From Cornus controversa (Eukaryota; Streptophyta; Magnoliopsida; Cornales; Cornaceae), in contig CM048851.1 in the NCBI GenBank assembly GCA_026545225.1, forward strand, positions 34,871,956-34,935,955: 64,000 bases of DNA, written 5' to 3'. Each line of letters begins with the position of its first letter. Positions within the stretch are counted from its first letter, which is position 1. Made by a program: the position numbers and the translations under genes. The notes under the pieces were generated by a model. The model searched no databases and was not told the origin of the DNA. It saw nothing but the letters and a program-made list of their open reading frames with translations. Shown here piece after piece: positions 1 to 64,000 of this stretch.

Positions 1-1925
1 ATGAATTGCATCAAAAACACCACTAGGGAAAGGAAGCCTCCTAGTTCCAAACGGGCTGACTACTGCAGGAAATCCACGCTCAAGGGCAACCTGTGCTAAG
101 TCCACTAGGTCATCCTTCAAGCCAATCGTAAGTGTCAATACATTCTTATCAAGTAGAGAAGCTCCAAAACTTGAATCTGTACATCCAATATCCAGTATTA
201 TGCGAATATTCTTTCCCCATTCAATGTCCGGTACCATCTACCAAATCCAACCAAATTTTCAAAACAAATATGCTCAAGGACAGTAAATTAATTGCTAAAA
301 CCAAATTAGCCTCTGTAGACACCTTTGATATTAATAATTATAACAACTATTAACTTGGAAGGAAACAGCAAGCAGATAAAAGTGTGATGTTAATTCATGT
401 ATTCACTGAAAAATAATAAAAGAAAATAAAAGTGTAATGTTCTTTAAATATAACTAAGTGACTTAAAAGCAGCAATATATTTCAAAATTCAGACAAAATA
501 AAATAAAGAAAGTTGAACAAGCACACTCTTAGCCCAGCGTTGCTTGAAATTGTCTTGGCTTATGTTTTAATTATATAATCTTGATTAAACCTTTTCTTTG
601 AGCTCCATGCTAGTTGGGCAACTTATTTTGTTACATTTCTTTCATGTGTAGGGAAACAAGTGATAGTAAGTAGTCAGACAACAACTGGAATTATTTTCTT
701 CAAGGAAAATGTCAGATTGATTTTATGTTTATTTTTAGAACTTCCATTCAAGTCTCTTTAAAATTAGAAATTCAACGGCATTAAGCAGCAAGAATATTGT
801 AGATCATATGAGAATTTCAAATATTCACCTCTTCAATGTAATCAAGATAATGCAGAATTCCACCCTTGAATTCAGACTGGTTCTGGGGAAAAGTGAGATA
901 TTCTCCAGACTCCACCACCCAACTGTGCATCTTGATGAATGCAGCAAGTTTTGGATGCGCCACATTCTTATACAGTATCTGCAAAAACTTATAACATTAA
1001 CATAAGAGAGAGTCAAGTAGTCCATAGCTATTCTTCATCTGATTTTTAAACTTAAAACATACCAAACCCCATCAAATACCTTCAATTTGCTTTCGGGCCA
1101 GCTAACTGGAGTTGAGTATCCCTCGTGGGGAAGAGGAACTAGACACATTGGAGGTGTTCGAGGGCAACTCCTCTCATGATGCCGATAACTCTGCAGTTTG
1201 GCAGAGGCAGTTTCAATGTCAATACAAGGGATGTGATTATGCTTGCTCCTTGTGCTACATGATTTCCAAGTATAATGTGCTTTTGGATCAAACAAAGGGC
1301 CAAGTTTTTTTCTCTTCTTCCCAGTGCTTTTCAACCCACCACTCTCATCTTCGACCTTCTCCACACCGTCCTGATCCACATCTACAGCACTAATCAAACC
1401 ACCATCCACATCCACATCCACTTCCACTTCCTCCGCTTTGCCTTCACTGTCCACAAATTCTTCTTCCTTATCATCTACGTCTCCTTCTTCCTTCTCATCT
1501 TCTTTTGGCAACTCCTTACCTTCAGATCCTTCTGACCCATGATTCCTTTTATCAACCTCTTTGGGTAACTTCCCATCTTTTCTCTCATTGACAGACACAA
1601 AAGGCACAGACCCATTAATCTTTTCATCCTCTCCCTTTCCCAAATCAGATTCAAATTTCTTCACTTTCTTGTCTTCTTTATTTACCTTATGATTTTCTGG
1701 TCTTTTGGTGTAAGGATGATTCTCAGAATCACCCACTTTCCCATTAGGCGACACAGGTTTGACGATATTGCTAAATGTACTTCTTTGGGAGTTCACGGAA
1801 GAAGAAGGAGAGGAAAATACATACCAAATGAATATAAAACACAGACCCAAGATGGCCACTGCCGTCATCCTTATGCAGAACCCATATGAGCGTTTTGCCT
1901 GACGACCAAACCGAGCTATAGCCAT
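1..1925 (-). CDS. PMT28: Probable pectin methyltransferase, PMT28-like (5' part, runs off left edge)
   Basis: Type II Golgi membrane protein of the QUA2/PMT family, SAM-dependent enzymes linked to pectin methylation. Three exons are visible on the minus strand: 1080-1925 (282 codons, ATG at 1923-1925), 829-978 (50 codons) and 1-237 (79 codons, cut by the window edge). All splice sites are GT-AG and phase 0. Residues 1-18 are basic and about 19-40 form one membrane anchor (MTAVAILGLCFIFIW). Residues 45-210 are a Lys/Glu/Asp-rich stem. The conserved domain starts at LFDPKAHYTWKSC. Exon 2 carries NVAHPKLAAFIKMHSW and SGEYLTFPQNQSEFKGG; exon 3 carries the SAM-site stretch VLDIGCTDSS-like ILDIGCTDSSFGASLL and RRLPFPSGVFDAIH. 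The C-terminal half lies outside the window. The family is certain; the PMT28 assignment rests on the N-terminus, the missing introns elsewhere in the family from memory, and the KCS4/ERDL neighbours. Confidence 0.9.
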
Positions 1926-2745
1926 CCCCCTCTAAACCCAATAGATGGTCTCTTAAACAAAATTAGAAAGACAACATCAAACAAGAAAATCTATGCGCAA
2001 ATGAGAAACCCAAAAAATATTAATGATCATAACAAATCTATGAAATAGAGAATTAAAATAGTGGGAAGATGGTGAAATTTGTAACTATACATCAGAAGTA
2101 AAAGGAGCTATATAGATCCATACAAGGGTTTTCAAACTGAAGTAAGAAATTAGAGTATAAATTTGGAGTAGTCATCATCTGAATCAACACAAGGAAGTTC
2201 GATTAACGAAATTGCCCTCGAAAATTGAGGAAAATCTGTGTGCCTATGTTCAGAGAATTGATGAACTGGAGCTTCAGCTTAGGTTTGTTTGGTAAATTAG
2301 AATTGGCATCCACCAACTTCAGCTTTTGAAAAAAGAATTGCTATTATATATTTACCAATACAGAAAGTTGCAGGAATAAATGTGTATAAATACAGTTATG
2401 TGTGCGTATATACTTGTATACAATAAGAAAGAAGAGGAGCAGAGAGAAAATTATTGACTTTTTTTTTTCTTTTCTGAGTCGGGTGAAAAGCGTAAGAAAA
2501 TTTTCAGATCAATAAATTTGTATGTCTTTGTTGGACATAGTTGACAAAGAGTTGAGATTTGTTACAAGAAAGAAAGAAATTGAAGGGATTAATAAATGGT
2601 TTTGGCTAAGCTTATATACTACAGTAAAACTCTCACAAGTAAATGGGGTTTGTTGAAATTATTACCTCGTAGTCAATGACAAGCGAAATGATTGAGAGAG
2701 AGAGAAAGATCAACGGCATTTGTATCGGTTCCGTGTAACTGTCTA
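1926..2745 (-). promoter_or_regulatory. Inferred 5' leader and promoter of the PMT28-like gene
   Basis: No open frame of note. On the minus strand a possible acceptor (gggtttag) sits just upstream of the ATG, near 1938. A possible donor (gag|gtaataa) lies near 2666 after a CT-rich stretch at 2690-2712, which resembles plant 5' leaders. A leader intron is therefore likely but unproven. A poly-A/T tract at 2762-2790 bounds the region. Confidence 0.35.
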
Positions 2746-3880
2746 CCAGCACCCCCACTTTTTTCTTTTTTTTTTTTTTAATTTTTTTTTATGGATCGCT
2801 AATAGCGTGGAATGTGCATTTCACAAAGACCAATGGGTTGAACAGTGAGATCCATAATTTATTTAGACCCGTCATGTTTCACAAGGGCCTAGTTTTCTAA
2901 ACCGGGCCCATCAGATATTATCATTCTGTACCAATTTTACTGAGGAATACAAATTTTGTCATATTTTTACTTATAAGATGGAATAGACAAATTTTTAAAT
3001 TTAAAATGCTAAATTTCAAGAATCTTAAAAACTATCACCATCAACGGTGAGAGTCGCAAACACCAATGCTACATGATTACAATATTATTTATGACACGAA
3101 CACAACTAATTATTTCACACGTGACATGATACGACACATGAAATAACTCATTTAATAAATGGATCAAAATCTAACACGAGTTTAATTAAAATTTCAAATT
3201 ATTATAGTCAAATTATTTTTAATACAAACACAACATGTTTAACCGACACATTAAATTAAATAATCATTTATGATACGAACACGACACATTTAGTTAAATA
3301 TATCAATCGAGTTATATACGAATTGACAAGTCAAACACAAATACAACACTTCTAATTAGCATGTGAATTCAGATCGAGATAATTACAATTCGAAACAATT
3401 AAAGTAAAAAATATGAGTTATTTACTTTTAAAAAAGGAAATAAAGTGTAAAGAGCACTTTTGTGAAGTCTAGTAAATGAGGTGGATTAATTTGCTCCTCT
3501 TACTTGGTTACTTTCCCAACTTGCCTTAATGCAGCACAATCTATTCGTGCGAAGATAATGTGGAAGAGATTCAATCAAAAACAAAGGAGTACTTGGTGTC
3601 TTGGTGAAGGACAATCGAAAAAGACTTACGATTTATAACCGGACAAGGTGGGAAGAGAACCCACCTCTGATAATAAAGGTCATTTCTAGTGGGGGCCATA
3701 AGCCAGGGCATTGTTACTTTCTGGCACTTAATAGAGACTGGTGGTCGTGGACTCCTTCATTACCTTCCTTTTGATTAAGGCATAGAACCTGGATACGATT
3801 GTGGTCTTCTCTCAGACGTTGGTTTTGTGTGTGGCTCTCTTTTCTTATCTCTACCTGTAATCCATTCTCTCTCAAACAAC
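2746..3880. other. Intergenic DNA with a degenerate repeat
   Basis: No gene seen. The stretch 3040-3370 is rich in gacacgaacacgac-like phrases and resembles the internal part of the hAT-like element at 20596-21184. It is probably an old relic of the same family. The part 3480-3880 is plain DNA leading into the next promoter. Confidence 0.4.
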
Positions 3881-3887
3881 CTTTCAA

Positions 3888-3896
3888 CTATATATT
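3888..3896 (+). promoter_or_regulatory. TATA box of the LCMT-like gene
   Basis: ctatatatt lies 65 bases before the ATG, a normal plant distance for transcription starting near 3920. A pyrimidine-rich leader follows. An in-frame TAA at 3949-3951 fixes the first usable ATG at 3961. Confidence 0.5.
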
Positions 3897-3960
3897 GAAT
3901 GCATTATCTCTTCCCTTCCTTTCCTTCTACTATTAGTCTTTGAAATTCTAATTGAGAACC

Positions 3961-5587
3961 ATGTCTGATCAACCAAATGGCCTGCCAGAGGACCAAACAT
4001 GGCCAGAGCTAAAGTTATCAGAGCTACTGTTAACTGGCACCGTCCGGGAATTCCATGCAGCCATTGAGAAAGAGTGGGACTCTCTTCGAAGGTCAGCGTG
4101 CCAGACAGCAGCTGGAAGAGCCCTCTGGAAGCATGTGACCCATGACTCGCTTGCAGAGTTACTGGCCGGAGAGACATACCTAACAAGCCTTTATGATAAG
4201 ATCAAGAAAGACCGGCTCAACAATGCCAGAGAGATCTCCGGGGTGATTCTTGCCATTCGAACCCTCTGGTTTGATTCCAAACTTGAAGCTGCTATCAATT
4301 CCTTTGGTGGTGGAACTTCACAAGTTGTTCTTCTTGGTGCAGGTTTGGTAACTGCAATAATAATACCATTATATTTCTTACACTTCTGCATCTAGCATAA
4401 TGAATACAATCATGAACTAACAGAGGGATGTGAAAATGTGCAAATTTTCATGCATAGGTCATTTTAGGACAGACAATAGATAAATTGTGATTCTAATTGC
4501 ATGAACATAGACACCCTCAGCATAAGGAACCTGTCCTTTTTACTGCCAATAAAGCCATTACATTACAGGGCATATAATGAATTATGATTGATCTTGAGTT
4601 GCAAATCATATAGAGCCATACAGGGTATAAAATGGCATGCTGTCATTCATCCAATCAAAAATATCATGTATGTCACAAAGATACCCCTGTTTTGTAGCCA
4701 TGTCATCTCTACATAGACTTACCACACAATGTACTTCTCATGTAATGATGCATGAGAAAAAGCAGAAAATCAAATGGTTGAATCATGTGCACAGCCTGCA
4801 TTCAAGATTAGTGTGGTTTCTTCCAAATTTCAACAAGAAAGGCTCTATAGAAGATTATGTCCTTAAAACAAAATTTGGTTGCATTTATTATTTGAAAATA
4901 TCTAAAATAAATTACAAATGCAGAGCAATTTGTGCTAAATGTATTTGTTCATGTGCAGGAATGGATGCAAGGGCTTACCGCTTAAGCTGCTTGAAAGAAA
5001 GCGACATTTTTGAGGTTGATTTTCCTGAGGTCTTGCAAATGAAAACCACAATTCTACAGGCAGCAGCTGAATCAACAAATCAACACCAGCATCTAGGGAT
5101 GACAGCAAAATCCCTTAGCAGAGTGGCAGCTGACGTCAGAAACGATGACTGGCTTGAAAAGCTTCAGATATCAGGGTTTGTGCCAGAGAAGAATACGGTG
5201 TGGGTTCTTGAAGGTATCCTCTACTATCTCTCCCAGTCCCATGCCATGGAAGTATTGAAGGTTATAGCAAACTATTGCACTCTTACCGGCACAGTACTCT
5301 TAGCGGATTTTATGAACAAGCCATCAACCACACTCTCTAATTCCATCTTCCACTTCTATAGTGATTGGCCCGATCATCTCCTGCCATCTTTAGGGTTTCC
5401 TGATGTTAAGCTTTCACAAATCGGTGATCCAGATGCCCATTTTGGGCTGTTGCATGATCCATTAAATCTGTTTAACAAGCTGCGCAGCTTGCCCAGATCA
5501 CTCCAAACCCACCCAGATGATGGAACACCATGCTGTCGCTTGTATTTGGTTCAGGCTTCTGGTTCACCCAATCAAATTATTCCTTAG
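3961..5587 (+). CDS. SAM-dependent methyltransferase, leucine carboxyl methyltransferase (LCMT/Ppm1) superfamily
   Basis: Two exons, 3961-4342 and 4959-5587, joined by a 616-bp GT-AG intron in phase 1, give 336 aa. The intron splits a codon inside the SAM-binding glycine motif: QVVLLGAG then MDARAYRL, the family's GaGlDtRayRl signature (about residues 122-135). Next come FEVDFPEVLQMK, where the acidic residue normally contacts SAM, and VWVLEGILYYLS, the usual EGvlmYL motif. The N-terminal 100 residues are helical, as in the plant and actinobacterial members annotated as putative SAM-dependent methyltransferases. There is no signal peptide or membrane segment, so it is probably soluble. The substrate is unknown; the protein is not clearly the PP2A methyltransferase LCMT1 itself. 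The gene looks intact and complete. Confidence 0.85.
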
Positions 5588-6176
5588 AGAGCCAACTACC
5601 CATAAAAATCTTGAAATCTAGATACTATACATTTATGGTGTTGCCTTAGTAATACAAATTGCATTTGGATGACAACATCACAACATAATCTCTAAGCTAT
5701 TTGATGATTGTCTAGACAAATATTTATACTAAGACATATTTTGAGTTCTTGTCAAGTCTTTGGTAGCAAACTAAAGATTGTCTATGAGGAAAACTATTTA
5801 CATTTCCTTTGTTCCACTTACAATTTTTATTTTCTGTACAATATGTAAGGAAGAAATGACGCTTCAAAAAATGTGTAAGGAGTATCATAAGATAGAAACA
5901 CACTTTGATAAACAACTTAAAATATAGGAACATGAACATGTAAAATTATGTTACAGGTGGACACTATGATTGGAAGGATGATTAATATAGAATGTTTACA
6001 ATATGTAAAACCAGACAAGTGTAGCTCCTACTAACTAACAGTGACTTCTTTTAGATGCCATTCAACTTGGGGAGTATAGGAAAATAAAAAACTGGAACAT
6101 AAGGTAGAAGACACACTTCAACAACTCTCTCTTCAATTTCATAGATGGAAGCATATTTTAAAATTTTAAAACTATT
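5588..6176. other. 3' flank of the LCMT-like gene
   Basis: Probable 3' UTR for the first 100 bases or so, then AT-rich DNA in which nothing is recognised. Confidence 0.4.
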
Positions 6177-7887
6177 TCAAGGCAATCCTTGATACGCTGC
6201 TCGAATTTGTTTGGGAAGATACTGTGCTTGTAAGCACTTGTGCCAACCTTCTGTCTGCAGCGAAGGACACAAGCAAACTAGATAATTGGAAAGAGTAGCA
6301 TGAGAATTTTTGACAGGCTAACTTCTGTTGACAAGAAATCATATAAAACAGAATTGAATTTTGCAATCAAAACTAAAAATTCTGTTATAATATGACATTA
6401 GCGTTGAAAATGTTGCACAACAACAATAAACTAAGACCATAATACCATATCGAAATGGCTGAATTGTGGAGAATACAAAATGTCATCAATGACCTAGGCC
6501 CCTTCAAGTACAACTGAACTCACATCTTATTGGCACCACTATTTACCAATGCCAACATGTTCTGGATGAATGTGCATTAATAGAACACATCCAAATTTGC
6601 CTTTTAATTTATGGCAAACACAGAAAGATCATAAAATGTATCAGTAGCATGGTACGCTCAATAGGTAATGAATTTTAGTCTCCATAACATTCCACCCTCC
6701 TGTAATTTATGCTGCTAAACAGATTGAGACTTGAGCCCTTCAAAGTTAGTTCCTAAGTCAACTAGCTATCTGTTTTTCACAAGAATTGCACCTCTTGGGA
6801 ACTCCTATATTACTATTTACTAGTAATAATTTGACAGTAATGCTAGGGGAAGTAAAGGACCAAAACTAATATGGGTTGAACTGATATGAAAAGATATCGT
6901 TCAATTGCAATTATGGCCTTAGAGAGAGCGAAATGATGAAACATGGTTTATGTAGCCGACACCAAATAGTTGGACAAAGGCTTGGTTGAGTTGAGTTGAG
7001 TATGTTACTGATAAATGATAATTAGTTGGACAAAGGCTTGGTTGAGTTAAGTTGAGTATGTTACTGATAAATGATAATGAAGACGATGATGATCGTAAAG
7101 GTGGCTGGCAACTGGGATGATGGATTAAAAGGTGAAGACCAGTTTCAACCCATGTTTGATGTATGAAGCACCAACTTCACTGACTTTGGAAGTTGGCATC
7201 TTCTAAGAAAAGGGAGGGGGGATGATGGATTAAAAGCATTGTGTTTATATGAAAATAACAGAAAAATATCAAATATAGGGGAAAACATGAAATCTTATGG
7301 ATTACTTTGAAGCATAAATTGTTTGAGAATCTAATATCATTTAAGTGGAAATAATTCTTCTTTCATGTATTTATCTTGACTGGAGCCATCAGAAATTCCT
7401 TTAAATAAATCCAAAATTGCATAAATGTTTTTGAAATTCAATTTGACCATGACCAATGTACCGAATTATACAGAATCAAGTGCATATGCCAGCCAAATTC
7501 TGGGAAAAGATCAATAAAATCTATTTTAATAAATGTTTAATATAAGGTAATATGCAAGTAACTCATCTCAACAATGCATTGCTCTCACCAACGAATACAA
7601 GACAATATGACATATACCATAATATAAACTTGAGTGTATGACTTAGCAAACAATCAGAATTTTCATATTAAAAAGCATTACGAAAAAAAAATCAAAGCCC
7701 TTCAGTAATCACCGTGTCAGCTTGACATGACTTGAGATCCGAGCAATATAGCAAAGGAAATCACATGACAAATATTACAAGGATACCTTATGAGATCACT
7801 AATATTAGCTTCAGCTTTCCAACTTATAAGATTTTTATCATCAAGCAATGAAGATGCATTCTTCACAATCAGCCAAAACATGTAAAC
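6177..7887 (-). other. Two candidate exons of an unrecognised minus-strand gene
   Basis: Exon-like segment 7787-7887 has an acceptor (cacag) and a donor (ag|gtatcc) and stays open for 33 codons, beginning VYMFWLIVKNASSLLDD. Segment 6177-6254 has an acceptor (cgctgcag) and an open frame beginning TEGWHKCLQAQYLPKQIR that ends at a TGA. They could be an internal and a terminal exon of one gene, but phases do not join directly (2 versus 0), so at least one more exon would be needed. No family is recognised. Short open stretches also arise by chance. Confidence 0.25.
6940..7070 (+). mobile_element. LINE 3' tail fragment
   Basis: The phrase tgtagccgacaccaaatag followed by ttggacaaaggcttggttga is the hallmark 3' end of plant L1-type LINEs. 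The tail half (agttggacaaaggcttggtt to ataatg) is present twice in tandem. No reverse transcriptase remains here. Confidence 0.6.
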
Positions 7888-8650
7888 CTGTGAATTGCAT
7901 GAATTAAGAATACACGCATTCTTTTCCCTTTTTATTTCCCAATTAGTTTATTCATTTATGTTCCACTAACTAGCCTTTATCTAACCCTTCCCAGACCCCC
8001 CAACCCCCAATGGTAGAAACAGGCACGGAGCTAAGAAGGGCCAAAATTTTAAAAATGCCCTAATATATTAGTATGCTCCCACAAACGCCTCTCAAATAAG
8101 TTTCAGTTTCCATCTGGTGCATTTTGTTTGCCCTTTTTAGCTGGGTGTGCTTATAATTCAGATTTCCCACAATCTTCTTGATCCTTATTGTACCATGTAC
8201 AGTGTAGAAAACCAAGTTAAAAGGTGTCCTTTATAACAATGACTCCATATTTATCATTTTTTTTCTCTCTTTTTCTCATGGTAAAGTTTTCCAATAAAGG
8301 GACAATCTGTAAAATTCTCTCCCTCGCAATCACAAATCAATAGCAAAAGCAAAAACAACCAAAAAACCCCAAAGGTTCTTCGGTATTTTGTATCATGACT
8401 AAGGAGGGATGTAATTGAATCTTATCCCAAATACAACGTTAATATAAAGAGCTAAAAAATATCACACTTCCAAATCCACAGCTAAGCAAGAAAAATGACC
8501 CAAAAAGAGGCGTAATCTGAGAGAGAATCAAACCTCCAGTCTGGTGCTAGCTTGAAACGCAACCACTAAATTCGTCTCTTACAATAACTGAGCAACCTCT
8601 CTCACACAAGTTCTTCCAAGTCCTTGTCCGCAAAATCACTGCCAACTAAT
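7888..8650. other. Intergenic DNA
   Basis: AT-rich DNA with no convincing gene. A short minus-strand open stretch near 8585-8630 was not developed further. Confidence 0.35.
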
Positions 8651-8657
8651 TAATCGA

Positions 8658-9065
8658 TTGAAAATATGTATGCGTGTGTGTATGTATATATTTGTGCATG
8701 TGTGTATAGGGGAGAGAGAGAGAGATTGTCTGTACTTGGCAAGCTTTGGCGGGATTAGAAGAGGAGGGAGAGAAAAAACTAAAAAGTTGGAGATATGTAT
8801 GCGTGTGTGCATAAGGAGGAGAGAGAGAAGTTGTCGGTACTTGGCAGGTTTTGGCGGGATTAGAAGTGGAGGGAGAGAAAAATCTAAAAGAGTTGGAGAT
8901 GCGGGGGATCGAACCCCGTGCCTCTCGCATGCAAAGCGAGCGCTCTACCATTTGAGCTACATCCCCTGTTGACGGTTAGGACTTCTACCATAAATATTAT
9001 TATAACAAAAGTAGTAGTTGAGCTAAATGTACTTGTATTTGCCATTTGTTACTACTGCCCTTAAA
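8658..9065. repeat. tRNA-Ala duplication unit 1
   Basis: Flanks of the intact tRNA gene. The left flank (from ttgtcggtacttggcagg to gaaaaatctaaa) recurs before each of the three other tRNA copies. It also occurs once more without a tRNA at 8735-8810. The right flank (ttgacggttagg, then tattattataacaaa) recurs after the other copies. Unit 1 and unit 4 share the longest right flank. Confidence 0.75.
8894..8966 (-). tRNA. tRNA-Ala (anticodon TGC), intact
   Basis: 73 bases. The acceptor arm pairs GGGGATG with CATCTCC (one G-T pair) and the discriminator is A. The D arm carries GCTC...GAGC. The anticodon stem CTCGC/GCGAG closes the loop TTTGCAT, giving TGC, which reads GCA-family Ala codons. The T arm is CGGGG-TTCGATC-CCCCG. 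A box (TAGCTCAAATGGT) and B box (GGTTCGATCC) are intact. A TTTT run lies about 10 bases past the 3' end on the minus strand, a Pol III terminator. CCA is not encoded, as expected for a nuclear tRNA. Confidence 0.95.
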
Positions 9066-9238
9066 AATCCAATGTAAAGTAAATTGTTATTTGTCACATT
9101 AAAATTATTATAAAAAAAAAAGGTTAATTTCAAGATTCCTGTGAATTAAAAGTATATTATATTTTCTACATATTAAATTTAACAAAAAAAAATCACCCCA
9201 AAATTAAAAGAGAAAAAAAACTTTGCAAAACATCTCAT

Positions 9239-9823
9239 CTAAGAAGCACGGACACATACACGGGACACGAGTACGATACGACATGGACACTGTGATACGG
9301 CAAATTTCAAAAAAATAGGACACGGACACAATAAGGATACGACAATAAAATAATAATATATATTTTTATTATATAAAAAAATTTAATTTTTAGTTTGTAC
9401 TCAATTTCTAATTCATATTCATAAACATAGCTTACCAAATAATTCATACTCTTAAAAATATAAAAGTTCATGGGTTCAAATATGTATTAAAATACAAATA
9501 AAAAATATGCTGATAGATATTTTTTATATCCAAAAGTAGAATTATTATCTTCGGAACCAAACAATATGAGGTGAAGGCTAAAATTGGAATTGTCATTTTT
9601 TAACCATAAAACAAGATAAGATTGCAATCTTATCTCGAGCCACGCATTCACTGACTCTCTCTCTCTTCCAGCGTAGTCTCCTCCTCCATCTTCACCTCAC
9701 TCTCTCTATACCTCACTGTCTTTCATTCATCAGGCTCCATTTTTTCTTTCTCTTCCTCACTTTATCTTTCTCTTCCAGCCGCTCCTCAGTTAAGTTATTC
9801 TTTTCATCTCACTTTGAATGAAT

Positions 9824-9859
<36 letters not shown>

Positions 9860-10100
9860 CACATATATATATAATATCTCTCGAATGCTTTTTTTTTTTT
9901 TTGAAAAAAATATGAACGATGTGTCCTCTGGAGTGTCGCCGGCGTGTCCTCTAACGTGTCATACTCATAAACAAAATAAAAATTAGTAGGACACGTTTAT
10001 AGCGTGTCGAACACGTGTTCGAGGCTCGAACACACGTGTCCCATGTCAAACGCGTATCCAACACCGATACGGCGCCCTTCCAGCCGTGTCCGTGCTTTGC
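9239..10100. mobile_element. Mutator-like non-autonomous element (862 bp)
   Basis: Ends are inverted repeats: ctaagaagcacggacac on the left; the right end reads gcaaagcacggacac on the other strand. The element is bounded by near-identical 10-bp flanks, aacatctcat (9229-9238) and aatatctcat (10101-10110), which fits a MULE-size target duplication. It has no transposase. It contains a (CA)n/(TA)n tract at 9824-9860 and a CT-rich stretch at 9650-9790. It lies between tRNA copies 1 and 2. Confidence 0.7.
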
Positions 10101-10713
10101 AATATCTCATTCATCAAGTCATCTTCCTCTTCTTCTTTATAATTTGTTTCTTGGATATGACTAAGTACTCCTTTCATCAATTATTTTTTTTTATTGCACA
10201 ATAAAACGTTAAACTATAAAAATTTGCATATCAACCACTTCTATAAGAATAAAAATAAAAAGTAACAGACAAATTTTGATTTTTTAAGTTCACGAGAATC
10301 TTGTGAGTTACATGATATAGAAACAATTCAATAAATTTAGTGTAAGATACTATTCCTTAGACCTGCAGGGAGTGAATAGGTGTTTCTTTCTAATTTTTAT
10401 GATTCATTAATTTTTTACAATTATTAACAATAAAGTATCCAAATCAATCAAAAAATAAATAAAGCATGTAAGAACCGTTATAAATGACATCATGAATTTT
10501 ACGTGAAACTCCTAGAACATGGAGAAAAACCATAGGATAAGGCAAACTCGAGAAACCAATCCAAGTAAAGTACAACAGACTCACGCACCCGCCCCTCTAC
10601 CATAAAAAGGTCATTGCTGCTCTTATAAGGGAGAAAGATAGGGGTTGTCGGCACTTGGTATTGGTAAGTTTTGGCTGGATTAGAAGATGAGGGAAGTGGA
10701 AATCTAAAAAGGT

Positions 10714-10787
10714 CAGAGATGCGGGGGATTGAACCCTTTGCCCTCTCGCATGCAAAGCAAGCGCTTTACCATTTGAGCTACATCCCC
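10714..10787 (-). pseudogene. tRNA-Ala(TGC) pseudogene, copy 2
   Basis: Same arms as the intact gene but with an extra base in the variable region. The T stem is broken (AAGGG opposite CCCCG) and the B box is changed to GGTTCAATCC. The anticodon TGC is kept. It lies in duplication unit 2 (about 10610-10860). Confidence 0.8.
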
Positions 10788-10865
10788 TTTTAACAATTAA
10801 TGTTCCACCGTAACTATTATTATAACAAAGGTATACCTTGAGCCAAGTATTCCATTAGAGGGTAG

Positions 10866-11228
10866 GGATGGCAATTTTGCCAGCCCCATTGAGTTCCTGC
10901 CCTGTTTCTCCCCTTATGGGACGAGTAAGAATTTTTTTTTTGTTTCATAAAGGCAGGCAGGTATGGGAAAAGAAACTAGAACCCGCCACGAGTATGGGGC
11001 TGGTTCGAAATTTGTTAACAACCCGCCCTACCTCGTCTAATTGTTATTATTATAAGCTTATTTATATATATGATTGATTGGTGTTGTGATTTATTTTTTA
11101 TTTTGTGTTTATGTCATGTGTTGATGAAATTTGGGCAAAGAAAGGTTTATGGTGGCAATAGCATGATAATTAAATAGATTGTTCCATAAAATCCGTCTCC
11201 CAACAGGGCGGGGGATGGGATTTGAGTT
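10866..11228. mobile_element. hAT-like relic between tRNA copies 2 and 3
   Basis: Starts tagggatggcaattttgcc and is rich in cgccccgccctac-type phrases. It ends near ggcgggggatgggatttg and ccccatccc. This is the common plant dispersed repeat with TAGGGATGGCAA ends. A second partial copy of the same start lies at 11470-11650 after tRNA copy 3. Confidence 0.5.
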
Positions 11229-11307
11229 CCCTCCCCATCCCTCGTTGTCGGTACTTGGTAAGTTCTAATAGGATTAGAAGATGAGGGGAGTGAAAATCTA
11301 AAAAGGT

Positions 11308-11379
11308 TGGAGATGTAGCGATTGAACCTTGTGCCTCTCGCATACAAAACAAGTGCTCTACCATTCGAGCTACATCCCC
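11308..11379 (-). pseudogene. tRNA-Ala-derived pseudogene, copy 3 (anticodon changed to TGT)
   Basis: 72 bases. The anticodon loop reads TTTGTAT, so the anticodon has changed from TGC (Ala) to TGT (Thr-type). The T arm (AAGGTTCAATCGCT) no longer pairs and one base is missing. Almost certainly not functional. It sits in duplication unit 3 (about 11235-11450). Confidence 0.8.
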
Positions 11380-11469
11380 TTTTAACAATAAATGTTTCAC
11401 CATAACTATTATTATAACAAATGTAGACTATGAGCCAAGTATTCCAATAGAGGGGTTATCACTTATCGG

Positions 11470-11650
11470 TAGGGATGACAATTTTGCCCACCCCCGCTAA
11501 GTTCCTGCCTTATTCCACCCCTTATAGGATGGGTATGAGAATCTTTTTTTTGTTCTGTAGATGCAGGTATGGGAAAGGAAACTAAAACTCACCACGGGTA
11601 CGAGGTGGGTTCGGAATTTGTTAACAACTCACCCCGCTCCATCTGAGTGA
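11470..11650. mobile_element. hAT-like relic, second partial copy
   Basis: Begins tagggatgacaattttgccc and matches the first 180 bases of the relic at 10866. The repeat therefore seems to have been duplicated together with the tRNA flank. Confidence 0.45.
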
Positions 11651-11665
11651 AAAATCTAAAAAGGT

Positions 11666-11738
11666 TGGAGATGCTGGGGATCAAACCCCGTGCCTCTCAC
11701 ATGCAAAGCGAGCGCTCTACCATTTGAGCTACATCCCC
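11666..11738 (-). pseudogene. tRNA-Ala(TGC) copy 4, mildly degraded
   Basis: 73 bases and closest to the intact gene. The acceptor and anticodon stems pair and the anticodon is TGC. The T loop has TTTGATC instead of TTCGATC, losing the invariant C of the B box, and the T stem has one mismatch. It is probably inactive, though weak expression cannot be excluded. Confidence 0.7.
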
Positions 11739-11902
11739 TTTTGACAACTAATATTCTATCGTAAGTATTGTTATAACAAAGGTAGTCCTTAAGCCAAGTA
11801 TTTTGCCACTTGGATTTGGTATTTGGTACTACTAATATTAAAATCCAATGTCTACGGTGATTTGTTACATGATGGGAGAATTATTGGTGGTTAGAGAAGT
11901 TG

Positions 11903-12170
11903 TGTAACACCCGAAATTTTTAATTAAGTTTTTTATCTCGATTATAATTTAATTGTTTTTATTTGAAGACTTTTTTTTTATCAAAAGGGGGAAGAATGTA
12001 ATGACCCGAATTTTAATTTGGATTGGATCATGATTCGTAATTTGATTTCACTTGATTTAAATCTTTGGAGACTTGTGATTTTTTATTGGGATCTTGGTAT
12101 AATTTATTAGTTAGTTGGGGTTGCTAGTGCAATTTATAGAGGTCTTTATTTCATTAGCAATAGTAAGTTG
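11903..12170 (+). mobile_element. LTR retrotransposon remnant
   Basis: tgtaacacccgaaattttta at 11903 looks like an LTR start. After about 80 bases a purine tract (aaaagggggaagaa) leads directly into tgtaatgacccgaatttta at 11997, a second LTR start. This arrangement of polypurine tract followed by TG... suggests a heavily deleted gypsy-type element. Confidence 0.45.
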
Positions 12171-12194
12171 TGGTGGACTGTGAATTTATAAGAG

Positions 12195-12625
12195 AAGATA
12201 TTGATCAACTAACAGAAGACTCTGTGAAGCTAATGGATAATGGTGACTATAATGTATATGATGAAAAGCAAGAGGTTTTTGAGTGTGAGGCTGAGGGATA
12301 CGAGAGGTTAGCTTAGATAAAGGGGGGAAGTACCTCAGTGACTTTAGGGCAGGGAAAATCTGAATTCACTATGGTCAAGGACTTCATTTCAAATCGGACA
12401 GATTTTGGAGAGGCCTCTTCTATTCTCCTTGACATAGCTATAAGTCCTTCAAACCTAAATGTTTCTACTACAGAAACTTCATCAAGCAAAGGTGATGATG
12501 CATTTGATATCTTTGCAGAGGATGATGAAAATGCTACTTCTGGTCTGACCTCTGAGGTTAATAATTTGGTTTCGGGTTCTAATCCTGACAAGTTGCCTCC
12601 CTCTTTCTCTTGTCTAATTTTGTGA
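12195..12625 (+). pseudogene. Probable CD2BP2/U5-52K-like gene fragment (processed pseudogene)
   Basis: An open stretch beginning EDIDQLTEDSVKLMDNGDYN and containing VFECEAEGYERLA ends in TAG near 12315. The same frame continues as KGGSTSVTLGQGKSEF and DDAFDIFAEDDENATSGL to 12625. The acidic wording, GDYNVY, EAEGYE and FAEDDENAT recall plant CD2BP2-like (U5 snRNP 52K) proteins from memory. There is no intron and no C-terminal GYF domain, and the stop is in frame. A hAT MITE follows immediately. Confidence 0.45.
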
Positions 12626-12631
12626 TTTTAG

Positions 12632-13054
12632 TAGGGATGTCAATGGAATAGGTTCGAGATGGGGCACCCATTTTTCAAACTTGTCCCACAAACTAAAATA
12701 ATTTCTCAACCCCCCTCAGAGTCAGGGGCAAGTTTGGGACGTCCTGTTATATATATATTTTAAGAAAAATAATTCAATTTTGAACAAAATTAATATATTT
12801 TTTATAGAAAATTTATGTATAGTCAAATATTTAACAATCATAATAACTAATTTTTTGTTAAAATTATCACAAGAAATGAAGAAATAAAAGAAAACTATAG
12901 CTAATAAAATATTATTATTTTATCTATTTATTAGTAATGTTGAGAACTTGATGACTTTTAAACTCTCTTTCCAAACCCGCTCCTAACCCTATTAGGATAA
13001 ATCCAAACTCATCCCAATAGAGGCGAGAGGGGATGGGTTAAATTGACATCCCTA
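12632..13054. mobile_element. hAT-type MITE (423 bp)
   Basis: Terminal inverted repeats tagggatgtcaat and attgacatcccta, flanked by 8-bp target duplications gattttag (12624-12631) and gtttttag (13055-13062) that differ at one base. The inside is AT-rich with no transposase. The ends and 8-bp duplication are diagnostic of the hAT superfamily. Confidence 0.85.
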
Positions 13055-13062
13055 GTTTTTAG

Positions 13063-13570
13063 CTCCTCTTGTTTCGTCAAACATAAAATGGCAACCAACA
13101 TGTAGTGTTTGGGGAAGCATCTTGACACCCAGAACTCCTTCACTAATAAAGTCCTTCGAGAATATATAACTTTGTATAAAAGGAATTTAACTCATAAAAC
13201 ATGTTTGGTAAATTAAAATTTTAAAGTCCTTTTGAATTAATAAATAATTTTACTCACATAATTTAACATTGTTAAAGTGACAATGTTACCCTCACATTTC
13301 CTCAACAACAACACCTTCCATTACAGATGCAGTCATAAGATATAAATATACATATATATATACATACATATATATATATGTATATGCATATGTAAATACA
13401 CAATCATCATCCCTTAATTGAACACCTTCAAATATGTTATACCTCTCACAGCTCACACCCAAAGTCATTCCAGCAGTTCACAACCACCTCCTAACCATCT
13501 AATTTAATGATTATTGGTATTCATATAGACCAAGCATGAAACACACCTAACAAGTTTAGACTCCCCATTT
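13063..13570. other. Intergenic DNA
   Basis: AT-rich with a (TA/CATA) microsatellite at 13340-13392. Nothing else recognised. Confidence 0.4.
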
Positions 13571-13589
13571 CTAAGTTATATGTTTTTGG

Positions 13590-14935
13590 GCAAATTGATC
13601 TGATACCCTATAGATTTGACACCCCCTATCAGAGATAACAAGCGTTTAAATTTAACAATGAAAGTGTTTGTACCATTATACCCTTACTGAATGCGTACAT
13701 TATAGTCGATGTAATACATCTAAAATAAGCAAAGTCAATTTTGCCCTTATCTTCTTCTTCCTTTTATGGTACCAGAACACTAAATCCCTAATTTTCTTTC
13801 ATTTTTGCTTGCAAACTCTCCAAACTCATGTACTATAATAGCAAAATGAAATAAACACAAGAAATCTAGCATTTTGCTAACATGGGCTCATATATTACTT
13901 GGAGATATGTAGATAATATATACATATATTGCACACAATACTTTCATGCAACCCCCATTGTTGCCACCACCATCACAACAGTAGTGTAAGCCCAAATCCT
14001 TTCAGATAGATCGATGTTGTGTGTCCTTGCAAAAAACCCTACTAGGCTATGTTGGTTGGAAGTCCAAACTCTAAATACAAATTCAATTGATTTAGGGTCA
14101 ATTTTGAAGTCATCGTCGCATATTGCAACGATGCATTCGGTGATCGACAACTGGGGGAGGAAGCGAGCGTCGAGTTTGTTGGTGCAATAGTAAACAACGA
14201 AGATGGGAATGAAAGAGGAGATGGAAATGTTTTGGGACAGTTGGATTAGGGTTTGGGTACCACCACCACACCAGTGTAAGCCAATGTCCTTCCAAATAGA
14301 TCGATGTTGTGTGACCTCGCAAAGAACCTTACTAGGCAGTGTTGGTTGGAAGTCCAAACTTTGAATGCAAATTCAATTTTATTTTGGGTTGATTTCAAAG
14401 TATTGCAGATTGTAATGATGCGTGTAGTGATCAATGATCGAGAATGAAACGAACATTGAGATGTTTCCCTATAGGGCAACATAGATGAGACTGATCGCTC
14501 ACCAAACACCCACTGATCTGTAATCAACAACTATTTTCATTCATAAATTTTTGATTGATTTAACTTCTCAGACCATCAGAAATGGCTCCTCAAATAATGC
14601 TCGATGGACTGTTGAGTTCGTCAACCAACCCAGCTTTGTAGTCCTAGCATAAATCTTGAGGTTTTTATCTCAATCAGGGCTTCACAAAAGATGGGTTTTG
14701 CTCTGGAAATACATTTAAGATTGTTAGGGTTTGGTGTTGAGATTGTTAGTGGAACTATTCCATGTGTATATGCGTGAGGATATAATGAAGAAAGAGATCA
14801 CATGCATAATAACCGTGTGCGAGGGTATAAAGGTCCAAATAATTGAGGATAAATTTGTAATTTCAAATAAGAAGGGTAATTTTGGTATTTTAAAATTTCA
14901 AATTAGTTGACTTAATAGTCAACTAATAGTATGAG
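13590..14935. repeat. Unclassified repeat with an internal 290-bp tandem duplication
   Basis: Segment 13978-14144 (from cagtagtgtaagcccaaatc) recurs at 14271-14432 with about 80% identity, including gttggttggaagtccaaact in both. Outer ends show weak inverted similarity (ataccctatagatttga near 13605; the complement of tcaaacctatgggag near 14955). A captured-sequence Mutator-like element is possible. The minus-strand frames here do not resemble a known protein. Confidence 0.4.
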
Positions 14936-14939
14936 GTGT

Positions 14940-15320
14940 CACATTAAGGTTAATCAAACCTATGGGAGGTTGACCACATTTTTTACACAAAAGGAAACCT
15001 TAGGGGGGGTGTCAGAGAGATTTGCCCTATATTTTTCCTTTCATCATATGAGAGATTGGAGATGGAAAAAAATAAAGCAGAACAAAAAAGTTTTAACGTT
15101 GATCCGAATTCCTTATTTTTCGGTCAACAAAATCCATGGTGGACGCGTAGTGCTCGAACTGCATCGAAGCACGGAAGTGGTGTGCCACAAATCGGTTGGT
15201 GGTGCCATCTGCTTCGAGTGCAGTCCCCCATAACAGGTTCTAAGTTTTCATAATTAGTGGGATGGTCTTGGAAAAGTAAAGTAACAAAATTATACAAACA
15301 ACCTTATAATTTCTTGTGTC
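14940..15320. other. Unexplained DNA
   Basis: Contains a mid-GC stretch (15110-15235) with short open frames in two phases but no recognised product. Confidence 0.3.
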
Positions 15321-15323
15321 AAG

Positions 15324-15918
15324 CTAAGAAGCATAGACACAAATAAGATACAATACAGATACACCAATACGTCAAACTCTAAAAATGTAGGACACGGACA
15401 TGACTAATATAAATATCAATTTTCATATATATATATATATTGAATAAGACAATTATAAAATATTAATTAATTTATAATTTATATGCTAAAGTTACATAAG
15501 TTAAAAATTAAAGCTATTCGAATATAGAAAAATATATATCATATTAAATATGATATTACTATCCTATCTTATCATTATAGTTATGTTTTTTTTTTCATTA
15601 TATACTTTCACTTGGGTTTAATGTCAATTTTTAAAGAAAGAGGAAGTTGAACAATTTGCTGCATGTACATAATGTTGTTTCTAAGACTATCATGTGTTTG
15701 TTGTATGGGGTATATAATTGGTCATCTGTCCGGAATGAGTTGAAATGTCTAAGATGTGTTGGACAAGTGTTCAAGATATATTTGTCAAGTGTCCAAAATA
15801 ATAAAAATTATTTTAAAATTATGGACACGACCATAAATTGTTGGAAATATGTCTAGGAGTGTCCAACACGCTGTTGGACACGGACACGACACTTCAAAAA
15901 AGTGTTCGTGCTTCTTAG
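15324..15918. mobile_element. Mutator-like non-autonomous element, second family copy
   Basis: Left end ctaagaagcatagacac; right end on the other strand ctaagaagcacgaacac. These match the ends of the element at 9239-10100. The interior shares gtaggacacggaca and gtgttggacacggacac phrases. A target duplication is not obvious. Confidence 0.6.
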
Positions 15919-16210
15919 ATGTAAGAAAGAAACATTATGATTTTCTATTTGTAGGACAAGCTTGTCATTTCGGTGAATGCGGGGAAGTTATCCATGCCCA
16001 TTAAATATATATATATTTTATAATCGTACAATACACATTCATTTTTTATTAGTAAATAATATAACTTATCATACACCATAATATATAATCATCATTTATA
16101 TACATACATATATATTTTCTATTTGGGTTTTCATTTGATTAATATGAATATATGTTATACATCTAGAAAAATTCAAAATTGTAGCACGGAATCAAACTAA
16201 ACAGATCTCT

Positions 16211-17505
16211 AAGCCTCCGTTTGGATAGAAATGAGAGAAAAAAAATGAGTGGATAACATTAGTTATGAGAGAAAAGAAAAGAAAAGAGAGGATAACAATA
16301 ACTTATATTCATGTTTGGATAAAAAGGAGAAAAAAAATAGTATTCTTGTTTGGATAAGATAGGGGAGAGAAAAGAAAAGAAATGATAATAACCAAATTAA
16401 TGTCATATCTCTTTTATATTTATGGGATATGGGTGAAATAATAATTTTATTCTTTTAATTGTTGAGGGCAGTTTCGAGATTATGAAAGTATTGCTTAACT
16501 TATTATCATTTCCCTCACAATCTTCTCATTTTTGGAAGTATAAGATACGAGGGATTGGGAGGGATAACTATCCCTCCAAATCTCTCCCAATCATTTCATT
16601 TCTCTTCATTTATGTTTCGTTTGGATTGAGGGATTTGGAAGGATAAGGAGAGAAAATAAAGGATAGGGTAGGGGATGTTGTGTTTGGATGAGCATTTTTA
16701 AAAGAAAAGAAAGGATAAGGAGGGATAAGGAAGGATAACAATCACTCCTTATCCCTCAATTGCAATCCTCCCAAAAATTAGAAGATTAGGAGGGAAAGGA
16801 TTGTAACTTAAGTATAACTTTCATAATACCAAAATTGCCCTTACTATTTTAATACAATTTTTTTTATTACTTTTGAGTCCCATTAGGACATCTCACGTTT
16901 ATACTTCTCCTCCATACCCATTCGCTGACTATGCCTTTTGCTAGACATAACATTGCTTTGTTCATTCTGATGCAAAACAAGAATATGTAAAACAAAAGTA
17001 CACAAAATAAATACATGCACTAATGCTGCACTTGTTAAAGCTGAGATCACACCAGTGATATCCATAGCCTGTGCTGTAGAAACCTACTTTTTTTTATTAT
17101 ATTACTACTAGGCCCACCTAATATTAGCATATAGTTTGTTACAATATTAAATGATAAATATTCAACACAATAAAAAATACACAAATATTTATATGAAATT
17201 TTAAGTAAAGGATATGGTAGTAATTTGGTTATTATCCTTTCTTTTCTTTTCTCTCATCTGTCTTATACAAACAAAAATACTATCATTTCCTTTCTTTTCT
17301 CTCATGTTTATCCAAACATGAATTAAAGTTATTGCTATCGTCTCCTCTCATTTCTCTCATAACTAATATTATTCTCTCCTTTCTTTTCTCTCATCTTTAT
17401 CTAAACGGACCCTTAAAGTACCCAAACACAAAACACAGTATCCTATCCTTTCTTTTCTATCCTTATCTTTTCAAATCCTTTAATCCAAAAGATTCCTAAG
17501 ATTTG
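16211..17505. repeat. Two interleaved inverted-repeat (foldback) pairs
   Basis: Pair 1: a left arm of about 200 bp at 16211-16420 (cctccgtttggatagaaatg) is inverted at about 17215-17414. Pair 2: an arm at 16612-16700 (gtttggattgagggatttgg) is inverted at about 17417-17505. The right arms abut, so the pairs interlock rather than nest. The phrase cgtttggat and purine-rich arms are typical of plant foldback transposons. Confidence 0.6.
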
Positions 17506-17509
17506 GTTT

Positions 17510-18000
17510 GATTTAGTTTTAGTGATTTTAATAGTTGGATTTGGTTTTATATATTTTTGGAACAGTTAAAGATTGATTTGATTTTGATACCTCTTGGAAT
17601 CCCACCAAATGAAACCATTGACAAATTTTTTCACCATTTTTTCATATTTTTCTCTCTCCTCAATCTCCCAAGCTCAACATACTATTTGGATTTCATCATC
17701 AAACATCAAAATACAAAAGTTGTAGTCTTAGATTTTGAATCAGATATATCCTATACAAGTTTTAATGAGTGAGTTATCTTTACAAAAAATCAACAAAAAT
17801 AATAAAAAATCTATATTTATTGAATTATACAATAAAAATTTGTGTATTGATATGTTTTGTACTCCATGTGGAAGTTTAAAAATATTCGTGACTGTGGTCT
17901 GTGGCCCGGAATTACTTGCGTTATCGTGGGCCTCATAGCGTCTAAAATTGCCATACCAATGTTCGACCCGGTATAGCTAGGGTTTAATCAACGGCCTATC
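17510..18000. promoter_or_regulatory. Upstream region of the Maf gene
   Basis: AT-rich to 17850, then a higher-GC promoter-like stretch from about 17880 (gtggcccggaattac, gtgggcctcatagcg). The phrase ctagggttt near 17977 resembles a telo-box. No clear TATA box. Confidence 0.3.
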
Positions 18001-18079
18001 TGTTCTTTACACGCTCAAGGACTTAACTTTACTGTTCAGTTGTGCTCTGTCTTCGTTTAATAGATTATTTCCAAGAAAG

Positions 18080-21000
18080 ATGGAAGCCAATAATTCTCCA
18101 TTCAAGGTATGAATCAGAATTACATCCTCAAAACAATTTTTTTTTGAATGTTAATTTTTTTTTTTTTTAAGAATGTTTAGTTATTGGTGAGAACGAGAGA
18201 GAAGAAATTCCTGCACACGTAAACATTTTTTTTTCTATTGTATTCTTTACCAAGGACCAAACGCAGCGAAGAAAATTTGATAATGCTTTGAAGTACTGGT
18301 TTAATTATAATCACATCTTACTTACGAAAAAGATTATTAATACTAATAGCCATATCTTCGTTTATAGATTATGCCTTTTCTTGCAATGTTCTTGTAATTT
18401 ATGTGTTGATGTGCTTTTGTTACTCCCAGGACAGGCCGATGATTCCGTGAATCCTCTTCAGTTTGATTAAAATTGCTATTTTGACTTTGGGGACCGTTTG
18501 GGTCAAGTTTTTTTTAACACATTCAAATGATTGGTAGCTCATTTGCATGTTAAATTTTTTTTTTTTTAGTTGTAGTCTAGGCCAACTACTGAAATAAGGT
18601 ATTTGCCAGATAACTAGGAATTTCTTAGATGATGTGGTTTATATATTTATACATTTTTCTTTTTAATATCTGATTTTGGGTAATCATCTTCAATATATGT
18701 TTGTTGGTTTGTAAAAGTACCTGTCATTTTGGATGGTCTTCAAATGTGGGAGTGTTGAAATAAAGATATCACATGCTCTTGAACTTTGAAAACTTTCCAG
18801 AAGTTGCATCTCATATGTGGTTGAAGTACTAGAGTATGCTTTTACTCATCTTAGAGTGTTCCTTCAATATCCCAATTTAGATCCTGAGAAATTGATGCTG
18901 AAAGTGTAGTATTATATTGATGGATAATTTTATTTTCCAGCCTCCAATACAATTGTAATTTGTTTGGAACAATATGTGAGATGTACCCTTTTGAGGATTC
19001 ACTTTGATACTCGATTTTTTCTATAATTCTACACAAATATCATCCACAAAATCAGGTAAAAGACGGCAATTATATATTTATGTAAGCATTGAGTTATCAT
19101 GCAGATAATCTTGGGATCATCTTCAGTGGCGCGTCGGAAAATTTTAGCTGAGATGGGATATGAATTCACAATCATGGTATATCCTAGTCAAATTTCTACT
19201 ATATTTATTGTAGATTTCAAGAAGTTAAACTCTTCTTATAATTTAGACAGCAGACATTGATGAGAAAAGTATTCGGAAGGAGAAGCCGGAAGAGTTGGTT
19301 ATGACTCTTGCAGAGGCAAAGGTAGTTTTTTTTTTTTTTAAATAAAAATTCAGAAAACAATTATTTAGATGATGTTAAAATTACAAGTTTTATTTCCTAG
19401 GTCTTATGTTTGGCCTCTAACCTAGAAATGCAGTATATTAATGTAAAGCTCCTATTATGATTTATGACACATCATTACTACCTTGCCTTTTATGTTAATG
19501 AGATATTTTTAGTGCCTAACCCGGTATATCTTGTTGTGACTGCGTCATAGGGGTTTTAAATTGTATTTTATGTACATCATATTTTCTTTTATCATCTCTA
19601 TATTTTCTTCTGGTCTGTCTGTTCATCTTCTTTCTTTTATGCACTGTATTTAAGATGTAGGTATTTGGTTTTTAATTTCTTCCATTGGTTGGTTTTAAAT
19701 TTTATTGCATCTCAGGCTGATGCAATCATATCAAAGCTTCACGCTACTGATATGCAAGAGAAGGATGTCAAACCAACACTTTTAGTTGCCGCTGACACAG
19801 TATGTGTTATTTCCTTTTGTTGTTGCTGTCTATATATTCAACTGGGCTCTTCAAGTCTGCTATCACCTAGTGCCATCTATGAACTGAGGATATAATGCAT
19901 TTTGAAGGAGGTGAAAATCTCTTTGCATTTCCAGCACCCGAGGTCCTCTTGGGTCATGGTAGCTAGAACAAAATAGCACTTCACTTTGAGTTACTTATTT
20001 GAGCATGGCTTAAATATTTTCTGGGATTATTAGTAAAACCTTGTCAGTTCCAATTTTTTTTCTTTTATGAACTTTCCTGTTGTCTTGATTTACTTGAGCA
20101 TGAATTTTTAGTTTTTCTATTTTCAAAAAGCATTTCATGAATTTTATGTGAATGCTATAATTAAAATTAGTTTTTTGCTTAATCTGTGAATACTGGAATT
20201 TTTAGGCTGAGCACATGTAAATTTTGACCAACAAATGTATTATAATATAAGTAAAGGTGAAGTGCAACAAACACCCTCATGATATGCATACAGCGCATAT
20301 AACCCCATCCAGTTTGAAATACACCCTTAAACTAAACAAATGATGCAAAGGAGGGCTTGCGGCCAAGTTGCCGTTAATGGAAGAGCAAAATTACTCGAGT
20401 ACCCTTACAAGAGAGGAATAAAAGTAAAATAAAAAAATAGAAATGTTGAAAAGACGAAAAAGGGCAAACCACCTTATATGCACTCTCTCTCTCTCACTAG
20501 TCCCTTTGATTCTTACTTCGTAACCTATCTCTCTCCCTCTCTCCCACGATTTTCGCTTGAATGCTGAGATCAGCTCCGTGGCCACCGTCCTCCGCCAGAG
20601 GTGGCAATTCGTGTTGGCGGGTCATAATTGTGTTGAATCGTGTCGTGTCGATCTATGAGTATTTTGCTAAACAGGTTAGCCCAAAAACGACCTGTTTAAT
20701 AATCATGTCAGGGACCCTTGACATGAACACGACCCGTTTATTAAATGGGTTACACATGTTAACCTATTTAACTTAAATGGATCAAGTAACCTGTTTATTA
20801 ACTTAAGTACAAAATGTAAATATTTTGAAAAAAATTAGATAATAGATGACTAAATTCATGAAAATAATAATAATTGAGACAATACAATTACAAAAAAGGC
20901 CAAAAATAATATTCATATTGAAATAATAGAAATGTCCACAATAATTGGGTTAAAATAGGTTACGGGTTCACTTGTCACGATTACAACACGATTAATTAAA

Positions 21001-24000
21001 CGGGTCTAATCAAGTTAAACGGGTTGAACTCCAAAACATGAACATGACACGATTAATTAAAGTTAAACGGGTTGACATGATTATGACACGAACACGATTA
21101 AGGTAAACCAAAATCCTCTAACTTTGTGTCTCGTTCGAGTCATGTTGGCGAGTCGTGTCGAATTTTGCCATCCCTAAGGACCGCCACTACCCCACACCCT
21201 GTATCAACCTTGTTTTCGGCCTAATCCATGAAACCCTCCTTTGGAATTCCCTCAAACACAGCGGCCTCGATGCCCTCCTTCACGAAACCTTCTCTTCTCA
21301 GAGTGCAAAACTGGGGATTAGCGACCTTCCCGATCACATAAAAGAAGTGGGTTGGGATGTGATTTTGGCGTCGAGAGGATATCGGCAATATTCACCGCCG
21401 GCATCCAACCCTGGTTTGTCTATGTGATTAGGTATATATCCAGAGAATTGTTTGTAAGTTTGCCCATTGTTTTTTGGTCTATGTTTGCATGTCATGTTAG
21501 GCCCAAAGTAGAAATAGGAAATGGTGACGTGGTGAACATGCTCTTCTGCACACAAGACATGTTTATTACCAGAATGTATTTGCAGAAACTCTATGGGAAC
21601 ATAAATTGGTGTTGCTATTACAGAATTTGCCCAATGTTTCATCTTTTAGCCCAATGGATAATATGTTGATTAATGATTCCAAGTCTAGCATTGTAAATTT
21701 TATGTGAGGAGCAAGACAGATGCACGTGTTCACATGAAATTGATAGGGAGGTGGAGAGAGTTTGTAGTTGTAAAAGTTTGTAGTTCGGAGAGAGAGAGAG
21801 AATATGCTTAAGGGCATTTTCGGAAGAGAGAAGGGGTATTTTCGGTTTTTCGGATGTTAAATATGTCATGTGCAATGGCACACTAACGCAAGCCCTTGTT
21901 TGTAACATTTAAAAAAAAATAAAGACTTGTATGCACAACAGAAACTATAAGGGTGTTACGTGCACAAAATGTGAACCTTGGGGGTGATTTTTGCATAGCT
22001 GATAGTTTATGCCTGCCTTTATCTATACGTAATATTTTTCGTTATAATTTATTTTGGCCGGTAGCCTTTACTTAAAGCCACAAATCTATCTCAGATCATG
22101 ATGCTGTGATATTCAATTGTTGCAGGCATAAAATTATTTTCGGATATGTAGCCGTCATTGCATTTCTTTACGCTCTCTGGGCTGCTTTACATAGTTCCAT
22201 ATTATTACTTTTACTAGGCACTCGCCTTACTTGATGGACTTTTTTGTCAGGCAGAAGCCATCATTCCAAAGTTCCCCACCGATGATTACAGCAAGGATGC
22301 CGAGCCAACTCTCTTAATTACCTGTGATCAAGTATAAAATGATTTCTTTGTCACCATTTTTCTAGGTTACTCATCATATCTTTGGCTCATGTCTTGCATT
22401 TTCAAGTTTGAAGTAAACTTCAAGTCATGTTAATGTTAAAATGCAGCAAATTTTGCCTCAAGAAACCAAATCTATGGCATATATTTCTATTTCATGGGGA
22501 GTGGCAGTGGTTTTTGGGTAGCACTTTGCATTTCTAAGGTTGATTTGCAAGGTTATCTGAGATGAACACGTTTGCTTATAAAAATTGGAACTTAGTGATG
22601 CAATTATGGGATCAAGGGGTTAGGATTCTTACATTGCTTGTCAGGAAAAAAAGCTTAATGTTCTAATATTTCATTCTTTCAAGAGAATCTTTTTATGAAA
22701 GTGAGAAACCGAAGGGAGGCCAAAGGAAAGGGAATGAAATCCATGTTGTAGCAGGTGTTTTTTTTTAATACAAATATGAATAAAAGCAACTTTGTTATTA
22801 TATCAATTGATAGCCTGACAAGATAAATTTATATCTACTGCAAGTTTGTTTGCATTACTCTGTTTTTCTTTTTTTCTATTTGAAACTCACACACTCACTT
22901 TGCCCCTACGGGGACTTGAACCCTCAACCTTCTACTTTGGAAGGTGAGAAAGTACCGCTAAGCTACAACCCTTGGTGTTTGCGTTACTCTGTTTCCCTGT
23001 ACCTATTTTATATTCATCCATTCATTTGGTCTAAATATGCGTGACTGTCAAGTTACCTGCAAAATTAAGCCACTATTTTTTTTAAAGTAAAATTTTTCTG
23101 TGAAACCAGAGGAATACCCCAATTTTTATTCAATCTGTGAGTTTTGCATGTTAGATGCCTTTTACCTGCCTGCTTGTGGATCTTAATTTAACTATGCTTT
23201 GTGATTGCCTCTGGTAAGGGTTGTAGATTTTCCCTAGTGTGATATTTCTTATGCCCAGATGTCTATGGTGTGCATTTATACTTTGTATCCTCGTACATAA
23301 ATGGCCTATGGGTGATAGGACAAGCCTGTACACAGTCGGGGTGTAACCCTTTTTCCTGTTTATTGAGAAAGGGAAATATGTTTCTTGTTTTATCTTACCG
23401 CTAAAATTTGTATGATTTGGAGGTGGTGGTATATGAAGGTGCAGTCAGAGAAAAGCCATCCAACGAGGAAGAAGCACGCCAATTCATCAAAGGTTTGCTT
23501 CATATTTCTACCACGTCCCTCGCTGTAGTATTTTTCTGTGCCTTATGGTCTTAGCAACATGAATTCTAGGTTATTCTGGTCGGCACGCAGCAACAGTTAG
23601 TTCTGTTCTTGTTACGAACCTAAAGACAGCGGTCAGAAAAGGAGGATGTGACAAAGTGGAGGTACTATTTATGTCTTATGTTTTCTTTATGATTAGTTCG
23701 GAAGTCAAAGTTGTAGTGAATTTTTTCATGAGTTATGTTTTTGTGGATTTTAAGGGGGATATTCTTATCAAAAAAGAGATTTCAAATTAACTTAGTTGAT
23801 TAAATTAGGTGACACTAATACCTGGCGAAGTTAAAAAGGAATAAAATGCAATAAGTATCTGATACCAGTTATATGTTATCCCATAAGCATGCTAAATACC
23901 TTGTAGTTGGCATTTATATCAACAGAAGAACATATTTATTACAACATAACTTGTTCCCTACACTTCCCAAGGATGGAAAAATTACCTCTCTGCCAGCCAG

Positions 24001-25418
24001 TAACATTCAGAATTACAGAACCAGCCACAGGAAAAGAGAGACACATTCTTTTATGTGATGTTGATGTGAAATTATAAAACATATACAAATTGAGACACTA
24101 AATGAATGGTGGTAGATCTTTCATAAAAAAGGCTCAAGTAATACTAGCAGTATCTTTTCAGTCTGTTTTAATATTGATTGGAATTTAATACTTTAAAATG
24201 AATGGCTCACTAATGGATGCTTAAGCTTATCTGGATGTATTGATTCTTCGTATAGTAGAAGGCTTTAGAGTAACATTGATGTTACTGTCTATGTTTAATG
24301 TAAATGCACAGTTGTAATTAGGTCTAAGGATCAAGTCCTCTTGGGTGCCAACAATTCTTTGGGGTGTGTGTGTACCAACTAGGAAAAAAAAAAGCACAGT
24401 TGTACAGAAATTATTCTACATTTAATTGATAAACATATTGTTACCTTGAATTACATCGAGAAAAAGAATTTTGTTTTCAAGTAATGGATGTGCTAGTTGA
24501 TATTGTATATGAAATGCTATTTCGTTTGAAATGTGAATCCTTTATTTTTTTAAAATTAATTTCTCAACCTATCCATAAATTTGTAATATATTGAAATAAC
24601 ACTTGTGGTGATGACTTGCAGATTTTCTTTCATGACATACCGGATCATATAGTTGATAACCTGGTAAAAGATGTTATCCCTGCAATGGGTAGTTTCTTCT
24701 TTTGTCACATGGTGACTGACTAGTTAATAGTCTGATTTGGTTCTTTTTTCTTTGTTCAGATTGAGGAGGGGATGGTGCTCAATGTTGCCGGGGGGTTGAT
24801 AATAGAACATCCTCTGATAGTACCCTATGTTAAAGAAGTGGTTAGTTTCGAAATCTATCTCATCTCTTAATGTCAATGTATAAAAGATAAATCATTGTCA
24901 TATGTGGCATATTAATTAGAACATACAAGGCTGGGACAACCATGACTCACTATTTTGTTGGTGGGGCATTTTGATCCAAAACATTGTCTGATGAACATAG
25001 TCAACTTATTTTAAATGGCACTTGAGGGACATCTGGTGCACACTTGGGGTATAGTTTTTCCCTTGGATTTGGGAAGGGACAGTTGAGGTCTGGGTTGTGC
25101 TGATAGCTACCAGACCGTTTACTACACATCAAAAGCAACTATATTTGTTGTATCTGGAAAAGAAACATTTTAATGATCAAATTGACATTATATGCTGGTT
25201 GTGCCTTGGTTAGATTTTATGCTCTTTCCTTTTCAATCTCTTGCAAAAATCCTGGAAGCTCAAACTATCCAATAGATCAGGTTGAACAGTCCATTGTTCA
25301 TAGCACGTCTCTAGAAATTAATATCAATTTGTAATGCTTTGTGCAGGTAGGGACAACTGATAGCGTTATGGGACTTCCCAAAGTTCTTGCAGAGAAATTG
25401 ATAAAGGAGGCACTCTAG
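18080..25418 (+). CDS. Maf/HAM1-type nucleoside triphosphate pyrophosphatase, with duplicated exon 4
   Basis: Complete plant Maf-like gene. Maf enzymes hydrolyse non-canonical or pyrimidine NTPs to NMP and pyrophosphate. Exons: 18080-18106, 19105-19176, 19247-19321, 4a 19716-19799 or 4b 22251-22331, 23423-23492, 23570-23661, 24622-24663, 24760-24840 and 25347-25418 (TAG). All introns are GT-AG; the product is 204 aa with 4a or 203 aa with 4b. Residues 10-21 hold IILGSSSVARRK, the N-terminal substrate loop. DIDEKSIRKEKPEELV follows. The catalytic Asp is in AADT (4a) or TCDQ (4b), followed by VVVYEG and REKP. Near the C-terminus GTTDSVMGLP matches the family's VVGLP motif. No transit peptide is visible, so it is probably cytosolic. 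Exons 3, 4a and 4b all begin and end in phase 0, so either exon, both or neither keeps the frame. Confidence 0.93.
19716..19799 (+). other. Maf exon 4a (ADT version)
   Basis: 28 codons, starting ADAIISKL and ending PTLLVAADT, with acceptor tctcag and donor gtatgt. ADT followed by VV from exon 5 is the motif of YhdE-type Maf proteins (dTTP/UTP pyrophosphatases). Arabidopsis At5g66550 carries this type, from memory. Confidence 0.9.
20540..21427 (+). pseudogene. Captured gene fragment of unknown family, split by an insertion
   Basis: The left part reads DFRLNAEISSVATVLR and the right part reads HYPTPCINLVFGLIHETLLW, then SGLDALLHETFSSQSAKLG, then ISDLPDHIKEVGWDVILASR. The two parts are in one frame if bases 20596-21184 are ignored. 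That length of about 115 codons without a stop, with GC higher than the surroundings, suggests genuine former coding sequence. I do not recognise the protein. Confidence 0.45.
20596..21184. mobile_element. hAT-like element nested in the captured fragment
   Basis: Left end cagaggtggcaattcg; right end tttgccatcccta, which complements to tagggatggcaa. Inside are cgggtcgtgt and ttaaacgggt phrases, typical of a common plant repeat. Flanks tcctccgc and aggaccgc share only the last four bases, so the target duplication is unclear, but skipping the span restores an open frame. Confidence 0.55.
22251..22331 (+). other. Maf exon 4b (CDQ version)
   Basis: 27 codons, starting AEAIIPKFPT and ending PTLLITCDQ, with acceptor ttttgtcag and donor gtataa. 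It is a diverged copy of exon 4a: same phase, same start (A-x-AII-x-K) and same KDxxPTLL core. A DQ dyad at this site is the mark of YceF-type Maf proteins (m7GTP pyrophosphatase, SDQ in E. coli). Arabidopsis At5g42770 carries this type, from memory. No stop or splice defect is seen. Confidence 0.9.
22866..22975 (-). mobile_element. tRNA-derived SINE in a Maf intron
   Basis: On the minus strand it reads gggttgtagcttagcggtac through gagggttcaagtccccgta, a tRNA-like head with A and B boxes, then gtgagtgtgtgagttt and an A-rich tail. It is flanked by 19-bp direct repeats at 22847-22865 and 22976-22994 (tgtttgcattactctgttt with one A/G change), a retroposition target duplication. Confidence 0.85.
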
Positions 25419-27585
25419 TATAACTTGGAATGATCAACACCAACGCCTGATGCATCCATGTGGTCAATTTTCTCTGAACTATGTAACCAACTAATCTACT
25501 GTACTCACCTATACATTGTAAATTATTCAACTTTTGATTTACTTATCGACTGTCATTTGAAAGGATTGTCATTTCTTTTCCTTTTCTTGACTACATAATG
25601 TCTTTTACTTGTTTTGTCAAACATAGTGGTGAAGGCTTCCTTTCATTCTAGTGGATTGTGCTATTTATCGCCGCGGCCACCACCATCATTATCATCATCA
25701 TCCTTGTCTTAATTACACATGACCTTACCGCATAAGCTAGAAAACAAACCAGCCCGTGCAAATGGTGGATTGTGCAGAATTGGGGCATGGAAGTATATAC
25801 CAATGGTTGTGAAATGAACTGTTTCCTCGTGTGTTCGTATCGCACTTTAAGCTAAATTCACTCTAGCAATGCGCTCAAAGCCCTGGCCAGTTTGTAGTCA
25901 ACGTAATATTGAACCGTGTCAAAAGATGTTATTGTTGGGATCAGAAGTCAAACTCAGTTGAAGGATGTGCTAAATATTTCCACTTTGTCTCCATATCAAG
26001 AGCAACTTCATGATCATCTCTGCTCTTTACCTAATCAATTATAGCTTTTATCAGTTTTATGGGCTTTAGCCTCGTGTGGTAAAATAGAAAACAGTTTGTT
26101 TCTGAACTCCGGACATTTTTTTCTTAACTCAAATTTTCATGAAACAGTTTTCAGTAGACCAAACAAAATTTTGATTGTTTTTTTTTTGCACTTTTTGAAA
26201 ACAAAGCTTGTTAGTTGTGACACAAGAGATTACATCATGTGTTGTTTTCCGTTAGAATATTGTCATTGTTTATGCCCTACTCTAGGAATAGATATTGGGT
26301 GCACCGGACGCATTTAGGTCATCGGTGCACTACACGTGATGCGAACTTTATTGCGCGTGTAGGGCACCAATGGCCCAGATGCGTCTCACACGGTGCACTA
26401 GGCGCAACATATACTTCTACTCAAGTTTTCTCATTCTCAAAGGACCAGTTTGTTTTAGTGCTTGTTTGGGAGAGTTTCCTGAGAGATTGAAATGAGTTTT
26501 CAAGCCTAAAAAATCCTTTTAAAAAAAAATGTTAGGCCTTACATGGTTTGCAACTCTCAAAATATTTTTCAGCAAGAGTTTTAAGAGAATCAAAACATAA
26601 AACAATTTTCAGTTTCTTCAGTTGGAAAAATTCGCTTGGTTGGAAAAGTTACACAATAATTTTTAGAGAACAAAAACTCATAAATCTGTTTGATTGTATC
26701 TACTGAAAATAGTTTTTTGAACTTAGAAAATAAAGAATATTGCACATCACTCTTTTATTTATTTATTTTAAAGATGTTAACTACTAATGCAATATTTATT
26801 AATAAGTATTAGAGGTGCGTTAATAAAAATTACACAAATACAAAATCACAAGTGATGAATATCTATAATTAAACTATTTTTTTGAACTATAATGTTGCCG
26901 ATTCACCCTTTTTCTAATTAAAAAAAAGAGAAAAAGATCATTGAAGTTCTTACAAATTCTCGGTGAAAAGAGTGTATTCTCAACTTATGAATTGCACAGA
27001 ATATAGTAATAGAACATATCAATATTTTTAAGATGAAAAAAAGTTTTTTCCAAGCAACTATTATTGGGTATTGCATTAGGAAAATATTGTGTATAATGTT
27101 CACAAACTATGATGAACTAAAATTTAAATAGGGGACTTCTACATCTATCTACCCCATAATATTACACCAATAGGTCATAGTAGAATATTAATGACATTTT
27201 TTTTTGTTTGGACCAACAATGAAAGGTCTATGAAGACCTTTCTGGACTACTGGAAAATTTTACTGAAAACATGAATTTAAATTTATTTGAGAAGAAGAAG
27301 AAAATCTCCATAAAGATCTTTTTAGATGGAAAATTTTACTGAAAAAATGTGTTTTATTTCTTCATCTTCCTGTATAGTCTGTAGATCTGATTGCAATCTC
27401 TATAATTTGTGGATATTAGGGCTGTATTTTTGTTTGTTCTTGCTTTCTCTGTATGTAATATCTTCGTAAGATTAGGCGATGCATTTTCTTTTAAATTTGT
27501 AAGTTTTGTCCAGCCCAACCCAAACCATAAAATGACTAACCATTTTTTTAAATAAAATAGACCAAAGTCCAAGAGAATTAAAACA
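25419..27585. other. 3' flank of Maf and intergenic DNA
   Basis: Probable Maf 3' UTR to about 25550. After that no gene is seen. The part 25660-25720 is a CCACCATCAT-type low-complexity run, and 26297-26398 is a hairpin (listed separately). The rest is AT-rich. Confidence 0.4.
26297..26398. repeat. Foldback hairpin, about 45-bp arms
   Basis: Left arm ggtgcaccggacgcattta to ggtgcactacacg; right arm cgtgtagggcaccaatggc to cacggtgcac. They are inverted copies with roughly 75-80% identity around a loop of about 19 bases. GC is far above the surroundings. Probably a short foldback transposon. Confidence 0.7.
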
Positions 27586-27591
27586 GACCAA

Positions 27592-27655
27592 AGCCCATGT
27601 TCTGAAAGCCCACCTATATATACTCTTTAATCACTCTTTTACTCTCAAACCCTAG
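27592..27655 (+). promoter_or_regulatory. Ribosomal-protein-type promoter of the uL6m gene
   Basis: Two site II elements (agccca at 27592-27597 and 27607-27612, TGGGCT on the other strand), a TATA box ctatatatac (27614-27623) and a telo-box aaaccctag (27647-27655). This combination is characteristic of plant genes for ribosomal and mitochondrial proteins. It lies 6.3 kb before the CDS, so assignment to uL6m assumes a spliced leader. Confidence 0.55.
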
Positions 27656-27694
27656 CCGCACTCCTCTCTTAACATCTCAATTAACGTCTGCCGA

Positions 27695-27736
<42 letters not shown>

Positions 27737-29292
27737 GCTTGGGAGGATCAAGGATGGTGACGGTGGCTTTGGTGAGATCAGAGTGCTAGCTTTGGCGAGA
27801 TCGGTGACTTTCCAGGTATTTCTACTTCATATAATTTTGTATGAGATTTCTTTGATGGATATTTAGTTTTTAGACAGATACGTGCATGTGTGTGTGTTTT
27901 GTGTGGAAAATGTGTGTATGTTTAGATCTTTGTTGCTGTGCATATGTGTGAATTTTGTGTGTAATATGTGCATCACTATACGAGTTTCGCTTGAAAAGCT
28001 CGTGAACACCGCCGAGCTCGAACACTTGAGGTGGGAGTTCGATTCGAGCTCGAGCACCCTGCTGCACTGCCGAGCCGAGCTCAAACACGCTACTACTCGG
28101 CTCGGGTCGATTGCAGCTCTAGTGACATGATAGTTCGTTTCAATGGAATATAATAGAATTTTTCGGTGTATTCGAATCAATTTCAAGGGACATCAAAACT
28201 GGATTAATATTATTATTTTTTTGCCTATAATCCTCCAGGTAAATCATTTATATTAAAAGAAAAATTGGTGCCTATAGTTTTCTTTTATTCTGATCCTGTT
28301 GTTGTTATATCTGCATTGGTCCTTCTCAGGATATGGATATGATGGCATGATTTAACAAAGGCTAATGCTTTGTTTTACTACTTTTAAGTGCTGTGCTTAT
28401 TTGAACGATTCTTTTATTATGGGGGTGCAAAGTGGGTTCAAACTATTATCGATCTTAGGCGGAACACGGTATCTAGTGGATGGATAAATTTGGATTTGAT
28501 ACTTGTTCTTGATTTCTTAATTTATGCCTTCTTTGTGTAGTGAAAATTATAATATGAATATAGTTTTATGAGTTAGTTAGGGTCCCATTTGGATGTGATT
28601 ACAATTGTAAACATAAGTGCTATGTGTGACACTTGAATAACAAAAAGTACAATTTATCTAATTTTATTTACAGCTTCTGAATTTCTGGTGTTGATTTGAG
28701 TCTACCAAATTTAGAAAATCGTTAATGATGTAACGATTGTAAAGTGCTATGCGTCCATCACTTGAAAGAACGAACTGTACATGATTAACGGATATGATTT
28801 GATGTCTCCTATTGAGAAATTATTAGGTGTTCCGGTGCCACCACCTTCCTATTTGCTTTACTTTCTCGCTCTACCCACCCAGAAACAGGAGAGGAGAACA
28901 TTTAGCTGCACTTTTCTCTCTCTCTTTCACATCCTAAGTTGTGCCGCCACAGTGCACCTCCTCATCGGCGATATGTGATTCAACGTGAATACAAATTTCT
29001 GGATCTCCAAGCTCAGCCCAGGTACGTACATATCATTTAGTGCATCTACTCTCATACTTGCAGACCTCTCTCTCTCTCTTTCTCTCTTTTCCTTATTGGT
29101 GGGTTAACTTCCCTTTCCTCTCTAATCAGACTCATATGAGACTTTTAGGTTGTTCTCTTTGTGACCATTTTTTCGTTTTACAAAATTAATTCATAAATAA
29201 ATGTAATATTGATTTTGTGTGTTTTGCGCTTTAAATTGCAGGTTCTACCACAAACTGATAGAGTCTTGATTCGTCTAGAGATTTTGTTTGAG
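27656..29292 (+). other. Candidate non-coding 5' exons of the uL6m gene
   Basis: Three exon-like segments have good sites: about 27650-27815 (donor ccag|gtattt), about 28870-29021 (donor ccag|gtacgt) and 29242-29292 (acceptor attgcag, donor gag|gtactg). They are GC-richer and CT-rich, like leaders. 27650 and 28870 may be alternative first exons. The first contains a (CT)n tract at 27699-27733. A relic with gagctcgagc phrases lies between them (27975-28125), ending gattgcagctctag. Confidence 0.4.
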
Positions 29293-29323
29293 GTACTGTT
29301 AACTATTTCTGTTCATGTACCCT

Positions 29324-29350
29324 TTATATATATATATATATATATATATA
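29324..29350. repeat. (TA)n microsatellite
   Basis: Uninterrupted TA repeat in the inferred uL6m leader intron. Similar runs occur at 41104-41130, 42635-42664, 54643-54664 and 60287-60319. Confidence 0.9.
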
Positions 29351-30745
29351 CTGTCTTACTTCTGAGAGTAAATTAGCTGTTAATTCCTTCTCAAAAAATA
29401 AAAAAAATAAAAAAAGTTGTTAATTCAAAATTTGGGAATGTCATCTGTTTCATAGTTTATCTTGAAACTGTTCCAATTGTTGCTTTAGTGTGTGTGTTTT
29501 TTGGGGTGTAAGCAAGGCATATGCGCGCACAGTTTATCCACGTTGAGTTGAACCCTCAAATTTAATTTTCTTTTAAGAGGTGGAGGAGATACTACTCAAG
29601 CTTATGCTTTTTGGTATACTAATAAAAAATCTGCACACAAGACAACCGGAAATGTTATAAGACCTGCCCAAATGTAATTAATGTAACAGATATTGCTTAC
29701 ATTTTAAATGACAATTGAAGTTCATATAAATATTCCTCCCTGAAAATCATGGGAACTGGTTTTCCCAATGTAAACTTCACTTATGCATTAAGACTTATTC
29801 TATTCTATAAAATGCTATCTGAATTGAAAGTGTTTTAATGAGCTATTGAGCTGACCTTTAGTGCCAAGCTGATTTGAAGAGAAAATGTGGCACAGTGACT
29901 CTACAAGTTTATGAATACCATGCGAAAGCCATTAGGCACCCTTACTTCATATAAATTTTTATTTGAAGTAATTGCTTTAAGTTTATTTTGTTCATAAGTA
30001 TTTGCATAGCTTTAGTGAAGCTTCTTGCAAACTCTCACACATCCATAGAACTCTAACATCAGAAATTTATATGTAATTACCTCGCATAAAATGAGAGACC
30101 ACACCTTATGATGAAAAGGGGAGAAATAATGATTCCACCTGCTGATTTGTTTTTGTAGAAAATTAAACCCGATTGACTGACACAAAGGATACTTGCTCAA
30201 GATCAGAACATTTGCGCACACAACACACGTGGAGATATATATATAGAGAGACCTTTTTAAATTGTGATTGAGCAATAGAAGCTTCTGACAAATATACACG
30301 AAAATACAACTAGAAATTTAACATAATCTTTTATGTCAGTCTCTGTTGCGGGCATCAATCATAGTGATAACTATGTGCTCTCTACAACTACTCTCCATGT
30401 GTACCACGTATAGTTATCAGTCTTCTGCAGCCTTCCAGTCATCATGTAGACGTGTTCTTCCAGCGAACAAGACCATGTAGGTATATATATATATTCCACA
30501 CTTCATCATCAGTCTTCTACTCTCCTTCGCCTTTGCTTCAATCATTTTCACTCTCATGTCATTGTACCTGATCCTCCAATGGCCCCCCCCCCTCCCCCCC
30601 CTTCAGTGGTCTTCTGCAATCTTCCAGTCACCACGGGAAAACTATAAAGCATTTTAGAAATAGACTCCCTTAGCTTCTCAAACAAGTGGCACCAATTGGA
30701 TATGAAGTGAGAAAATCAATTAAGATGATTTAACCATGTGCAACC

Positions 30746-31615
30746 ACGGTTGTCAAAATTGCGATCTGGATCATACCCAGATCACCTAATTGAGCTGGAT
30801 AGCATCAAAATCGTTTTTTGGGTAGGATCAGGGTAGAATCAGGAGGATCATACGTGGAATTGTAGGATCGTACAATCCTATACGATTCCACTGATCCCAT
30901 CTTTTGCTCTGTTTGGGTTATGTTTTGAAGGACCTTATGGCTTTTGTATTATATTTCACCGTTTTGAAGTCTGCTGGGCTATAGACCACTTTTAAATAGA
31001 AAACCCAACACACTTGCAGCCTAATACAAGTTCTAAAGATAGAAAAAAAAAGGGCAAGACAATTGCGCGAAGACCTGCAACCTCCAGCAGCTCTAACGAC
31101 CTCTAGCTCTGACGACCTCCAGCACAGCTCCAGCGAGAGACAATTTTCTCTCTCTTTTTGAAATCAACCTCTTCTTAACCCAAAGGTGTGTTTCAAATCA
31201 TCACTTCTCCGCTTCTCTCATTTTTCTTAATCCAAGTTTTCTCTCTTTAGATCTTTTCTTCTTGATATCTCAATGGGTCTTTTTTTTTTTTTTCAAAACG
31301 AAAAAAAAAGATTGTTGGTTCTCCACTTCTCTCTCTGTTCTATTTTATTATTATTTTTGGACTAAAAAGAACTTTTTCATGCTCAGGTTTTATTCATTTG
31401 TATGATGTTACTTTATAAACTAAAAGCACTAGAACATAAAAAAATTTCTGAACTAGTTTTAGAAATTGTTTAATTAATAAAAATTGTTTTAGAAAGTTAG
31501 TTTGAATTGTTTTTCTACTAGTTTTGTAGAATCTTACGATCCTCGATCTAATCCTATGATCCCGATCCTACATAACCCCCATCGATCTTATGTAGAATCC
31601 AAATCCAGACAACCT
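30746..31615. mobile_element. Non-autonomous DNA element in the inferred uL6m leader intron
   Basis: Starts ggttgtcaaaattgcgatct; the complement of the other end starts ggttgtctggatttggattc. The interior near both ends is rich in aggatcgt/gatcctac phrases. No transposase. Borders are approximate and no target duplication was identified. Confidence 0.45.
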
Positions 31616-32224
31616 TGCGTGCAACAAAACTGATGACAACCTTGAGGTGTTAAGGAATAGGGGAAGACCAAAACTAGCGGGTTTAGATAAGGAAGGATAT
31701 GATATTAGGTAACCTTTGGTACAGAAAAATGATTCATGTACCGATTAAGAAGAAGGTCTATTAAATTACACAAAGATAGATGCTACTATAGATGCTATTT
31801 CAACAGTTCAAAAGGTTATTGGAAAACAAAACTGGTCCAATGTGGTAGAATCATGGTATTTTTTTTTCTAGATGGGTTAAACCATTTTTTTTAAAGTACG
31901 ACGAAAATGACAAGAAGGCCTAGAAGAATATGCATTGAAGATTTCAGAAACGGCATGATAATTTATGATTTAGCATGGTACACAGCCCTAGACAGAACTG
32001 ATAGGTTAAAAATTTTAAATGGATATATATAGCTAGGCCTACAAATTAGATGTAGTGCTAGATGTAGTGCTTTATTGAGCTTAGTTGAGTTGAGCAATGT
32101 CATTAATTTAAGGTTCTTTAATTGGATTTGTCTGGCCGAGATCAATGAATGAGGAGCACTGCTCACATCTAATGAGACTCATTAATTACCCTAGCAGCAG
32201 ATTATGCACTTTGAGTGGCTCCAA

Positions 32225-32580
32225 AAAGTATTTAATCATTTAAAAAGAATGAACTTAAAGTTTTTAGAATGAGGGGTAAGTTAGGAGTAGCTCCTATTAA
32301 TGATAAAATTAGAAAAAGTAAGCTTAGGTGGTATGGTCGTATACAACGTAGAGCTGAGGATGCACTGGTTAGGAGAGGAAGAGGTTTTTTGCATAGAAAG
32401 TAAGCTACAAAGAGGCTGTCCAAAACTTACATGGGATGAAATAGGTAAAAATGATTTTTAAAAACTAAATATTTTAAGATACATGGTTTATAATAGGAAA
32501 TAATGAAAAAAAAAATCATGTGGCCGACCCCATCCATATGGGACAAAGGCAAGGGTGATGATAATGATGATGACGATGAA
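32225..32580 (+). mobile_element. LINE fragment: end of reverse transcriptase ORF and 3' tail
   Basis: Translates to GKLGVAPINDKIRKSKLRW, then YGRIQRRAEDALVRR, and after a frameshift RGCPKLTWDEI. This is the conserved C-terminal wording of plant LINE reverse transcriptases (GVAPI..K.RE.RLRWFGHVQRRP). The tail gtggccgaccccatccatat, then gggacaaaggcaaggg and (gatgat)n follow. Broken by frameshifts and stops. Confidence 0.85.
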
Positions 32581-32794
32581 CTTAAAGTTTTTAGAATGCA
32601 ACATTTTGATTTGTGATTTTACATAGCAGTTCTTCATCTTCAATTATTCACTTGTTTAGTTTATTTTATGTGGATTATGTAGCTTTGGAGGTACAACTTA
32701 AATTCCTCTGGTTTTTCTTGGAAATACAAGTGCAAATATATCATGGTAATAATAAAACTGATATCAAAAAGAGAATAAAAATAAAACCGTTGTT

Positions 32795-33275
32795 GATAAA
32801 AAAATAAAATTTGAAGAGATAAACTAAGAACGAAACAAAACAATGATATACGTGGTTCGGCCACTTCGGCCTACATTCATAGCACATAAAGTCCAAAGGG
32901 TTACATCACTTTTATTGTATTCTCTTTTAATTTTGTTTACAATGATTACCTCTAATTATAGGTGAAAGAATACAAACATTTGATAAATATGAGAAATATG
33001 TTGATGGAATATTCCTAAAATCACTTCGATACCATGTTGATAACAAAATAAAATTTGAGGAGAAATTAAGAATGAACAACACTAAGGATATACGTGGTTC
33101 GGCCACTACAGCCTACATCCACAGCACACTAAGCCCAAGGGGCTACATCGCTTTTATTGTACTTTCTTAATTTTTTTTTTACAATGATCACCTCTATTTA
33201 TAGGTGAAAGAATACAAACATGTGATAAATATGAGAAATATATTGATGGAGGATTCCTAAAATCACTCTCATGAA
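32795..33275. repeat. Direct repeat, two copies of about 240 bp
   Basis: Both copies begin gttgataa.aaaataaaattt and contain tacgtggttcggccact, ctacatc and aggtgaaagaatacaaaca. The second copy starts near 33038. The wording tacgtggttcggcc is common in plant retrotransposon-derived repeats. Confidence 0.7.
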
Positions 33276-33920
33276 TCACTCCTATCAATATTTTGTCAAG
33301 GCTTAAAATCACTCCTAAGATATTCTCCAACAATCGTAAATAAGGAATAATGAGTTTGGGTTCTAGAAAGACATTTTATTAGTATGTTGTGTGCTGTGTG
33401 ATATATATTAACACGTGCATTTGTAACATGCGGTATATATTTACACATACGTGAAGATGAGGGCACCTGCTCAATGGGCCCATATGGTGAACATTTGTGC
33501 AATCACTGTCTAGTGGTATTATATATTTAATTTGTTTGAGAGCTTGTGATAGCACTGGAGATGTAAAATAGTGCTGACTTTACCTTGATTCCCAAAAATT
33601 GAGGTGGTTTGAAAACTTTTTTGAGGTATATTATAACATGCTTGTTTAGTAGAACAAAACAGTGTTGCTGATCTACTGGTTACACTATTCTTGCCACTAC
33701 AACATGTTCTTAGTAACGTGTCAGTTATTTTAACACAAGTAAATACTGAAACTTGTATAAAGACAAAGGATGAAAATAAGGGACCAAAATCGCTTTTGAA
33801 TGAACTCAAAATTGTTTTCTGAACATGCATTGTAACAATAGCTTATAATATTGATTCACTTATTTTATATTGATCTTGCATGTTGCAGTGGATTGCGAGT
33901 AGAAGGATTACAAGACTCAA

Positions 33921-34229
33921 ATGGAAGCTAAATTCTTTCGCTTTCTTAAGATTGTGGGAGTTGGTTTTAAAGCAAGAGCTGAATCAGAAGGTCGCCTCTT
34001 GTACCTGAAATTAGGTTACAGCCATGAGGTTGAATTGACAGTACCCCCTGCTGTTCGCGTATTCTGCTTCAAACCCAATGTAGTCTGTTGCACAGGGATA
34101 GACAAGCAAAGGGTGCACCAGTTCGCTGCCACAGTTCGAAGTTGTAAGCCTCCCGAAGTTTACAAAGGCAAGGGTATCATGTACATCGATGAAGTTATAA
34201 AGAAGAAGCAGGGAAAGAAATCTAAATGA
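33921..34229 (+). CDS. Mitochondrial large-subunit ribosomal protein uL6m
   Basis: 102 aa, short because plant mitochondrial L6 keeps mainly the C-terminal L6 domain (bacterial L6 is about 177 aa). MEAKFFRFLKIVGVGFKARA leads into LYLKLGYSHEVELTVPPAVR, then TGIDKQRVHQFAATVRS, and the L6 signature PPEVYKGKGIMYIDEV and a basic KKKQGKKSK tail. It matches Arabidopsis At2g18400 from memory. The CDS is uninterrupted. An acceptor (tgttgcag) at 33888 precedes it by 32 bases, and an in-frame TAG at 33900-33902 fixes the start. No cleavable presequence is visible, so import would rely on internal signals. Confidence 0.93.
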   Translation: MEAKFFRFLKIVGVGFKARAESEGRLLYLKLGYSHEVELTVPPAVRVFCFKPNVVCCTGIDKQRVHQFAATVRSCKPPEVYKGKGIMYIDEVIKKKQGKKSK

Positions 34230-34654
34230 TGAACCGAAAGAGTAAGGCTCGCTTGTTTCGATCTAATAGCATGAAGCTTTTACTTCTGTGGTGTCAAATT
34301 TTGCAAGGTTGGTGTGTATTGAGAGGTGTGTATGTCTGACTCGAATACCTTTGAAAATGTAGGTTAATGGAAGCAATTTGTTTGAGGAATTGAGTCAGAA
34401 ATTTCATAAATGATATTTTCTTGGCATGGCAGAAGTTTCATCAGAAAAATTTCTGCTCCAGTTATTAATTTTGTATTTGTGAACACGGCTGTATACTGGA
34501 TCATGTCTGCTAATAAGTTTACTTTGAGCTTCTGTGGTTTTTTTCGCCTGGTAAGCATGAGAATTTGTTACCAAGTAATGAGAGGCATATCTTCTTACCA
34601 AGTGAAAATTAAATAGAGAATTTGTTAACCAAGTAATGAGTGGCATATCTTCTT

Positions 34655-35150
34655 ACCAATCTTGAGAGTCCAAGGTGTCTTTAACTTTTTTAGTCCTGTT
34701 CCTCCAAAATTGAAGGGTAAATTTCTATAAAACTGTTATTAAACCAGTGTCTAAGGTTTTTAGTCCTGTTCTTCCAAAATTGAAAGGTAAAACTGTTATT
34801 AAACCAGTGTCTAACTCTTATTTTAAGGGGATAAAATATTAATTAGTTTTCATTAATCAACCGAACACATCCAAAATTGAAAGGTAAAACTGTTATTAAA
34901 CCAGTGTATAATTGTTATTTTAGGGGGATAAATTATTGAGTAGTTTTCATTAATCAACTAAACACAACAAGAGATTACTATACTTAAATTTCTTTTCTTT
35001 TCTTTTATCTCATAACAACTATTTTTATGAGAATAAAATATTGAGTAGTTTTCTTTAATCAACCAAACACAATAAAAGATTACCATTCTCACATTTCTTT
35101 TCTTTTATCTCATAATAACTATTTTTTTCATCCTATTATACCAAATACAA
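34655..35150. repeat. Degenerate tandem repeats before KCS4
   Basis: ccaaaattgaaaggtaaaactg followed by ttattaaaccagtgtctaa occurs three times (34700-34760, 34770-34815, 34870-34910), together with repeated gagtagttttcattaatcaac units. The tail 34985-35150 resembles the ttcttttatctcataa ends of foldback elements. Confidence 0.6.
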
Positions 35151-35355
35151 CCTTAATCTAAGAAAAAGAGTTTTTAAGAATCATATTATTTATTCCCATA
35201 CCCTTACAAGCCCAACGAAAATACCTAAATTTCGGGATTAAAGGTCCAAACCCCAGAACTCTTCCAACACTTTCACCTTAATTTGCCCGTTTTGTTGCAT
35301 CAACTGTTTGAATCGTAAGAAGTAAAGTTTTACAGAGGGAGAGTGAGACACTTTT

Positions 35356-35363
35356 AGAGAGAG

Positions 35364-35402
<39 letters not shown>
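35356..35402. repeat. (GA)n tract in the KCS4 promoter
   Basis: Nearly perfect GA repeat about 380 bases before the ATG. GA/CT tracts near plant promoters can bind BPC/GAGA factors; here that role is only inferred. Confidence 0.85.
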
Positions 35403-35702
35403 TGTGTCAACCAATAGGAAAATACTCTTAACATTGTTCGGTGCAACCGTTGGTCATTGTAGCTTCACTCAATTGAAAAATCCGAAAGTCAACGGCCATG
35501 AGGTTCGATGAAGAAATAAATCTTCACTTCATTTTCGATTACTTTGAATTTTCTTAGTTAATCCAATTCTGTTGCTTCTAAAAAACTCCTCTTTTTATAT
35601 AGTCGTCTTGTTGCTTCCGAAAACACTCTCTTCCCATCTCCTCTTTTTTACCGCATATATACATATATTATCATGCACTATATCTATATCTTTATCTATA
35701 TC

Positions 35703-35710
35703 TATATATA
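35703..35710 (+). promoter_or_regulatory. TATA box of the KCS4-like gene
   Basis: tatatata 74 bases before the ATG, followed by a CT-rich leader (ccttctctctct). Confidence 0.45.
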
Positions 35711-35783
35711 GTGAATTATTTTTTCATTGTTACCTTCTCTCTCTACATACCTCAGCTAAAACAAGTAGGGTTAAACCACCACC

Positions 35784-37349
35784 ATGGACAGAGGCGGCGA
35801 TGCTAAATTCAACACCGTCCGTGGCGGCGCTTCTGGTGGTGGTGGTGCCGCGGTAGGGGTTCAGATCCAGCACACTCGGAGACTGCCGGATTTCCTGCAA
35901 AGCGTGAATCTAAAGTACGTAAAATTAGGTTATCACTATCTGATCTCTCATTTGTTGACTCTATGTCTCATACCTGTAATGGCTGTGATTTTGATTGAGG
36001 CTTCACAAATGAACCCTAACGATATTCGCCAATTGTGGCTTCACCTTCAATACAACCTTGTCAGTGTTATAATCTGTTCGACCGTCTTGGTCTTCGGATC
36101 GACGGTCTATATCATGACACGTCCTCGACCCGTCTATCTTGTCGATTACGCGTGTTATCTCCCTCCTGATGAGCTCAAAGCCCCTTTTCACCGTTTCATG
36201 GAGCACTCGAGGCTCACCGGTGACTTCGATGAGTCCTCCCTCGAGTTCCAGCGCAAGATCTTGGAGCGCTCGGGACTCGGTGAGGATACTTATGTCCCCC
36301 AAGCGATGCATTACATTCCGCCACGACCGTCTATGGCGGCGGCCAGAGAGGAGGCCGAGCAGGTCATGTATGGTGCTTTGGATACACTGTTTAGTAATAC
36401 TTCTGTTAAACCAAAGGACATTGGAATTCTTGTTGTGAATTGTAGTTTGTTTAATCCGACTCCTTCACTATCAGCCATGATTGTTAATAAGTATAAATTG
36501 AGGGGTAATATTAGGAGTTTCAATTTAGGGGGAATGGGGTGTAGTGCTGGGGTAATTGCAATTGATCTTGCCAAGGACTTGTTGCAAGTTAACCGGAATA
36601 CTTGTGCTGTTGTTGTGAGTACTGAAAACATGACCCAGAATTGGTATTTTGGAAATAAGAAGTCTATGTTGATACCCAATTGTTTGTTTCGAGTTGGGGG
36701 TTCCGCGGTTTTGCTATCTAACAAGTCTGTTGACAGAAGGCGGGCTAAGTATAAGCTTGTTCATGTTGTGAGGACACATCGCGGGGCAGATGATAAGGCT
36801 TTTCGTTGTGTTTATCAAGAGCAGGATGATTCAGGGAAGACTGGTGTTTCTCTATCAAAAGACCTCATGGCAATTGCTGGTGGGGCTCTTAAAACAAACA
36901 TCACAACATTAGGTCCTCTTGTGCTGCCAATTAGCGAACAACTTCTATTCTTTTCTACTTTATTGGTTAAGAAATTGTTCAATGCAACTGTCAAGCCTTA
37001 TATCCCAGATTTTAAGTTGGCATTCGATCATTTCTGTATACATGCCGGAGGAAGGGCTGTGATTGATGAGCTGGAGAAGAACCTGCAGCTGCTACCAATT
37101 CATGTGGAGGCTTCTCGGATGACTCTCCACCGATTTGGTAACACTTCATCGAGCTCTATTTGGTATGAGCTGGCATATATAGAGGCCAAGGGGAGAATGC
37201 GCAAGGGTAACCGAGTCTGGCAGATTGCATTTGGGAGTGGTTTCAAATGTAATAGTGCTGTATGGCAGGCACTTCGTAAAGTCAAACCATCTTGCAATGG
37301 TCCCTGGGAGGACTGCATTGACAAGTATCCTGTGAAAGTTGTCACTTAG
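35784..37349 (+). CDS. KCS4: 3-ketoacyl-CoA synthase, KCS4-like
   Basis: Condensing enzyme of very-long-chain fatty acid elongation in the ER: acyl-CoA plus malonyl-CoA gives 3-ketoacyl-CoA. Intronless, 521 aa, ATG in good context (accaccATGG). Order: Gly-rich N-terminus (1-30), [20 protein letters not shown], two membrane segments (about 52-72 and 91-112), then the FAE1/CUT1 domain with [17 protein letters not shown]. Catalytic Cys253 sits in GGMGCSAG. His332, His416, His420, His449 and Asn453 match the FAE1 triad and conserved histidines in spacing (79, 84, 4, 29 and 4 residues). The family signature [13 protein letters not shown] is intact, and the C-terminus reads [11 protein letters not shown] as in KCS4. 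It is very close to Arabidopsis KCS4 along its length, from memory. A long antisense frame inside it is a shadow. Confidence 0.96.
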
Positions 37350-38837
37350 TTCAACAACAAGTTGGTTTGGACTCTTCATTCAGGGTATTGCTCATCACTA
37401 GCCTAACCTTCTATCTCGTCTTCTTTATTTTCTGTTATTGTACTTTACGGTGGGTCTCTTTATATTGTTATTGAAGTCATAATGTGGTTTTTCTTTTCCT
37501 GTATTCCTTTCTTGTTTTACTTAACATGTCTAGAGTAGTATGATATTTTGATTTGCTGATCTTGTACCATACTATTTGAGAACTTCTTCTTATGCTTCAT
37601 AACTTTGTGATTGTATTAATATTTTGGGTGCATTTATGAATTTTTTCTTCAAAATGCTATGCCCTGAGCTTTCTTCATAGAAATAAAAATTGCTTGAAAG
37701 TAATAAACTTGGATTTAAGTTGATCGAATTTGAGTGTTTCCCTTCATTATACAATTTTTCTATATGTTGAACGGGTTTGGCATTCTGCTTTAAATAGGGA
37801 AGTAATTATTAACAGGATTAAACACCAGGAAAAATAGTTTTGTTACAAGTGTATATGGTTTTATTTATGTTCTTGTTTGGGGTTAAATTACACTTCATAT
37901 GAGAAGTCTTGATCAAGTATTGAAAGGAATATTATTGTCCCTGCTCTGATGCATCTATTAAAAGGGAAATTGGGATTTTAGAAGACCTTTCCTAAAATTT
38001 TATAAAAAAAAATGGCTAAAAATTTGTCTTTTATGTGCATCTTCCACACAGAAATTTTCTCCTCAATACACCAAGATTCAAGATTTTTCTTATTGTAATT
38101 GAACTAAATAGTCCTACATGTTGGAGACTTTAGCGTCACTTTAGAGTCTTCATTTGGCATAATTATTTCAACCTTCTTGTGCTGTTATGTTGTTCAATCA
38201 GTCTGGTCTCTTTTACAGTCATGCAACAGAGGTTACTTTAGATGTATCTATCTAGATAGAGTGACCACTATAGACTTAACAAACATGCAGTTTGATGCGC
38301 TCAGAATTTTCTTAAATCGCAGGCTGAGCTACTTAAACAATAATGATGCTTCTCTTCTAACTCCCTCTCTTCCTATTTCCTGATAAGATTATGGACCTAA
38401 TTATATAGTTTGCTAGTCTAGTATTCCACCTGGCATCAAATTTTATAATGGGAAAAAAGACAACATGGTTGGTATGAGTGATGAAATTTATGAGCCTTAC
38501 GCACATGCTATATATATCACAGTTTTGTTGCATAATGGTTGAAGTGCTGCCATGTAATTAAAAAAATCAGGACTTGGTTAGGGATGGATTCTTATTGCCT
38601 GTTAAGAAAAGGTGTTCACGAGTTGTTGTCGTGGCTATAGCTGTTATATAAACTCAAACTTTCATTTGGTTATATGTCTTGGACTTCTTACTCCTTAATT
38701 GCTCATAATTATATTACGTTGTCAGTTTTGAATACGTTGTGATGTGATAATTTATTTGGTTAGAAAGTGTCCGATGAGTTTAACTTTTGTTACAGTTTTT
38801 AGGAAAAAGAATGGTCTTAGGAGCAAACTTAATCTCC
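37350..38837. other. KCS4 3' flank and intergenic DNA
   Basis: 3' UTR probably to about 37700. The rest is AT-rich without genes. A short block at 38250-38520 (tagatagagtgaccactata; catggttggtatgagtga) recurs at 42548-42630. Confidence 0.45.
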
Positions 38838-39140
38838 TTCAGGTAGATGTTGCGAATGCTATATACTTGCATGGAGCAGTAGACTTTTAATCTTTCAAAG
38901 AAGACATTGTTCATGCTACTAATTGCATGGAGCAGCTACCACTAATCAACTTAAATCATTGAGAGTGTGGCATGGAATAAGGTAATTAATTTGGCAAGGT
39001 TGAATTTGATTGTTTAAGAACCACTTGAAATGTAATGATGCGGTTATTTTGGATTAAGTTAGGAGTGGTAAATAAAAAGCAAAGCAAACTGCTTTCTTTA
39101 TTGACGTTGATTGTCAGCCCCCTTCACTCAAATAGTTATT
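38838..39140. repeat. Dispersed direct repeat, copy 1
   Basis: Matches 42663-42995 at roughly 80-85%, for example tgcatggagcagtagacttt, gagcagctaccactaatcaa and ctgctttctttattga. No protein sense in either copy. Confidence 0.75.
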
Positions 39141-39454
39141 CTTGACTATTTTTGTAATTATTATTAGATTTAAATAGTTTCCGGACTCTTTAGATAGAGT
39201 ACTCTGCCAAAATTTTGTTGGCTTGCTTGTGATCAATCACATAAGTACTTAACAACCTTTCTGATATTAGGCATTGCATTAGGCGAGTGAGTATATACTA
39301 TTATTGAAATGCAAGAGTTCGCAATGGCTTTAGCTGGTCTTTGCCCAAAATACCACCCAAAGTTTAGCCAATTATGTTTATGATTGCGCGTGTGGAATGA
39401 TTCAACCCGAATTATATATAGCCAGTTACTGTGGGTGGGACTAATCAATCTACT

Positions 39455-39655
39455 GGCTGATTATTGAAAAAAATGATATTATTATTGTAGAATACCAGTT
39501 TAGTGGTTGACTAAACATACTTGGGTTGATGGAAAGTGAGTTTTGAGTTTACATACACAAAGTCAGGTATATGGCTGATTATTGATTAAAATGATTTTGT
39601 CATTGTAGAATACCAGTTTAGTGGCTGACTAAACATACTTAAGTTGATGGAAAGT
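39455..39655. repeat. Tandem duplication of about 120 bp
   Basis: agaataccagtttagtgg followed by gactaaacatactt and gttgatggaaagtg occurs at 39490-39535 and again at 39607-39650, each preceded by ggctgattattga. Confidence 0.7.
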
Positions 39656-39659
39656 GTAT

Positions 39660-41098
39660 ATATCAGTGTTGAAGTCAACCAAGCCTCAGCAGGCTCTATT
39701 TAAGTCTTTTAAGATACATAGCTGTGTAACCAACCCAATCGCTGCTTATATTTTTCCTTTTTTTAATCATTCAACTCTACATATACAGATCCAGATTGAC
39801 TGACTATTTGTTGCTTCACATCGATCATATGCACTGCACTGCACTGCACTCAAGTGTATCGAAGGCTGCAAAAAAATTCTATATATATCCTTATCTCTAA
39901 TGCTGTTTGTTGTATTGATGCATTATATCACTTGGCAAACGAAGGTACTATCGATTTAGGTTCTTTTTTCTGCATAAATAATTTATTTGTTACCAGATCA
40001 TTTATAATTATTTGATTAATTGTATTTAGTATATTGATTAGGCATAAGAAAGGTATCAGTAGTTATAAGCTAGCCATAAAAAACTAAACGTGCGAAAATT
40101 AAATTTAAACAAGTGATTAAAATTTTCCCTAGTGGATTTTAGGGTTTCATCGTATAAAAAAATGCTCTCTCTACATCGTTTCTATTGGACTGCATTGGAT
40201 TCACTCACATGAAAATTTTAGTTATGTACAAGGAAAAGCTGAACATGTTTTTGGAGTTCAGTCTCCATGTCACATGAACAAATGGATTTTTAATTTTTTA
40301 ATTTATGTGGTAAAATTGACATAAAAAGAAAAATTATTACGATTATAAATATGTGTAATATATTAAGAGTTAAAAATATATAACAAGTCAAGCTAGAATT
40401 GGACTTGATTAAGTTCAAGTTAATATTTTTTTATTCAAATCTAACTGTAATTATAAAACAAATTATAAATATATATATATGCTACATATAAAAGTGTGAG
40501 GATTTTTTTTTTTTATTTCTATAGATTTTTCACTACTTTTATCAATTATAATTTTTATATTATTTGTTAATAAGTGTAACTGAAACAATAAATATTCCAT
40601 GGACCATGTTAGTTGTTACATCTTATTTGAATATTATTAATTGAAAAATTAGAACTACTAAATTTCTCATCTCTCTATTTTTGAAGAGTTATAACTCTTG
40701 ATTTATTCATTTAATTTTTATATACAATTTTATTAATTAAAATATTACAACTCTTAAATTGCATTCTCTCTCTATATTTGAGGAGTCACTCACACCTCTT
40801 TAGCTGTCCATTTATTTTGAACAGTTGCACTTGATTGTCGGCCATACAAAAGTCGTGTTCCTCCCAACGTTATTAATGGATAATGTCAACACCAGAGGAT
40901 GGTCTCAAGGCGTGAGATTACCATGAGAGCAAAGCAATGGAACACTATCCTATGGAAAAACTTCCGAATGCCTCAGTATTGTAGAGTGAGGATTTAGATA
41001 AGGTACTTTCCATTATATATTGAATGTTTTCTTTGAACTTATATATGGATCCTATTTGAATCTTTTAGTTCCCTAAAATGTATTTGATCTAACTTTTC

Positions 41099-41132
<34 letters not shown>

Positions 41133-42540
41133 CAATATATATTGGACACCAATGTGTATCCACGGTGACGTCTACAATATATTTGGTGTAAATGCATATG
41201 TGTTATACACGTACAATAAAACTGACATGTATGTTGTGCACGCACAGTACACAAGAGTCAAAGCTTCTCAAGTAGCTAGGGGTGCTAGTGCTACTGCAAA
41301 CCACCCATTGTCATTGTTTTCTTTCTAACTCCAATATGCGTATGCTTGACTAATCTTAATTGTTCTTGCCCTTAATGTCGATTCTTGGCAATATCGTTTA
41401 GTGGTTATTAAAACTTGGAAGAAAATTAAATGATCCCCGTTCATATTTCATAACAGTTGAGTTTTGGAAGTGAAAGAAAAATCAGATCTAGAGGTCAATC
41501 TTTGCAATTAATACTAAACAAATACTGGTGTGTAGTTTGTGATAAATTTATATTAGTGTTCAAATGATGTTCAAGGAATTAATGTGGGACAAGACTAAAA
41601 AGGGTATCAAGTCCTTTACGCTAAAACTCACTTTTTGGTTTGATTTTTAATTTTTTTATAATTTATAATAAAATATAATCGGCATATTTTTGTCATTTTT
41701 TATTTTTGGTACGGACAAATTGACCATATGTTTTTATTTGCACAATTTTAAAATTGTAAAAGATTAGTTGAACATGATGAGAGTGTGTGCACATTTTGTA
41801 TATAAGGATGATATTTTATTTATTTAACCCTTTTTGTCTCAGGATCGGCTGGGCCCTAAGTCGATTTAAGCGATTGTTTAAGGTCCCAAGCCAAGAAAAG
41901 ACTTCCAAATATTTTTATTTCTATATATTATTAGACTTTCCAAAAATTTTATATTATAATATTATTAGTATTTTTAAAATTTTTGTTTCCTTATATTATT
42001 AGACTTCAACCAATAATAAAGACTTAATACTAAGCCCAAATAGTTTAACTAATTCTAAAACTGCCAACTCATTCCATGTTTTTTCTACTCATTACAACAG
42101 TTGCACTTAACCCATAATTGTGGAAAGTTGAGAATTACAAAACTTTCCATCTTCTCAACTTTTTTCCCCTTACTTCATCGCATTTTTTCTCCTGTCTTGT
42201 TCTATCATCTAGTATCTCACATATTTGGATATTTTGGGACTTCATGTAGCAAATTTTTACTTGGGTTTGAAAATATTTTGTAATTTTATTATTTTTTGTT
42301 ATCATAAAATTATATATTTTATTTGTGATTAATGATCATTGTTATTTATATTGAATCAAATATGTGTATGAATCAGAATATAAAAAAATTAAAAAGAAGA
42401 GAAGAATAGATAAACTAATCCAATTTTTTTTTTAAAAAATCTTGTTAAATTTATTACAATTAATAATCAAACAATAAAAAATTTAGATAAAAATTCAACA
42501 AATAACAACCAAGTCAACTAAAAAAAATTAAAACGAATCT
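39660..42540. other. AT-rich intergenic DNA
   Basis: No gene seen. Low-complexity items: GCACT x4 at 39833-39850 and (TA)n at 41104-41130. The segment 41835-41900 (gccctaagtcgatttaagcg) resembles a dispersed plant repeat. Confidence 0.4.
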
Positions 42541-42632
42541 ATATATTTAGATAGAGTGACCCCTGTATATATTATATATAGACTTCATGGTTGGTATGAG
42601 TGAGGAAATTTATATATGATCCTTGTGCACAT

Positions 42633-42662
<30 letters not shown>

Positions 42663-42667
<5 letters not shown>

Positions 42668-42995
42668 CTTGAGGTAGATGTCGGGAATGCTACTTGCATG
42701 GAGCAGTAGACTTTTAATCTAGCTTTCAAAGAAGACATAATTGTTGATGCTAATTGCACGGAGCAGCTACCACTAATCAACTTTAATAATTCAGAGTGTG
42801 GGGGCATTGAATAAGGTAATTTGGCAATTAAGCTTGAAATATTTGATTGTTTAAGAAGCACAACACTAGATATGTACGTAAAGATGTGGTTATTTTGGAT
42901 TAAATTAGGAGGAGTAAATATAAAGCAAAGTAATCTGCTTTCTTTATTGATGTTGATTGTCAGTTCACCCCGTAATTCACTCCAATAATTATTTT
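42663..42995. repeat. Dispersed direct repeat, copy 2
   Basis: Second copy of 38838-39140, same orientation, 3.8 kb away, preceded by a (TA)n tract and the shorter shared block at 42548-42630. Confidence 0.75.
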
Positions 42996-43986
42996 GTGTG
43001 GCTTACACTTCAATTGATTACCTCATTGCTGCCGTCATAATTTTTATTATAACGAGAAAAATGATATATAATTATAGAGAATTTGAACTATATATATAAA
43101 CACCTCTTAAAACTATATAACAAATGTAAAAATATCAAAATACTCATTTAAAAAAAATTTGGATTGAAAGTAAACTTCCGAGCATCCACATTCGAACAAC
43201 CTTCCGTCAACTTGGATTATGGTGTACACATTGAACTCTACACTTTCCATCAGTTCCATTAATATTATATATGCTAAGTATATATGAAAAGATATTATGA
43301 TCATCATTATAGTATTATATACTCTTTTTAACTTACTGATTGATGCTATAGATTCAAAATATGGCGTGTGGTACTTATTAGTTAGCAGGTGAGTATTATA
43401 ATAATGCCTTCAGGTCTCAATCTTGGTGATTAATTTGGACTCCACGTCGCCACTTATTAGTTTGAATTTTACTCACAAATGTTTATTGGTGCACATGGAC
43501 CTAGACCAGAGATAGTTTGTTAGCTACTCTACATAAAAGATACAACACGTGATAAGTGCATGTGCTGGACTCTACAATCTATATTGTCATACATCAATTT
43601 TTTCTTGTGAAGTTTAAATTTATTTTCAACACTTTTGTTTGAAGCTAGTTTGATAATCGTTTATGTTTAGTATTTATTATTTAAGTGTTTATATAAATAG
43701 TATTTATATAATGATTTTGTTGATTAATAAACATAAGTGTTGTTTGATAAAGAAAAAATTCATGACTTATTATTTTAAAAATCATAAATAGAAAAATATG
43801 TTTGTTAATCTTAAACTATTTTTTATTTATTTTAAAATTAACACAATAAACTGTATAAAAAATCAAATTCATGCTACAACAAATCTATACAGCAACAATA
43901 GAGTAAGAAATATGTATAAAAAAGAATTAAATAATATTGGGTTACACATATATCTACACACTGCAAATTATATTGTAAAACTAAAA

Positions 43987-45251
43987 GGGTAAAATATACT
44001 GACCTCCCCTGAGGTTTGGCCTAATTACACCCAGTATCAAATTATTGGATTTTGTTACAATGACCTCTCCTGAGGTTTGCTTCGTTAGACAAAAACTCCC
44101 CTCCGTTCAAAATTTCGTTAGTTTTGTCAAAAAAATTAGGGTAATTTACACTGACCTCCCTTGAAGTTTGGTGTAAATTACACTAACCTCCCCTGAGGTT
44201 TGGCCTAATTAATATTTAATATTTAATATAATATTTTAAATTTTATAATATAAATATTAAATATTTATTATATATAATATTTTAATAATATTATATAATT
44301 AAAATATTTATATGTATATATATAATTAAGATTGTCAAAAGTATATTTTAATTATATAATATTATATATATATATTTTTTAATTTTTATATCAATATAAT
44401 ATTAAGGGTAGAATAGACATTTCACTCATTTTAGGTTTAAATAGTATATGTTCACAAGGTTGGAATCTTTTTTAAAAAAAGAATATATATATATATATAT
44501 ATTTCTATTATTTTAATGCTTTTTAATGATTTTTTTTTTAAAACAAATCGTATAAAATAGATTAACCATTATGCCTTATCTTTTATTCCTTGCTTTCTTT
44601 TTCATGTCAATCCCTCTCTAAAACTCTCTTCTTCTCTCTCTAATATTCTCTTACCAACTCAAATCCTCCACGATCAAAATCTGTAAAGGCCAACAAGATG
44701 AAGATGAAGAGAGAGACTTTTTAAATTGTTAATGAGGGTCTTTTTTCTCATTGCATTTTGTTAAAATGAGGGTATTTAGGTAATTTCAGAAGAATTTCCA
44801 AGAGGATAACAATGTCTTTACAAATGCTTCAAGGACAAAATGAATATTTTGAAAATCTAAATTGTCAAGAAAAATCTGATTCAAAAATGCCTTTTACCTC
44901 TATATTTTTTTATATTAACATTATATAATGTTAATAATTACATCTTAATATTATATATAATATTATTAAAATATTATATATAATAAATATTTATATTATA
45001 AAAATTAAAATATTATATTAAATATTAATTAAGCCAAACCTCAAGGGAGGTCAGTGTAATTTACCCCAGACCTCAGGAGAGGTCAGTGTAAATTACCCTA
45101 AATTTTTTAACAAAACTAACAGAATTTTGGACGGAGGGGGGTCTTTTGTCTAATGGAGCAAATCTCAGGGGAGGTCATTGTAACAAAATTCAATAATTTG
45201 ATGCCAGGTGTAATTAGGTCAAACTTCAGGGGAAGTCAGTGTATTTTACCC
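43987..45251. mobile_element. Foldback Mutator-like element with perfect target duplication (1265 bp)
   Basis: Long inverted termini of about 230 bp: left gggtaaaatatactgacctc; the right end complements to gggtaaaatacactgacttc. The phrase cctcccctgaggtttgg appears three times in the left arm. It is flanked by identical 9-bp sequences aaactaaaa (43978-43986 and 45252-45260). The middle is AT-rich with no transposase. Confidence 0.9.
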
Positions 45252-45292
45252 AAACTAAAATGACCCACAACTCAGAAAGCCTTAACAAGTAG

Positions 45293-45674
45293 CGGATGCA
45301 CATGATTCGATTCCTTACGGTTATTGGGAGAACCAGAACTAGAACAGTTCGTAACGATTCCTTAATTTTTAAATCAGAATAAATGAGTTTGGTTCAATTC
45401 GGTTATTATAGGAGTTGTATTTAACCTTATAATAGTTATAATAACTTCATTGTTTAAAATTTCTTACATAACAAAAGATTATTATGTCTATTACAGTGAT
45501 TTTATAACAGTTATATATATTTATATAACGGTTCTAGTTCCAGTTCCAAGACTTGAAATCGGAGTCATAGCGAACGGTTTCTAAAATTTAGAGTCGGAAC
45601 CGAAACCTGAATCGTAGTGAACGGTTCGATTTGGTTCAGCTAAAGTTTTTTATGGTTTCACTGGTTCTTTGTGC
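45293..45674. mobile_element. hAT-like relic
   Basis: Starts ggatgcacatgattcgattc; the far end complements to gggtgcacaaagaaccagtg. Inside are gaaccagaactag and tcggaaccgaaacc phrases, typical of a common plant repeat. It directly follows the foldback element. Confidence 0.45.
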
Positions 45675-45679
45675 ACCCA

Positions 45680-46520
45680 TACCAACAAAACAAAATATAT
45701 ATAGCTATGAAAAAGTTGAAAGTTTTCTAATTTGTATGGAGTGAGAAGAAGGATTTGGAGGGCATATTCTTTCTCTTGAACTTCTTATGCTACTACTTTT
45801 TTTTTTATTTCTATTTTCCTTTCAACACTGAAAATGAATGAATTATATAAATACAAAATACTATTCTTGTGTCTTTGACAAGGAGATGGTTGAGACTTTG
45901 TTTTTTTCCCTCAAATAAGGTTTATTTTTTTAGCATGGGTGCCAAGTATATTAGTAATTATTCATATTGTATCAAATATTTTTTTCTCAAGGCAATTAGT
46001 GCTTTTTAATTTTGTCTACACTTGATAATTCTAATATTTTTATCGTTGTATCAAATAATAGCCTTTTATAATTTTTTTTTTCTTTTCATTTTCTTACTTT
46101 TAGTTTCAATTTTAATTAAAATAATATAATCACCATTTTAGATAAAAAAGAAAAAAAGTTTTTTTCTTTTAATAAACATAAACAATAAACATAATTTTGG
46201 TGTTTAGGATTTGAATGCTTAGTTACAGTGTTGTTTTAAAAACGTTTTGACAATTTATAAACAAAACAAAAATTATCAAACATGTTTATTTTAAAAATTT
46301 ATTTTTATAAACAATAAATACTAAACATAACCGGTTACCAAACGGTTCCTTAAATTTCATTTTGTGTTAGAAAATCTGGAACAAATTTGTTAAAATATCT
46401 TTTCAACATCATATTCTCTAGTTTCAATACAGGCTAAATTGTATTTCAATACATTTGTGTTTGTATTCAACTTGTATTGAAATATAGAATGCGTGTTTTT
46501 ATAAAAATTCATTTCACTAA
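45680..46520. other. AT-rich intergenic DNA
   Basis: Nothing recognised beyond poly-T runs. Confidence 0.4.
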
Positions 46521-46521
46521 T

Positions 46522-46655
46522 AGTATGATATTATCTGTTTTGGACCTGAACTTGCACGGTTTTATTTTTAAATTTTTATCTCAAAAGACCTCGTACTAAT
46601 TAGAGATAGAACCGCACATATAAGTCCAACCCCTTCACCGTAACATGATTTAGAT
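46522..46655. repeat. Dispersed repeat, copy A
   Basis: gtatgatattatctgttttg ... ttgcacggttttatt ... cgtactaattagagat ... ccttcaccgtaac. Shares wording with the tandem pair at 47817-48240. Confidence 0.6.
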
Positions 46656-47816
46656 GTATTAAAAAACACTACAACAGAGGATACGAATTCCATCTCATAC
46701 GTCCTAGGTTGTTGACCAATGATTAGTTGATCTAAAATGTGAATATACGTTACTCAAAATTTTTTTATCAAACTATTCTTATCCGATCGAACTTAATATG
46801 ACTTGCGCAAAAGTTTGGAGAGGAAAAATGACTCTTTTTAAGATTGATATTGTATTTAAGAAAAAGCTTGACAGCAAGCAAGTTAATCAAAGACAGTTAT
46901 GCTAAGTCCTCAACTTTTGATTAATTGACACAATGAAGAACAAATTAAAAACTTTTAGTATTCTCACTAGCATTTATCATTTTTTATTTATTAAGAGTAT
47001 AATGGTAGTGAAACTATGATTGATGAATCTATATCTTTTATAATAAAAAATAACAATTTTTAGGTAGGGTACACGTGCTGCTCAATACTCTCTCTTGATT
47101 GAGAATCTAAGTGATAATGATTTGGTTGTCAATGGATACTGACCCCTTGCTTGTGCGACTTGAATGAACATTTAAAGGACAGAGACCTTGATCTTTCTCT
47201 CTCTGTCGCTTCTTCTAAAAAGTGGTGGTCCATTCAATATGCGATGCAAGGATATAAACACCACTTTTAGCCCAATCCATTCCAGAGCCATGTTCCATGT
47301 TTTGAAAAGCAAGCACAGGGGGACCAACTTGGACAAGGCAGACTCAACAATTCAGATGGAAAGAATGGAAAATTATTGAATACCGTGAGACTCCATCCAC
47401 ACGAGAAATTATACCAATAACTCTCTATTTTTTTATTATCTTTTAAAATAATGTGAATCAATAATTTATCAATAAATATAAAATCTCAGAGTACTCAAAA
47501 ATTACTCGAAAAAAAAAATATCAAATATTTTGACTTAAAACCGAACAAACGTCACAAAATAGATCACTTGGACGAAATAACTGAAATTCAAGTACACTAT
47601 TTTGTTCATAAAATGGAATTCCTATACTTGGATAGCTCTAAGCATCTTTTTTTTTTTTTAACAATTTTAAAGAGTGATAACATTCCTTTCTGATGCGACA
47701 ATTTGAGTGATTCACCTAAAATTTGGACTTTGGGTTATGTCTATGGTAAAAATTCGATGAAAAATTTTACTATACAAAGAGAAAATTTATATTTCACTTC
47801 AGATGATATGATATAT

Positions 47817-48240
47817 TGTAACAGCCCGCTCCACCATATGGTATAATTTTGTCCGTCTTGGACTTAAGCTTGCACGATTTTGTTCTTAGATTTTATCCCA
47901 AAAAGCCTCATACCATTTGGAGAGAACACACCGCATATAAGCAAATCCCCTTTACCATACTTAGGCGATGTGGGATGTCACAATCACCTCCTTTTGAGAG
48001 TTAGCGTCCTCGTTTACGCCTCCCTCATGAACTTGTGCACGCCATCCGTCGCATTTCTTATTGGGTCAGACTTTGATACCATTTGTAACAGCTCACTCCA
48101 TCACATGGTATGATATTGTCTGTTTTGGTCTTGAGCCTGTACGATTTTACTCTTGAGTTTTACTTTAAAAGGTCTCATACCATTTGGAGAGAATACATCG
48201 CATAGAAACACATTCCCTTCACCATACCCAGATGTACTAC
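47817..48240. repeat. Dispersed repeat, two direct copies
   Basis: tgtaacagcccgctccaccat at 47817 and tgtaacagctcactccatca at 48085 each lead into ggtat(g/a)at(a/t)ttgtc, gcctcataccatttggagag and cccttcaccat. The intervening part holds gatgtgggatgtcacaatca and ctttgataccatttgtaaca. This repeat family is widespread in plant genomes and probably retrotransposon-derived. No coding capacity. Confidence 0.65.
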
Positions 48241-48596
48241 AAGAGAGTTGCAAATAGAGTCCAAGGCCCGCAAGAGAAAAACGAGTCAAATTCTTTTTTT
48301 GATACTGCTACCCGAGCTAAAAATTCATTACAAACAGGATGGACATACACTGTACCATGATTGAAACAAAGAATTCGTAGAGCTATTCAACAACACTAGC
48401 ATAGGAACTCAAGGCGCTGGAAAAAGATCATGCATACTCTATGCAAATAGAAAATATTAAATATTTGAATCCGCACAGAACTCATCAGATATTGCAAAAA
48501 TTGAAATGCAAAAATTCTCATCTTCTGACAACGAACATGACAACATCAAGACAAAAAGGGGACAAATTGAGGTAAAAACGATAGGGGGAAAATAAA

Positions 48597-51500
48597 TTAT
48601 CTGAAGGACCGCTGGATTTCCTCCAAAGTTCTTCCCTTTGTCTCAGGCACCCAAATAGTCGCAAATACCACAGTGAAAGCGCACATAACCATGTAAAGAA
48701 AAAAGGTTCCTGTTTAAGATGAAGAACAAATAAGTTAGAAACCAATAAAAATAGGGTAATGCTACTTAGGTAGAATTCGTAGACAGAATTCATAGGCAGA
48801 ATGTTTTATATCCATTGGATGCATGTGATAGGCCCCACCACATACACTCACCACATGCGTCTAATGGATGTAAAACTTTCTGCCTATAAATTCTGTCTGA
48901 GTAGCATTACCCATAAAAATAATGATAGTGACAATACTAATAATAAGATAAATCTAGCCATCAACAACTCAATGTCAAAACTCAGCATTTAACACCCAAA
49001 ACATCAGTATGACTTTGCAAAACTGCATTCTGCCTGTGCACATTGCGCAACTTACACTCTTAGTGTGAGCAAGTGCGGGTACATGTTTGTGTGCAGTGTG
49101 CGCACACGTGTGATGTCATATATCAATCTATGTATGCGGAGAGAGAGAGAGGGAGGCAAACCTGCAGCGCTCCAAGTCAAAAGCAAATTTGCAGTCATCG
49201 TAATTAGCCAAGAAAAGAACCAGTTTGCTAGTGTTGCTACACTTCCAGCAAGGCCTTTAATATTTACTGGGAGAATCTGCATTGACAGGTACAAGAAGGC
49301 ATGAGCCACCACAGAGTTAATTGCAGAAAGCTAAGGCCAAATTCTGGAATGAATCAGTGTTTCATAGCAGATGCAACTTGTGAACTGAACTTCGTATGAT
49401 AAATTCTCTTACAAACAGTTGCATGGTTCCAATTAGAGGATGAGTAGATAGTTCCAAACACATCATTACATAAAAGAGACATTCAAGGGTGTGATTTGGA
49501 AAATGGGAGCCGAACATTCAAAATAAAACTATCAGCAACTAGTTGCTAATGGAATACAAATACAGACACGATATTAAAAAGCTTGAAACTTATATGTAAG
49601 AAATTTAGCCATGATTAATGTGACATGGAGTTCAAACCTCTTGTTTCAGGACTCAAGTTTTCAAGAACAAACCTAATACAGGTTTTGAATGATGGAGAAC
49701 TTGCCATTAGGAAAGAGTTCTTACTAGAAGATAAGCCGATAAGGTATTGGAAAGTTAGCAATTTGTTAACAGGTAGTGTGAGTCCCAGCAAGAAAGGAAA
49801 CATATAAAAGTGGGGGAGAAAGAAAGTGAAAAATATTTGACATTTAGCTGTGGTTATTTTGATCAAGAGAGCAAATTCACTGAAAAATGTAAAGTTACAT
49901 TGTAATTTAAATATGGGTACCTCGGACATTATAAGCCATGGAATCGGTCCCATTGCAAGAGAATAGGCAACTATCATGCTCTGCAAAGAAGAGTCATAAA
50001 AACAAGGATGCATGAGCAACAAAAATTCAATACAAATCACCACATACTCGTGTATGTTACAAAGACATACCACAACTCCAACTACCGACAGGATGCTTAA
50101 TACGCTATAGAAGGTGGAAGATTCATCAGATACAAAATCCTGAGATTGAGTTTAAAATATAAGCAAAAATTCTTGAAGGTGTGTTATTCACAGAAGAAAT
50201 CATAAATCTTTGAATATTAATTTCCATAAATAATGTTGATTAGCAAACTACATTGCGATACTACCTTCAAAAAGAATGAAACTGTAACGACTAGGAGGCT
50301 TAGAGTCATTCCACAGGAGGACACCTGCAACAAAAGATCCAATTTTCCATTTTCTTTGGACAAATGACATAATGACTTGCAGACTATAACAGAAGATTAT
50401 TCTGCACAAACTCACAATGAGTAGAAGTCTACGGCCTGTTTTGTCAACCAACCATGTAGCAACTGCAGTTGCAATGACCTAAATAGTACATAAATGTTGT
50501 TGTTGATTTTAGGCAAAAAAATTCTCAAGCAATATTAGGATTTACATTGGACTCAAGGAAATGGTTTTTCAAATAATCCTTCAAGGCTTACCTGAACAGC
50601 ACCAAGTCCACACGTAGCAACATTACTTGATGAAATCCCTGTTCAAATTCAAGGCAACTGATAAAAGCCATCAAACTTTAACTGAAAGGACTGTTTTTTT
50701 CTTTTGGATAACTAGTATATGAGAGATGACACATAAATAACTAAAGCACATGAGCAATTTTTACAGTATGCCTAATTTTAAAAAATCAACACACACAAAC
50801 TACGTGAGAATAAAATATATAACCAGCATGTTGTCAATATTGAATCAGGATAAGATGTTAATTTGTTCAACAATAGACATAAAGACAATACCAGTGTAAC
50901 AAAAGACTTCCATTTACAAGAGAAACAAAAATAGTATCTAGGAGCAACTAGCAATCCACAAAGTTTTGCTCCAAACTTCTAATGACAACCATAACAAATA
51001 ATAATGCAGTTTCAATTGCATGTCCAACACTTGAGGAACATTTACTAGCATGTATTTCAATTGCATGTCCAACACTTGAGGAACATTTATACTCCAAGTG
51101 GTCAAAAGAAAGTGAGAAAGTAGACTGCAATATGATACTTCCATGATTCAGGTCACCTTCCCAAAAAATGTAGATGCATGAAATAACTAACCAGGTAATA
51201 CTTACCAGCAGCTTCAAAAATGGTACTGGAATAGAAGAGAACAGCATTAGTTCCAGTTAGCTGTTGCAGGACAAGTAATCCAATTCCTATCTGCAGGACA
51301 TAAGGTGATATAGAACAACTAGTCCTGATGATTGGTTCAAGAATGAAAGCAGAACACAAATGTAACAAAACTAAAGCTACAACAATTAATACCATAAGTG
51401 GAAACCAATATCTTCTTTGTTTGAGGTCTGAAAATCGGATTGTGGTTCTTCTACCTGTTGATGCTACAGACCTCTGCACATTCCAAATTTTTCAATAAGA

Positions 51501-54258
51501 ACATCTACAAAACGCAAGGAGCAAAACCATTGTGAAATGTTAATTGTAGAAAGGGGTAATGAAGAGACTAGTTCATATGTGGAATTTTTAGCAGGAAATT
51601 GTGTATCAGTGGCACATATTGCATTGTTTAAAATGCAATTAAGTGAAAGCAATTTACTTGGGGGTATTTCAACTCTATTTCATCAATGATTTTTACCTTA
51701 ATTTCATTTACTTCAATGGAAATATCAGCTTCAAACCCCCGGAGAACTTGCAAAGAAGCTTCAAATTCTTCCATCATCCCCATTTTTGCCTGGAGTTAGT
51801 AAAGAAAATTTGCTTGAATAGTGTCTATAACCAAAAAATCAACCATGAACACGGAAGCAAACCAAAGCTTACCAGCCACCGAGGAGATTCTGGAATAAAA
51901 AATAAGCCAGGTATCAAGGCTAGACATGGTAATATTCCTGCAAAAGAAAAATGGATTCCTTTTTCAAAATAAATGCTTATTTAAAATATATGACAAATTA
52001 CATCCAATTACATGGAAAAGGGCAAGGATCATTAAGGTGATGGATGGTGCAGCTAATGAATAGTTCCATTGAGCCAACAGTTTTACAGTGCTTTTTTTGT
52101 TCAATGAGTGAAATTGTCTGGTGTGATGTGGATAAGCTCCCGCATTCAGCGTATGCTGCTGTTTTAGCTAATATATATCATATATGTCAGTTATTGTCAA
52201 TCTTGATCTCTCTCTTCCTTTGTAGTCTTCTCTTTACTTAATGAGTAAACGACCACCAAAACAAACTTCACTTTGCACTCTCTTGGAAAGATTAATACAT
52301 GATATTGAAACTTTTTATCCCAGGCTCATTTAAAAAGTCAATCAACGTCCTTGGTGAATTTTGTCATCTTGAAATTGAATAGAGATTTGATAAAAAGAAG
52401 ATCCCTACATTGAATCTTTAGTTAAACCCTCACTTGTCAACAAATTATTAAATAACATCAAGCTAAGTAGAACTACTACTGTAGAGAACTTCTTATCATT
52501 AAGATTGATTTCAATAAGGGTTCTGGGGGATGTTAAAGGAAACTGCAGAGATTGCCTCATCTGGATAAGAAAAGTGAATATAACAGAATTATATCCCTTA
52601 GTATTAAGAGACTAAAGTGAGTCTTTAGAAGATTACCGAGAACTGCAAGTACTCTCCAATTGACAAAAAGTCCCAGCACATAAGCCAGCAGTATTCCAAT
52701 TGTGACAGAGAGCTTCACGAAAAAAATACTAAAAGTCAATTGATTTGGAAGTGAATTATAGTACAACACTGCCACAAATTCAGGATAAGAATAGGCCATT
52801 AATCAACAGACCTGGTTCACAGAACCCAGTGCCCCTCTCATGTTTTGAGGAGCTATCTCAGCTATATATACAGGCACCTGCAGTTACAGAAACAAGATTA
52901 ATTCTATTAAGAAATTTCTCGTGCTCAATTCCTTTCTAGAATAACCACCTATGGTTTAATACTTACCGTGTAAGATATTATTCCCACACCAAACCCTTCC
53001 AACAACCTTCCCAAGTACAGAAATGAAGCATCCTAAGCAAAATAACAATTACTGTGAAATAAGTAGAGGTTCCAGGTCGCTTTGCAGAGGCATGAATTGC
53101 TATCGAAAGACAGATAATTAGAAGAACTCACTTTGGCAAATGATATAGCAAGCCAACCAATTATGTTAGGAATGGCTGCGATCACCAAAGACTGCAACAT
53201 AAGAGAGTAAAGTAGAACTTACTTGTGCAAATTAAAACAAGCGAAAACCTAATGAGAAAATGAAACACTCTTACCCCTTTTCGCCCAATATACTCAGCAA
53301 TCTGACCACTAGCTATGGCACCAACCATTGCACCCACATTTGCTAAAGAACCGAACACAGAGAACTGATCCCAAAGTTATAAGTTAGAAATCATATTGAA
53401 ACAAAGCCATATGAAATCAAGGCAACAAGATTCATTTCATACCTCAGATACTGTAAGGTTAAGGTCAGCCGTGATTGCAGATTGCGTTTGTGAAGAATAC
53501 CCACACTACAAAGAAGGTCAAAATTATTCCTATATAAGGCAGCTAGAGATTATCAAGACACATATAATTGCAGTACAGATTATCAAGAAATATACAAGGA
53601 TCTGTTTGGCTGCTAATAAAATTGTGAAAAATGAAAATTTCAATTATGTCATTTTCCCGCAAATTTTAGGCTCCATTAGGATATATGAATGGTTTTGACC
53701 TTCAACAAAAGATTGCTTATTGAAGTTGGATCCCAAAACCCAAAAGGATATTAAATATTTTATTGCAATCCTTACCCGCATGGATTTCAAATTACTCCTT
53801 CCATCTTGTTTTTGAATTCCACACATACAATACAAGCCTCTCAAGTCTTTGTTAAAGCTTAAAACCGAAATTACTCACTCTAAAGTTATGCTATAATATT
53901 CTAAATGAATGAACATAAATTCATTTATTTCAAATCCTTCAATCCTAATGGCAACTTATGGGTTTCTGATTTTAGTCACAAAAATTTCTTTTGATTTTGT
54001 TTTTTCAATTTATTGGCAACATAACAAAGATTCAAACAAGAAAGATCGAGAAATAGAGGGTCTTACAGTGAAACCGAACTGGATAGGACCCAATGCAACG
54101 ATTAGAACACAAGCGACAACAGATACTGAGCTATCACGAATAACCTGAGCTGAGCCCATCACACTGGACTGCCTCGAACCCATTCGGTACCAACTTCCCG
54201 TGTGAAGAAAAGGTTTTCTAAGATCCCTCCCATCTTCATTTTCGTCTCTGAAACTCAT
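48597..54258 (-). CDS. ERD6-like monosaccharide transporter (ERDL6/ERDL4 type)
   Basis: Tonoplast sugar/H+ symporter of the major facilitator superfamily; Arabidopsis ERDL6 exports glucose from the vacuole. Eighteen exons on the minus strand, in order: 54067-54258, 53443-53505, 53275-53364, 53132-53191, 52967-53032, 52812-52877, 52637-52712, 51873-51937, 51697-51789, 51393-51473, 51206-51290, 50592-50638, 50416-50478, 50265-50324, 50071-50139, 49921-49980, 49162-49276, 48597-48709. They sum to 1464 bases, 487 aa, the usual length. All introns are GT-AG. The N-terminus [20 protein letters not shown] includes the acidic sorting-type region. Motifs: EYIGRKG (loop 2-3), PESPRWL (about 220-226), QQLTGTN (about 294-300), PWLIMSE (about 406-412) and PETKGRT near the end. 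Twelve membrane segments are expected. No defect seen. Confidence 0.95.
48754..48912. mobile_element. MITE with perfect 9-bp target duplication, in the last ERDL intron
   Basis: 159 bp, inverted ends gggtaatgctacttag and, complemented, gggtaatgctactcag. The arms pair over about 70 bases, so the element is almost all stem. Target duplication ataaaaata at 48745-48753 and 48913-48921 is exact. This size fits a Mutator-type MITE. Confidence 0.92.
51007..51092. repeat. 46-bp tandem duplication in an ERDL intron
   Basis: tttcaattgcatgtccaaca followed by cttgaggaacattta occurs twice in a row between exons 11 and 12. Confidence 0.85.
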
Positions 54259-55080
54259 TCTCTCTCTCTCTAGAACTTCACTAAGAGAGAAGTGATAGTT
54301 ATAGTCATATACTACTAGTATAGTAACGTTTGTCTCACCTCTCCGTCTCTGTTTTTGTTGAATTGCCGATGAGAGAGAAAGTCAAGAGTTTTAGAGCGAG
54401 AAAGTGGTAGAGGGGGACCGTGGGGTAGCTGTAGAACTAGCAGTAGATCAATTTTGGCATCCCATTGATTTTAACTCCCAGTCCCAGTGGATTGGAGATG
54501 TAAATGAGTAATACATGCGTGTGTTTGTGTCGCATCTTCTGTATACATCGCTTGTGAGTCATGTGATGGACAGTTGTCAACTTGTTATATGTATATATAT
54601 AGTATAGAAGTATCACGTGCACAACACGCGTATTTTATAGTGTGTGTATATATATATATATATATTCCCGACAAAGAAAGTATTTTGTAGTGTATATAAC
54701 AGTGCAAGGAAAAAGAAATTTGACGGCCAGCCTAACTTTCAGACACGAGCCAGGATCCTCTGCCCTTATTGAGTAAATGTCCTACCAGCATACTGTGTCG
54801 TTTTGTTGCATACTGTGTCGTTTTGTTAAGTAAAGCAAATTTGGTGACCGGCTCTTTCTCTCCTCTTCCTGTCGCTCTTTTCCCCTCATGTTATAATAAT
54901 TTCATATATTATATTATATACTTTTAACTTTTTTACACTGAACTACCTTTCAAATATTATATTATAATATTACTTTTATGGAACTCCCTCCAAGTATTAT
55001 ATTAATATATATTATAATATTAGTATTATATAATATTAACACACTATTAATACATTTTTTCGTGTGTTAAAATTAAAATG
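54259..55080 (-). promoter_or_regulatory. Upstream region of the ERD6-like gene
   Basis: A CT-rich leader on the minus strand lies just before the ATG (tagagagagagagaatg). No strong TATA box. A 20-bp tandem duplication (gcatactgtgtcgttttgtt) lies at 54788-54828. The stretch 54890-55080 is TA-rich, with a repeated tattatattataatatta motif. Confidence 0.35.
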
Positions 55081-55847
55081 TAGAGTGTGAATTTAAGAAT
55101 AGTAAAGATAAGTTTATGAGTAATGAATCCTAAATTAATTGTATTGGCAAAAAAAAATTAACCTAAAAAGATTTTATAAGTTGGTGAAATGTGAATTTAA
55201 GGATGGTAGAGTTAGGTTTAAAGGTGGAGAAATCTAAATTAACTATGTTGCAAAAAAAATTAATTGAAAATAATTTAATATTTTGTAGATATAAGGGTAA
55301 TGAGATTTGGATTTAAAGACGGTGAAGTTAAGTTTAAGAATGGTGAAACCTAGATTAATTATGTTGAAAAAAAATTGATTTTGAATAAGTGAACATTTTG
55401 TAAGCATAAGGAAATGGAATGTGGATTTAAGGGTGGTGGAGGTAGGTTCAAGGGTGGTGAAACCAAAATCCAACTGTGTTGACAAAAAAGTAAATTGAAA
55501 AAAATTAAGATTTTATAAGTTATAAGGGTGGTAAAATGTAGATTTGAAAATAGTGAAATATAGATTTAAAGGTGGTGAAATATAAATGAATTGTGATGAC
55601 AGAACATTAACATATAATAATGCAAGGTTTTTTAGTTATAAGGGTGGTGAAATATACATTTAAGAGTGGTGAATTATATATTTAAAGATGGTGAGGTATA
55701 GATGAATTGCAGTGACAAAAACTTAACTTATAATAATTCAAGCTTTTTTTAGGTATAAGGGTGGTGAGATATAGATTTAAGGGTGATGAAATATAGATTT
55801 AAATGTGGTGAAATATAGATAAACTTTGGTGACAAAGAATTAACTTA
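55081..55847. repeat. Minisatellite array, left part
   Basis: About six or seven degenerate units of the same family as 58042-59960, with agggtggtgaaat(a/g)tagattt and gacaaaaa..taacttataat phrases. Divergence rises toward the left end, as expected at the edge of an old array. Confidence 0.85.
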
Positions 55848-55852
55848 TAATA

Positions 55853-58036
55853 TGTGAGACCCCGATACATGATAATTCTCATTAGCATAATTTAATTTTT
55901 GAGTAAACATGAATTATATATGAACGTTTTGTATGTACAATAAATTGGGAGGAGATAGCATGTAGCATGCCTATAGTGGGTTGTATTGTGAAGTTTATTT
56001 TATGCATACTAGTAGGTTTAACTATTGTAGGGTGTTAATTAGAAGTTATGTTTTAGTATATCTAAATATTAATTTAGAGTTAGTGAGGTGCTTGTGGAAA
56101 ATGAAATGGTTTAGAAGGGTTAGAGGGCAAATAACTTGAGAGGGTGATGTACAAATTTAAAGTGTTGAAGGAGGTGAAGTGCAAATGATCTGAAATGGGG
56201 CTAGGTGTCAAAATTTGGTGTCAAAGACAAGAGTAAGCAATATAGATCAGATTGGGAAAAAAGCTTATCTCTATAACTCTTGTACCTTATTTGGCAAAAT
56301 AAATTTTAGAGTCTTAGAGTTGTAGAGAAGTCAAGAGAGAGGAGACTAAGCAAAGAGGAGGAAGGAAAAGAAGAGAAATTCAAGTTAAATACTTATGAGT
56401 TCTATGATTCATTAGCTTTCATGTTTTATGTTGATTGTAATTTATATATATGATTTTGTATAGCAAATCATTGAAGGAAGGCATGAAATCATCATGTATG
56501 CTTGAATATGTGTGTGTAGAGGAAAAGTGTAATATTATGTGAATGGTAGAGTTAATTTTTATGGTTTTGATTGTATTTTGTTGGTATAAAATGAAGGGAA
56601 TCATGTTATAAATATGTTCTATGATGATTAGTAGGAACTAGAAGTACTATATATGAAGTTTGCATGAAAAAGAAGTGAAAAAGATGAAAAACATGCTCTG
56701 CAGACAGCTTGAAGTCACCTTATAAGAATGACTATAAAATATTGTAAAAAATTCGGATTTGAGTTCTGTTTGTTGGGTTGGAAAGTAGACTGGTAGAGCT
56801 TTTCAGAAATGTATGGTAGACCACCTAGTTCTTTCTGAATCGAAACAGTTTAATTGTTGAAGTTTAGTAAAAAACAGGGACTGTGGGAGAGATAGAATTG
56901 AAAACAGTCCATTATTTTGCTTATTTATGAAAAACTAACCATTGAATCATGCTCTAATTTTAGTATGATGTTCTTGCATATGTTTCCTATCTACTATAAA
57001 ATTTGTAGGCCAACTGGATGTCGGGAAGTCCTTCATTTGGAGTGAAAATGTGGACAGCATGTAGGGAAGAAAATATATACTTGAACTTGCAATTGTGAAG
57101 GTGTTAGATTGAATACTTGGAGTGTGTGGTATAATTAGTGTAATTAATCATATTAGTATTGATTTGGAAGGTGGTGCAACAATGTTTACTTGTAAGGTAA
57201 GGTAAAGGATGAGCTTGATATTCTTGCTTACAATGTGTTTGACAAAATGTTCCAATGAGCTTATAGTTATGATTATCATGATTAATCCTTGAAATTTATA
57301 TGAATGAAATTTGTGATGATTGTTGTCTTCTTATATTTAGAAATCTATATGATGTGAGTATAATGTCCTATAGGCAAGGAGGAAGAACTACACCCTCAAC
57401 AACAACAGGATAAGTAAACAAGTTGGAAGATACCCAAGGTGAGTGCTTCCACTAGAAGTGTATTATTTGAATGTATACATTGAAGTATGAGAAATGTCTA
57501 TATGATGTGAAGATACCTATATAGTATGAAGATGCTTATAAAGCATGAAGATGCCTATAAGGCATGAAGTTATATAAGGTCCATACTCTAGCTAAGAAGG
57601 AGAGTAGAAAGTTATAATATCTATATAGTTTGAAATTATCAGATGATATCCATGATTATTATTCTGATGTAGTAGTGTTACATTCACTGGGCTTTAGGCT
57701 CACTTTTGTTATATATATATGTTTTTCAGGTTCAAAGTTTTGTAGCCACTGCCGAGTCTAGAGTCTTGGGGATTGGATTGGGAAATGAGGAGGATGAAGT
57801 GTTTTGTTTAACATGTAATTATTGTAGAGGAGTTTTATGGTAAACTCATAATGAGAAGTGTTGTGATGGTGACTACTTGTAATATAAGCTTGTGATTTGT
57901 TTGTATTTGTAGATTATTAAATATGCATTCTAATGTAGATTAATGTAAATTTTGTTTGATATTAATGAAGATGGTTAGATACACTTCAATTGTGCACTAA
58001 TTTATATTATGATATAAATTGGGTTGGGGTGTGTCA
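55853..58036 (+). mobile_element. Solo LTR (2184 bp) inside the minisatellite
   Basis: Starts TGTGAGACCCCGATACATG and ends GGGGTGTGTCA, with inverted TGTGA.../...TCA ends. It is flanked by identical 5-bp target duplications taata (55848-55852 and 58037-58041). Near the end, cactgggctttaggctcact resembles the conserved LTR segment around the polyadenylation site of plant gypsy elements. There is no gag or pol and no second LTR. Orientation follows that segment. Confidence 0.8.
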
Positions 58037-58041
58037 TAATA

Positions 58042-59960
58042 TTTCAAGTTTTTTTAGGTATAGAGTGGTGAAATATAGATTTAAGGGTGGTAAAATATAG
58101 ATTTAAAGATGGTGAGGTATAAATGAAATGTGGTGACAAAAAAATAACTTATAATATTTCAAGTTTTTTTTAGGTATAAGGATGGTGAAATATAGATTCA
58201 AGGGTGGTGAAATATAGATTTAAAAATGGTGAGGTATAGATGAAATGTGATGACAAAAATTTAACTAATAATATTTCAAGTTTTTTTTATATATAAGGGT
58301 GGTGAAATGTAGATGAATTGTGGTGACAGGACATTAACTTATAATAATCTAAGTTTTTTTTAGTTATGAAGACGGTGAAACATATATTTATCGGTGGTGA
58401 AATATAGATTTAAAGATAGTGAGATATAAATGAATTGTGGTGACAAAAATTAACTTATAATATTTTAACTTTTTTTTTAGGTATAAGGGTGGTGAAATAT
58501 AAATTTAAGGATGATGAAATATAGATTTAAATGTAGTGAAATATAGATGAACTTTGGTGACAAACAATTAACTTATAATATTTCAAGTTTTTTTTAGGTA
58601 TAAGAGTGGTGAAATATAGATTTAAGGGTGGTAAAATATAGATTTAAAGATAGTGAAGTATAAATGAAATGTGGTAACAAAAAAATAACTTATAATATTT
58701 CAAATTTTTTTTAGGTATAAGGATGGTGAAATATAGATTCAAGGGTGGTGAAATATAGATTTAAAAATGGTGAGGTATAGATGACATGTGATGACAAAAA
58801 TTTAACTAATAATATTTCAAGTTTTTTTTATATATAAGGGTGGTGAAATATAGATTTAAATGTGGTGAGGTATAGATCATCTGTGGTGACAAAAATTTAA
58901 CTCTTAATATTTCAAGTTTTTTTTAGGTATGGTGGTGAAATATAGATTTAAAGGTGGTGAGGTATAGATGAACTGTGATGACAAAAAATTAATTTATAAT
59001 ATTTCAAGTGTTTTTAGGTATAAGTGTGGTGAAATATAGATTTAAGGGTGGTGAAATATAAATTTAAAGGTGGTGAGATATAAATAAACTTTGGTGACAA
59101 AAAATTAACTTATAATATTTCAAATTTTTTTAGGTATAAAGGTAGTGAAATATAGATTTAAGGGTGGTGAAATATAGATTTAAAGATTGTGAGGTATAGA
59201 TGAAATGTGGTGACGAAAATTTAACTAATAGTATTTTAAGTTTTTTTTAGGTATAAATGTGGTGAAATATAGATTTAAGGGGGGTGAAATATAGATTTAA
59301 AGATGGTGAGATATAGATGAAATGTGGTGACAGAACATTAACTTTAAATAATTCAAGTTTTTTTTTTTGTTATGGGGGTAGTGAAATATAGATTTAAGGG
59401 TGATGAAATATAGATTTAAAGGTGGTGAAGTATAAATGAATTTTGGTGACAAAAAATTAACTTATAATATTTCAAATGTTTTTAGGTATAAGGGTGGTGA
59501 AATATAGATTTAAGGGTGGTAAAATATAGATTTAAAGATGGTGAGGTATAAATGAAATGTGGTGACAAAAATTTAACTAATAATATTTCAAGTTTTTTTT
59601 AGGTATAAGGGTGATGAAATATAGATTTAAGGGTGGTGAAAGATAGATTTAAAAGTGGTGAGGTATAGATGAAATGTGGTGACAGAACATTAACTTATAA
59701 TAATTCAAGTTTTTTTTAGTTATGAAGGTGGTAAAATATAGATTAAGGGTGATGTAATATAGATTTAAAGATGGTAAAATATAAATGAAATGTGGTGACA
59801 GAACATTAACTTATAATATTTCAAGTTTTTTTAGGTATAAGGGTAGTGAAATATAGATTTAAAGGTGGTGAGGTATAGATGAATTGTGGTGAAAAAAAAA
59901 TTAATTTATAATAATTTAAAATTTTTTTAGGTAGAAGGGTGGGAAAATGTAAATTTGGAG
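58042..59960. repeat. Minisatellite array, right part (about 16-17 units of about 117 bp)
   Basis: Each unit reads roughly ataatatttcaagttttttt, aggtataagggtggtg, three versions of a 21-22-base subunit (ggtggtgaaatatagatttaa), gtataga tgaaatg and gtggtgacaaaaattaact. Units vary mostly by loss of one subunit and by single-base changes. No reading frame runs through it. The array is continuous with 55081-55847 once the solo LTR is ignored. Confidence 0.92.
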
Positions 59961-60281
59961 ATTAAGAAGTATTTAGGAATTGTTTGCCGAATAATTTCAC
60001 ATCTTCATTTAAACTAATATTTGTAAAAGTTTTTTTAATTTTTAATTAAATCTCCAAATTGTTCCAATATTTTTTTAAAAAAAAAAAGTATCTCTTAATT
60101 ATATCCCTTATATGTATTTTGGTATATATATATATATTTTTATCAAAATTTTATTTTTTGGATTAAAAAATTTAGTGTTAGTTTGTAATTTTGTTAATTA
60201 AAAAAAATTAAAAGATGGAGCAGCGCTGTCGTCCACGCGTGGAGCAGCGCTGCTCTCTCTTCTGTCTCTCACGACAACCAT

Positions 60282-60328
<47 letters not shown>

Positions 60329-60864
60329 CACTGATATATATATATATATAAAGGAGATGAACTAGTTCTGGTGATTGGTCCACGCGTGGAGCAGCGCTGC
60401 TCTCTCTTCTACTTTGAGCTTTTTAATTGCAGTTGTGGAATTGGGAGAGCAAAAGAGAAAAAATGATGGCCCAAACAAATAAAGGAGATGAACTTGGTGT
60501 GAGTCATGACAACGAGAGAATTTGAGAAAAAAGAAGAAAAAAATTAGTAGAAGAAAGTGCTAGGAATCCTTAAGCTAAACATTTTTTAAACAATTTTAAG
60601 TCGGGTAAGTTCACAATTATAACACAATATACGTAAAAATTGGGCACTAATATATATATATATATATATACCAGTTTAAAGCACGTGCGATGTACGTGGA
60701 TAAAAAATAAATTAAAATTCTATTATAATACCCAAAACATTGAAAACTATTATAACACATTCAAACACATTAATTAAAACACCCAAAACTATTTCTATTA
60801 TGTAACTTTGGTAATATAAACTCATTTGTTAAAAAAATAAAATGATAAGTTAACTATTTTTCAC
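59961..60864. other. Intergenic DNA with a palindromic direct repeat
   Basis: At 60231-60262 and 60378-60409 the same 31-33 bases occur. Each holds two palindromes, ccacgcgtgg and agcagcgctgct, followed by ctctcttct. A third, partial copy starts at 60217. Between the copies lie (TA)n (60287-60319), (CA)n and a second (TA)n. The rest is AT-rich. Confidence 0.6.
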
Positions 60865-61472
60865 TAGGCCTGCAACTCAGGCGACTTAGGTACAATTTGA
60901 GCTCAACCCTACATATGAAATGTTTAACCTTAATCCAACCATAACCCTACTTCCAACCCTAACTAGTCAACCCTAACCCAACCCATCCTTAAATTTTTAA
61001 ACTTGGGTTTGCAACTTAGGTTAAGATTTCTGGTTAGAAAGTTGAGTTAATTTGGGTTATCTATATCACTAATCTCTATGTTAAAAATTTAAAGTGATCT
61101 TTAATAGGTTTCAAAAAATTAAGAACTTAATGCAAATTTTTAAAAAATTACAAATTTTTTTAGGAAATTAATTATCCAAAGTGTTAATATACAATAAATT
61201 AAGATTTAAATAAAGAAAATTGAAAAGAATAAGGTTATCATAATTTGAATATTATATATAATATATTTAAAATAAAAAATATGTATAAAAATAATATTAC
61301 AATTCGGGTTTGAGTTGGGTTCGGGTTGTTGATACCTCAACCTAAGCTCAACCCTAATTAAGTTCGGGTTGAAGTTTTTCAACCTAAGCTCAACTCTAAT
61401 TGTAAAAATAGTTGTCCAATCTTGTAAAAAATCGGGTTGGGTTTGGGTTGCCCAACCCAAGTTGCACTCCTA
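60865..61472. mobile_element. hAT-type element (608 bp)
   Basis: Ends taggcctgcaactcagg and, complemented, taggagtgcaacttggg. Flanked by 8-bp sequences tttttcac (60857-60864) and ttattcac (61473-61480) with one mismatch. The interior is rich in caacccaaccc/gggttgggtt phrases and has no transposase. Confidence 0.75.
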
Positions 61473-61549
61473 TTATTCACATGGAAAGAATCAAGTATAA
61501 ATTATAATAAATCAAAATGTATAATTCTAACAATTCTTAAACAATTTAT

Positions 61550-63407
61550 TACTATTCTTTTGGAAATTCTCAACACTCTATCCTTCTTATATTTCTGAAT
61601 TCTTTTTCAAATAAATCATTCTCAAGTGAAACTTCTTTGATGACTGTCACTACAAAACTATTTTTGACTATATTATTTTTAGTGTTGTCTATCTTGATTA
61701 TAAAAAGAAACAATTTTTTTTTGCAACTTGTCACTTTGTCATAAAATTCATTCATCTTCTTGTCCTACAAAAAGAACAAATTTATTTTAGTAATATTGAT
61801 ACATCTCAAATGAATTATTTTATTTATAAATTTTACGAGTGAGGGAAAAAGTATTACCTCACTTTTCAACTGTATTAGTTCATCTAGTGAACAATTTATT
61901 AATAATTGAGAATCATTAAATATTATTAAATATGCATTATTTGTTATATCTTTGACTCAAAATTGCATCATAAATCTGCATAAATGAGTATACTTCATTG
62001 ATACATAATAATAAAGAATGATATATTTGACATATTGTAATTTTTTTAAAAAAATAGAATGTTTGAAGATATAATAATACATTTGAAAGTATTTAGCGTC
62101 TTTTGTTTTGCAATTAGTACAACTGAGTCCATCATTTCATACTTTAACTTTCTTTTTGCATTGCTTACATGTATTGTACCATGGTTCGGATGCATTTTTA
62201 ATCTCTATAATTCTTGCTTCAAAAAAGTAATGTATTTTCTGCAAGTTGAGTGACAAAATATATTATAATATTGATACATTTCAAATGAATTGTTTTATTC
62301 ATAAATTTTATGAGTGAGGAAAAAAGTATTACCTGACTTTTTAACTGTATTAGCTCATCTAGTGAATAATTTATTAATGATTGAGAATTATTAAATATTG
62401 TTAAATATGCATTATTTGTTATATCTTTGACTCGAAATTGCATCATAAATGAGTATACTTCATTGATGCATAATAATAAAGAATGACATATTTGTCATAT
62501 TGTAATTTTTTTTATAAATAAAATGTTTGAAGATATAATAATACATTTGAAAGCATTTAACGTCTTTTGTTTTGCAATTAGTACAACTTAGTCAATCTTT
62601 TCGTACTTTAACTTTCTTCTTGCATTGCTTACATGTATTGTACCATGGTTCGAATACATTTTTAATCTTTATAATTCTTGCTTCAAAAAAATATTGTGTT
62701 TTCTGCAAGTTGAGTGACAAAATATATTTTTTAAATAGAAATTAATTATAATCATGTGATATAATAAAGAAAAATTAAATGAATATATAAAAAAATAATA
62801 ATTTAATACCTTGAATGCCATTGTAGATTTTTCAATTATGTCTTTAAGTGAATTTTTTCAACCTCTTCGAATAATTGATATTTTGAACTTGAAATAAGAG
62901 CATCTATGTCTTTGTAATTTACATTTTCTTCAACATATCAAAGCGTAGTAAATTATTGGAACAATATGTTGTTGATATGTACATATACACTTCTGTTTGA
63001 TTTTTTAACTATTGATAGTGGATTAGCTTCCACCAACCATGTCTTACCGGTCATGATATTCTTTAAGTAAAATAAATAATTAAAACCTAATGTAAGTAAG
63101 AAGAAATAAATAACCAATTAATATCATAATGCTTTGAATATTTCAATTTTCATATTAATTTGTAATGTAGATTCCAGTTATATTTGAAGACCCAAGCTTG
63201 AAATATATTATTATTTTTTATTTTATGTTCATTTAGATATAATAAAAAATATAAAGTGAATGATTATAATGTTGTGTGATAAGTTACCTTTGAATGTGTT
63301 AATTGACAAATGTGTAACTGTAATAATAGGTCTTTCGTTTATTAGCTTCATTATCAAATTTCCTTCATTTTCAGCAAGATCGTCCCATAATGTCAAAATA
63401 ATTATTC
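61550..63407 (-). pseudogene. Degenerate RPA1-like (replication protein A large subunit) fragments
   Basis: Minus-strand pieces in gene order. 63288-63407 is an intact-looking exon: IILTLWDDLAENEGNLIMKL, then INERPIITVTHLSIN, the wording of an RPA OB-fold. About 62990-63050 gives TGKTWLVEANPLSIVKKSN. About 62830-62940 gives EENVNYKDIDALISSSKYQL. Two copies of the zinc-ribbon part (EPWYNTCKQCKKKVKV ... CTNCKTKD) lie near 62570-62700 and 62080-62230, both with an in-frame stop. Such RPA1-like genes are numerous in plants, some carried by Helitrons. Frame breaks and the duplication argue for a dead copy. Confidence 0.55.
61785..62735. repeat. Tandem duplication of about 475 bp within the RPA1-like pseudogene
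   Basis: 61785-62265 and 62266-62735 are about 90% identical, for example gtattgtaccatggttcg and gaagatataataatacattt in both. The duplicated part contains the zinc-ribbon segment. Confidence 0.85.
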
Positions 63408-63409
63408 CT

Positions 63410-64000
63410 GAATTGTTATAAAAAATAATTAATTCAATATTTTATAATAGTAATTATGAGCATTTATGTAGTGTTATAATGTTGTACCTCATATATACTA
63501 TAATGATGTCTTGCAATTTGGATGTCCCTCCATTATTCTTCTTAACTATGTTGAATGCAAAAGATGCTTCAATAATGATTCTCGATTTAGGACTAAGAAT
63601 TGTTCTTGCCATTTGAAAGTCGTGGTTTCGTTTTTCAGGTCTGGAATTGTCTCCGAGTCTGCAGCTGCTAGCTCTGAAGGATCAATCGTGTAATAAGAGG
63701 TAGGATTTGTCTACGAGGTTATCGTACAACCCTCCAAAGTAAGTCTTCTGCGGGCCTATTCCTGATTGGCCCCATTCGTGTATGTAAAAAAGCGGGATAC
63801 CTTCTAGCCCGTGCTAGTGGGAGGATGCTTCCCCGTCTCGATTTGCCATTGGCCAGGCGCCCAAGTTTATATATAAGAGAAATAATATATAAGGAGAGTA
63901 AAGAGTTAAAAGAAAACAAACCTTTAGTTTTTTTTTTCATCAATGTACTTGTTTAAGTCCTTGAACTCCACAAAATTATATTTTATTTTTTCTAAACTTA
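63410..64000. other. Right-edge DNA with a GC-rich island
   Basis: 63630-63870 has much higher GC than its surroundings. On the minus strand it is open from 63943 to 63719 (containing LANGKSRRGSILPLARARRY); on the plus strand a frame ends SESAAASSEGSIV at 63693. I recognise neither. It may be the edge of a gene or element that continues beyond the window. Confidence 0.3.

Follow-up and report, generated by a model that had tools for sequence, protein, structure and literature searches.

A plant Maf gene with two homologous versions of its catalytic exon, probably used as spliced alternatives

Can one plant gene make two Maf enzymes by choosing between two versions of the exon that carries the active site? 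The question is raised by the window, a stretch of 64,000 nt of Cornus controversa DNA, in which positions 18080–25418 of the forward strand hold one Maf gene with exon 4 present in two versions, 4a and 4b (Table 1). The original prediction described the two as in-frame exons with clean splice sites, about 2.45 kb apart and differing in their motifs. The exact coordinates bear this out. Both exons are flanked by AG and GT, are in phase 0 and are free of stops, and they are separated by 2,451 nt. Exon 4a ends with AADT and 4b with TCDQ. The reading frame is open throughout, giving proteins of 204 aa with 4a (isoform A), 203 aa with 4b (isoform B), 231 aa with both exons and 176 aa with neither. 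The intron between 4a and 4b contains a repeat-derived insert of ~1.7 kb, within which sits a fragment of an IRX15/GXM-like gene.

Table 1. Positions of the Maf exons and of the repeats in the 4a–4b intron, numbered from the first letter of the window
Feature	Position	Strand	Remarks
Maf exon 1	18080..18106	+	MEANNSPFK; starts with ATG, GT donor
Maf exon 2	19105..19176	+	IILGSSSVARRK..; signature residue 1 is Ala, from alignment
Maf exon 3	19247..19321	+	C-terminal residues LAEAK
Maf exon 4a	19716..19799	+	84 nt; ADAIISKLHATDMQEKDVKPTLLVAADT; catalytic Asp and Thr
Repeat-derived insert, 4a–4b intron	20262..21990	+	outer bounds approximate; terminal inverted repeat weak
~580-bp repeat	20597–21176		inside the repeat-derived insert
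Maf exon 4b	22251..22331	+	81 nt; AEAIIPKFPTDDYSKDAEPTLLITCDQ; catalytic Asp and Gln
Maf exon 5	23423..23492	+	VVVYEGAVREKPS...
Maf exon 6	23570..23661	+
Maf exon 7	24622..24663	+
Maf exon 8	24760..24840	+	LIIEHPL; signature residue 3 is Glu
Maf exon 9	25347..25418	+	contains the stop

Both isoforms match the whole Pfam Maf domain (PF02545) far above its curated cut-off of 27 bits, with 143.9 bits for the form with 4a and 145.4 bits for that with 4b; the form lacking both exons scores 112.2 bits. The catalytic Asp is followed by Thr in 4a and by Gln in 4b, as expected of the family. The NCBIfam model TIGR00172 counts against membership, scoring 107.7 and 107.4 bits, under its cut-off of 117.15. 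Among solved structures the highest score belongs to 2AMH (97.1 bits with isoform B, 90.1 bits with isoform A), which is Tb-Maf1 of Trypanosoma, a YceF-like protein (PMC3899018). Exchange of 4b for 4a lowers the score against YceF (4JHC) from 48.7 to 42.8 and raises that against the Bacillus subtilis Maf (1EX2) from 48.5 to 52.3.

Judged from their sequences, 4a and 4b are homologous exons. Their translations align with a global BLOSUM62 score of 57, which is reached by none of 10,000 shuffles (maximum 25). In a six-frame scan of the window with 4a, from which one residue was omitted to equalize lengths, the score of 4b is 64, against 22 for the highest-scoring site apart from 4a and 4b. The exons are adjacent, of similar length and in a common phase, as is usual for mutually exclusive pairs. 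The duplication is probably old, with a dS of 0.85 between the two exons, as against 1.0 for the remainder of the gene compared with its paralogue on another contig (C2); both are NG86 values from short sequences.

Maf subfamilies are distinguished by a signature of three residues, R-T-Q in YhdE and W-Q-E in YceF (PMC3899018). In the window gene positions 1 and 3 are encoded by the constant exons 2 and 8, and are Ala and Glu respectively. Isoform A is thus predicted to have the signature A-T-E and isoform B A-Q-E. The latter lies near YceF, matching its subfamily (aromatic-Q-E) at positions 2 and 3, with Ala at position 1 where that subfamily has an aromatic residue. Isoform A shares the ADT motif with the YhdE-like proteins (B. 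subtilis Maf 1EX2/4HEB, YhdE and ASMTL), but lacks the Arg at position 1 and the Gln at position 3. Compared with the YceF-like proteins (Tb-Maf1 and Escherichia coli YceF), the gene shares the family and the Glu at position 3, and isoform B also the Gln at position 2, but position 1 is not aromatic and position 2 of isoform A is Thr. The proposed split into YhdE-type and YceF-type enzymes is therefore not supported in that form, with 4b near YceF but 4a departing from YhdE. Since isoform A is A-T-E rather than R-T-Q, a specificity for dTTP and UTP is not confidently predicted for 4a. Among 80 bacterial Maf genes read, centred on two bacterial relatives, 75 could be scored at every signature position. 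In these Thr is paired with Gln (68/68) and Gln with Glu (6/6), and the combination A-T-E occurs in none of the 75.

The effect of the pocket residue on catalysis may be modest. The published single mutants change kcat/KM by at most about 2.2-fold, so that one residue may tune substrate preference rather than switch it. For YceF W12A, Q70A and E154A the kcat/KM on m7GTP stays within 1.4-fold, and for YhdE R12A the change on dTTP is 2.2-fold; the KM of YceF Q70A rises from 33 to 173 μM.

The other Maf gene of the genome is a tandem pair on C2, with a single 84-nt ADT exon and the signature A-T-E. Isoform A is thus like this paralogue in its predicted pocket motif. The claim that the window locus holds both forms is supported, and 4a and 4b are both intact. 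The exon lengths of the paralogue (27, 72, 75, 84, 70, 92, 42 and 81 nt) equal those of the window gene, and its last coding exon is two codons longer. The donor of its ADT exon, ACA|GTATG, is identical to that of 4a, and the 3′ end of the intron upstream of exon 5 is similar in the two genes. Its protein also has 2AMH as best solved relative (81.2 bits, with a query lacking the last two residues, which leaves the motifs unaffected). A protein search of the 772-Mb genome found the window locus in single copy and no second CDQ exon (all four candidates scored), and tblastn of 4b in the C2 loci gave only exon 4 itself above noise. A Pfam family search of the genome returned no Maf match; individual exons are probably too short for it. 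Among the contigs of other genomes scanned there are two relatives, both bacterial, and none in the viral contigs. Phage and plasmid Maf genes are distant and of bacterial type, all below 60% identity; the best is 30.4% in phages (15 of 15 records) and the best listed 31.2% in plasmids (among 20 of 43 records).

The reading that we favour, with a probability of about 0.58, is an old duplication of exon 4 that is alternatively spliced and alters one pocket residue of a plant Maf protein. Coding exon 4, which encodes the catalytic Asp and the base-pocket residue that follows it, would have been duplicated in tandem long ago. Exon 3 would then most likely be joined to either 4a or 4b, and from there to exon 5, so that two enzymes would share a common backbone. 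Isoform B would come close to the YceF-like class of m7GTP type; isoform A would have the pocket of the separate ADT-only gene. We infer that both exons are spliced in as alternatives and not joined, and the change between Gln and Thr would alter substrate preference.

One of the two exons might instead be a little-used or decaying relic, essentially a single enzyme being made; this we consider rather unlikely. With a codon model fitted to three sequences ω is 0.56 and neutral evolution is not rejected (p = 0.14, with little power from 28 codons); imposing ω = 1 on any single branch lowers the log-likelihood by no more than 0.78 units relative to the one-ω model. The insertion acquired by the 4a–4b intron is also consistent with a relic, as are the donors of 4a and 4b, both of which lack the G at −1 that is present in the other seven donors of the gene. 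Exon 4 of the C2 paralogue, for which no alternative was found, likewise lacks this G. Against decay, the open reading frame, the AG and GT dinucleotides and the catalytic Asp are all kept in both exons at a dS of about 0.85. A neutral copy with a branch length of 0.43 would retain frame and splice dinucleotides with a chance of about 0.10 (4a) or 0.09 (4b), and the Asp as well with a chance of about 0.035 or 0.033; decay of either copy is unlikely for this reason. That both exons are usually included together, giving the 231-residue protein, is very improbable. Such a protein is in frame and matches the Maf domain at 141.9 bits, but the two forms with a single exon 4 score 2.0 to 3.5 bits higher. 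It would carry 28 residues inserted between the end of exon 3 and the strand of the catalytic Asp in 4b, and 4b would fall between the Asp of 4a and the VVVYEG motif, a separation that had been correctly foreseen.

The origin of 4a might also be different, by exon transfer or gene conversion from a C2-type paralogue after the genes had split, with no ancient tandem duplication. The ADT motif, the length of 84 nt and the start of the donor are common to 4a and the C2 exon, and these are the closest nucleotide pair (56/84, against at most 52/81 for 4a and 4b and 48/81 for 4b and C2). Yet just 14 of 28 residues are identical between 4a and the C2 exon, and their intron flanks are barely alike. 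The acceptor flank of the C2 exon resembles that of 4b (0/300 shuffles) better than that of 4a (p = 0.03), and its donor flank resembles neither that of 4a (p = 0.70) nor that of 4b. The flanks do not assign the C2 exon to one or the other. Moreover 4a adjoins 4b, with equal phase and position, and we regard transfer as improbable. An artefact of assembly is scarcely credible: nothing was seen in its favour, the intron ends of the two exons are unlike and their DNA, with only about 63% identity, is too diverged for a duplicated stretch or haplotig, and the locus is single copy.

If 4a and 4b are mutually exclusive, as the preferred reading supposes, this would be kept up by regulation alone, since double inclusion and skipping both preserve the frame. 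Three of the known means of enforcement appear to be absent, namely frame and NMD, U2/U12 incompatibility and too short an intron. All four exon-4 combinations are in frame. U12-type donors have the consensus GTATCCT or ATATCCT, and none of the donors of the gene starts with either. The length of the 4a–4b intron and the AG exclusion zone upstream of 4b, which spans 31 nt, do not place the 5′ splice site close to the branch point. Competing RNA structures may be a further means of enforcement; the inverted repeats of the region are short and imperfect.

The exon pair may predate the split of the plant Maf genes, a possibility that we put forward tentatively. An ancestral gene would have provided both pocket types by alternative splicing, the C2 gene would then have lost the CDQ exon and the other copy elsewhere the ADT exon, and two genes would have taken the place of a single spliced one. 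The window gene, having kept both exons, would represent a surviving intermediate. In Arabidopsis-type lineages the other Maf copy would presumably be the one without the ADT exon. The presence of Glu at position 3 in both the window gene and its paralogue suggests that the Gln-Glu pocket is ancestral, and that Thr-Glu arose within the duplicated exon.

Should both exons be in use, the window gene would encode the sole CDQ enzyme detected in this genome, together with another ADT enzyme that overlaps with the C2 gene. One could then test cleanly whether a single pocket residue determines the substrate choice of Maf proteins, and how spliced isoforms turn into separate genes. The vertebrate OGDH exons 4a and 4b are likewise adjacent, mutually exclusive and alter ligand binding by an enzyme, and their exclusivity is ascribed to the distance of the branch points and to an intron of restricted size (PMC7969005), which differs from the 2,451-nt intron and the AG exclusion zone before 4b here. 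Among plants, the mutually exclusive exons prominent by title among the matches listed are in MADS-box genes (PMC3266260, PMC6243048), from which a pair altering the substrate pocket of an enzyme would differ in sort. The 4a/4b pair appears in no title or opening of an abstract among the matches listed for Maf or for duplicated, alternatively spliced exons in plants, and may still be in print. Passages from three of the four papers naming AT5G66550 or AT5G42770 hold nothing on such a pair, and PMC10095807 contains none of four terms for such exons. The Brassica napus homologue of AT5G66550 is tabulated in a study of alternative splicing (PMC7397149). Rice NAL22 and its plant orthologues are Maf-like, as is the window gene; NAL22 differs in its 322 aa and its own C-terminal domain, and the sections consulted mention neither splicing nor an alternative exon (PMC9962836). 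It is reported there to influence leaf width as well as cell division.

The window is part of contig C7 of the assembly (772 Mb in 61 contigs), and its Maf gene contains two versions of its fourth exon, 4a (AADT) and 4b (TCDQ). This part of the original prediction is upheld: both exons are bordered by AG and GT, are in phase 0 and lack stop codons, and they are homologous, with an alignment score of 57 against a shuffle maximum of 25 (n = 10,000). An assembly duplicate is ruled out as the origin of the pair because the exons share only ~63% DNA identity (51–52 of 81) and the flanking intron ends are unlike. The predicted proteins remain open whichever exons are included, with 204 residues for 4a (isoform A), 203 for 4b (isoform B), 231 with both and 176 with neither; the corresponding Pfam Maf scores are 143.9, 145.4, 141.9 and 112.2 bits. 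The NCBIfam Maf model gives 107.7 for the 4a form and 107.4 for the 4b form, below its bacterial cut-off of 117.15. The two exons are most likely used as alternatives.

Coordinates of the two Maf loci and of the intron insert (window positions unless a contig is named)
Feature	Position	Strand	Remarks
Maf gene	18080-25418	+	exon model; AG/GT at internal exon borders
Maf exon 1	18080-18106	+	
Maf exon 2	19105-19176	+	holds SSSVARR, signature residue 1 = Ala
Maf exon 3	19247-19321	+	
Maf exon 4a	19716-19799	+	phase 0, stop-free
Maf exon 4b	22251-22331	+	phase 0, stop-free
Maf exon 5	23423-23492	+	
Maf exon 6	23570-23661	+	
Maf exon 7	24622-24663	+	
Maf exon 8	24760-24840	+	holds LIIEHPL, signature residue 3 = Glu
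Maf exon 9	25347-25418	+	
Apparently repeat-derived insert, 4a-4b intron	20262-21990		
Maf tandem pair (L021, L023)	G000 contig C2 16424431-16430683 and 16438598-16444880	-	ADT-only

The Maf subfamilies are distinguished by a three-residue signature, R-T-Q in YhdE and W-Q-E in YceF (PMC3899018). By alignment with YceF and the Trypanosoma protein Tb-Maf1 (PDB 2AMH), exon 4 contributes the second residue only, the first and third being provided by exons 2 and 8. Since Ala and Glu are thus fixed outside the pair, isoform A has the signature A-T-E and isoform B A-Q-E. The isoforms had been predicted to be a YhdE-type and a YceF-type enzyme. They do differ at one signature residue (Thr or Gln) and B is close to YceF, but A is not R-T-Q; to describe the gene as combining both established enzyme classes is too strong.

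The signature was surveyed in 80 bacterial genomes, drawn from the phyla of two MAGs with Maf relatives. Matches were found in 75, and 80 of the 85 matches listed were read; 79 gave a protein aligning to the plant query by blastp, the exception being L089. Written as first residue, catalytic Asp, second and third residue, these were 67 RDTQ, 5 YDQE, 2 YDQ- and one each of QDTQ, RDSQ, RDT-, FDQE and -DQ-. Among the 75 legible at all positions Thr occurs with Gln (68/68), Gln with Glu (6/6) and Ser with Gln (1); A-T-E occurs in none of the 75, a narrow sample of two phyla with a small Gln class. In those six proteins, as in Tb-Maf1, Gln is paired with Glu, so that Gln-Glu plausibly came first and Thr-Glu arose from it.

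Arabidopsis has one Maf gene with each form of the exon 4 motif. The other Maf gene of this genome is a tandem pair on contig C2, whose copies are identical at all but 2 of the 615 coding bases compared; the pair is either a recent duplication or an unresolved haplotype. Its exon lengths are those of the C7 gene, except for two extra codons at the end. The single 84-nt exon 4 ends ADT, giving A-T-E, and a search of the introns of this gene turned up no further version of the exon. A-T-E, though absent from the bacterial sample, is thus a normal condition in this plant, and isoform A would resemble this paralogue. A genome search with the end of exon 3, exons 4b and 5 and the start of exon 6 matched exon 4b once (4/4 candidates scored), and found no other CDQ exon. 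Many eukaryotes, including plants, carry two Maf genes (PMC3899018).

In YceF the KM for m7GTP rises from 33 µM to 217 (W12A), 173 (Q70A) and 79 µM (E154A), while kcat/KM changes by no more than ~1.4-fold, and the authors suggest that the Gln helps discriminate against unmethylated GTP (PMC3899018). The choice of Gln or Thr may thus fine-tune affinity or the rejection of unmethylated GTP, instead of switching the enzyme from m7GTP to dTTP/UTP.

Outside exon 4 the C7 and C2 genes differ with dN 0.155 and dS 1.005 (NG86); the values are 0.436 and 0.852 for 4a and 4b, 0.363 and 0.754 for 4a and the C2 exon, and 0.469 and 1.549 for 4b and the C2 exon. Over gap placements the nucleotide identities are 56/84 for 4a and C2, at most 52/81 for 4a and 4b, and at most 48/81 for 4b and C2. 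The exon and gene duplications look to be of similar age, and three short sequences do not fix their order. The length, ADT and donor start common to 4a and the C2 exon favour, without proving, an exon duplication that preceded the gene duplication; the acceptor flank points the opposite way, that of 4b being closer to C2 than that of 4a.

Fitting a codon model to the three exons yields an omega of 0.56 that does not differ from 1 (p = 0.14), and fixing omega at 1 on one branch costs at most 0.78 log-likelihood units. In 20,000 simulations of one copy drifting by 0.43 substitutions per site, the reading frame and AG/GT survived in about 9–10% of runs, and together with the catalytic Asp in about 3.3–3.5%; these figures are generous to drift because indels were left out. 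On balance, maintenance of both exons is likely.

Four ways of enforcing mutually exclusive splicing are described in PMC7969005: frame and NMD, U2/U12 incompatibility, branch-point proximity and RNA structure. Enforcement by frame and NMD is absent, all four exon 4 combinations being in frame. The U12 donor consensus is GTATCCT or ATATCCT, and none of the donors of the C7 Maf gene begins with either. As regards branch-point proximity, the 4a–4b intron is 2,451 nt long, and the AG exclusion zone ahead of 4b measures 31 nt. About 1.7 kb of this intron looks repeat-derived. The insert includes a high-copy repeat of ~580 bp (20597–21176) with at least 39 other genome matches (40 of 1563 candidates scored), beside which lies an IRX15/GXM-like gene fragment (PF21729, 44.7 bits); its outer inverted ends are weak, scoring 50 against a shuffle maximum of 48 (n = 300). 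If the insert postdates the exon pair, 4a and 4b were formerly much closer together.

The 3′ end of the intron preceding exon 5 (23383–23422; CTTACYGCTAAA...GATNTGG) is like that of the C2 paralogue (0/300 shuffles) and is poor in pyrimidines (0.5 of the final 20 nt). Elsewhere in the window, three clustered tRNA-Ala(TGC) predictions (8894–8966, 10714–10787 and 11666–11738, minus strand) could be genes or tRNA-derived repeats. Tandem arrays at 55174–55852 and 58036–59983 have a period of ~116–117 with 22-nt subunits like GGTGAAATATAGATTTAAGGGT, and the GC skew is 0.55 across 56001–60000.
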